This document shows positions 1-32,158 of a stretch of 32,158 nucleotides of DNA, in pieces. The stretch is from contig CAIPHQ010000050.1 in NCBI GenBank assembly GCA_903864895.1, positions 1 through 32,158 of the forward strand, written 5' to 3'. The notes under the pieces were generated by a model that saw only the letters and a list, made by a program, of their open reading frames with translations, did not search any database and was not told the DNA's origin. This stretch comes from an uncultured Rhodospirillales bacterium. Its GTDB lineage: Bacteria > Pseudomonadota > Alphaproteobacteria > Acetobacterales > Acetobacteraceae. Numbering within the stretch: the stretch's first letter is position 1; the number at the start of each line of letters is the position of its first letter. The position numbers and the translations under genes were made by a program.

Positions 1-962
1 GCCCGTTGCAAGCGGTCATTGATCGCCAGCCCCAGCCCCGCATCCGGCACCGGCATTGCGGCAATGCGGGTCAGTCCCAGGCACAGCCCCTCGGCATCCA
101 GCGCCCGCAAGCCCGCGAACAGATTGGCCGCTGCCTCTGCCGCGTCGCCCGAAGCGCTCAACTGAAACACCGCGCCTGCGCCCGGCAGTGCCGGGCCGAA
201 CGCCAGCAGCGCCTCATCGGGGCCAACAGCGCGCGCGTCCAGCCGCACCGGCAGGTTCGGCGCGTAGTGCGACACCAGCAGACCGGGCGAACGCAGCGTG
301 CGCGAGGCCTCGGCGGCGGCAGGCGTGATGCCGGTCTGCACCGTGCCGATCACTGCCTCGATGGCTTCGCGGGATGCCCCGCCGGGGCGCAGCAGGAACG
401 GGCGCGGGCCGGTCAGGTCCAGCACGCTGGATTCCACGCCCACCGGGCAAGCCCCGCCCTCCAGCACGGCGGCGATGCGGCCCGACAGCCCGTCCAGCAC
501 ATGCGCCACCGTGGTGGGGCTGACCTGACCGCTGCGGTTGGCGCTGGGCGCGGCCACCGGGCGGCCCACCGCGCGCAGCAGCGCCAGTGCCGCCGGATGC
601 GCGGGCACCCGCACGGCCAGCGTATCAAGCCCCGCCCCGGCCAGCAGCGAGACGTTGCAGGTGACCCGGCGCGGCAGCACCAGCGTCAGCGGCCCCGGCC
701 AGAATGCGGCGGCCAGCGCCCGCGCTTCGGGTGAGGCCACCACATCGCCAAACGCCGCGCCGGCATCGGGGTAATGGCAGATCAGCGGATTGAAATGCGG
801 CCGCCCCTTGGCGGTGAACACGGCGGCCACCGCCTGCCCGTTGGTGGCGTCCGCACCGAGGCCGTAGACCGTCTCGGTGCCGAAGGCTACCAACTGGCCA
901 TCAAGGATCAGCGCGGCGGCGCGGGCAAGGCCCGCTGCATCCGCCGCCAGAACCTCGGTCAC
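1..962 (-). CDS. tsaC: L-threonylcarbamoyladenylate synthase, Sua5 type (3' end cut)
   Basis: This enzyme makes threonylcarbamoyl-AMP from threonine, bicarbonate and ATP, the first step of the t6A37 modification of ANN-decoding tRNAs in the cytoplasm. The frame translates as a YrdC domain: TETVYGLGADAT near residues 29-40, then KGRPHFNPL (52-60) with the K-x-R substrate-binding pair, and later SANRSG. It continues into a second domain of roughly 110 residues, as in the longer Sua5 form rather than the short TsaC form. About 320 codons lie in the window and the last ones (AINDRLQRG) look like the family's C-terminus, so only a few residues should be missing. The GTG start at 962-960 lies one base after the cysQ stop, so the two genes are probably cotranscribed. 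The start is inferred from this spacing, since no ATG fits better. Confidence 0.9.
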   Translation of the reverse strand, partial: MTEVLAADAAGLARAAALILDGQLVAFGTETVYGLGADATNGQAVAAVFTAKGRPHFNPLICHYPDAGAAFGDVVASPEARALAAAFWPGPLTLVLPRRVTCNVSLLAGAGLDTLAVRVPAHPAALALLRAVGRPVAAPSANRSGQVSPTTVAHVLDGLSGRIAAVLEGGACPVGVESSVLDLTGPRPFLLRPGGASREAIEAVIGTVQTGITPAAAEASRTLRSPGLLVSHYAPNLPVRLDARAVGPDEALLAFGPALPGAGAVFQLSASGDAAEAAANLFAGLRALDAEGLCLGLTRIAAMPVPDAGLGLAINDRLQR

Positions 963-963
963 G

Positions 964-1728
964 TCAGACGAGGCCGGTGCAGATGAAATGCGGGTTGTCC
1001 CAGCCCGCCTTGCCGTAGCGCAGCATCTCGCCGGTCTCGGCCACCCGCACCGCGCCACCGGCGGCTTCCAGCACCGCCTGTGGCGCGCCGGTGTCCCACT
1101 CCATCGTGCGGCCAAAGCGCGGATACAGATCGGCCCCGCCTTCCGCCACCCGGCAGAATTTCCGCGCCGAGCCGACATTGAGCATCGAGTTGATCTTGCG
1201 CCCGGCCAGAAACGCCGACATCCGCTCGTCATTGGCATGGGCGCGGGACGCGATCACATCCAGCCCCGCCTCCGGCACCCGGCGCGCGGAAATCTTGCGC
1301 TCACCCGCCGCCGTGCGCTTCCACGCCCCTACGCCCACGATGCCGCCATACAGGTCGCCCATCGCCGGTGCGCCCACCACGCCCAGCACGGCGCGGCCAT
1401 CGCGGATCAGGCCGATATTGACCGCAAAATCGTCGCGCAGGGCGGCGAATTCCTTGGTGCCGTCCAGCGGATCGACCAGCCAGAACTGCGGTGTGGCGTG
1501 GGCGATGTGGCCGTTGGCGATTTCTTCCTCGGCCACCACCGGAATCTCCGGCGTCAGCCGCCGCAGCCCCTCGACAATCAGCGCCTCGGCGGCATGATCG
1601 GCTTCGGTGACCGGTGAGGCATCGGCCTTGACCGACTGGTCGAAGCCGCGCGCGCGGATCGCCAAGATGACGGCCCCCGCCTGACGGGCAAGGTCGGCAG
1701 CCATGTTGAGCAATTCTACGTCGTCCAT
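964..1728 (-). CDS. cysQ: 3'(2'),5'-bisphosphate nucleotidase CysQ (inositol monophosphatase family)
   Basis: CysQ hydrolyses 3'-phosphoadenosine 5'-phosphate to AMP, clearing the by-product of sulfate assimilation and sulfotransfer. The 254-residue product has the family's metal-binding motifs: VVAEEE at about 64-69, VDPLDGT at about 85-91, and near the C-terminus WDTGAPQAVLEAAGG, which holds the last metal-binding Asp. The length is normal. I chose the ATG at 1728 because GAGGA lies about seven bases upstream; an in-frame ATG 13 codons earlier is less likely. The gene is divergent from pepA with about 110 bp between the starts, and is followed after one base by tsaC. Other members of the superfamily (SuhB-type inositol phosphatases) are possible but fit the sequence less well. 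Confidence 0.92.
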   Translation of the reverse strand: MDDVELLNMAADLARQAGAVILAIRARGFDQSVKADASPVTEADHAAEALIVEGLRRLTPEIPVVAEEEIANGHIAHATPQFWLVDPLDGTKEFAALRDDFAVNIGLIRDGRAVLGVVGAPAMGDLYGGIVGVGAWKRTAAGERKISARRVPEAGLDVIASRAHANDERMSAFLAGRKINSMLNVGSARKFCRVAEGGADLYPRFGRTMEWDTGAPQAVLEAAGGAVRVAETGEMLRYGKAGWDNPHFICTGLV

Positions 1729-1839
1729 CGCGTCCTCGGCTTCTTTCACGCCCGATCCATAGCGCATGCGCTGGCAAGCGTGCCACCCGCTGCTAAGATG
1801 GATGGTTCGTGAGCCCATAATTTCCGGAGACCTTGCCCC

Positions 1840-3339
1840 ATGCTGGATATCACCTTCGCCAAACCGGTCCTGCCCGCCGCCGGTGCCCTCGTGCTGCCGG
1901 TCACGGAGGACGGTCTGGCGGCGGCCGCCGCGTGGGCGGGGCTGGACGCCGCCACCGCCGGGGCCATCACCCGCGCGCTGGACGCCGCCGAGTTCAAGGG
2001 CAAGAAGGGCAGCACCGCCACCATCCTCGCCCCCGGCGGCGGGCTGTCGCGCGTGATCGCGGTCGGTCTGGGCAAGGCGGACGCACTGACCCCGCTCGGC
2101 GTGGAAGAAGCCGGCGGCAGTGCCGCCGCCCTGCTGGGCCGCGAGCCGGCCGCCACGGTCGCCGACAACGGCCTGACCGCGACGCTGGCCGCACATTTCG
2201 CGCTGGGAGCCGCGCTGCGCAGCTACCGCTTCGACCGCTACCGCACCACCGAGAAGGCCGAGGAGAAGCCGCGCCTCGCCGGGTTGACCGTGCTGTCCGC
2301 CGAGCCGGAAGCGAGTGCCGCCGTGTGGGCCGGGCTGAAGCCGGTGGCCGATGGCGTGTTTCTGGCGCGCGATCTGGTCAGTGAGCCGCCCAACGTGCTG
2401 AACCCGGAGGAGATGGCCAATCGCTGCGAGGCGCTGACCAAACTCGGGCTGCGCGTGGAAGTGCTCGGCCCGAAGGAACTGGCCAAGCTGGGCTTCGGCG
2501 CCATGCTCGGCGTGTCGCAGGGCAGCGCCAATGAGCCGCGCATGGTGGTGATGCAGTGGCTGGGTGCCTCCGGTGCCGCCAAGGGCAAGGCCAAGAAGGA
2601 GACCAAGCAGAAGCCGCTGGCCTTCATCGGCAAGGGCGTGACCTTCGACAGCGGCGGCATCAGCATCAAACCCGCCGCCGGCATGGAAGACATGAAGTGG
2701 GACATGGCCGGCGCCGGCGCCGTGATCGGGTTGATGGCCGCACTGGCCGGGCGCAAGGCCAAGGTGGACGTGGTCGGGCTGGTCGGGCTGGTGGAAAACA
2801 TGCCCAGCGGCACCGCGCAGCGCCCCGGCGACGTGGTGAAGACCTATAGCGGCCAGACGGTGGAGATCATCAACACCGACGCCGAGGGCCGCATGGTGCT
2901 GGCCGACGTGCTTTGGTACTGCCAGGAGCGGTTCGAGCCGCGCTTCATGGTCGATCTGGCCACGCTGACGGGCGCGATGGTGATCACGCTCGGCCACGAA
3001 ATCGGCGGCTTTTTCAGCAACGACGACGACCTGGCGAAAAACCTGCACGCGGCGGGCGAAGCCACCGCCGAGAAGCTGTGGCGGATGCCGCTGGGCGAGG
3101 CCTACGACAAGCAACTCAAATCCGACATCGCCGACATGAAGCACGTCGGCGGCCGCCCCGGCGGTGCGATCACGGCGGCGCAGTTCCTGCAGCGCTTCGT
3201 CAATTCCAAGCCGTGGGCGCATCTGGACATCGCGGGCATGGCGTGGAGCAGCAAGGATTCCGCCGTGGTGCCAAAGGGGGCCACTGCCTACGGCGTGCGG
3301 ATGCTGGATCGGCTGGTGGCGGAGTTCTACGAGGGGTGA
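1840..3339 (+). CDS. pepA: leucyl aminopeptidase PepA (M17)
   Basis: This is a cytosolic dizinc aminopeptidase that removes N-terminal residues from peptides; in E. coli PepA also binds DNA in Xer recombination and carAB control. The product has 499 residues, the usual length. The metal and catalytic core is intact: GKGVTFDSGGISIKP, then MKWDMAGAGAV, and NTDAEGR at residues 345-351 (Asp347, Glu349, Arg351). The N-terminal macro-like domain is present but diverged. A weak CGGAGA lies upstream of the ATG at 1840. holC follows 21 bases after the stop, the same pairing seen in many proteobacteria. A second, more divergent M17 enzyme lies at 12850-14265. Confidence 0.96.
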   Translation: MLDITFAKPVLPAAGALVLPVTEDGLAAAAAWAGLDAATAGAITRALDAAEFKGKKGSTATILAPGGGLSRVIAVGLGKADALTPLGVEEAGGSAAALLGREPAATVADNGLTATLAAHFALGAALRSYRFDRYRTTEKAEEKPRLAGLTVLSAEPEASAAVWAGLKPVADGVFLARDLVSEPPNVLNPEEMANRCEALTKLGLRVEVLGPKELAKLGFGAMLGVSQGSANEPRMVVMQWLGASGAAKGKAKKETKQKPLAFIGKGVTFDSGGISIKPAAGMEDMKWDMAGAGAVIGLMAALAGRKAKVDVVGLVGLVENMPSGTAQRPGDVVKTYSGQTVEIINTDAEGRMVLADVLWYCQERFEPRFMVDLATLTGAMVITLGHEIGGFFSNDDDLAKNLHAAGEATAEKLWRMPLGEAYDKQLKSDIADMKHVGGRPGGAITAAQFLQRFVNSKPWAHLDIAGMAWSSKDSAVVPKGATAYGVRMLDRLVAEFYEG

Positions 3340-3360
3340 GGGTGACAGTTCCCAACCAAA

Positions 3361-3807
3361 ATGGCTGACATCGGCTTTTATCACCTCACCCGCACCGGCC
3401 CGGATCAGGCCCTGCCCGCCCTGCTCGGCCGCACGCTTGCGGCCGGGCAGCGTGCGGTGGTGGTGTGCGGCAGTGCCGAACGGGTGGCAGCGCTCGACAC
3501 CGCGCTGTGGTTGTGCCCGGAGCCGGACTGGCTGCCGCATGGCACGGCGGCCAGCGGCCACGCCGAATTGCAGCCGATCTGGCTCGATACCACCGACGCA
3601 GCACCCAACGGCGCCCGTTTCCTGTTCCTGATGGACGGTGCAGCGAGTACGCGGCTGGAGGGGTTCGACCGGGTGTTCGACCTGTTCGACGGCAACGATG
3701 CCGCCACGCTGGCCGCCGCGCGGGACCGCTGGCGGGTGGCCAAGGCGGGCGGGCACGCGCTGAGTTACTGGCAGCAGGGCGCGCGCGGGTGGGAGCGCAA
3801 GGGTTAA
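3361..3807 (+). CDS. holC: DNA polymerase III subunit chi (HolC)
   Basis: HolC joins psi and the clamp loader to SSB at the replication fork. The 148-residue protein begins MADIGFYHLTRTGPDQALP and has the family's conserved stretch around WLPHGTA (residues ~59-65) and a C-terminal region with YWQQGARGWERKG. Length and position directly behind pepA are typical of alphaproteobacterial holC. The start is ATG 3361; no strong Shine-Dalgarno sequence is visible, which fits coupling to pepA 21 bases upstream. An 8-bp inverted repeat follows the stop. Confidence 0.93.
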   Translation: MADIGFYHLTRTGPDQALPALLGRTLAAGQRAVVVCGSAERVAALDTALWLCPEPDWLPHGTAASGHAELQPIWLDTTDAAPNGARFLFLMDGAASTRLEGFDRVFDLFDGNDAATLAAARDRWRVAKAGGHALSYWQQGARGWERKG

Positions 3808-3809
3808 CG

Positions 3810-3839
3810 CAGACGGCTGCGGAATATCCACGCCGTCTG
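3810..3839 (+). terminator. inverted repeat after holC, possible terminator
   Basis: CAGACGGC (3810-3817) pairs with GCCGTCTG (3832-3839) across a 14-nt loop, directly after the holC stop. There is no T-run, so intrinsic termination is doubtful. It may instead mark the 3' end of the pepA-holC transcript. Confidence 0.35.
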
Positions 3840-3991
3840 AACCGTTACCCTTGCGGCTTGCATATCACCGCCGCCACGCCACCTGCGTTTGGCGCGGCAG
3901 GCGGGATAATTTTGCCCGCTTGCAGAATTCGACATCGCCGCCCGGCGCTTCGCCCGAAGCCCCGATACGTGCCACACGAGGGAGACTCGCC

Positions 3992-4966
3992 ATGCTCACA
4001 CTCGACCGCCGGACGCTGTTGCGCGCCGGAACCGCGGCCGCCGTGGCCGCCACCGCCGGGCTTGCCGCACCGGCCCAGGCCCGCGCGCCGCTGGCGGGCA
4101 AGCAGACTGCCGGCTTCTACCGGCTCAAGATCGGCAGCATCGAAGTCACCGTGCTCAGCGACGGCTCGGTGGCGTTCCCCGCCGATTTCCTCTGGGCCGC
4201 GCCGCCCGCAGACATCACGGCGGCGCTGTCTGCCGACTTCCTGCCGTCGGCCCCCGCCGTGGCGCAACTGAACACCATTCTGGTCAACACCGGCGACAAA
4301 CTGGTGCTGATCGACAGCGGCACCGGCGGCAAGTTCCAGAACACCAGCGGCCGCCTGCTGGCCAATCTGGCGGCCGCCGGCTACGCGCCGGCCGACATCG
4401 ACACCGTGCTGTTCACGCATTTCCACCCCGACCATCTGTGGGGCATCAGCGACGCCAAGAACGCCGCGCTGCTGTTCCCGTCGGCAGAGTTCGTGGCCAG
4501 TGAAACCGAGATCGGCTTCTGGGGTGCCAGCGAACTGCCGGGCAAGGTGCCGGAGGGCATGAAGGCCATGGTGGAAGCCACACAGGGCACCATGTCACTC
4601 ACCAAGGGCCGCCTGCGCGGCATCAAGGCGGGGGCCGAGGTGGTGCCGGGGCTTAACACCATCGACACGCCGGGCCACACGCCGGGGCACATGTCGATCC
4701 ATATCGGCTCGGGCGACGCGGATCTGATCGTGACCGGCGACGTGGTGTTCAACCCCGCCGTGACGTTCCGCCACCCGGACTGGCCGGTGGGTTTCGACAT
4801 GGACAAGGAAATGGCTGCCAAGACCCGCAAGGCGTTTCTGGATCGCGTCTCTGCCGACAAGACCCTGATTGCGGGCTACCACCTGCCGTTCCCGGCGCTG
4901 GGCCATGTGGCGCGCGACGGCAACGCCTATCGCTACGTCCCGGCCGACTGGCGCTGGGTGGACTGA
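3992..4966 (+). CDS. exported metallo-beta-lactamase-fold hydrolase
   Basis: This is a probable periplasmic metal-dependent hydrolase of the MBL superfamily; the substrate cannot be read from sequence. The 324-residue product starts with LDRRTLLRAG followed by an Ala-rich hydrophobic stretch and an APAQARA cleavage-like site, which looks like a twin-arginine signal peptide. The MBL motif THFHPDH places metal ligands at His143, His145, Asp147 and His148; later motifs are DTPGHTPGHMS and TGDVVF. The C-terminus has YHLPFPALGHV, as in the subfamily of exported quorum-quenching-like or uncharacterised hydrolases. An upstream in-frame ATG near 3851 exists, but ATG 3992 with GAGGGAGA before it and the signal peptide right after it is the better start. 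It stands alone, followed by a strong hairpin. Confidence 0.88.
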   Translation: MLTLDRRTLLRAGTAAAVAATAGLAAPAQARAPLAGKQTAGFYRLKIGSIEVTVLSDGSVAFPADFLWAAPPADITAALSADFLPSAPAVAQLNTILVNTGDKLVLIDSGTGGKFQNTSGRLLANLAAAGYAPADIDTVLFTHFHPDHLWGISDAKNAALLFPSAEFVASETEIGFWGASELPGKVPEGMKAMVEATQGTMSLTKGRLRGIKAGAEVVPGLNTIDTPGHTPGHMSIHIGSGDADLIVTGDVVFNPAVTFRHPDWPVGFDMDKEMAAKTRKAFLDRVSADKTLIAGYHLPFPALGHVARDGNAYRYVPADWRWVD

Positions 4967-4974
4967 TCGCAAGC

Positions 4975-5001
4975 GCCCGGCGGGGATTTCCCCCGCCGGG
5001 C
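4975..5001. terminator. bidirectional terminator-like hairpin between convergent genes
   Basis: GCCCGGCGGGG (4975-4985) pairs perfectly with CCCCGCCGGGC (4991-5001) around the loop ATTTC. The hairpin sits between the MBL gene stop (4966) and the DUF1127 gene stop (5009), so it could end both transcripts. No T-run is present on either side. Confidence 0.5.
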
Positions 5002-5008
5002 GGCCATG

Positions 5009-5218
5009 TCAGCCACGTTTGCGCGGCAGATCGACATCAAACAGCGCCTGCGCGCGCGAGACGCCGATGTCGTGCAGCATGTGTTCGTCCATATCCGCCA
5101 GATAGCGCCGCGTTTCACGCAGGCGGCGCCAATGCTGCACGCGCGCCATCAGGCTGGCGGCGGCGCGCGCGAGGCCCACGCGGGGCATGTGGGGAAGACG
5201 CAGGGTGATGCTTTGCAT
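5009..5218 (-). CDS. DUF1127 domain small protein
   Basis: This 69-residue basic protein ends in a DUF1127 domain: RRYLADMDEHMLHDIGVSRA, from about residue 37. Small DUF1127 proteins are widespread in alphaproteobacteria; some act in RNA maturation, phosphate or stress responses, but no specific role can be assigned here. ATG 5218 is preferred because AAAGGAA lies about 8 bases upstream; a longer frame reaching 5305 would cover the whole divergent promoter region. The gene is divergent from a LysR regulator at 5317, a common arrangement for DUF1127 genes, so that regulator is a likely controller. Confidence 0.83.
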   Translation of the reverse strand: MQSITLRLPHMPRVGLARAAASLMARVQHWRRLRETRRYLADMDEHMLHDIGVSRAQALFDVDLPRKRG

Positions 5219-5265
5219 GGCCGGGTTCCTTTCGGGGTTCGTCGGCAGGCGCACCATGCACAGGG

Positions 5266-5281
5266 TTTCGAAATAACGAAA
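5266..5281. promoter_or_regulatory. inverted repeat, possible LysR-type operator
   Basis: TTTCG (5266-5270) and CGAAA (5277-5281) form an inverted repeat with an AAATAA centre in the roughly 100-bp gap between the divergent DUF1127 and LysR genes. The surrounding stretch is AT-rich compared with the genes. Position and symmetry suit the binding site of the adjacent LysR regulator; this is inference. Confidence 0.4.
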
Positions 5282-5316
5282 ACGAATTGCCTTGATAGCG
5301 ACCATCAGCTAATTTG

Positions 5317-6243
5317 ATGCTCATGCGCCTCCCCGCCAGCCTCGACCCCGACCTGCTGCGTGCCTTTTCCTATATCGCCGAGGAAGGCAGCTTCACGCGT
5401 GCCGCCCAGCGCGTGGGCCGCACGCAATCGGCCGTGTCGATGCAGGTGCAGCGGCTGGAAGACATGCTGGGCCAGAAGGTTCTCACGCGCGGTAAGGGCG
5501 GTGCCGTCACGCTCACCCCGCACGGGCAATACCTGCTGGAACGCGCGCGCGACCTGCTGGCGCTGAACGATGAGATCTGGTCGGCGTTCCACACGCCGCA
5601 ACTGCACGGGCTGGTCCGTCTCGGCACGCCGGACGATTATGCGCTGCGCTATCTGCCCAATGTGTTGAAGCGGTTCGCCGGCACACATCCCTCCATCGAC
5701 GTGGAAGTCAGCAGCAGCAATTCCGCCGCCCTGGTCAGCCGCCTGAAGCAGGGCGAACTCGACCTGACGCTGTGTTCCACCGGCCATGAGCCTGCGGGGT
5801 GGGACGCCGAGTTGCTGTGGCGCGGCCCGTTGCAATGGATCACCTCCGAACGCCACTCCCCGCACCGGCTCGACCCGCTGCCGCTGGCGCTGGCGGCGTG
5901 GAACACCATGGCGCAGGACGAATGCTCGTGGCGGCGTGAGGCAACTGACGCGCTGGAGCGCGCCGGGCGGCGCTACCGGGTGGCGTACACGTCGGAAACC
6001 CAGTCCGGCACGCTGATCCCGGTGCTGGCGGGCCTTGCCGTGACGGTCTCACCGGACACGCTGCTGCCGCCGGGCCTGCGCGCGCTGCCGCATGACGGCA
6101 CGCTGCCGCCGCTGGGTCAGGCCGGGATTCTGTTGCTCAAGGGGCGCGAGGCGCGCCAGCCGGTGTCCGATGCGCTGGCAGCGCATATTGTCGAGACGTT
6201 CCGGGCCGAGTTGATGCGGCCGTCGCGGCCGGAGGCCGCCTGA
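5317..6243 (+). CDS. LysR family transcriptional regulator
   Basis: The protein has about 308 residues with an N-terminal winged helix-turn-helix (LLRAFSYIAEEGSFTRAA, then RTQSAVSMQVQRLE) and a C-terminal periplasmic-binding-like effector domain starting near residue 95 (GLVRLGTPDDYA). The domain order and length are standard for LysR regulators. ATG 5317 and ATG 5323 are both possible starts and neither has a clear ribosome site; a TTG at 5314 is also in frame. The gene is divergent from the DUF1127 gene and probably controls it and itself. The C-terminus is convergent with an oxygenase gene only one base away. The effector is unknown. Confidence 0.9.
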   Translation: MLMRLPASLDPDLLRAFSYIAEEGSFTRAAQRVGRTQSAVSMQVQRLEDMLGQKVLTRGKGGAVTLTPHGQYLLERARDLLALNDEIWSAFHTPQLHGLVRLGTPDDYALRYLPNVLKRFAGTHPSIDVEVSSSNSAALVSRLKQGELDLTLCSTGHEPAGWDAELLWRGPLQWITSERHSPHRLDPLPLALAAWNTMAQDECSWRREATDALERAGRRYRVAYTSETQSGTLIPVLAGLAVTVSPDTLLPPGLRALPHDGTLPPLGQAGILLLKGREARQPVSDALAAHIVETFRAELMRPSRPEAA

Positions 6244-6244
6244 G

Positions 6245-7120
6245 CTAGCGCGCGGCCGCGACCGCGCCAAAGAAGCGGCGACCCGCGCCTTTCTGGTTCT
6301 CGTAGATCGAGCCCTGGTGGTCCGCCGGCGGCAACGGCAGCCGCACCGGCACATCGGCGAGGCGCGGCTCCTGCGGTTCACCCGCCACCATCAGCGCGTT
6401 CCAGGCGTCGATTCCCCCCCGAAATCCCAGCAGCGGCCAGGCATCTGCGGCGCGGAACTGGAACAGCAGCAAGCGGCGGTCGCGGTTCGAGGTATTCGGC
6501 GCCGAGCCATGGATGGCGCGGACGTGATGAATGGTGATCGACCCGGCCGCACCCGTCAGCACCCGCGCCTGGGCGAAATCCACCCCGCTGGTGGCCGGGT
6601 CCATCGCGCCGCAGAATCGCCCGTTGGCGTGATGGTCGTACACCGGGCCGCGATGGCTGCCTTCGATGACCATCAGCGGGCCGTTTTCCTCGGCCATGTC
6701 GTCCATCATCACGCCGACGGCTGCGAGGTCGTCGTTAGTGTGCGGATAGAACGCCCAATCCTGATGCCACTCCACGGCAGCGCCGTAGCCGGCGGATTTC
6801 AGGTTGAGTTTGGCCGCATCGAACCGCACATGCGGCCCCCACAGATCGCACAGCGCGGCAATAATGTTCGGGTGGCGGACAAGCGCAGCGTACGCCGGGT
6901 CCACCAATTCCGGATCCTTGATGCGGCGGACTCGCGGCTGGGCTGGCGAGTGCGAATCCTCGAGATCAAACACATCCGTGTGGCGGGTAACGGCACGGGA
7001 TTGCTCGACGAGCCGGTCCGTAACGTCGCGCAGGCCCATCAGTTCGGCCTGCGAGAGGATGCCGGGCACCACCAGAGCGCCGGTGGCATGATATTCGGCC
7101 ATCTGTTGCTGGGTCAGCAT
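6245..7120 (-). CDS. phytanoyl-CoA dioxygenase family protein
   Basis: This is a predicted Fe(II)/2-oxoglutarate-dependent oxygenase of 291 residues. The metal-binding H-x-D is in WHQDWAF (His119, Asp121); the distal His is most likely His204 in IHGSAPNTS, with Arg residues in NRDRRLLLFQF for 2-oxoglutarate binding. GSHRGPVYDHH (about 155-164) is also typical of the PhyH family. The substrate cannot be inferred: bacterial members hydroxylate many small molecules. The start at 7120 is an ATG with GGGAGGAATGCT just upstream. It is a single gene, tail-to-tail with the LysR gene. Confidence 0.88.
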   Translation of the reverse strand: MLTQQQMAEYHATGALVVPGILSQAELMGLRDVTDRLVEQSRAVTRHTDVFDLEDSHSPAQPRVRRIKDPELVDPAYAALVRHPNIIAALCDLWGPHVRFDAAKLNLKSAGYGAAVEWHQDWAFYPHTNDDLAAVGVMMDDMAEENGPLMVIEGSHRGPVYDHHANGRFCGAMDPATSGVDFAQARVLTGAAGSITIHHVRAIHGSAPNTSNRDRRLLLFQFRAADAWPLLGFRGGIDAWNALMVAGEPQEPRLADVPVRLPLPPADHQGSIYENQKGAGRRFFGAVAAAR

Positions 7121-7245
7121 AGCATTCCTCCCGCCATTGCGGAGGCAAGACTAGCAGCCCCCTGCCCCCGCGCAACGGCGGCAGGTGACGGATACAATGG
7201 CGGCGCACATCGTCGCGGCATTGCAGGGCGGCAGGAGAGTTGTTG

Positions 7246-7995
7246 ATGATGCGCATTCTGGCACTGGCGCTGCTGCTGTGCGGCCTGTCCGGCGGGGCGG
7301 CGCGGGCGGACAGCGACGTGCTGTGGCATTTTATCCACGATCGCTGCGTGCCGGGCGTGGCGGCAGGCACCGGGCCGGCGCCGTGTGCGCTGGTGGCCTA
7401 CCCGCAGGGGGCCGCCTCAGGCTACGTGGTGTTCAAGGACCGCACCGGGGCAGCGCAATATCTGGTGATGCCGGTGGCGAAGATCACCGGCATCGAAGAC
7501 CCGGCGATCCTGGCGACGGACGCTACCAACTACTTCGCCGCCGCTTGGCAGGCGCGTGGCTATTTCCTGGCCAAGATCGGTCGCGAACTGCCGCGCAATG
7601 CGATCTCCCTGGCGGTCAATTCACCTGGCGGGCGGTCGCAGAACCAGTTGCACATCCATATCGACTGTATCGATCCGCAGGTGCGCGCTGCCTTGGCAGC
7701 GCGGCAGGACAGCCTGGGCAGCGTCTGGGCGCCGCTCGGTGTGCCGCTGATGGGCCACAGTTATCGCGCACTGCGGGTGGAGAGCCCCGATCTGGAAGGG
7801 GTCAATCCGTTCAAGCTGCTGGCCGCCGATGTGGGCGCGGACGGCATGAAGCGCCACACGCTGGCCGCCGTGGGGGCGCATTTCGCCGATGGGCGGGACG
7901 GGTTTATCCTACTGGACGATTCCGCCGGCAGCACGCCCGGCGACTATGCCAGCAGCGAGGAATTGCAGGACCACGACTGCAAGGTGGCGAAGTAG
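7246..7995 (+). CDS. cdh: CDP-diacylglycerol diphosphatase (Cdh)
   Basis: Cdh hydrolyses CDP-diacylglycerol to phosphatidate and CMP in phospholipid metabolism at the membrane. The 249-residue product has an N-terminal hydrophobic signal or anchor (ILALALLLCGLSGGAARA), the family stretch YVVFKDRTGAAQYLVMP, and the HIT-like motif QNQLHIHIDC, where the histidines form the active site. Length matches Cdh. Two TTG codons precede the ATG, but AGGAG at 7233-7237 lies 8 bases before ATG 7246, which supports that start. It is convergent with the dehydratase gene, with four bases between the stops. Confidence 0.92.
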   Translation: MMRILALALLLCGLSGGAARADSDVLWHFIHDRCVPGVAAGTGPAPCALVAYPQGAASGYVVFKDRTGAAQYLVMPVAKITGIEDPAILATDATNYFAAAWQARGYFLAKIGRELPRNAISLAVNSPGGRSQNQLHIHIDCIDPQVRAALAARQDSLGSVWAPLGVPLMGHSYRALRVESPDLEGVNPFKLLAADVGADGMKRHTLAAVGAHFADGRDGFILLDDSAGSTPGDYASSEELQDHDCKVAK

Positions 7996-7999
7996 CAGC

Positions 8000-9895
8000 T
8001 CAGGCCCGCGCCGCCGCAGTTCCATCGGCGTTGTGCGCGAATTCCGGGATCATTCTTCCCAGCACGGACAGCGCCAGCCGTGTCTGCCCGCCGTGGCAGG
8101 CCGAGGCGATCTCGTCGATGGCGCGCCCGATGATCGCCGGGTCCACCGAGCGCGGCGTGGCCATCAGCAGGCCGGGCGTGCCGGTCGGCACCGCGGGCTC
8201 GCGGCCGTGGAACAACTCCTCGAACAGTTTTTCGCCGGGGCGCAGGCCGGTGAAGTGGATGCCCACATCCACCTCGGGCCGCAGCCCGGCCAGACGGATC
8301 ATCTGGCGCGCCAGATCGACGATCTTCACCGGCGGCCCCATGTCGAGCACGAAAATGCCGCCGTCCGGGATCGCCGCCGCATCCGTGGTGCCCGCTACGC
8401 TGGCGGCCAGCACCAGCCCCACGGCCTCGCGCACGGTCATGAAGTAGCGCTGCATGTCGGGGTGCGTGACCGTCAGCGGCCCGCCGCGCGCCAGCTGGCG
8501 CTGGAACAGCGGCACGACCGAGCCGGTGCTGCCCAGCACGTTGCCGAAGCGCACGGTCACGCAGCGCATGCCCCCGCTATGGCGCGCGGCGGTGTCCAGC
8601 CCCTGACAATACATCTCCGCCAACCGTTTGCTGGCCCCCATGACGCTGCTGGGGTTCACCGCCTTGTCGGTGGAAATCACCACCATCGCCGCAGCGCCCG
8701 CCGCCCGCGCCGCGTCGGCCACGTTGCGGGTGCCCGCCGCGTTGGTCAGCAGCGCTTCCAGCGGGTTGGCTTCCACCATCGGTACGTGTTTCAGCGCGGC
8801 GGCGTGGAACACCAGATCGGGGCGCACGTCCTGCATCACCGCCCGCAACCGCGCCGCATCGCGCACATCGGCCAGCACCGCGCGCCGTGCCACACCGGGC
8901 AGGGTCTCACCAAGTTCAAGGTCGATCTGCCACAAAGCGAACTCGCCGTTGTCCAGCAGCACCAGCAATTCGGGGCCAAGACCCGCTACCTGCCGCGCCA
9001 GTTCGCTGCCGATGGAGCCACCCGCGCCGGTCACCACCACGCGCCGCCCCTGCACCAGCCGGGCAATCCCGGCGCGGTCCAGCGGCACCTGTGCGCGGCC
9101 CAGCAGATCCTCGATTGCCACGGGCTTCAATTCCAGCCGGTCGCCACGCAGGCCCGCCGGGTCCAGCGCCGTCAGCCGCGGTGCCCGCGCCACGCGCAGC
9201 CCGGCCTTGTCGGCCACTTCCATCAGGGCGGCCAGTTGCTGGCCGGACCAGTCGGCTTCCGTCACCACCAGGGCTGCGGGCAGCGAATCGGCCTCCCGCA
9301 GCCGCGCCAGCACGCTGGCCGCATCATCGACGCTGCCCAGGATCGGGCAGGTGTGCATCCGCCGTCCGGTCTGCGCCTGCCCCAGGGACAGCAGGCCCAC
9401 CACGCGATACGGCGCGTCGCGGTCGGCAGCCAGCGCGCGCAGGAACAGATCCGCCCCCTCACCCGCACCGACCAGCAGCACCGGTTGCGCGCCATCGCCG
9501 CCTGAGGCGCCTTCCTGCCACAGCCGGTAGAAAATGCGCGGGGCTGCCAGCAGCACCACAAGGCACAGCCCATGCACGGCCGGAAATGTCAGCGAGGGGG
9601 ACGCCTCACCCGCCGCGTGGAGCACCAATGAGAACAACGCCGCCGCCGTCAGGCTGGCTGCCCCCACCGCGAGCAAATCGGCGCTGCCCGCGAACCGCCA
9701 GTACTGGAACGGCAGCCGGAACGGCAGCCCGGCCAGCAACAGCGCCACGCCGCCCAGCGCCACGCTCCAGACCGGGCTGACCGGGTCGGCCAACGGCGCG
9801 AGCAACAGCCGCGCCGCCACCACGGCGGCGGCGGCGAGCAGCCCGTCCAGCGCCATGTTGACGGCGATTCGGAAGATGGAACGGCGAGTGGCCAT
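8000..9895 (-). CDS. membrane-bound nucleotide-sugar 4,6-dehydratase (FlmA/WbpM/PglF-like)
   Basis: This is a polysaccharide biosynthesis enzyme of the CapD/WbpM class, predicted to act on UDP-GlcNAc or a related nucleotide sugar at the inner membrane face. The 631-residue protein has about four N-terminal membrane segments (residues ~10-130), a first Rossmann-like domain (VLLVGAGEGADLFLRAL), and a catalytic short-chain dehydrogenase domain with VVVTGAGGSIGSEL, HAAALKHVPMVE and VVISTDKAVNPSSVMGASKR. ATG 9895 is preferred; a longer frame would run into the divergent glycosyltransferase gene. That neighbour, a polyprenyl-phosphate transferase, suggests joint work on O-antigen or exopolysaccharide. 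The exact sugar product is not determined by the sequence. Confidence 0.92.
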   Translation of the reverse strand: MATRRSIFRIAVNMALDGLLAAAAVVAARLLLAPLADPVSPVWSVALGGVALLLAGLPFRLPFQYWRFAGSADLLAVGAASLTAAALFSLVLHAAGEASPSLTFPAVHGLCLVVLLAAPRIFYRLWQEGASGGDGAQPVLLVGAGEGADLFLRALAADRDAPYRVVGLLSLGQAQTGRRMHTCPILGSVDDAASVLARLREADSLPAALVVTEADWSGQQLAALMEVADKAGLRVARAPRLTALDPAGLRGDRLELKPVAIEDLLGRAQVPLDRAGIARLVQGRRVVVTGAGGSIGSELARQVAGLGPELLVLLDNGEFALWQIDLELGETLPGVARRAVLADVRDAARLRAVMQDVRPDLVFHAAALKHVPMVEANPLEALLTNAAGTRNVADAARAAGAAAMVVISTDKAVNPSSVMGASKRLAEMYCQGLDTAARHSGGMRCVTVRFGNVLGSTGSVVPLFQRQLARGGPLTVTHPDMQRYFMTVREAVGLVLAASVAGTTDAAAIPDGGIFVLDMGPPVKIVDLARQMIRLAGLRPEVDVGIHFTGLRPGEKLFEELFHGREPAVPTGTPGLLMATPRSVDPAIIGRAIDEIASACHGGQTRLALSVLGRMIPEFAHNADGTAAARA

Positions 9896-9991
9896 GGGCG
9901 CTTGTAGCGCAGCAATCCTGTCCGGGCGAACATGGCGTTTATTCGGCGCGCAGGGCTGGGCGGCGCGCGGCGGCGCGGCTAAGCAGGCGCG

Positions 9992-11044
9992 ATGACGCTT
10001 GTTGCCTTCCTTCGCCATCTGGCCTTCTGCGGCGCGCTGGCGCTGGTCTCGGCCATGGTGGTCAGCGCGATGATCTCGGCGCGGATCATGGACCGGCCGG
10101 ACGCGCGCAAGGCGCACACGCGCCCCACGCCGAAGGGTGGCGGGGTGGGCGTGGTGGTGGCGTTCATGCTCGGCATTGCGGTGCTGTACGGCTACGCGGA
10201 CTTCGCGCGGCTGGGCGATTCGTATTTTCGCGGCGTGATCGTCGCCGCCCTGGCCATCGCCGTGGTGTCGTTTCTGGACGACCTGTACAACTGGCCGTTC
10301 ACCATCAAGCTGGCCACGCAGTTGCTGGCCGCCCTCGCGGCCGTGGGCAGCGGGCTATACATGCACAACATCAATCTGCCGTATCTGGGGGCGGTGGATA
10401 CCGGCTGGGCCGGCATTGCGGGCACGCTGGTGTGGATCCTGTTCGTCACCAACGCGATGAACTTCATCGACGGGCTGAACGGGCTGGCGGCGGGTACCAC
10501 GCTGGTGGCCTGTGCGTTTCTGGCCTTCGTGGCCGCCGGGCAGGGCGGCTGGTTCGTGTATTTCGCGTCGATGGTGCTGGCCGCCGGGCTGGCCGGGTTC
10601 CTGCCGTTCAACTTCCCCCGCGCGCGCATTTTTCTGGGCGATGTGGGCAGCCAGTTCTGCGGCTTCATCATGGCGGTGCTGGGCATTGCCGTGGCGCGGT
10701 TCGACACGGTGGAAATCTCGTTTCTGCTGGTGCCGTGCCTGTTGAGCGGCGTGCTGTTCGACGTGGCGTTCACGCTGGCGCGCCGCACGCTGGCCGGTGA
10801 CCGGATCACCCAGCCGCATCGCAGCCATCTGTACCAGATCGCCCATCGCTCCGGCATGGACCCGCGCGCCATTGCCGCAATCCACTGGGGCTTTGCGGCC
10901 ATGGGCGGGCTGGTATGCGTGGCCATCGCCCATGCCGGGCCGGAGTGGCGCGCGGTGCTGCCGTTCTTTCTGATCCCGCCGCAGCTATTCTGGCTGGCCG
11001 ATGTGGCCCGCCGCGCCCGCCGCGCCGGGATCGGACGCTGGTGA
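9992..11044 (+). CDS. polyprenyl-phosphate sugar-1-phosphate transferase (MraY/WecA family)
   Basis: This integral membrane enzyme of 350 residues transfers a sugar-1-phosphate from a nucleotide sugar to undecaprenyl phosphate, starting a surface glycan. The family motifs are present: ARKAHTRPTPKGGGVG (38-53), SFLDDLYNWPF with the DD pair at 96-97, NAMNFIDGLNGLAAG (154-168), and IFLGDVGSQF. About 10 hydrophobic segments are seen. The His-rich cytoplasmic loop QPHRSHLYQ is closer to the WecA-like/GT4 glycosyltransferase group than to true MraY. It is divergent from the nucleotide-sugar dehydratase with a 96-bp gap, so both may share control. Its 3' end overlaps the convergent MFS gene by 60 bases. 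Confidence 0.92.
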   Translation: MTLVAFLRHLAFCGALALVSAMVVSAMISARIMDRPDARKAHTRPTPKGGGVGVVVAFMLGIAVLYGYADFARLGDSYFRGVIVAALAIAVVSFLDDLYNWPFTIKLATQLLAALAAVGSGLYMHNINLPYLGAVDTGWAGIAGTLVWILFVTNAMNFIDGLNGLAAGTTLVACAFLAFVAAGQGGWFVYFASMVLAAGLAGFLPFNFPRARIFLGDVGSQFCGFIMAVLGIAVARFDTVEISFLLVPCLLSGVLFDVAFTLARRTLAGDRITQPHRSHLYQIAHRSGMDPRAIAAIHWGFAAMGGLVCVAIAHAGPEWRAVLPFFLIPPQLFWLADVARRARRAGIGRW

Positions 11045-12250
11045 AACCAGCCCGCGCAGCAGCAGCCCGCCGGATGCCAGCAGCACCACTATCACCGCCA
11101 TGCCCGCGCGCTGGCTGGCAAAGGCGGCGGTGGCCGCACTGAGCGCCAGCGGGCCGAGAAAGCCGGTCACCCGCCCGGACAGCGCGAACAGCCCGAAATA
11201 CGCCGCCCGCGCCCCGGCCGGGGCCATGCGCGCCATCAGGCTGCGGCTGGCCGCCTGCGCGGGGCCGACAAAAATGCCGATGGCGTGGCCCAGAATCCAG
11301 AACGTCAGCCGGTCATGCGTCAGCAGCAGCGCCAGCCCCAGCAGGGTCAGCCCGGACAGCGCGATCAGAATGGTGGTCTTGGCCCCGATCCGGTCCTCGA
11401 CGAAGGCGAACCCCAGCGCGCCCAGCCCGGCCGTCACGTTCAACCCGATGCCGAAGATCAGCACCTCGGTGGGTGACAGGCCGAACTGACCGGCGGCGTA
11501 GATGCCGCCGAAGGCGAACAGCGTGGTCAGGCCGTCCATGTAGAGCAGGCGGGCGATCAGGAAACGGCGCAGCGCCGAATCAGCCCACGCCGCGTGCAGC
11601 ACCGCACGCAGTTCCGCCGCCCCCTCGGCAATGGCACGGCCCCACGGGCGGCGCGTGCCCGACTCGGGCACGAACACGCAAACCGGCCAGCCGAACACCG
11701 CGAGCCACACCCCGGCCAGCAGCGCACAGGCGCGCACCTGCTCGGATTGCGCGCGGTCCAGCCCGAAATGCGGCGGGTTGGGAAACACCAGCAGCAGCAG
11801 GCAGGTGCCCAGACACACCAGCCCGCCCGCGTAGCCCGCGCCCCAGGCCAGCATGGAAAGCCGCCCCATGCGCTGCGGAGTCGTCAGGCCCGGCAGCATG
11901 GCGTTGTACAAAACGGTGGCGGTTTCAAACGCCACAGTCGCCACGCCCACAAGGCCCAGCGCCAGCGGCACAGAGCCGGTTTCGGGCCGCACGAACCACA
12001 GCCCCAGCGTGCAGGCCAGCATCAGCAGCGTGGCCGCGCCCAGCAATCCGCGCCGCCGCCCGCCACGATCTGCCACCGCCCCCAGCGGCACTGACAGCAG
12101 CGCCACCGCAAACCCGGCCGCCGCTTGCGCGGCCGCCCATTGCGCCGCCCCGGTGGCGGGGTCAGCGGCCACCTTCTGGGTGAAGTACGTGGCGAACACG
12201 AAGGTGGTCACCACGGTGTTGAACGCACCGTACGCCCAGTCGTACAACAC
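10985..12250 (-). CDS. MFS transporter, UMF1 (Atg22-like) family
   Basis: The protein has about 421 residues and about 12 hydrophobic segments. The N-terminal signature LYDWAYGAFNTVVTTFVFATYF identifies the UMF1/Atg22-like branch of the major facilitator superfamily; other conserved parts are FETATVLYNAMLP and IFVGPAQAASRSLMARM. The substrate is unknown. GTG 12250 is the first conventional start, but the frame stays open upstream and encodes KSAVAAWV before the signature, as in full-length homologues. No ATG, GTG or TTG lies there, so either GTG 12250 or a rare CTG is used. It follows the MarR gene on the same strand and is probably controlled by it. The last 60 bases overlap the convergent glycan gene. 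Confidence 0.87.
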   Translation of the reverse strand: MLYDWAYGAFNTVVTTFVFATYFTQKVAADPATGAAQWAAAQAAAGFAVALLSVPLGAVADRGGRRRGLLGAATLLMLACTLGLWFVRPETGSVPLALGLVGVATVAFETATVLYNAMLPGLTTPQRMGRLSMLAWGAGYAGGLVCLGTCLLLLVFPNPPHFGLDRAQSEQVRACALLAGVWLAVFGWPVCVFVPESGTRRPWGRAIAEGAAELRAVLHAAWADSALRRFLIARLLYMDGLTTLFAFGGIYAAGQFGLSPTEVLIFGIGLNVTAGLGALGFAFVEDRIGAKTTILIALSGLTLLGLALLLTHDRLTFWILGHAIGIFVGPAQAASRSLMARMAPAGARAAYFGLFALSGRVTGFLGPLALSAATAAFASQRAGMAVIVVLLASGGLLLRGLVSPASDPGAAGAAGHIGQPE

Positions 12251-12309
12251 CCAGGCAGCGACGGCGGATTTGCCCGCCGGCGCTGACTTGGTTGTCAGGC
12301 TTTGCGTGG

Positions 12310-12711
12310 TCAGGCGGTGGCCGAGGCAGCCTTGCCGCGGGCGGGCGCGGCTTCGGCGGCGGGCTTCTTGGCGGGCGTGGCAGCGTCGGCCATGATGCCG
12401 CGCAAATCCCGCAGGAAAGCCGTGCCCTTCAGGGTGCGCTGCACCAGCACGCTGCGGCGGTCCATCGGGTCCACCTTGCGGCGGGCCAGATCAAGCTCTC
12501 CCAACCGGTCCAGCGCGCGGGTGATGGCGGGCTTGGACACATTCAGGTCGGCAGCCAGGCCGCGCACCGTGTGTGCGCCGTCCTGCAGGTAGCAGGTCAG
12601 GAACACGCCAAGCTGGCGGGCCGACAAATCCGGGCCATCGCGGCGCACGAGTGCGACAACCGTATCACGCAGGATTCCAACCAACAGGTCGGCAGACGGG
12701 GTCGTGGGCAT
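12310..12711 (-). CDS. MarR family transcriptional regulator
   Basis: This winged helix-turn-helix regulator has 133 residues. DLSARQLGVFLTCYLQ, then VRGLAADLNVSKPAITRALDRL (recognition helix) and DLARRKVDPMDRRSVLV (wing) match the MarR fold. The last 23 residues are an Ala/Lys/Pro-rich tail (ATPAKKPAAEAAPARGKA), a disordered extension seen in some alphaproteobacterial members. ATG 12711 is chosen because AAGGA lies seven bases upstream; an in-frame GTG six codons earlier would put that site inside the gene. The MFS transporter follows on the same strand, so this is likely its local regulator. The ligand is unknown. Confidence 0.9.
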   Translation of the reverse strand: MPTTPSADLLVGILRDTVVALVRRDGPDLSARQLGVFLTCYLQDGAHTVRGLAADLNVSKPAITRALDRLGELDLARRKVDPMDRRSVLVQRTLKGTAFLRDLRGIMADAATPAKKPAAEAAPARGKAASATA

Positions 12712-12849
12712 GTTTCGGTCCTTGTTCACAAGGCGGGCAATTCCCGCCGGGGCATCAGTAAAAACCCTCTAAGACCGCCCCACGCAGTTCGGGACGGGCG
12801 GACTGATCCGCAAGCCGAGCCACCCCCAAGCACCGATCCGTAATCCGAA

Positions 12850-14265
12850 TTATATTGCCGATTGGTTCCGTGCAGATGTCAATTCGGTAACAAATGCCTC
12901 AATCGCGCCGCAAAACGCGCGCAACCCCTGTGCATCGCCACCTTCCGGTTTTCCGGGGCGGGTGGAGTCACTCCAGGCATACATGTCGAAATGTATCCAT
13001 TTCACATCTCGTGCCACAAAACGGCGCATGAACAGCGCAGCCGTCACGGCACCGGCGAACGGTTTGTTGGCGATATTGTTCACATCTGCCGCCGCACTGT
13101 CCAGCCAAGAATCGTATCCATCCCACAATGGCAGCCGCCACAGCGGGTCGTGCAGCCGCACCCCCGCAGCCAGCACACGCTCCGACCAGCCATCATCATT
13201 GGCGAACATGGTCACCATGTCCGGCCCCAATGCCACCCGCGCCGCCCCGGTGAGTGTGGCGCAGTCCAGCAGCAGATCCGGCCCGGCGTCCGACGCCTCG
13301 GCCAGCAGGTCGGCCAGCACCAGGCGCCCCTCGGCATCCGTGTTACCCACTTCAACCGACAGGCCGCGCCGCGTGCGGATGATGTCTGACGGGCGCATGG
13401 CATGGCCGGAGATGCTGTTTTCCACGCATCCCACCCGCACCAGCAGGCGCACCGGCAAGTCGGCTTCCATCAGCACGCGGGCAATGCCCAGCACACTGGC
13501 GGCGCCGCCCATGTCCTTCTTCATCTTGATCATGCCGTCGGCGGGCTTGATGTCATACCCGCCGGTGTCGAACACCACGCCTTTGCCGCACAGCGCGATC
13601 AGCGGGCTGGCATCGGTGGCCGTGCTGCCACGCCAACTGAACCCGGCCACAACGGGCGGGCGCGATGAGCCCATGCCCACGGCGTGAACGGCCGGGTAGT
13701 CGCGCGCCAGTGCTTCCCCCTCCACCCGCATCGCCACCGCGCCGTGCCGCGCGGCAAGCGCGGTGGCCACATCGGCCAGTTCGGACGGGCCGAGCAGGTT
13801 GGCCGGGGTGTTGATAAGGTCACGCACCATCCACACCGCCGCGGCTGTGCGAAGTGCCGCAGGCAGTGGCGCATCCAGCGCGAGTTGTGCTGCTTCACGC
13901 GCAGGGGCCTTGAAGGTGCGGAACCGGTAGGCGCCAAGGCAATATCCCAGCACGGCAGCGCCAGAGTCTCCATCTGCCGGCACAAGCCGCCATGGTCCGC
14001 CGGCCGGCAAACGGTATGGAAGATCACCATACAGCAGGGGTGACGGGTCGCTGCCCAGCCCGAACACCGCACCGGATACCCCGCCTTCACCGGGCAGCAG
14101 CACCAGTTCCTGCCGGGCGGCAGCAAATCCCGCAGCGCTCAGATAGGCCTGCGCCAGCGGCGGCAGCGTGGCCAGCAGCGCCGCAAGCCCCGCAGGCCGA
14201 ACGGCGAACACCGGCCTGGCAGCAGGGCCGGCGGCACCGCACGGCAAGGCTTCATCGAACATCAT
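12850..14265 (-). CDS. leucyl aminopeptidase family protein (M17), second paralogue
   Basis: This is a 471-residue M17 metallo-aminopeptidase, divergent from the pepA product at 1840-3339. The catalytic core is intact: GKGVVFDTGGYDIKP, MIKMKKDMGGAASV, and NTDAEGRLVLADLL. The N-terminal domain (FDEALPCGAAGPAARPVF onward) does not resemble that of PepA. It belongs to the group usually annotated simply as leucyl aminopeptidase family protein. Cytosolic peptide turnover is the likely role. ATG 14265 and ATG 14262 are adjacent; the longer frame back to 14319 lacks support. It is a single gene behind a 207-bp gap from htpG on the same strand. Confidence 0.92.
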   Translation of the reverse strand: MMFDEALPCGAAGPAARPVFAVRPAGLAALLATLPPLAQAYLSAAGFAAARQELVLLPGEGGVSGAVFGLGSDPSPLLYGDLPYRLPAGGPWRLVPADGDSGAAVLGYCLGAYRFRTFKAPAREAAQLALDAPLPAALRTAAAVWMVRDLINTPANLLGPSELADVATALAARHGAVAMRVEGEALARDYPAVHAVGMGSSRPPVVAGFSWRGSTATDASPLIALCGKGVVFDTGGYDIKPADGMIKMKKDMGGAASVLGIARVLMEADLPVRLLVRVGCVENSISGHAMRPSDIIRTRRGLSVEVGNTDAEGRLVLADLLAEASDAGPDLLLDCATLTGAARVALGPDMVTMFANDDGWSERVLAAGVRLHDPLWRLPLWDGYDSWLDSAAADVNNIANKPFAGAVTAALFMRRFVARDVKWIHFDMYAWSDSTRPGKPEGGDAQGLRAFCGAIEAFVTELTSARNQSAI

Positions 14266-14392
14266 GCTGTCCCGTTCCGCGCCGCGAACGCCACAGCGCG
14301 GAATGAATTTTGCCACCATCGCCGGGCGAATACAACTGCCAGCGAAAGATCACAGGAAATCCCGGCCAAATAACCATCTGCCGGAATTTCGT

Positions 14393-14421
14393 GAAGTGGC
14401 TGCACGCACGGCAGCCACTTC
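14393..14421 (-). terminator. perfect hairpin downstream of htpG
   Basis: GAAGTGGCTGC (14393-14403) pairs with GCAGCCACTTC (14411-14421) over a 7-nt loop, an 11-bp perfect stem about 50 bases past the htpG stop and before the aminopeptidase start. There is no T-run. It may be a terminator or mRNA 3' stabiliser for htpG. The rest of the 207-bp gap shows no clear gene. Confidence 0.45.
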
Positions 14422-14472
14422 GGGGTCATTGCAGGCAATGCCGCGAATGCTGCGGATACACGAATTGACCAT

Positions 14473-16326
14473 TCATCCGTGAATTCCCGCCAGTGCCGCC
14501 TCAATCCGCCGCGCGAAGGCAGCCGGATCGCGCGGCAGATCACCGTCCTGCACGCGCGCCAGATCGAGAAGGATCCCAGCGTCCGCGGTCATGTCCGCCC
14601 CGCTCGCCTGCCGGGCGCGCAGGGTTGCAATCAGCGCATGGCGCGGGTTGATCTCCAGCACCGGGGCACTCGGCATCCCCTCGCGGCCCGACCGGCGCAA
14701 CATGCGCTGCAACTGCAAGTCCGGCCCGTTGGCGCTGGCGGCCAGCACCACGGCGCTGTCCACAAGGCGGCCGGTGGTACGCACGTCGTCCACCGCATCG
14801 CCCAGCGCCGCTTTCAGCGCCGCCACCAGATCGCTGCTGTCCGGTGCTGCGTCCGGCCCATCGCCGTCGCGCGGCAGGCGGTCCAGATCGGCGGCGCCCT
14901 GCGTGACGCTGCGGATCTTCTTGCCGTCGAACTCGCTCATCCGTTCCGGCCAGAACGCATCAATCGAATCGGTCAGCAACAGTACTTCCACACCGCGCGC
15001 GCGAAAACCCTCAAGCTGCGCCGACTGCGCCAGCGCCTCGGCCGAGTCGCCAGCCAGCACATAGATCGCCTCCTGCCCCGGCTTCATCCGCTCGACATAG
15101 CCGGGCAACGAGGTCAGGCCCTCGACGGCAGAGGACCGGAAGCGCAGCAACGGGGCGATCTCGCGGCGATGGTCGCTGTCGTCCCAGATGCCTTCCTTCA
15201 GCACCGCGCCGAAATTGTCCCAGAACTTGGCGTAATCCTCCGCGTCCTTGGCCTTGTTTTTCAACTCGGTCAGCACGCGGTTGGTCACCGCCTTGCGAAT
15301 GCGCGCCAGCACCGGGGTGGCCTGCAACATCTCGCGTGAGACGTTCAGCGGCAGGTCTTCGGTATCGACGATGCCTTTCACAAACCGCAGCCACGGCGGC
15401 AGCAGATCTGCCTCATCAGTGATGAACATGCGCCGCACATGCAGCCGCACGCGGCTCTTGCGCTCCTGATCGAGCATGTCGAACGGCTTCATGCCGGGGA
15501 TGAACAGCAGCGCGTAGAACTCCAGCGCACCTTCGGCCCGCCAGTGCAGCGTGGCCCACGGGTCATCGAACATGCCGCCGACATGGCGATACACGTCCTT
15601 GTAGGCCTCCGCCTCCACCTCGGACCTGGATTTGCGCCACAGGGCAGTGCCCTCATTGGCTGCCACATCCTTGCCGTCGCGCTCGATGGTGACCGGAATG
15701 GTCACGTGGTCGGCCCATTTGCGCACCACGGTCTCGATCCGGTAGGCGTCCAGATACTCCTCGGCGTCCGGCTTCAGCCGCAGCACCACGTCGGTTCCCG
15801 GCGCCTCCCGCGTGCCGGGCGCAATGGTGTAGCCGCCGCGCCCGTCGGACGCCCAGGTCCACGCCTCGTCGCTGCCCGCGCGGCGGGAGGTGACTTCCAC
15901 TTTCTCGGCCACCATGAACGCCGAATAGAACCCCACGCCGAACTGGCCGATCAGGCTCGGCCGCTCCTCGGGCTTGGCGCTGGCCAGAGTCTCCCCGAAG
16001 GCGCGGGTGCCGGAGCGGGCGATGGTGCCCAGATTGGCGATCATGTCCTCACGCGTCATGCCGATGCCGTCGTCGGACACGCTCAGCGAGCGGCCCGGGC
16101 GGTCGGGCACGATGCGCACCTTCGGCTCACCGGTGAAGGCCAGCGCCGGATGGGTCAGCGCCTCGAACCGGCGGCGGTCGGTGGCGTCGGCGGCGTTGGC
16201 GACCAGTTCGCGCAGGAAAATCTCGCGCTCCGAATAGAGCGAATACACCACCAGATCGAGCAATCGCCCGACCTCGGCACCGAATTCATGCCGTTCCGCC
16301 TGTACCGTCTCCGCCGCGTCCGTCAT
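14473..16326 (-). CDS. htpG: molecular chaperone HtpG (Hsp90)
   Basis: HtpG is a cytosolic ATP-dependent chaperone dimer. The 617-residue product has the N-terminal GHKL ATPase domain with [18 protein letters not shown] (Asn and Glu of the nucleotide site), [14 protein letters not shown] and [14 protein letters not shown], then the middle domain with [12 protein letters not shown] and [19 protein letters not shown], and a shorter C-terminal dimerisation domain. Length is close to the usual 620-635. ATG 16326 has AGGAGGG upstream. The HEPN gene ends 73 bases before this start on the same strand, so read-through from the HEPN pair is possible. I see no convincing heat-shock promoter or other regulatory element in that gap. 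Confidence 0.97.
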
Positions 16327-16398
16327 CGCCAAAGGCCCTCCTGTGCGGCGCCGGATATGCGGGCGGGGGCGGCAGGTTTCAACGGGCAAGCGCGCTGG

Positions 16399-16956
16399 CT
16401 AATCCGCGCGCAGGCGTCCTTTCAGCAGCATCAGCAGCCCAAGAGCGCGTTTGAAATCGCGCCCGGACGGGTTGTCGCACGCCTGCCAGATCGAAATGGC
16501 ACCCGCGGCACGCCGGCACAGCAACTGCGCATCGGTATGGCTGAAGTTGACATTCCAGTTGTAGTCGGCGTCCTGCCGGGCGGCCTGAAGTTCGGCAAAT
16601 GCGCGGGACATGTCCCGCACGAAGCCGGGGACCGCCACTGGCCCCGGGCCGGCACCCGGAGGACGCAAGAACTCAGCCACTGAAGCATCGGCGACAGCAC
16701 CGGCCACCTTGTCCAGCGCCGCCTTCAATCCGCCATGCCCGATAACCCGCTGGAACAACGCCCGTCTGGACGCCAGCGCCTCGGACTCACCCACAAGACC
16801 GAGCCCGGCCTCGGCGCACAGGAAGTGAAACAGGGCATAGTATGCCGTGGAGACAGCGCGGCGTGTGCGAACCTCTGACACAGCGCCTGTTCCGGGTTCA
16901 CCCGCAAGCGCCAATGCCACATCGAGCAGGTCTTGTACCTGCCGCGATGGTGTCAC
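16399..16956 (-). CDS. HEPN-domain-like protein, function unknown
   Basis: This 185-residue protein resembles the HEPN helical-bundle superfamily. RRAVSTAYYALFHFL (residues 32-46) is the typical helix of UPF0332/HEPN proteins, and ADYNWNVNFSHTDAQ followed by a helix matches the later part of that fold. HEPN proteins include RNase toxins and abortive-infection factors, but the classical R-x4-6-H RNase motif is not clearly present, so catalysis is uncertain. The GTG start (16956-16954) overlaps the stop of the 86-residue upstream gene as GTGA, which indicates translational coupling. The pair sits just upstream of htpG. A toxin-antitoxin or defence role is inference; a protein-binding role is equally possible. 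Confidence 0.7.
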   Translation of the reverse strand: MTPSRQVQDLLDVALALAGEPGTGAVSEVRTRRAVSTAYYALFHFLCAEAGLGLVGESEALASRRALFQRVIGHGGLKAALDKVAGAVADASVAEFLRPPGAGPGPVAVPGFVRDMSRAFAELQAARQDADYNWNVNFSHTDAQLLCRRAAGAISIWQACDNPSGRDFKRALGLLMLLKGRLRAD

Positions 16957-17213
16957 GGGTCCGGGAATCGCACACTCGGGAAGCGCTCGTCGATTTCCAG
17001 CACGGCGTCCTCAATGGCGGTCACCAGCGGCTTTACGGTCTCCCATGTCAGGTCACGAGTCTTGTCGAAGCGCAGCGACACCCGCAGGAACTCGCCCCCC
17101 AGACCATCATCTGCCGGTTCCACGATCACGCCATGAAACCTCGGGCCGAAATCGGACCCGCGGCTGATCTGCTGGATGATACGGGTCAGGTCGGCGACCG
17201 GTGCGTGCTTCAT
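16953..17213 (-). CDS. small protein coupled to the HEPN gene, unknown
   Basis: I do not recognise this 86-residue protein. It is rich in alternating hydrophobic residues (FHGVIVEPADDG, then EFLRVSLRFDKTRDL) and ends EIDERFPSVRFPDP, which suggests a small alpha/beta fold. It has no nucleotidyltransferase G-S motif, so it is not the MNT partner known from HEPN-MNT modules. ATG 17213 has GGAG six bases upstream. Its stop overlaps the HEPN start, so the two are a tight unit. It is divergent from the helicase gene with a gap of about 96 bases. It could be an antitoxin or cofactor for the HEPN protein, judged from position only. Confidence 0.68.
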   Translation of the reverse strand: MKHAPVADLTRIIQQISRGSDFGPRFHGVIVEPADDGLGGEFLRVSLRFDKTRDLTWETVKPLVTAIEDAVLEIDERFPSVRFPDP

Positions 17214-17309
17214 GGATTGCTCCTGCAGCACGAGCCTACCAATGGCCCGGCGCGAATGCCACACGTTTGCCGCTTGCATTCATCCCGGCCGCATCCAACC
17301 ATCCAGCCC

Positions 17310-19817
17310 ATGTCCGGATTCGCACCCAGGGTGAAGGCCGTTCTCGGCCCGACCAACACCGGCAAGACGCATCTGGCGATGGAGCGGCTGCTCGCGCATG
17401 CCTCGGGCATCATCGGCTTTCCGCTGCGGCTGCTGGCCCGCGAGAATTACGACCGCATGGTGGCCCGCAAGGGCGTGCGCAACGTGGCCCTCATCACCGG
17501 CGAGGAGAAGATCGTCCCGCCCGGTGCCCGCTGGTTCTCCTGCACGGTCGAGGCGATGCCGCTGGACCGGCCCACCGAGTTTGTGGCGGTGGACGAAATC
17601 CAGCTTTGCGCCGATCCGGATCGCGGCCACGTGTTCACCGAACGCCTGCTGCACGCGCGCGGTCTGGCCGAGACGATGTTTCTGGGCGCCGAGACCATTC
17701 GCGGCCGGCTGCAACGGCTGGTGCCGCAGATCGAGATCGAAACCCGCCCGCGCCTCAGCCAACTGACCTACGCAGGCCCCGCCAAGCTCACCCGCCTGCC
17801 GCCGCGTTCGGCGGTGGTGGCGTTCAGTGCCGCCGAGGTTTACGCCATCGCCGAGGCCATCCGCCGCCGCCGGGGCGGCTGCGCGGTGGTGATGGGCCGC
17901 CTCAGCCCGCGCACCCGCAACGCGCAGGTGCAGTTGTATCAGGAAAAAGAGGTCGATTTTCTGGTCGCCACCGACGCGATCGGCATGGGGCTGAACATGG
18001 ACGTGGATCACGTCGCGTTCGCCCGGCTGTCCAAGTTCGACGGCCACCGCCCCCGCCCGCTGGCCGCCGCCGAGGTGGCGCAGATTGCCGGGCGCGCCGG
18101 GCGCGGGATGCGCGACGGCACCTTCGGCACCACGGCGGACTGCCCGCCGCTGGATGACGATCTGGTGGAGCAGGTCGAAAACCACCAGTTCGAGCCGCTG
18201 GAGCAACTGTGCTGGCGCAACAGCCAGCTGGATTTCAGCCATGTCGATGCGCTGCTCGACACGCTGCAATTGCCGCCGCCGGGGCCGGGGCTGATTCGCG
18301 GCAATGACGCGAGCGATCTGGAAACGCTGTCGGCGCTGGCGCGTGAATCCGAAATCCGCGACCTCGCGCGCGGCCGCACGCGGGTGCGGCTGTTGTGGGA
18401 AGCCTGTCAGATCCCGGATTTCCGCAAGCTGGCCGACGACACCCATACAAGACTGTGCGCGCGCATCTTCGCCCATGTGGTGCGCGATGGCGCCATCCCC
18501 ACCGACTGGGTGGCCAGCCAGATTGACGGGCTGGCGCGCGCCGATGGCGATATCGACACGCTGATGCAGCGCCTGTCCGGCGTGCGGGTATGGACCTACA
18601 TCGCCGCCCGTGCCGACTGGGTGCGCGATGCGGCACACTGGCAGGACCGCGCGCGGGCGGTGGAAGACCTGCTGTCGGATGCACTGCACGAGCGCCTGAC
18701 CACCCGCTTCGTCGACCGGCGCGCCGCGCAACTGATGCGCAAGCTGGATGCGGGAGAGGCCGAGGAACTGTTCTCTGCCGTCACCCGCCGGGGTGAGGTG
18801 GTGGTGGAAGGCCACCCGGTCGGCCATATCGAAGGCTTCGGCTTCGTGCCCGACCCGATGGCGCTGGGCGACGAAAAGCGCCTTGTGCTGCGTGCCGCCC
18901 GCCGCGCGCTGCGCGAGGAAATGCCCCGCCGGGTCACCCGGCTGGAAGAAGCGCCCGATGCCGCGCTGGCGTGGCTGCCCAGCCAGCGGCTGGCGTGGGA
19001 GGGGGCCGCCATCGCCCGCCTGCGCCCCGGCCCTACCGCGCTGCGCCCGCAGGTGGAGGTAACGGACAGCGAGTTCCTCGATGGCGCGCAGCGCGAACGC
19101 ATCCGCCTGCGCCTGCAACGCTACGTGGATGCCGAGGTGCAGGACGCGCTGGCCCCGCTGATGGCCGCGACGGCGGCGGCAGATGCCGACCCGGCATTGC
19201 GCGGGCATGTGCACCGTCTGGTGGAAGACCTCGGCGTCGTCGCGGGTGCCACCGAGGACGACATTCCTCCCGCCTTGCGCGGGCGGCTGAAGGCGCTGGG
19301 CGTGCGCGCCGGGCGCTATGCGCTGTTCCTGCCTGCGGTGCTGAAGCCCCGCGCTGCCCATCGCCGCGCGGCACTCTGGGCGCTGCGCCACGGCGTCACC
19401 CCCCCGGCCGTGCCTGCGCCGAGCCAGGTGAGTCTGGCGGTGCCGCCCGGGTCGTGGCCCGAGGGCTTCGCCGCCGCGATGGGCTGGGTGGCAGCCGGCC
19501 CCGCGCTGGTGCGGCTGGACATCGCCGAGCGGGTTGCCGCCGAACTGGCCTGGGCCAGCCGGTTCCGCCCGGTGCCAATCCCGGCCGGCCTGCCGCAGGC
19601 GCTGTCGATCAAGCCGGACATCCTGCCCGCCGTGCTGCGCGGGCTGGGGTTCCGGCTGCTGCCCAGTGCCACGCTGGCCGAGGGCCAGTACGGCCCGCCC
19701 AGCCCGGCGATGCTGGCGGCCCCCCGCCGCGCGCCCCGCCCCTCCGCCCCGCCCGCGCCGCTGGTGGTGCCGGACAGCCCGTTCGCAGCGCTGGCGGCGC
19801 TGCGGCGGCACCGCTAG
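17310..19817 (+). CDS. SUV3-like DEAD/DEAH-type RNA helicase
   Basis: This superfamily 2 helicase of 835 residues resembles the mitochondrial RNA degradosome helicase SUV3, which is known to have alphaproteobacterial homologues. The motifs are in order: GPTNTGKT (13-20, Walker A), DEIQ (95-98, motif II), VATDAIGMGLNMDV (motif V) and QIAGRAGR (258-265, motif VI). Residues from about 280 to 835 form a long C-terminal part with helical segments and a Pro/Ala-rich stretch near 800. ATG 17310 starts right before the Walker A domain; the frame is open upstream but runs over the divergent small gene. The S4-domain gene follows 9 bases later. Likely role: RNA unwinding in turnover or ribosome-related processes. 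Confidence 0.92.
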   Translation: MSGFAPRVKAVLGPTNTGKTHLAMERLLAHASGIIGFPLRLLARENYDRMVARKGVRNVALITGEEKIVPPGARWFSCTVEAMPLDRPTEFVAVDEIQLCADPDRGHVFTERLLHARGLAETMFLGAETIRGRLQRLVPQIEIETRPRLSQLTYAGPAKLTRLPPRSAVVAFSAAEVYAIAEAIRRRRGGCAVVMGRLSPRTRNAQVQLYQEKEVDFLVATDAIGMGLNMDVDHVAFARLSKFDGHRPRPLAAAEVAQIAGRAGRGMRDGTFGTTADCPPLDDDLVEQVENHQFEPLEQLCWRNSQLDFSHVDALLDTLQLPPPGPGLIRGNDASDLETLSALARESEIRDLARGRTRVRLLWEACQIPDFRKLADDTHTRLCARIFAHVVRDGAIPTDWVASQIDGLARADGDIDTLMQRLSGVRVWTYIAARADWVRDAAHWQDRARAVEDLLSDALHERLTTRFVDRRAAQLMRKLDAGEAEELFSAVTRRGEVVVEGHPVGHIEGFGFVPDPMALGDEKRLVLRAARRALREEMPRRVTRLEEAPDAALAWLPSQRLAWEGAAIARLRPGPTALRPQVEVTDSEFLDGAQRERIRLRLQRYVDAEVQDALAPLMAATAAADADPALRGHVHRLVEDLGVVAGATEDDIPPALRGRLKALGVRAGRYALFLPAVLKPRAAHRRAALWALRHGVTPPAVPAPSQVSLAVPPGSWPEGFAAAMGWVAAGPALVRLDIAERVAAELAWASRFRPVPIPAGLPQALSIKPDILPAVLRGLGFRLLPSATLAEGQYGPPSPAMLAAPRRAPRPSAPPAPLVVPDSPFAALAALRRHR

Positions 19818-19826
19818 GCGGGCCCG

Positions 19827-20183
19827 GTGGCGGCGGCGGTGGCGGCGGCGGTGCAGGTGGACCGCGACTGGCAGGGGCTGGACAATTGGCTGTGGTGTGC
19901 GCGGTTCATGATGGCGCGCAGCGACTGTGCCGCACTGGTGGCGGCGGGCGGATTGCGCCTCAATCGGCAGCCCACCGAAAAGCCGCATGCCCGCCTGCGC
20001 GTGGGTGACGTGCTGACCCTGCCGCTGCGGGGTGACGTGCTGGTCGTGGAAGTGCTGGCACTGGCGGCACGGCGCGGCCCCGCCCCGGAAGCCCGGCTGC
20101 TGTACCGCACCATCCCGGACCATGCCGCAGCGCATCCGGACCCTTGCGGCGAGCGGGAAAGCCCGGCATATCCAAACGCCTAG
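19827..20183 (+). CDS. S4 RNA-binding domain protein (Hsp15-like)
   Basis: This is a protein of up to 118 residues with one S4 domain: LDNWLWCARFMMARS, GGLRLNRQPTEKP and LRVGDVLTLPLRG match the Hsp15/RluD-type S4 fold, followed by RRGPAPEARLLY. E. coli Hsp15 binds free 50S subunits carrying nascent chains; a similar ribosome-linked role is plausible. The start is uncertain, since GTG codons at 19827, 19839 and 19851 are all in frame and none has a clear ribosome site. It lies 9 bases after the helicase stop and 33 bases before fdxA, a gene order common in alphaproteobacteria. Confidence 0.88.
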   Translation: MAAAVAAAVQVDRDWQGLDNWLWCARFMMARSDCAALVAAGGLRLNRQPTEKPHARLRVGDVLTLPLRGDVLVVEVLALAARRGPAPEARLLYRTIPDHAAAHPDPCGERESPAYPNA

Positions 20184-20216
20184 CCGCGCCCGAACGATTA
20201 ACACCAGGAGCCTGCG

Positions 20217-20549
20217 ATGACCTACGTGGTCACCGAGAACTGCATTCGCTGCAAGTACATGGACTGCGTGGAAGTCTGCCCCGTGGACTGCTTTTACGTG
20301 GGCGAGAACATGCTGGTGATTCATCCCGATGAATGCATCGACTGCGGCGTGTGCGAGCCGGAATGCCCGGCCGAAGCCATTCTGCCCGACAGTGACGACC
20401 GCGCGACGGCGTGGGCGGAACTCAATCGCACCTATTCCGGCGCCTGGCCGAACATCACCCGCAAGGGCGAAGCCCCCGGCGATGCGGACGACTGGAAGGG
20501 CAAGCCGGGCAAGGACAAGCTGTTCTCGCCCGAGCCAGGCACGCCCTGA
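20217..20549 (+). CDS. fdxA: 7Fe ferredoxin FdxA
   Basis: This 110-residue electron carrier contains one 3Fe-4S and one 4Fe-4S cluster. By comparison with Azotobacter FdI, Cys9, Cys17 and Cys50 would bind the 3Fe cluster, and Cys21, Cys40, Cys43 and Cys46 the 4Fe cluster; all are present ([14 protein letters not shown] and [12 protein letters not shown]). The C-terminal part ([15 protein letters not shown]) is typical of alphaproteobacterial FdxA. AGGAG lies 8 bases before ATG 20217. It may be cotranscribed with the helicase and S4 genes. Confidence 0.96.
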
Positions 20550-20561
20550 CATTCCGCCGGG

Positions 20562-20584
20562 CGGCGGGAGATGTCCGCCCGCCG
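20562..20584 (+). terminator. hairpin after fdxA, possible terminator
   Basis: CGGCGGG (20562-20568) can pair with CCCGCCG (20578-20584) over a 9-nt loop, 13 bases after the fdxA stop. No T-run follows. The rest of the gap to carD (20585-20825) should hold the carD promoter, but I cannot place it with confidence. Confidence 0.35.
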
Positions 20585-20825
20585 AAACCCAGCCATGCGT
20601 AGGCCGCTGAATTTGCGGCTTTTCGCCACTTGTGGCCGGTGACTGGCTGCCCAACCTGTGTTACAGTGTTGCGGAAGCGGCGGCTGTGGCTTGTCAGCGC
20701 CGTTTACCCATCCCGCTCCGTTGTGACCGTCGTCGGCCACACGCGGCGGGCTGTCGCCGGTGCGAACCTGCGGCAGCCCGGTGTGCCGGGGCGGTCCATT
20801 GCTTCGACAGTACACGAGGTTCGGC

Positions 20826-21617
20826 ATGAAGGCGTCCGCCGCGTCTGAGGTTTCTGACAGCATCATCGAGGCCGAGCCGCAGGGCGAGGGCGATGCCGCC
20901 ACGGCGAAACCGCCGGCCAAGAAGACCGTTGTAAAGGAAACTGCGGCTGTCACCGATGCCCCGGAGGCCGAGGCCGAGGCCGTGGCGGAGGAGCCTGACG
21001 CCGAAGCGCCGGCCGCCGTGGAAGTTGTTGCGGCCCCCGCCGCCCCCGCGCAGCGCCCGCCGCAGGGCCATGGCCCGATGATGATGAACGGCCGCCCGCC
21101 GCAAATCTCGCGCGCCAGCACCAAGGACGAGACCTTCGCGCAGGGCGACCACGTTGTGTACCCCACCCATGGCGTGGGCCGCGTGGACCGCATCGCGATG
21201 GAAGAAATCGCCGGCCACAAGCTCGAACTGATCCACATCACGTTCGAGGAAAACCGGATGACGCTGCGCGTGCCGGTGGCGAAGGCCAAGAGTGCCGGGC
21301 TGCGCAAGCTGGCCACCCGCAAGCTGTTCGACGAGGCGCTGGCGGTGCTGAAGGGCAAGGCGCGCATCAAGCGCACCATGTGGTCGCGCCGGGCGCAGGA
21401 ATACGAAGCCAAGATCAACTCGGGCGACCCGCTGGCCATTGCCGAAGTGGTGCGCGACCTGCACCGCAATGCAGGCCAGCCGGACCAGAGCTTTTCCGAA
21501 CGGCAAATCTACGAGGCCGCCATGGACCGCTTGGCCGCCGAATTGGCGGCACTGGACCAGACCGACAAGCTGACGGCCATCGTCAAGCTGACCAACTACA
21601 TCAAGACCATCGCCTGA
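20826..21617 (+). CDS. CarD family transcriptional regulator with long N-terminal extension
   Basis: CarD/CdnL proteins bind the RNA polymerase beta subunit and stabilise open complexes, notably at rRNA promoters. The CarD domain starts near residue 100 with FAQGDHVVYPTHGVGRVDRI, then the RNAP-interacting Tudor-like part (ITFEENRMTLRVPV) and a helical DNA-binding part (LAIAEVVRDLHRN, SFSERQIYEAAMDRL). The total length is 263 residues against about 160-170 for the domain alone; the first ~95 residues are rich in Ala, Glu and Pro and look disordered. ATG 20826 lacks a strong ribosome site. A clear intrinsic terminator follows. The gene is convergent with the unknown gene at 21671. Confidence 0.93.
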   Translation: MKASAASEVSDSIIEAEPQGEGDAATAKPPAKKTVVKETAAVTDAPEAEAEAVAEEPDAEAPAAVEVVAAPAAPAQRPPQGHGPMMMNGRPPQISRASTKDETFAQGDHVVYPTHGVGRVDRIAMEEIAGHKLELIHITFEENRMTLRVPVAKAKSAGLRKLATRKLFDEALAVLKGKARIKRTMWSRRAQEYEAKINSGDPLAIAEVVRDLHRNAGQPDQSFSERQIYEAAMDRLAAELAALDQTDKLTAIVKLTNYIKTIA

Positions 21618-21644
21618 GCCGCCGCGTGGCTTGCGCTTTGAAAG

Positions 21645-21672
21645 AGCCCCGGAGCGATCCGGGGCTTTTTTT
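21645..21672. terminator. intrinsic terminator of carD, GCGA tetraloop
   Basis: AGCCCCGGA (21645-21653) pairs perfectly with TCCGGGGCT (21658-21666) around a GCGA tetraloop, followed by a run of T to 21672. It is a textbook Rho-independent terminator for carD. The stop codon of the convergent gene (21673-21671) lies inside the T-run, so the same hairpin directly follows that gene too and may end both transcripts. Confidence 0.92.
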
Positions 21673-22180
21673 ATTGCTCGACCACAACGCTGCCGAGCAA
21701 CGCGCGCGTCGCCGCGTCAAAGAAAACATTCGCGGTGCGTTTGCTGCCGCTGAACCCGAATTGCTCAACCGCCGCATCAGCTGGAATTTTCCGCAACTCG
21801 TCCACCAGTTCTGCGGCTCCTTGTATGGCACGCCCGGTCAGGACCGTGTTGCGAAGCCGCGTCTCCCACAACCGCAGAACTTCGGACGCTGCGTTCCGCT
21901 GGGGCCGGGTTTCTTCAATGGGCAGATCAACGCCTTCGAACGGTGCCAGAAACGCCGCGGCTAGTTTCCTTGCATCAGAAGCCGTCGCCGGCATCTCGAA
22001 CGTGGCAACTGCCGGGCGGCGTTTTACGTCGTCGACCTGCGCCTTCCGCTTGGATTCGGCCACTTGACGAAACGCAAACCCTTTGCGGGCTCCAAGGCTC
22101 GCCTTGCGCTTTGCACCTGAACCGGCGTCCTGAGCGGCAACAGGCGAGGCCGGATCGCCTGTGTCCAAATGCTGTGTCAT
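21671..22180 (-). CDS. unknown protein coupled to the ADP-ribosyltransferase-like gene
   Basis: I do not recognise this 169-residue protein. Residues 1-25 are polar; 24-55 are strongly basic (AKRKASLGARKGFAFRQVAE, then SKRKAQVDDVKRR); the rest looks mainly helical (SDARKLAAAFLAPFEGVDLP, EVLRLWETRLRNTVLTGRAI) and ends with FGFSGSKRTANVFFDAATRA. There is no signal peptide or membrane segment. The ATG (22180-22178) overlaps the stop of the upstream gene as ATGA, so the two are translationally coupled. Position suggests an antitoxin, immunity or chaperone role for the upstream protein, but this is inference from context. The stop lies in the carD terminator. Confidence 0.72.
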   Translation of the reverse strand: MTQHLDTGDPASPVAAQDAGSGAKRKASLGARKGFAFRQVAESKRKAQVDDVKRRPAVATFEMPATASDARKLAAAFLAPFEGVDLPIEETRPQRNAASEVLRLWETRLRNTVLTGRAIQGAAELVDELRKIPADAAVEQFGFSGSKRTANVFFDAATRALLGSVVVEQ

Positions 22181-22590
22181 GTGTTCACCGCCACATCGCC
22201 TTGTGACTCGATCATCAGAACCGTTGCACCGCCCCTGGCCCCCCGCAACAGAACCTCCTGTTCGCCGTACACATCCGGGGACCACTCCCACGACCAGCGT
22301 TCACCGGCGGGCGGAGCACCAGCCGGGAACCGCAGAACCAAGCCACCTTCGCCAGCTGAGATGGCGTAGGACTGGGCAATTCGAAGATCGTGCGTCCACG
22401 ATGTGAACGGACTGATGGCCGAAGCACCACCGCGATTATGCACATGTGGCATCACTGCGCCATTCTCGTCACCCGGCACGACATCCCCCTGACGCGCACG
22501 GCCGATCATCGGGTGCTGCGCATGGACGCCGCGATAGACAAATTGCGGCGGTTCGGACGGGCGCCCCTGATCGTCAAAGGATACACCCAC
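22177..22590 (-). CDS. ADP-ribosyltransferase-fold protein, putative toxin
   Basis: This 137-residue protein has the R-S-E layout of ADP-ribosyltransferases: Arg20 in VYRGV, the Ser/Thr motif SPFTSWT (60-66) followed by a helix ending in AQSYA, and GEQEVLLRG with the E-x-E pair Glu110 and Glu112. The domain fills almost the whole protein, as in small toxin or effector domains. In families with this layout the E-x-E glutamate is catalytic and the Arg binds NAD+. A stop codon five codons upstream forces the GTG start at 22590, and GAGG lies six bases before it. The partner gene follows with an ATGA overlap. The function as a toxin is inference; the motif match is by eye. Confidence 0.65.
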   Translation of the reverse strand: MGVSFDDQGRPSEPPQFVYRGVHAQHPMIGRARQGDVVPGDENGAVMPHVHNRGGASAISPFTSWTHDLRIAQSYAISAGEGGLVLRFPAGAPPAGERWSWEWSPDVYGEQEVLLRGARGGATVLMIESQGDVAVNT

Positions 22591-22614
22591 GCAGCGCCTC
22601 GCTTATCCCTTGGT

Positions 22615-22649
22615 ACAAACAAAGGGGTGCCAGCACATGCTGGCACCCC
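22615..22649 (-). terminator. intrinsic terminator of the Bax inhibitor-1 gene
   Basis: GGGGTGCCAGCA (22624-22635) and TGCTGGCACCCC (22638-22649) form a 12-bp perfect inverted repeat. Read on the minus strand the hairpin is followed by TTTGTTTGTA. It lies about 27 bases after the end of the Bax inhibitor-1 gene and only 25 bases before the GTG of the ADP-ribosyltransferase-like gene. Confidence 0.85.
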
Positions 22650-22675
22650 CGTTCGTACGCCGTGCGCGGCGTGCG

Positions 22676-23449
22676 TCAGTTGTTGCTGTTGCGGTTACCC
22701 GTCAGCTGCAGCAGCAGCATGAACAGGTTGATGAAGTTCAGCAGCAGGCTCAGCGAGTCATACACGCTGCGGCGGGCGGCCACGTCCGAGCCCTCGGCGT
22801 AGGAGAACTGCACGTAGTCGCTCTTGATGCGCTGGGTGTCGTAGGCGGTCAGGCCCACGAAGACGAGCACGCCGATGATGCTGATCACGAACTGCAACCC
22901 GGCGCTGCCGAGAAACACATTCACCAGGCTCGCGATGACCACGCCCATCAGGCCCATCATCAGGAAGCTGCCCATCTTGGTCAGGTCGGACTTGGTGACA
23001 TAGCCATACAGGCTCATGCCGCCAAAGGTCGCCGCCGTGATGAAGAAGGTGCGCACGATGCTCACACCCGTGTACTGCAGGAAGATGTTGGTCAGGCTGG
23101 CGCCCATGGCGATGCAGAACGCCCAGAACAGCCCCTGCACCGCGCGGGTGGACAGGCGGTTCACGCCGAAGCTGAGCACCATCACGAACGCCATCGGCGA
23201 CAGGATGGCGATCCACGCGAGTCCGGTGGGTTGCACCACGATGCCGCGCGCGGTCTGCACCGGCGCGTAGAACGCGTTGATCAGGTCGGTGCTGGCGATG
23301 CCGTAGGCGACAATGGCGGTCAGCAGCAGGCCGGACGCCATCCAGTTATAGACGCGCAGCATGTAGGCGCGCAGCCCAGCGTCCAGGACCACTGCGTCCT
23401 GGGCGGTGCGGGCGCCGGTGAAGGTCCGGGTATCGGGACTGTAAGCCAT
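22676..23449 (-). CDS. Bax inhibitor-1/YccA family membrane protein
   Basis: This 257-residue integral membrane protein has seven hydrophobic segments. The typical parts are LRVYNWMASGLLLTAIVAY, FVMVLSFGVNRLS and, near the end, VFVGLTAYDTQRIKSDY, the conserved Asp-containing helix of the family, followed by SLSLLLNFINLFMLLLQLTG. Bacterial members are thought to be ion-leak channels or partners of the FtsH protease (YccA). ATG 23449 has GAGGAA about 10 bases upstream. It is a single gene with its own terminator; the gap of 112 bases to the permease gene upstream should hold its promoter. Confidence 0.93.
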   Translation of the reverse strand: MAYSPDTRTFTGARTAQDAVVLDAGLRAYMLRVYNWMASGLLLTAIVAYGIASTDLINAFYAPVQTARGIVVQPTGLAWIAILSPMAFVMVLSFGVNRLSTRAVQGLFWAFCIAMGASLTNIFLQYTGVSIVRTFFITAATFGGMSLYGYVTKSDLTKMGSFLMMGLMGVVIASLVNVFLGSAGLQFVISIIGVLVFVGLTAYDTQRIKSDYVQFSYAEGSDVAARRSVYDSLSLLLNFINLFMLLLQLTGNRNSNN

Positions 23450-23561
23450 GATGGGTTGGTTCCTCTTGCGGGCCGCAATGGCCCGGTGACACCGAAGACG
23501 TAACGCACGCGCGCGTGAGATCAAGCATGTCCCGGATGAATCCGGCGCAATCCGAACACCG

Positions 23562-26075
23562 CTACTCGTTGCGCAACAGTGGCGCCGCCTTGGCGCGCAA
23601 TGCCGCCGCTGTGCCAGCATAACCGAACGCCAGCATCAGCGCCACGCAGGAGAGCACGGTGGCCGCGAGCGTGCCGGGCAGGAACGCCCAGTCGGCATGC
23701 ATCACGAAATGCACCACACCCCAACTCGCCGCCGTGCCGATGGCCGCGGCAATCAGCCCGGCGGTGGCGCCCAGAATGCCGAACTCCACCAGCCACGCGC
23801 CACGGATTTGCCCGCGCGTGGCACCGAGGCTTTTCAGGATCACCGCCTCCTGCACCCGCCGCCGCTGCCCGGCGGCCACTGCCCCGGCCAGCACCAGCCC
23901 GCCGGAGGCGAGCGTCAGCGACCCGGTGGCGGCGAGTGCGCCCGCAATCTGCCCCAGCAGCGTCGAGACCGCCGCCAGCACATCGGCCACCCGGATGCCG
24001 GAGACGTTGGGGAACGTGTCGGTCACGCTGCGCAGCAGGCCGCCCTGCGCCTCGGGGGCCGCGCGCACCGTGGCAATATGCGTGTGCGGCGCGTGCTCCA
24101 TCAGCCCGGGGCTGGCGACCATGGTGAAGTTGATGCCCAGCGTGCGCCACGCGATGTCGCGCAGATTGGCGATCTTCAAATCCACGTCGCGCCCCAGCAC
24201 GTTGATGCGCAGCGTGTCACCCACGCCCACACCCCAGCCCTTGGCCAGATTGGCGTCGAAGCTGACCAGCGGCGGGCCTTTGTAATCGGCGGGCCACCAT
24301 TCGCCCTTGGTCAGCCGCGTGCCCTCCGGCATTGCGGCGGCATAGGTCAGGCCCCGGTCGCCGCGCAGCGCCCATGCGGTGTCGGGCGAGACCGTCACCT
24401 TGTCCACCGGCACGCCGTTCAGCGCCACCAGCCGGGCGCGCAGGCTGGGCACTTCCTGCATCGAGGTCACGCCCGGCGTGGCCTCCACCAGCGTGCGGAA
24501 CTTGTCCATCTGCGCGTTCTGGATGTCGATGAAGAAGAAGCTGGGTGCCTTGTCCGGCATCTGCTCCATCACCTGCCGCTGTACATTGCCCTGCACCAGC
24601 GCCACGGCGGCCAGCGTGGTCAGCCCCAGCCCCACCGAGACCAGCATCAACGGCGTTGCCGCCCCCGGGCGGTGCAGATTGGCGATGCCCAGCCGCACCC
24701 AGGGTGAGGCAGCGCGCGGGGCGTGCGCGGCGGCGCGCATCAGCAGCCAGCCCCCGGCGCGGAACAGCGCCAGCATCGCCAGCGCCGCACCGCAGAACCC
24801 CAGCGCGAAGCCGCGCTCGCTGGCCGTGGCCACCGTCAGGCCCACCAGCGCCAGCCCCAGCACGGCATTGACCGCCAGCAGACCGCGCGGCGGCCAGCCA
24901 CCGGCGGGCAGCACGGCGTCGCGGAACAGCGCCGCCCCGGAAATGCGCAGCGCGCGGGACAGCGGGAACAGCGCGAAGGCGGCGGCCGTCAGCAGGCCAT
25001 AGGCAGCGGCCAGCCCGAGTGGTTCGGCGAAAATGCCGATGCGCGGCGGCACCGGCAGCACGCCGGACAGAAACTGCACGGCGGCCATCGGCAGCAACAC
25101 GCCCGCCACCAAACCGGCCAGCACACCCAGCGCGGCCAGCGCCATCACCTGAATCAGGCAGATCATGAACACCAGATTCGGCGAGGCCCCCAGACAGCGC
25201 AGCGTGGCAATGCCACGCGCCCGCGCGTCCAGCCACGCCCGCACACCGTTGGCCACCCCGATGCCGCCCACCAGCAGTGAGGTCAGGCCCACCAGAGTCA
25301 TGAACAGGCTGGTCTGCTCGATAAACTGCGTCACACCGGGCGCAGCATTGGCGGTGTCGCGGATGCGCCAGCCGGTATCGGGGAACGCCGCGCGCAAATC
25401 GGCCACCGTGGCGGCCACGTTGGCCCCGTCCGGCAGCATGACGCGCAGATGATGCTCCACAATCGCGCCCGGTTGCAGCAGCGCGGTGGCGGGTAGCACG
25501 GCGGTGGAGATCAGCACACGCGGGCCGAGAATGGACGGCGTGGCCACCCGGTCCGGCTCGGCCGTCAGCAAGCCGCGCCATTGCAGGGTGGCCTCACCCA
25601 GCCGCACCAGACTGCCGGGGCGCAGGCCGAGGCGTTCGGCCACCAGTGGTTCGGTGGCGATGCCGTAAACACTGTCATGTGCGCCGATGGCCGAGACGGC
25701 CGGCTGCAACGGTGCGAATCCGGCATGGCCCACCAGCGGCCACGCCTCATCCACCGCCTTCAGTTCCACCAGCATCCGCTCGCCGGATGGTGCGACCAGC
25801 ATCGAGCGCATGGTCACGGTGGCCGAAAGCTGCGCGCCGCGCGCCTGCAACCATGTGCGCAGCGTGTCCGGCAAGGGTTGCGAGCCGCCCTGCACTTCCA
25901 GATCGCCGCCCAGAATCTGCCGCCCATCAGCGGCCAGCCCGCGCGCCACCCCTTCGCGCAGCGTGCCCACGGCCGCGATGGCCGCTACACCCAGCGCCAG
26001 ACAGGCCAGCACAATCCACAGGCCGCGCACGCCGCCACGCAACTCCCGCCGGGCGAGGCGCAGGGCGAGGATCAA
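23562..26075 (-). CDS. ABC transporter permease, FtsX/MacB-like (YbbP type)
   Basis: This large permease of about 837 residues has the two FtsX repeats of the YbbP/LolC-like class: an N-terminal membrane segment (GLWIVLACLALGVAAIAAVG), a large periplasmic domain, a first three-helix block (TLVGLTSLLVGGIGVANGV, with ARGIATLRCLGAS), central membrane helices, a second periplasmic region, and a C-terminal block with QRRRVQEAVILKSLGATRGQ. I place the start at TTG 26075-26073, which overlaps the ATPase stop as TTGA and gives the family-like start ILALRLARREL; an ATG upstream at 26114 would lie inside the ATPase gene. With the ATPase and the divergent tesA it matches the E. coli tesA-ybbA-ybbP order. 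The substrate is unknown, possibly a lipid or exported hydrophobic compound. Confidence 0.92.
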   Translation of the reverse strand: MILALRLARRELRGGVRGLWIVLACLALGVAAIAAVGTLREGVARGLAADGRQILGGDLEVQGGSQPLPDTLRTWLQARGAQLSATVTMRSMLVAPSGERMLVELKAVDEAWPLVGHAGFAPLQPAVSAIGAHDSVYGIATEPLVAERLGLRPGSLVRLGEATLQWRGLLTAEPDRVATPSILGPRVLISTAVLPATALLQPGAIVEHHLRVMLPDGANVAATVADLRAAFPDTGWRIRDTANAAPGVTQFIEQTSLFMTLVGLTSLLVGGIGVANGVRAWLDARARGIATLRCLGASPNLVFMICLIQVMALAALGVLAGLVAGVLLPMAAVQFLSGVLPVPPRIGIFAEPLGLAAAYGLLTAAAFALFPLSRALRISGAALFRDAVLPAGGWPPRGLLAVNAVLGLALVGLTVATASERGFALGFCGAALAMLALFRAGGWLLMRAAAHAPRAASPWVRLGIANLHRPGAATPLMLVSVGLGLTTLAAVALVQGNVQRQVMEQMPDKAPSFFFIDIQNAQMDKFRTLVEATPGVTSMQEVPSLRARLVALNGVPVDKVTVSPDTAWALRGDRGLTYAAAMPEGTRLTKGEWWPADYKGPPLVSFDANLAKGWGVGVGDTLRINVLGRDVDLKIANLRDIAWRTLGINFTMVASPGLMEHAPHTHIATVRAAPEAQGGLLRSVTDTFPNVSGIRVADVLAAVSTLLGQIAGALAATGSLTLASGGLVLAGAVAAGQRRRVQEAVILKSLGATRGQIRGAWLVEFGILGATAGLIAAAIGTAASWGVVHFVMHADWAFLPGTLAATVLSCVALMLAFGYAGTAAALRAKAAPLLRNE

Positions 26076-26791
26076 ACCACGCGCCCGTCGGCCAGTGTGA
26101 CAATCCGGCTGCACCGCGCCGCCAGCGCCGGATCATGCGTGATCAGAAGCAGCGTGGTGCCGTACTGGGCGCGCAGGTCGAACAGCAGGTTCATCACCGC
26201 GTCGCCGGTGGCGCGGTCCAGATTGCCGGTGGGTTCGTCGGCCAGCAACAAGCGCGGGCGCGGCGCAAACGCGCGGGCCAGCGCCACGCGCTGCTGCTCA
26301 CCGCCAGATAACTGGCCTGGCAGATGCGTCAGCCGGTGGCCCAGCCCCACCGCGCGCAGGCTGTCGGCGGCGCGCGCCATCGCATCGGCCACCCCGGCCA
26401 GTTCCAGCGGCACCGCCACGTTTTCCAGCGCCGTCATGCTGGCCATCAGATGGAACGCCTGAAACACGATGCCGACCTGCGCGCGCCGCAACCGGGCCAG
26501 CGCGTCCTCGCCCATCATGGTCAGTTCCTGCCCGGCCAGCACCACGCTGCCCGATGTGGCGCGCTCCAACCCGGCGAGGACCATCAGCAGGCTGGTCTTG
26601 CCCGACCCGGACGGGCCGACAATGCCCACCGCCTCACCCGCCGCCACATCCAGATCAATGCCGCGCAGAATGTTGACCGGCCCGGCCGAGGCGGGCACCG
26701 TGAGGTGCAGGCCGCGCACCCGCACCAGTTGACCGGATGGCGTGAAGTCTGGTGCGGCGCGCAGGGCCGAAGGGGCGGCAATGTTATCCAT
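26072..26791 (-). CDS. ABC transporter ATP-binding protein (YbbA/LolD-like)
   Basis: This 239-residue ATPase of the MacB/LolD class powers the adjacent permease. Walker A is GPSGSGKTSLL, the Q-loop is in VFQAFHLMASMTALENV, the signature is LSGGEQQRVALARA, Walker B is LLLADEPTGNLD, and the switch His is in LLITHDPALAARC. The ATG (26791-26789) overlaps the start codon of the divergent tesA; GGAGG lies about 15 bases upstream, further than usual. The stop overlaps the TTG start of the permease gene. Mechanotransmission or lipid-related export is typical of this class; the cargo is unknown here. Confidence 0.94.
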   Translation of the reverse strand: MDNIAAPSALRAAPDFTPSGQLVRVRGLHLTVPASAGPVNILRGIDLDVAAGEAVGIVGPSGSGKTSLLMVLAGLERATSGSVVLAGQELTMMGEDALARLRRAQVGIVFQAFHLMASMTALENVAVPLELAGVADAMARAADSLRAVGLGHRLTHLPGQLSGGEQQRVALARAFAPRPRLLLADEPTGNLDRATGDAVMNLLFDLRAQYGTTLLLITHDPALAARCSRIVTLADGRVV

Positions 26792-27443
26792 GACCGGACG
26801 ATATGGCCTCCAGACACGGTTGCGGGAAGCCGCCCTTGCCGTGGTTTGCCTATTCTTCACGTTCGCCAGCGCCAGCGCCGCGCCGCAGCGCCTGCTGGTG
26901 TTGGGCGATTCGCTGTCTGCCGGGTACGGGCTGGCCGCTGCCGACGGATTCGAGGCGCGGCTGGCCGAGGCACTGCGCGCTGCCGGGCATGACGTGACCA
27001 TCATAGACGGCGCGGTTTCAGGCGACACCTCGGCGGGCGGGCTGGCGCGGCTGGACTGGGCGCTGGGCGACGGGGCGGACGCGGCGCTGGTGGAACTGGG
27101 CGGCAACGACGCGCTGCGCGGCACTGACCCGAAGGAAACCCGCGCCAACCTGACCGCCATTCTGGACGCGCTGGCGGCCAAACACATCCCGGTGCTGCTG
27201 ACCGGCATGCTGGCCCCGCCGAACATGGGGGCGGCCTATGGCGCAGAATTCCACGCGGTGTTCGAGCAATTGGGCCAGCGCCCCGGCCTGCTCTACGACC
27301 CGTTCTTTCTGGAGGGCGTGGCGGCGGTGCCCGCGCTGAACCAGCCTGACCATATCCACCCCAACGCCGAGGGCGTGCGGCGCGTGGTGGCACGGATTCT
27401 GCCGCTGGTGGAACAACTTCTGGCGAGGGCAGCGGTACCGTGA
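26781..27443 (+). CDS. tesA: arylesterase / lysophospholipase TesA (SGNH hydrolase)
   Basis: This periplasmic SGNH-family esterase of about 220 residues has a signal peptide (LREAALAVVCLFFTFASASA, cleavage near APQ). Block I is LLVLGDSLSAGYGL with the catalytic Ser, then block II (DGAVSGDTSAGG), block III (ELGGNDALRG) and block V (DHIHPNAEG) with the Asp and His. The start is ATG 26781 (AAGGGG about 7 bases upstream) or ATG 26790. The second shares the palindrome CATG with the ATG of the divergent ATPase gene, so the two genes have essentially no space between them. thpR starts on the tesA stop. Confidence 0.94.
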   Translation: MLSMTGRYGLQTRLREAALAVVCLFFTFASASAAPQRLLVLGDSLSAGYGLAAADGFEARLAEALRAAGHDVTIIDGAVSGDTSAGGLARLDWALGDGADAALVELGGNDALRGTDPKETRANLTAILDALAAKHIPVLLTGMLAPPNMGAAYGAEFHAVFEQLGQRPGLLYDPFFLEGVAAVPALNQPDHIHPNAEGVRRVVARILPLVEQLLARAAVP

Positions 27444-27973
27444 GGCTGTTCGTCGGGCTCGATCTGCCCTGGGACCTGCGCACGCAACTGGCCGGATTGT
27501 GCGGCGGCATCCACGGCGCGCGCTGGCTGCCGCCGGAGAATTATCACATCACGCTGCGTTTCATCGGTGAGGTGAACGCACCGCAGGCCGAGGAAATCGA
27601 CCTCGCTCTGGCCACGTTGCGCGCGCGCGGGTTCAGCCTGTCACTGACCGGCGTGGGCACGTTCGAGAAGGCCGGGCGCCCGGTGGCGTTATGGGTGGGG
27701 GTGGAGCGCAACCCGCAACTGGACCTGCTGCAAAGCAAGATCGAAACCGCCTGCCAGCGCGCGGGACTCGACCGCGAGCGCCGCCGATTTGCCCCGCATG
27801 TCACGCTGGCGCGGCTGGATAACGCAGCCGAGGCCAAACTGGTGGGCTTCGTGCAGGCGCACAACCTGTTCCGTTCGGCCCCGGTGCCGGTGGAACACTT
27901 TACATTGTTCAGCTCGCAGCTGGGCAAGGAAGCTTCGGTTTACACGGCCGAGGTGGAGTACGCGCTGGGCTGA
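27440..27973 (+). CDS. thpR: RNA 2',3'-cyclic phosphodiesterase ThpR
   Basis: This 2H phosphoesterase of 177 residues opens 2',3'-cyclic phosphates, and in some species ligates tRNA halves with 2',5' linkage in vitro. The two H-x-T-x motifs are HITL in ENYHITLRFIGEV and HVTL in APHVTLARL, spaced as in the family. The GTG start at 27440 overlaps the tesA stop as GTGA, so the two are translationally coupled. The length is normal. The physiological substrate is unknown for most bacterial ThpR enzymes. Confidence 0.94.
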   Translation: MRLFVGLDLPWDLRTQLAGLCGGIHGARWLPPENYHITLRFIGEVNAPQAEEIDLALATLRARGFSLSLTGVGTFEKAGRPVALWVGVERNPQLDLLQSKIETACQRAGLDRERRRFAPHVTLARLDNAAEAKLVGFVQAHNLFRSAPVPVEHFTLFSSQLGKEASVYTAEVEYALG

Positions 27974-28100
27974 GTCTGCGCCCGGCCAAGCCGAAGCCTT
28001 TGAAAAAACAGATTCATTTGTCCCAGGCCGCTGGTGCGGCGCGGGGTTGCGCGGCTGCGCGGCAAGGGGGGCGGGCGCCTAAAATTCTCGTAACTCTCAG

Positions 28101-28132
28101 TTGACAGCCAAAACTGTCAGGTTATGCTGACA
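28101..28132 (+). promoter_or_regulatory. upstream puc promoter with PpsR-like site
   Basis: TTGACA (28101-28106) and TATGCT (28123-28128), 16 bases apart, look like a sigma-70 type promoter. TGTCAGGTTATGCTGACA (28115-28132) matches the TGT-N12-ACA consensus of the PpsR/CrtJ repressor and covers the -10 box. An overlapping inverted repeat, TGACAG (28102-28107) with CTGTCA (28114-28119), also occurs. The 389-bp gap from thpR to the first pucB otherwise holds no gene. A hairpin with stems CGCAAA/TTTGCG (28147-28166) presents ACTAACAA in its loop. Confidence 0.6.
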
Positions 28133-28311
28133 CTCACACGGGAACGCGCAAAACTAACAATTTGCGGGCCGCGGAGGATGCGAATTTGGGGTCAGCGACT
28201 GGCTGGTCCGATTCCCCTAGGCGGTTTGAGGCTGCGCGATCCGTGGCGAGGCTGGTTCTGTCGATCCTGCCATGGCGGCCGCATATCGCCCCGCAATGGC
28301 AGTGAGCACCC

Positions 28312-28332
28312 CGCGTGCGGGTAGGGCACGCG
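28312..28332 (+). ncRNA. leader hairpin before the first pucB
   Basis: CGCGTGC (28312-28318) pairs with GCACGCG (28326-28332) around the purine-rich loop GGGTAGG, 30 bases before the pucB start. A similar hairpin lies before the second pucB. It is listed as a leader structure of the mRNA, not as a separate RNA gene. Confidence 0.5.
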
Positions 28333-28362
28333 CGCCTTTCATGGATCTAGTGGAGGAACTCA

Positions 28363-28518
28363 ATGGCTGGTGATCCTGACAAAGTCTATTCAACCGGGCT
28401 GACGTTTGCTGAGGCCGAAGAACTGCACAAGCACCTCATCGACGGCACGCGCACCTTCGGCTTCATCGCCATCATCGCGCATTGCCTGGCGTTCGCATTC
28501 TCGCCCTGGCTGCACTGA
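28363..28518 (+). CDS. pucB: LH2-type light-harvesting beta subunit, without alpha partner
   Basis: This 51-residue antenna beta polypeptide is a single-helix inner membrane protein that binds bacteriochlorophyll. By comparison with Rps. acidophila LH2 beta, His22, Arg30 and His40 correspond to His12, Arg20 and His30, with His40 as the B850-type axial ligand (FIAIIAHCLAFAFSPWLH). Nothing in the sequence suggests decay, and GGAGG precedes ATG 28363. It is identical to the second beta at 43 of 51 positions; Cys41 and Phe34 are the most distinct changes. No alpha gene follows: the next 407 bases contain only the second promoter region. It is LH2-type rather than LH1-type, judged by GLTFAEAEELHKHLIDGTR. 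Confidence 0.93.
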   Translation: MAGDPDKVYSTGLTFAEAEELHKHLIDGTRTFGFIAIIAHCLAFAFSPWLH

Positions 28519-28671
28519 CGCAGTCAGGACGGGCGCTCCGGGTGACTCAGACCGCATCTTTCGATGCTCGTCGCAATCATCCCGGCGCGTGCGCCTGGCC
28601 GGCGGCACCGGCGAACGCCCGGCTTATGCCGGCGCGTGATCCTGCGACCTGAGGCGATGCGTCTTGTCTAA

Positions 28672-28703
28672 TTGACAGTCAAAATTGTCAGTATCAAACG
28701 ACA
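28672..28703 (+). promoter_or_regulatory. second puc promoter region with PpsR-like site
   Basis: TTGACAGTCAAAATTGTCAG (28672-28691) matches the element at 28101-28120 at 18 of 20 positions. TGT (28686-28688), 12 bases and ACA (28701-28703) form a second PpsR/CrtJ-like site. ACTAACAA (28723-28730) recurs at nearly the same distance as upstream of the first pucB. No clear -10 box was found. The rest of the 407-bp gap between the two pucB genes holds no credible gene and no trace of a pucA. Confidence 0.55.
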
Positions 28704-28874
28704 CTGACATATTAGCGAGGCAACTAACAAAGCGCATCATGGTGGCCACCCGCTTCGCTCACCCAACACCGGCCCTGCGCCGGACGGGACCTGCGGGGCG
28801 GATGTGTACCGGGAGGCGCCAGCTTTGCACCACGCCCACGCCCTGCGGTGCCGGGCGGCGGTGCAGAAACCCCA

Positions 28875-28891
28875 CGTGCGGGGGAAGCACG
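28875..28891 (+). ncRNA. leader hairpin before the second pucB
   Basis: CGTGC (28875-28879) pairs with GCACG (28887-28891) around the loop GGGGGAA, 34 bases before the second pucB start. Stem sequence, loop length (7) and distance match the hairpin at 28312-28332, so it is probably a duplicated leader structure. Confidence 0.45.
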
Positions 28892-28925
28892 AGCGTCGTC
28901 TCAGGTGTTCAGGGAGACCAAACTT

Positions 28926-29081
28926 ATGTCTGGTGATGCCGATAAAGTCTACTCAACCGGCTTGACCTTCGCGGAAGCCGAAGAACTGCACAAGCACCTT
29001 ATCGAAGGCACGCGCTCGTTCGGTGCCATCGCACTGCTGGCGCATGTGCTTGCTTTCGCCTTCTCACCTTGGCTGCACTAA
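28926..29081 (+). CDS. pucB: LH2-type light-harvesting beta subunit
   Basis: This 51-residue beta polypeptide of the peripheral antenna has His22, Arg30 and His40 at the ligand positions (SFGAIALLAHVLAFAFSPWLH). AGGGAG lies nine bases before ATG 28926. pucA follows 12 bases after the stop, the usual beta-alpha order. It differs from the first beta mainly in the membrane helix (Ala34, Leu37, Leu38, Val41). Confidence 0.96.
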   Translation: MSGDADKVYSTGLTFAEAEELHKHLIEGTRSFGAIALLAHVLAFAFSPWLH

Positions 29082-29093
29082 AGGGAGTATAAA

Positions 29094-29294
29094 ATGAACC
29101 AAGCTCGTATTTGGCTGGTGGTTAAGCCGAGCGTCGGCGTGCCCATCCTGCTGATCGCCGTCGTGATTGCGGCGCTGATGGTGCACGTGATGATCCTCAC
29201 GCACACCACGTGGTTCCCGGCATTCCTGCAGGGCCATGCCCGCGCGGCGATGAACCTGCTCGCGCCGGCCGCATCGATGCTGGGTCTGGCCTGA
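29094..29294 (+). CDS. pucA: LH2-type light-harvesting alpha subunit, B800-820 signature
   Basis: This 66-residue antenna alpha polypeptide begins MNQARIWLVVKPSVGVP like Rps. acidophila LH2 alpha (same numbering). His31 is the B850 ligand and formyl-Met1 the usual B800 ligand. The segment THTTWFPAFLQG places Phe44 and Leu45 where B800-850 proteins have Tyr and Trp; this is the known change in the B800-820 (LH3) complex. The C-terminal tail (ARAAMNLLAPAASMLGLA) is longer than the 53-residue reference. AAGGGAG lies 8 bases before ATG 29094. Confidence 0.95.
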   Translation: MNQARIWLVVKPSVGVPILLIAVVIAALMVHVMILTHTTWFPAFLQGHARAAMNLLAPAASMLGLA

Positions 29295-29325
29295 CCGGCC
29301 TGACCCCGTGGCGGTCCGCCAGGGC

Positions 29326-29347
29326 GCCGGGATCTACCGATCCCGGC
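29326..29347 (+). terminator. intercistronic hairpin between pucA and pucC
   Basis: GCCGGGATC (29326-29334) pairs perfectly with GATCCCGGC (29339-29347) around TACC. No T-run follows. In puc and puf operons such hairpins protect the antenna mRNA segment and limit read-through to downstream genes; the same role is inferred here. Confidence 0.6.
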
Positions 29348-29394
29348 CTCTGGCTGTCCGCGTTTGAAGTACCGGAGTCCAGAGGGCAGGCAGG

Positions 29395-30783
29395 ATGAAC
29401 CGCGTCAGCCAGAAGCTTATGAGCACCTGGGTCCGCCTGGGCCCGCGCTTCCTGCCATTCGCCGATGCGGCCACGCCGGAACTGCCGTTGTCGCGCCTGC
29501 TGCGTCTGTCGCTGTTCCAGGTTTCGGTCGGCATGGCGCTGGTGCTGCTGATCGGCACGCTGAACCGGGTGATGATCGTCGAACTCGACGTCCCAGCCTC
29601 GCTGGTCGGCATCATGATCTCGCTGCCGCTGGTCTTCGCACCGTTCCGCGCCGTCATCGGCTTCCGGTCGGACACGCACCGTTCGGCCCTTGGCTGGCGG
29701 CGGGTGCCGTTCATCTGGCGCGGCACCATGATTCAATTCGGCGGACTGGCCATCATGCCGTTCGCCCTGCTGGTGCTGTCGGGCGGCGGTGACGCCGCGA
29801 AATATCCGGTTGAACTCGGCTGGGCCGGAGCGGGGCTCGCGTTCCTGCTGGTCGGTGCCGGTCTGCACACGGTGCAGACCGTGGGTCTGGCGCTGGCCAC
29901 CGACCTTGCGCCGGCGGAAGCGCGCCCGAAAGTTGTCGGGCTGATGTATGTGATGTTGCTGTTCGGCATGATTGCCAGCGCCCTGATCTTCGGGCTGTTG
30001 CTGGCCGATTTCTCGCCGATGAAGCTGGTGCAGGTCATCCAGGGGTCCGCCGTGGCGACCATGGTGTTGAACTGCCTGGCGCTGTGGAAGCAGGAGGGGC
30101 GCAACCCCAATCGCGGCAAATCCTCCCGCCCGGCGCCGACGTTCCGGGATTCGTGGGACAATTTCGTGCAGGGCGGCCACGCCGTCCGCCGCCTTGTCGC
30201 CGTCGGCCTCGGCACGCTCGGCTTCAGCATGGAAGACGTGCTGCTGGAACCGTATGGCGGGCAGATCCTGCACCTGACGGTCGGCTCCACCACCAAACTC
30301 ACCGCCACCTTGGCCATTGGCGGGCTGATCGGGTTCGGACTGGCGTCCCGCGTGCTCAGCCGGGGCTTCGACCCGTTCCGCATGGCAAGCTACGGCGCGC
30401 TGATCGGCGTACCCGCGTTTCTGCTGGTGATTGCCGCAGGCCCCGCCGACTCGGCGGTGCTGTTCGGGCTTGGCACGGCGCTGATCGGTTTCGGCGGCGG
30501 GTTGTTCGGCCATGGCACGCTGACGGCCACCATGAACCTCGCCCCGCCCGGCCAGAGCGGACTGGCACTGGGCGCATGGGGCGCGGTGCAGGCCACGGCG
30601 GCCGGTGTGGGCGTGGCGCTGGGCGGCATCATCCGCGATGTGGTCGCCAACCAGCATGCGGGGCAGGCGTTCGGCCCGGCAGCGGGGTATGATCTGGTCT
30701 ATCTGCTGGAAGTGCTACTGCTGTTCGCCGCGCTGGCCGCGATGCTGCCGCTGATGCGCGGGGCGAGGCTGGCGCAGAACTGA
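29395..30783 (+). CDS. pucC: light-harvesting complex assembly protein PucC (BCH family MFS)
   Basis: PucC-type proteins are 12-helix members of the major facilitator superfamily needed for assembly of LH2, probably in bacteriochlorophyll delivery or shepherding. The 462-residue product has LSRLLRLSLFQVSVGMALVL, GTLNRVMIVELDVPASLVG, FRAVIGFRSDTHRSALGWRR and SMEDVLLEPYGGQIL, all characteristic of the LhaA/PucC family. ATG 29395 is preceded by GGCAGGCAGG. It is 100 bases behind pucA, with a hairpin between, so it is expected to be expressed from the puc promoters at a lower level. Confidence 0.96.
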   Translation: MNRVSQKLMSTWVRLGPRFLPFADAATPELPLSRLLRLSLFQVSVGMALVLLIGTLNRVMIVELDVPASLVGIMISLPLVFAPFRAVIGFRSDTHRSALGWRRVPFIWRGTMIQFGGLAIMPFALLVLSGGGDAAKYPVELGWAGAGLAFLLVGAGLHTVQTVGLALATDLAPAEARPKVVGLMYVMLLFGMIASALIFGLLLADFSPMKLVQVIQGSAVATMVLNCLALWKQEGRNPNRGKSSRPAPTFRDSWDNFVQGGHAVRRLVAVGLGTLGFSMEDVLLEPYGGQILHLTVGSTTKLTATLAIGGLIGFGLASRVLSRGFDPFRMASYGALIGVPAFLLVIAAGPADSAVLFGLGTALIGFGGGLFGHGTLTATMNLAPPGQSGLALGAWGAVQATAAGVGVALGGIIRDVVANQHAGQAFGPAAGYDLVYLLEVLLLFAALAAMLPLMRGARLAQN

Positions 30784-30819
30784 GTGCGCTTGCCATCAGT
30801 GGCGTGATAGGACTGCGCC

Positions 30820-31413
30820 ATGAACATCGCGCTTCGCAAGCCGCGCATGTCGCGGGAAGACTTTTTCGTCTGGGCTGAAGCCCAGAACGAACGCTTCGAG
30901 TTTGACGGGTTTGCCCCGGTGGCGATGACCGGGGGGAATAACCGGCACAGCCTGATCAGCCTGAACGTCCATGCGGCTCTGCGATCATACTTGAGCGGCA
31001 AACCTTGCCGCCCGCTCGGTCCAGATGCGGGGCTTCGCACTATCGGCGACGCTGTGCGCTACCCGGATGCGCTTGTTACCTGCTCAAAATTCGATGAACT
31101 CGCGCGCGAAGTGCCCGGCGTGGTCGTGGTGTTCGAGGTACTCAGCCCTACGTCCGGCCACGTGGACCGGATCGTCAAGCTGCTGGAATACCGCGCGGTG
31201 GCGTCCATCCGCCGCTACGTGATCGTGGAATATGCCAGCGCCGCCGTCACCGTGCACGCGCGCGCCGAAGCAGGGGCGGACTGGACCACCACGGCGCTGA
31301 CCGGCGAGGGCAGTCTGGACTTGCCCGAGATTGGCATCACGGTGCCGGTCGCGGACCTGTATCGCGGGACCGAGCTTGAACCCGGCAGCAGCCCGGACGC
31401 CGCTGCCGGATAA
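30820..31413 (+). CDS. Uma2 family endonuclease-like protein
   Basis: This 197-residue protein has the PD-(D/E)XK-type Uma2 fold: MSREDFFVWAEAQNERFEFDG at the N-terminus, RYPDALVTC with the metal-binding Asp, and VVFEVLSPTSGHVDRIVKL with the Glu. Uma2 proteins are numerous in cyanobacteria and also occur in phototrophic proteobacteria; their function is unknown, and nuclease activity is only predicted. ATG 30820 starts 36 bases after pucC on the same strand, but a shared role is not evident. Confidence 0.88.
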   Translation: MNIALRKPRMSREDFFVWAEAQNERFEFDGFAPVAMTGGNNRHSLISLNVHAALRSYLSGKPCRPLGPDAGLRTIGDAVRYPDALVTCSKFDELAREVPGVVVVFEVLSPTSGHVDRIVKLLEYRAVASIRRYVIVEYASAAVTVHARAEAGADWTTTALTGEGSLDLPEIGITVPVADLYRGTELEPGSSPDAAAG

Positions 31414-31416
31414 GGG

Positions 31417-32046
31417 CTACACCCCCGGCAACTCGTTCACGCACGCCACCCGCCAGCCCCGTGCCATACGGTCCAGCCGGGTCAGCGAGATGTTCTCCAC
31501 CGAGAAATGCAGCGCCATGTCCGGGGCCAGACCCACCGCATGGGCAATCGCCGCTCGGATCACGCCGCCATGCGTCACCACCACCACGTCTTCGCCCACA
31601 TGGTCGCGGGCAATGCGCTCGATGGTCTCGCCCATCCGCACGATGCCGTCGGCCATGCTCTCGCCGCCCGGGGGGCGTTCGGTGCCGGACAGCGGCCAGA
31701 AGGCATGCGGATCATCGCGCAGCAGCGGCGGCACCTCGTGGTGGCGCATGCCCTGCCAGCCACCGAAATCCAGTTCGATCAGGCCAGGCACGATCTCCAG
31801 CGTCTGTTCAGCGTAGCCGGCACGGAAAATCGCCGCCGCCGTGCGCTGCGTGCGGATCAGCGGGCTGGCCATCCAGTGCGCCGGGCGCGGCAGGCGGCGG
31901 GCGAGGGCGGCGTACATGCCCGCCTGCGCCTCCAGCGTGTGCGGGCAGAGTTCCACGTCCATCGTGCCGTACACGATCAGCCGGGCATTTTCCTCCACCA
32001 GCGCGTGCCGGATCAGCCACAGCCTTGTTTCTTGGGTGTCGGTCAT
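31417..32046 (-). CDS. histidine phosphatase family protein (phosphoglycerate mutase-like)
   Basis: This 209-residue branch-1 histidine phosphatase has the catalytic loop LIRHALVEENARLIVYG (the usual RHG is RHA here), a second arginine in SPLIRTQRTAAA, Glu in GLIELDFGGWQG and the second His in VVVVTHGGVIRA. Possible substrates range from phosphosugars to alpha-ribazole phosphate; none can be chosen. The ATG at 32046 starts four bases after the stop of the upstream membrane protein gene, so they form an operon. It is convergent with the Uma2 gene. Confidence 0.92.
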   Translation of the reverse strand: MTDTQETRLWLIRHALVEENARLIVYGTMDVELCPHTLEAQAGMYAALARRLPRPAHWMASPLIRTQRTAAAIFRAGYAEQTLEIVPGLIELDFGGWQGMRHHEVPPLLRDDPHAFWPLSGTERPPGGESMADGIVRMGETIERIARDHVGEDVVVVTHGGVIRAAIAHAVGLAPDMALHFSVENISLTRLDRMARGWRVACVNELPGV

Positions 32047-32050
32047 ACAC

Positions 32051-32158
32051 TCACTCGCCGATGGACAGCAGTGCGCCGCGCCGGCGGGCGGCGCGGAATT
32101 GCTGTGCGAACAACAGGATAGCGGCCAGCAGCCACAGAATGTTCAGCCCGGTCGCCCA
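32051..32158 (-). CDS. C-terminal end of a membrane protein (cut by window edge)
   Basis: Only the last 35 residues lie in the window: a hydrophobic helix (LNILWLLAAILLFAQQF) followed by a basic tail (RAARRRGALLSIGE). This looks like the end of an inner membrane protein. The family cannot be told. It is four bases upstream of the histidine phosphatase gene on the same strand. Confidence 0.6.
   Translation of the reverse strand, partial: WATGLNILWLLAAILLFAQQFRAARRRGALLSIGE

Follow-up and report, generated by a model that had tools for sequence, protein, structure and literature searches.

The only LH2 alpha found in a Rhodospirillales draft genome probably forms a blue-shifted peripheral antenna

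Our analysis suggests that this uncultured bacterium relies on a single peripheral antenna that is likely to absorb to the blue of a B800-850 LH2, a colour that we deduce from the residues of its alpha subunit. We favor, with moderate confidence, a model in which pucB1-pucB2-pucA-pucC encodes the sole peripheral antenna of the organism, an ordinary LH2-type ring with its B800 intact and with B850-type bacteriochlorophylls (BChls) absorbing at about 815-826 nm. According to this model, alpha Phe44 and Leu45 would be unable to hydrogen-bond the C3-acetyl groups, which would blue-shift the B850-type BChls, and production of the complex would follow any release from PpsR-type repression, with no low-light exchange for another antenna. 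An LH2 of such higher energy would lessen back-transfer from LH1, as has been argued for LH3 (PMC8775250).

The puc locus

The antenna genes lie near one end of the window, by which we mean the whole stretch of 32,158 nucleotides that was analysed (Table 1). The product of pucA scores 41 bits against PF00556 (cut-off 23), carries the frame residues Met1, Trp7, His31 (the ligand) and Trp40, and is encoded beside pucB and pucC genes in a genome with a separate LH1, all of which identify it as an LH2-type alpha chain. phmmer (HMMER) aligned it without gaps to the LH2 (1KZU, Tyr44-Trp45) and the LH3 (1IJD, Phe44-Leu45) of Rbl. acidophilus, in the latter case up to residue 52. The translation and this alignment agree with the sequence-only reading, which had placed Phe44-Leu45 where Tyr44-Trp45 would be expected within the same Met1, Trp7, His31 and Trp40 frame. 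The NCBIfam models listed for the three chains are all of LH1 and all under cut-off (20.7 against 35 for the alpha; 58.1 and 58.5 against 61 for the betas); our LH2 label rests on a separate LH1 pair beside the reaction-centre genes and on the nearest solved chains being those of LH2 and LH3. The C-terminal tail, described earlier as unusually long, turns out to be on the short side for the family: at 66 aa the chain is longer than the Rbl. acidophilus alpha (53 aa), but 28 of 32 family alphas are longer still and 3 are shorter (range 63-129, median 80, from a table typed by hand in which some start codons were adjusted manually).

Table 1. Features of the puc locus (positions in the window)
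Feature	Position	Strand	Length	Basis
Promoter-like TTGACA-16-TATGCT, overlapping the pucB1 PpsR/CrtJ-type site	28101..28128	+		
PpsR/CrtJ-type site TGT-N12-ACA TGTCAGGTTATGCTGACA, 248 nt upstream of pucB1	28115..28132	+		motif scan
pucB1, LH2 beta, no alpha directly after	28363..28518	+	51 aa	PF00556, 32.3 bits
PpsR/CrtJ-type site TGT-N12-ACA TGTCAGTATCAAACGACA, 240 nt upstream of pucB2	28686..28703	+		1 mismatch to TGTCA-N8-TGACA
pucB2, LH2 beta	28926..29081	+	51 aa	PF00556, 35.6 bits
pucA, LH2 alpha	29094..29294	+	66 aa	translation; PF00556; gapless alignment to 1KZU and 1IJD
pucA residue run Trp40-Phe41-Pro-Ala-Phe44-Leu45-Gln-Gly47	within 29094..29294	+		translation
pucA codons 41-45, tuning segment Phe41-Pro-Ala-Phe44-Leu45 (Phe41 TTC, 29214-29216; Phe44 TTC, 29223-29225; Leu45 CTG, 29226-29228)	29214..29228	+		
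pucC, PUCC-family MFS protein, presumed antenna-assembly factor	29395..30783	+	462 aa	PF03209, 513 bits

Two further features of the window deserve mention. A Uma2-family protein is encoded directly 3' of pucC (30820-31413; PF05685, 69 bits), and two long open reading frames on opposite strands (1840-3339 and 12850-14319) look by eye like leucyl aminopeptidases.

Antenna and photosynthesis genes elsewhere in the genome

The sequence-only reading had noted that pucA is the only alpha gene in the window and had pointed to a genome search for further copies with Tyr-Trp. That search found no other LH2 alpha, extending the earlier observation to the whole draft (5.08 Mb in 599 contigs, 99.91% complete, 4.54% contamination). 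PF00556 exceeds its cut-off at five places, namely an LH1 pair on contig C171, the two betas and pucA; three further places, with E values of 2.9-3.8, fall under it. Searched with pucA, the draft returns only pucA itself at E <= 10. We thus rejected the idea of a hidden second pucA, none having emerged from PF00556 or from the alpha searches. A tblastn search of plasmids with the alpha chain gave no match. The LH1 pair adjoins pufC (485 bits) and what appear by eye to be pufL and pufM, and the LH1 alpha is ordinary in appearance, again judged by eye. Because the genome encodes both AcsF (486 bits, cut-off 192.5) and BchE (803 bits, cut-off 481), bacteriochlorophyll synthesis should be possible with or without oxygen.

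Predicted colour of the antenna

The roles that we assign to alpha residues 41, 44 and 45 follow Table 1 of PMC9618040 together with PMC6988754. In 1NKZ, the alpha-B850 has its C3-acetyl bonded by Trp45 of the alpha chain, and the beta-B850 has its own bonded by Tyr44 of the neighbouring chain; in the complex of Rbl. acidophilus 7050, the source of 1IJD, Tyr41 is the sole remaining donor and the band lies at 824 nm; and in Rps. palustris PucD no such bond is left and absorption is at 803 nm (PMC9618040). Loss of the bonds at 44 and 45 shifts the B850 both in Rba. sphaeroides mutants and in natural LH3 (PMC8775250, PMC9618040), and modelling attributes 140-220 cm-1 to each bond, with an extra 151 cm-1 for the alpha-BChl once Tyr41 is lost (PMC6988754). 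In pucA no hydrogen bond to a BChl C3-acetyl can come from the side chains at 41, 44 or 45, and the aromatic donors at 44 and 45 that mark a B800-850 LH2 are absent. Given this lack of donors, Ala27, and the published effects of the individual bonds, we bracket the colour at about 803-826 nm. A blue shift is further supported by the match to 1IJD at positions 44 and 45, and by the same pair and the same gene order in a congener (genome G084).

Where in this bracket the band would fall may depend on residue 41. Tyr41 of 1IJD bonds the alpha-BChl acetyl and is the last C3-acetyl bond of that LH3; since pucA has Phe41 in its place, a larger shift is possible. We nevertheless favor 815-826 nm, for two reasons. 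The Tyr44Phe/Tyr45Leu mutant of Rba. sphaeroides, in which Tyr-Tyr becomes Phe-Leu, is a B800-826 complex (PMC8775250), and the LH2 alpha of that species has Leu rather than Tyr at position 41 (7PBW sequence), which means that 826 nm is reached without Tyr41. In addition, the chain named B-800/820 alpha in PDB 9DWZ, whose colour is taken from this database name, reads Phe41-Phe44-Gln45 in a near-identical context (HTTWFPAFxQG); it resembles pucA in Phe41, Phe44, a residue other than Tyr or Trp at 45 and the HTTWFPAF stretch, and differs in having Gln45 where pucA has Leu45. If its name is apt, Tyr41 may be inessential to a B800-820 antenna.

Real weight must be given to the possibility that the 850-type band has merged with B800 at about 803-812 nm, as in LH4, since Phe41, Phe44 and Leu45 are all non-donors and would leave no C3-acetyl bond; we regard this as a serious but lesser contender. 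One precedent is the 803 nm PucD of Rps. palustris (PMC9618040), which like pucA lacks a donor at all three positions. That paper is inconsistent on the PucD residues, which appear in one place as Met44-Phe45 and in another as Phe44-Met45; the latter order is that of 7ZE3, which also has Met26 and Val41 and which we take, from its Met26-Phe44-Met45, to be the PucD chain. The further 151 cm-1 modelled for the alpha-BChl upon loss of Tyr41 points the same way, as does the substitution of Ala27 in pucA for Ser27, the third bond donor of Rba. sphaeroides, although removal of Ser27 alone was without effect on the B850 (PMC9618040). Two further observations add to the case. Aerobic phototrophs with a single 'LH4' peak near 806 nm share F44L45 according to a 2025 review (PMC12654162), and those of the Roseobacter denitrificans type combine Phe44-Leu45 with a sole peripheral antenna, as this genome does; and Rhodopseudomonas strains TIE-1 and 1a1 encode an LH3-type alpha and show no clear 820 nm peak (PMC5069747). 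On the other side, the Rhodopseudomonas rule for LH4 calls for M26, F44 and M45 (PMC5069747, Table 2), whereas pucA has Ala26, Phe44 and Leu45, and with Phe41 it also departs from the Val41 of PucD. The Rba. sphaeroides Phe-Leu mutant, moreover, stays at 826 nm.

It is improbable that absorption at about 840-850 nm is retained because some other group, such as a Trp of the beta chain, bonds the C3-acetyls. A beta Trp does bond the beta-B850 in Phs. molischianum LH2 (PMC9618040), and both betas here have a Trp near the C terminus (SPWLH). The same Pro-Trp, however, also occurs in betas whose neighbouring alpha is Tyr-Trp (L077, L081-L083 and L086-L088 are examples and carry no frequency, the beta search pattern having required a C-terminal Trp), and the beta Trp is therefore no special compensation for the alpha residues found here. 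PDB 8Z81, whose alpha reads Tyr41-Phe44-Phe45, could be a counter-example to the blue-shift rule; against this, published spectra of complexes with non-donors at both 44 and 45 place the long band at about 803-826 nm in the sources that we consulted.

These comparisons qualify what had been read from the motif. That the antenna is blue-shifted remains the best inference from the lost bonds at 44 and 45, but Phe44-Leu45 neither fixes the band at about 820 nm nor is confined to B800-820 antennae: published complexes with the pair absorb from about 805 to 826 nm, and the Tyr41 bond of 1IJD is absent here. We likewise rejected an equation of the motif alone with 820 nm, because antennae at about 806 nm share F44L45 and 1IJD keeps its Tyr41 bond. 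Phe44-Leu45 by itself should not serve to annotate a 'B800-820' antenna.

A congener that differs at residue 41

The genus is represented by two genomes, this one and the congener, which has the gene order pucB1-pucB2-pucA-pucC with both beta genes and, by eye, the same upstream neighbours. Its sole LH2 alpha also has Phe44-Leu45, but Tyr41 in place of Phe41. One could imagine that the only LH2 of the genus is blue-shifted to different extents, to near 803-812 nm here (Phe41) and to near 820 nm in the congener (Tyr41), with the second beta gene of both species, under its own PpsR-type site, supplying a second beta isoform for the same alpha; we consider this combined scenario rather unlikely. 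The Phe41/Tyr41 pair would be a natural test of what the third hydrogen bond contributes.

Beta genes and regulation

Both betas carry His22, Arg30 and His40 (Rba. sphaeroides LH2 beta numbering), which are among the contacts described in PMC8775250 (His22 and Arg30) and PMC9618040 (His40), and the B800 ring should therefore be kept and normal. The two proteins are identical at 43 of 51 residues, with a dS of 0.90 and a dN of 0.11. Across six comparisons among the four beta genes of the two species dN/dS is 0.06-0.17, values that are rough given such short genes, and both beta genes look constrained. A search of the pucB1-pucB2 spacer for an alpha remnant gave no coding-strand match with E < 1; the congener's spacer has one antisense match of 26 aa to the alpha (E 0.002 in a tiny database) that is probably compositional. 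The arrangement of pucB1 is a curious one: it is a beta gene with a promoter-like sequence and a PpsR-type site of its own yet with no alpha after it, and the situation in the congener is similar. Its likeliest product, judging from the sequences, is a second beta isoform for the single alpha. Decay or disuse of the locus, with residues 41, 44 and 45 reflecting drift, could be read into a pucB1 that lacks an alpha gene, but is very improbable with all four reading frames open, dN/dS of both beta genes well under 1, and PpsR-type sites and gene order kept in the congener.

Upstream of each beta gene is a match to TGT-N12-ACA, which we take to be the PpsR/CrtJ-type consensus. The stricter form TGTCA-N8-TGACA, with at most one mismatch, occurs three times in the window, with two of these occurrences overlapping, against 0.43 expected, and 1 of 100 shuffles had as many. 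In the congener, PpsR-type sites stand upstream of the beta genes at distances of 247 and 267 nt, with an additional one 273 nt ahead of the first beta gene. Two PpsR/CrtJ genes exceed the family cut-off in the genome studied here (C171:24664-25998 and C248:3127-4422). The candidate sites would fit ordinary repression of puc by PpsR and have no bearing on low light, and two PpsR genes with two PpsR-type sites fit normal puc regulation.

The low-light role that had been proposed for the antenna finds no support in the genome. In Rbl. acidophilus, LH3 is a low-light and low-temperature alternative to a Tyr-Trp LH2, whereas no such partner was found in this draft, which leaves a low-light switch with no alternative LH2 to swap with. 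Sole or constitutive blue-shifted LH2 complexes are, furthermore, already in print: that of Rhodoferax antarcticus has Phe44-Phe45 and absorbs at 819 nm (PMC5374385), and that of Pseudohaliea rubra absorbs at 804/821 nm independently of light (PMC3679898). In both of these organisms a blue-shifted peripheral antenna occurs with no B800-850 seen; their spectra were measured, whereas the colour proposed here is deduced from residues, and Rfx. antarcticus differs additionally in residue 45 and in having its puc genes within the photosynthesis cluster. LH2 has also been described in Rhodopila globiformis (PMC9640540). Among the matches listed, judged by titles and the beginnings of abstracts, we found no publication on this locus in the literature on LH3, B800-820 or pucA, on LH2 of Acetobacteraceae or Rhodopila, or on pucA from metagenomes and lakes, and the main text of an Acetobacteraceae phylogeny paper (PMC10715153) contains neither 'LH2' nor 'puc'. 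The locus would be another example of a sole blue-shifted antenna, and its motif is a variation common among relatives; it adds a lineage whose peripheral antenna is apparently fixed in blue-shifted form.

Residues 44 and 45 among relatives

A ten-row LH2 alpha profile matched 31 of the 397 genomes in our sample of the family, at 37 places. Five places whose match ends at profile position 37 (four in G143, one in G394) were excluded from the count of residues 44 and 45, and the remaining 32, from 30 genomes and tallied by hand, read Phe-Leu (12), Tyr-Trp (10), Tyr-Tyr (3), Phe-Tyr (3), Phe-Trp (2) and Phe-Phe (2). With 12 of 32 family alphas sharing it, Phe44-Leu45 is not rare but ordinary. 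Phe41 accompanies it in nine of the twelve and Tyr41 in three. Across the class, 12 genomes out of a sample of 385 match, this one included, and Phe-Leu occurs in 2 of the 12 places read (of 13 outside the present genome, L110 being unreadable by our patterns). Phylum-wide, 12 of 398 genomes match, and 6 of the 10 places not already counted are Phe-Leu; all six belong to one family, f23, and have Val41 where pucA has Phe41. The f23 sequences presumably resemble the aerobic-phototroph F44L45 group, for example that of Roseobacter denitrificans. Scanning named genomes with sequence patterns yielded 23 loci, of which 11 are Phe-Leu; since HTTWFPAF was among the search peptides, this set is skewed in favour of Ala-Phe.

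A tree of PucC, used as a proxy for pucA, comprises 35 of 39 rows that passed a length limit (L048, L068, L080 and L091 were left out), 16 of them Phe-Leu; seven come from eight non-family rows chosen by hand from the 23 pattern-scan loci. It requires at least six changes of the 44/45 label, at least three of them forced by well-supported branches, bearing in mind that 13 of 32 inner branches are open, that changes may run in either direction and that gene exchange between genomes would also produce them. A tree constrained to keep all the Phe-Leu rows in one group is rejected (p-AU 1.1e-8); this group was defined with the sequences already in view. Genus g45 contains two Phe-Leu species (L066 and L067) and one Tyr-Trp species (L077), and the PucC sequences of the three form one well-supported clade. 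These results suggest that residues 44 and 45 have switched state repeatedly in one bacterial family, and even within one genus.

The survey also turned up several unusual antenna sets. Genome G269 of the family encodes a Phe-Trp and, separately, a Phe-Leu LH2 alpha (L064 and L097), and is a candidate for two spectral forms per cell. In genus g73, Phe-Leu LH2 alphas (L076, L078, L079 and L085) have Tyr or His in place of the usual Trp40. Each of three genomes of genus g77 has 14 to 18 antenna-family matches; a search of the three for an acidophilus-type LH2 alpha found none, with weak partial matches in G143. Several pairs of G143 (L153, L154 and L095) resemble another LH type, with a Phe-Asn-Trp-Ile C terminus.
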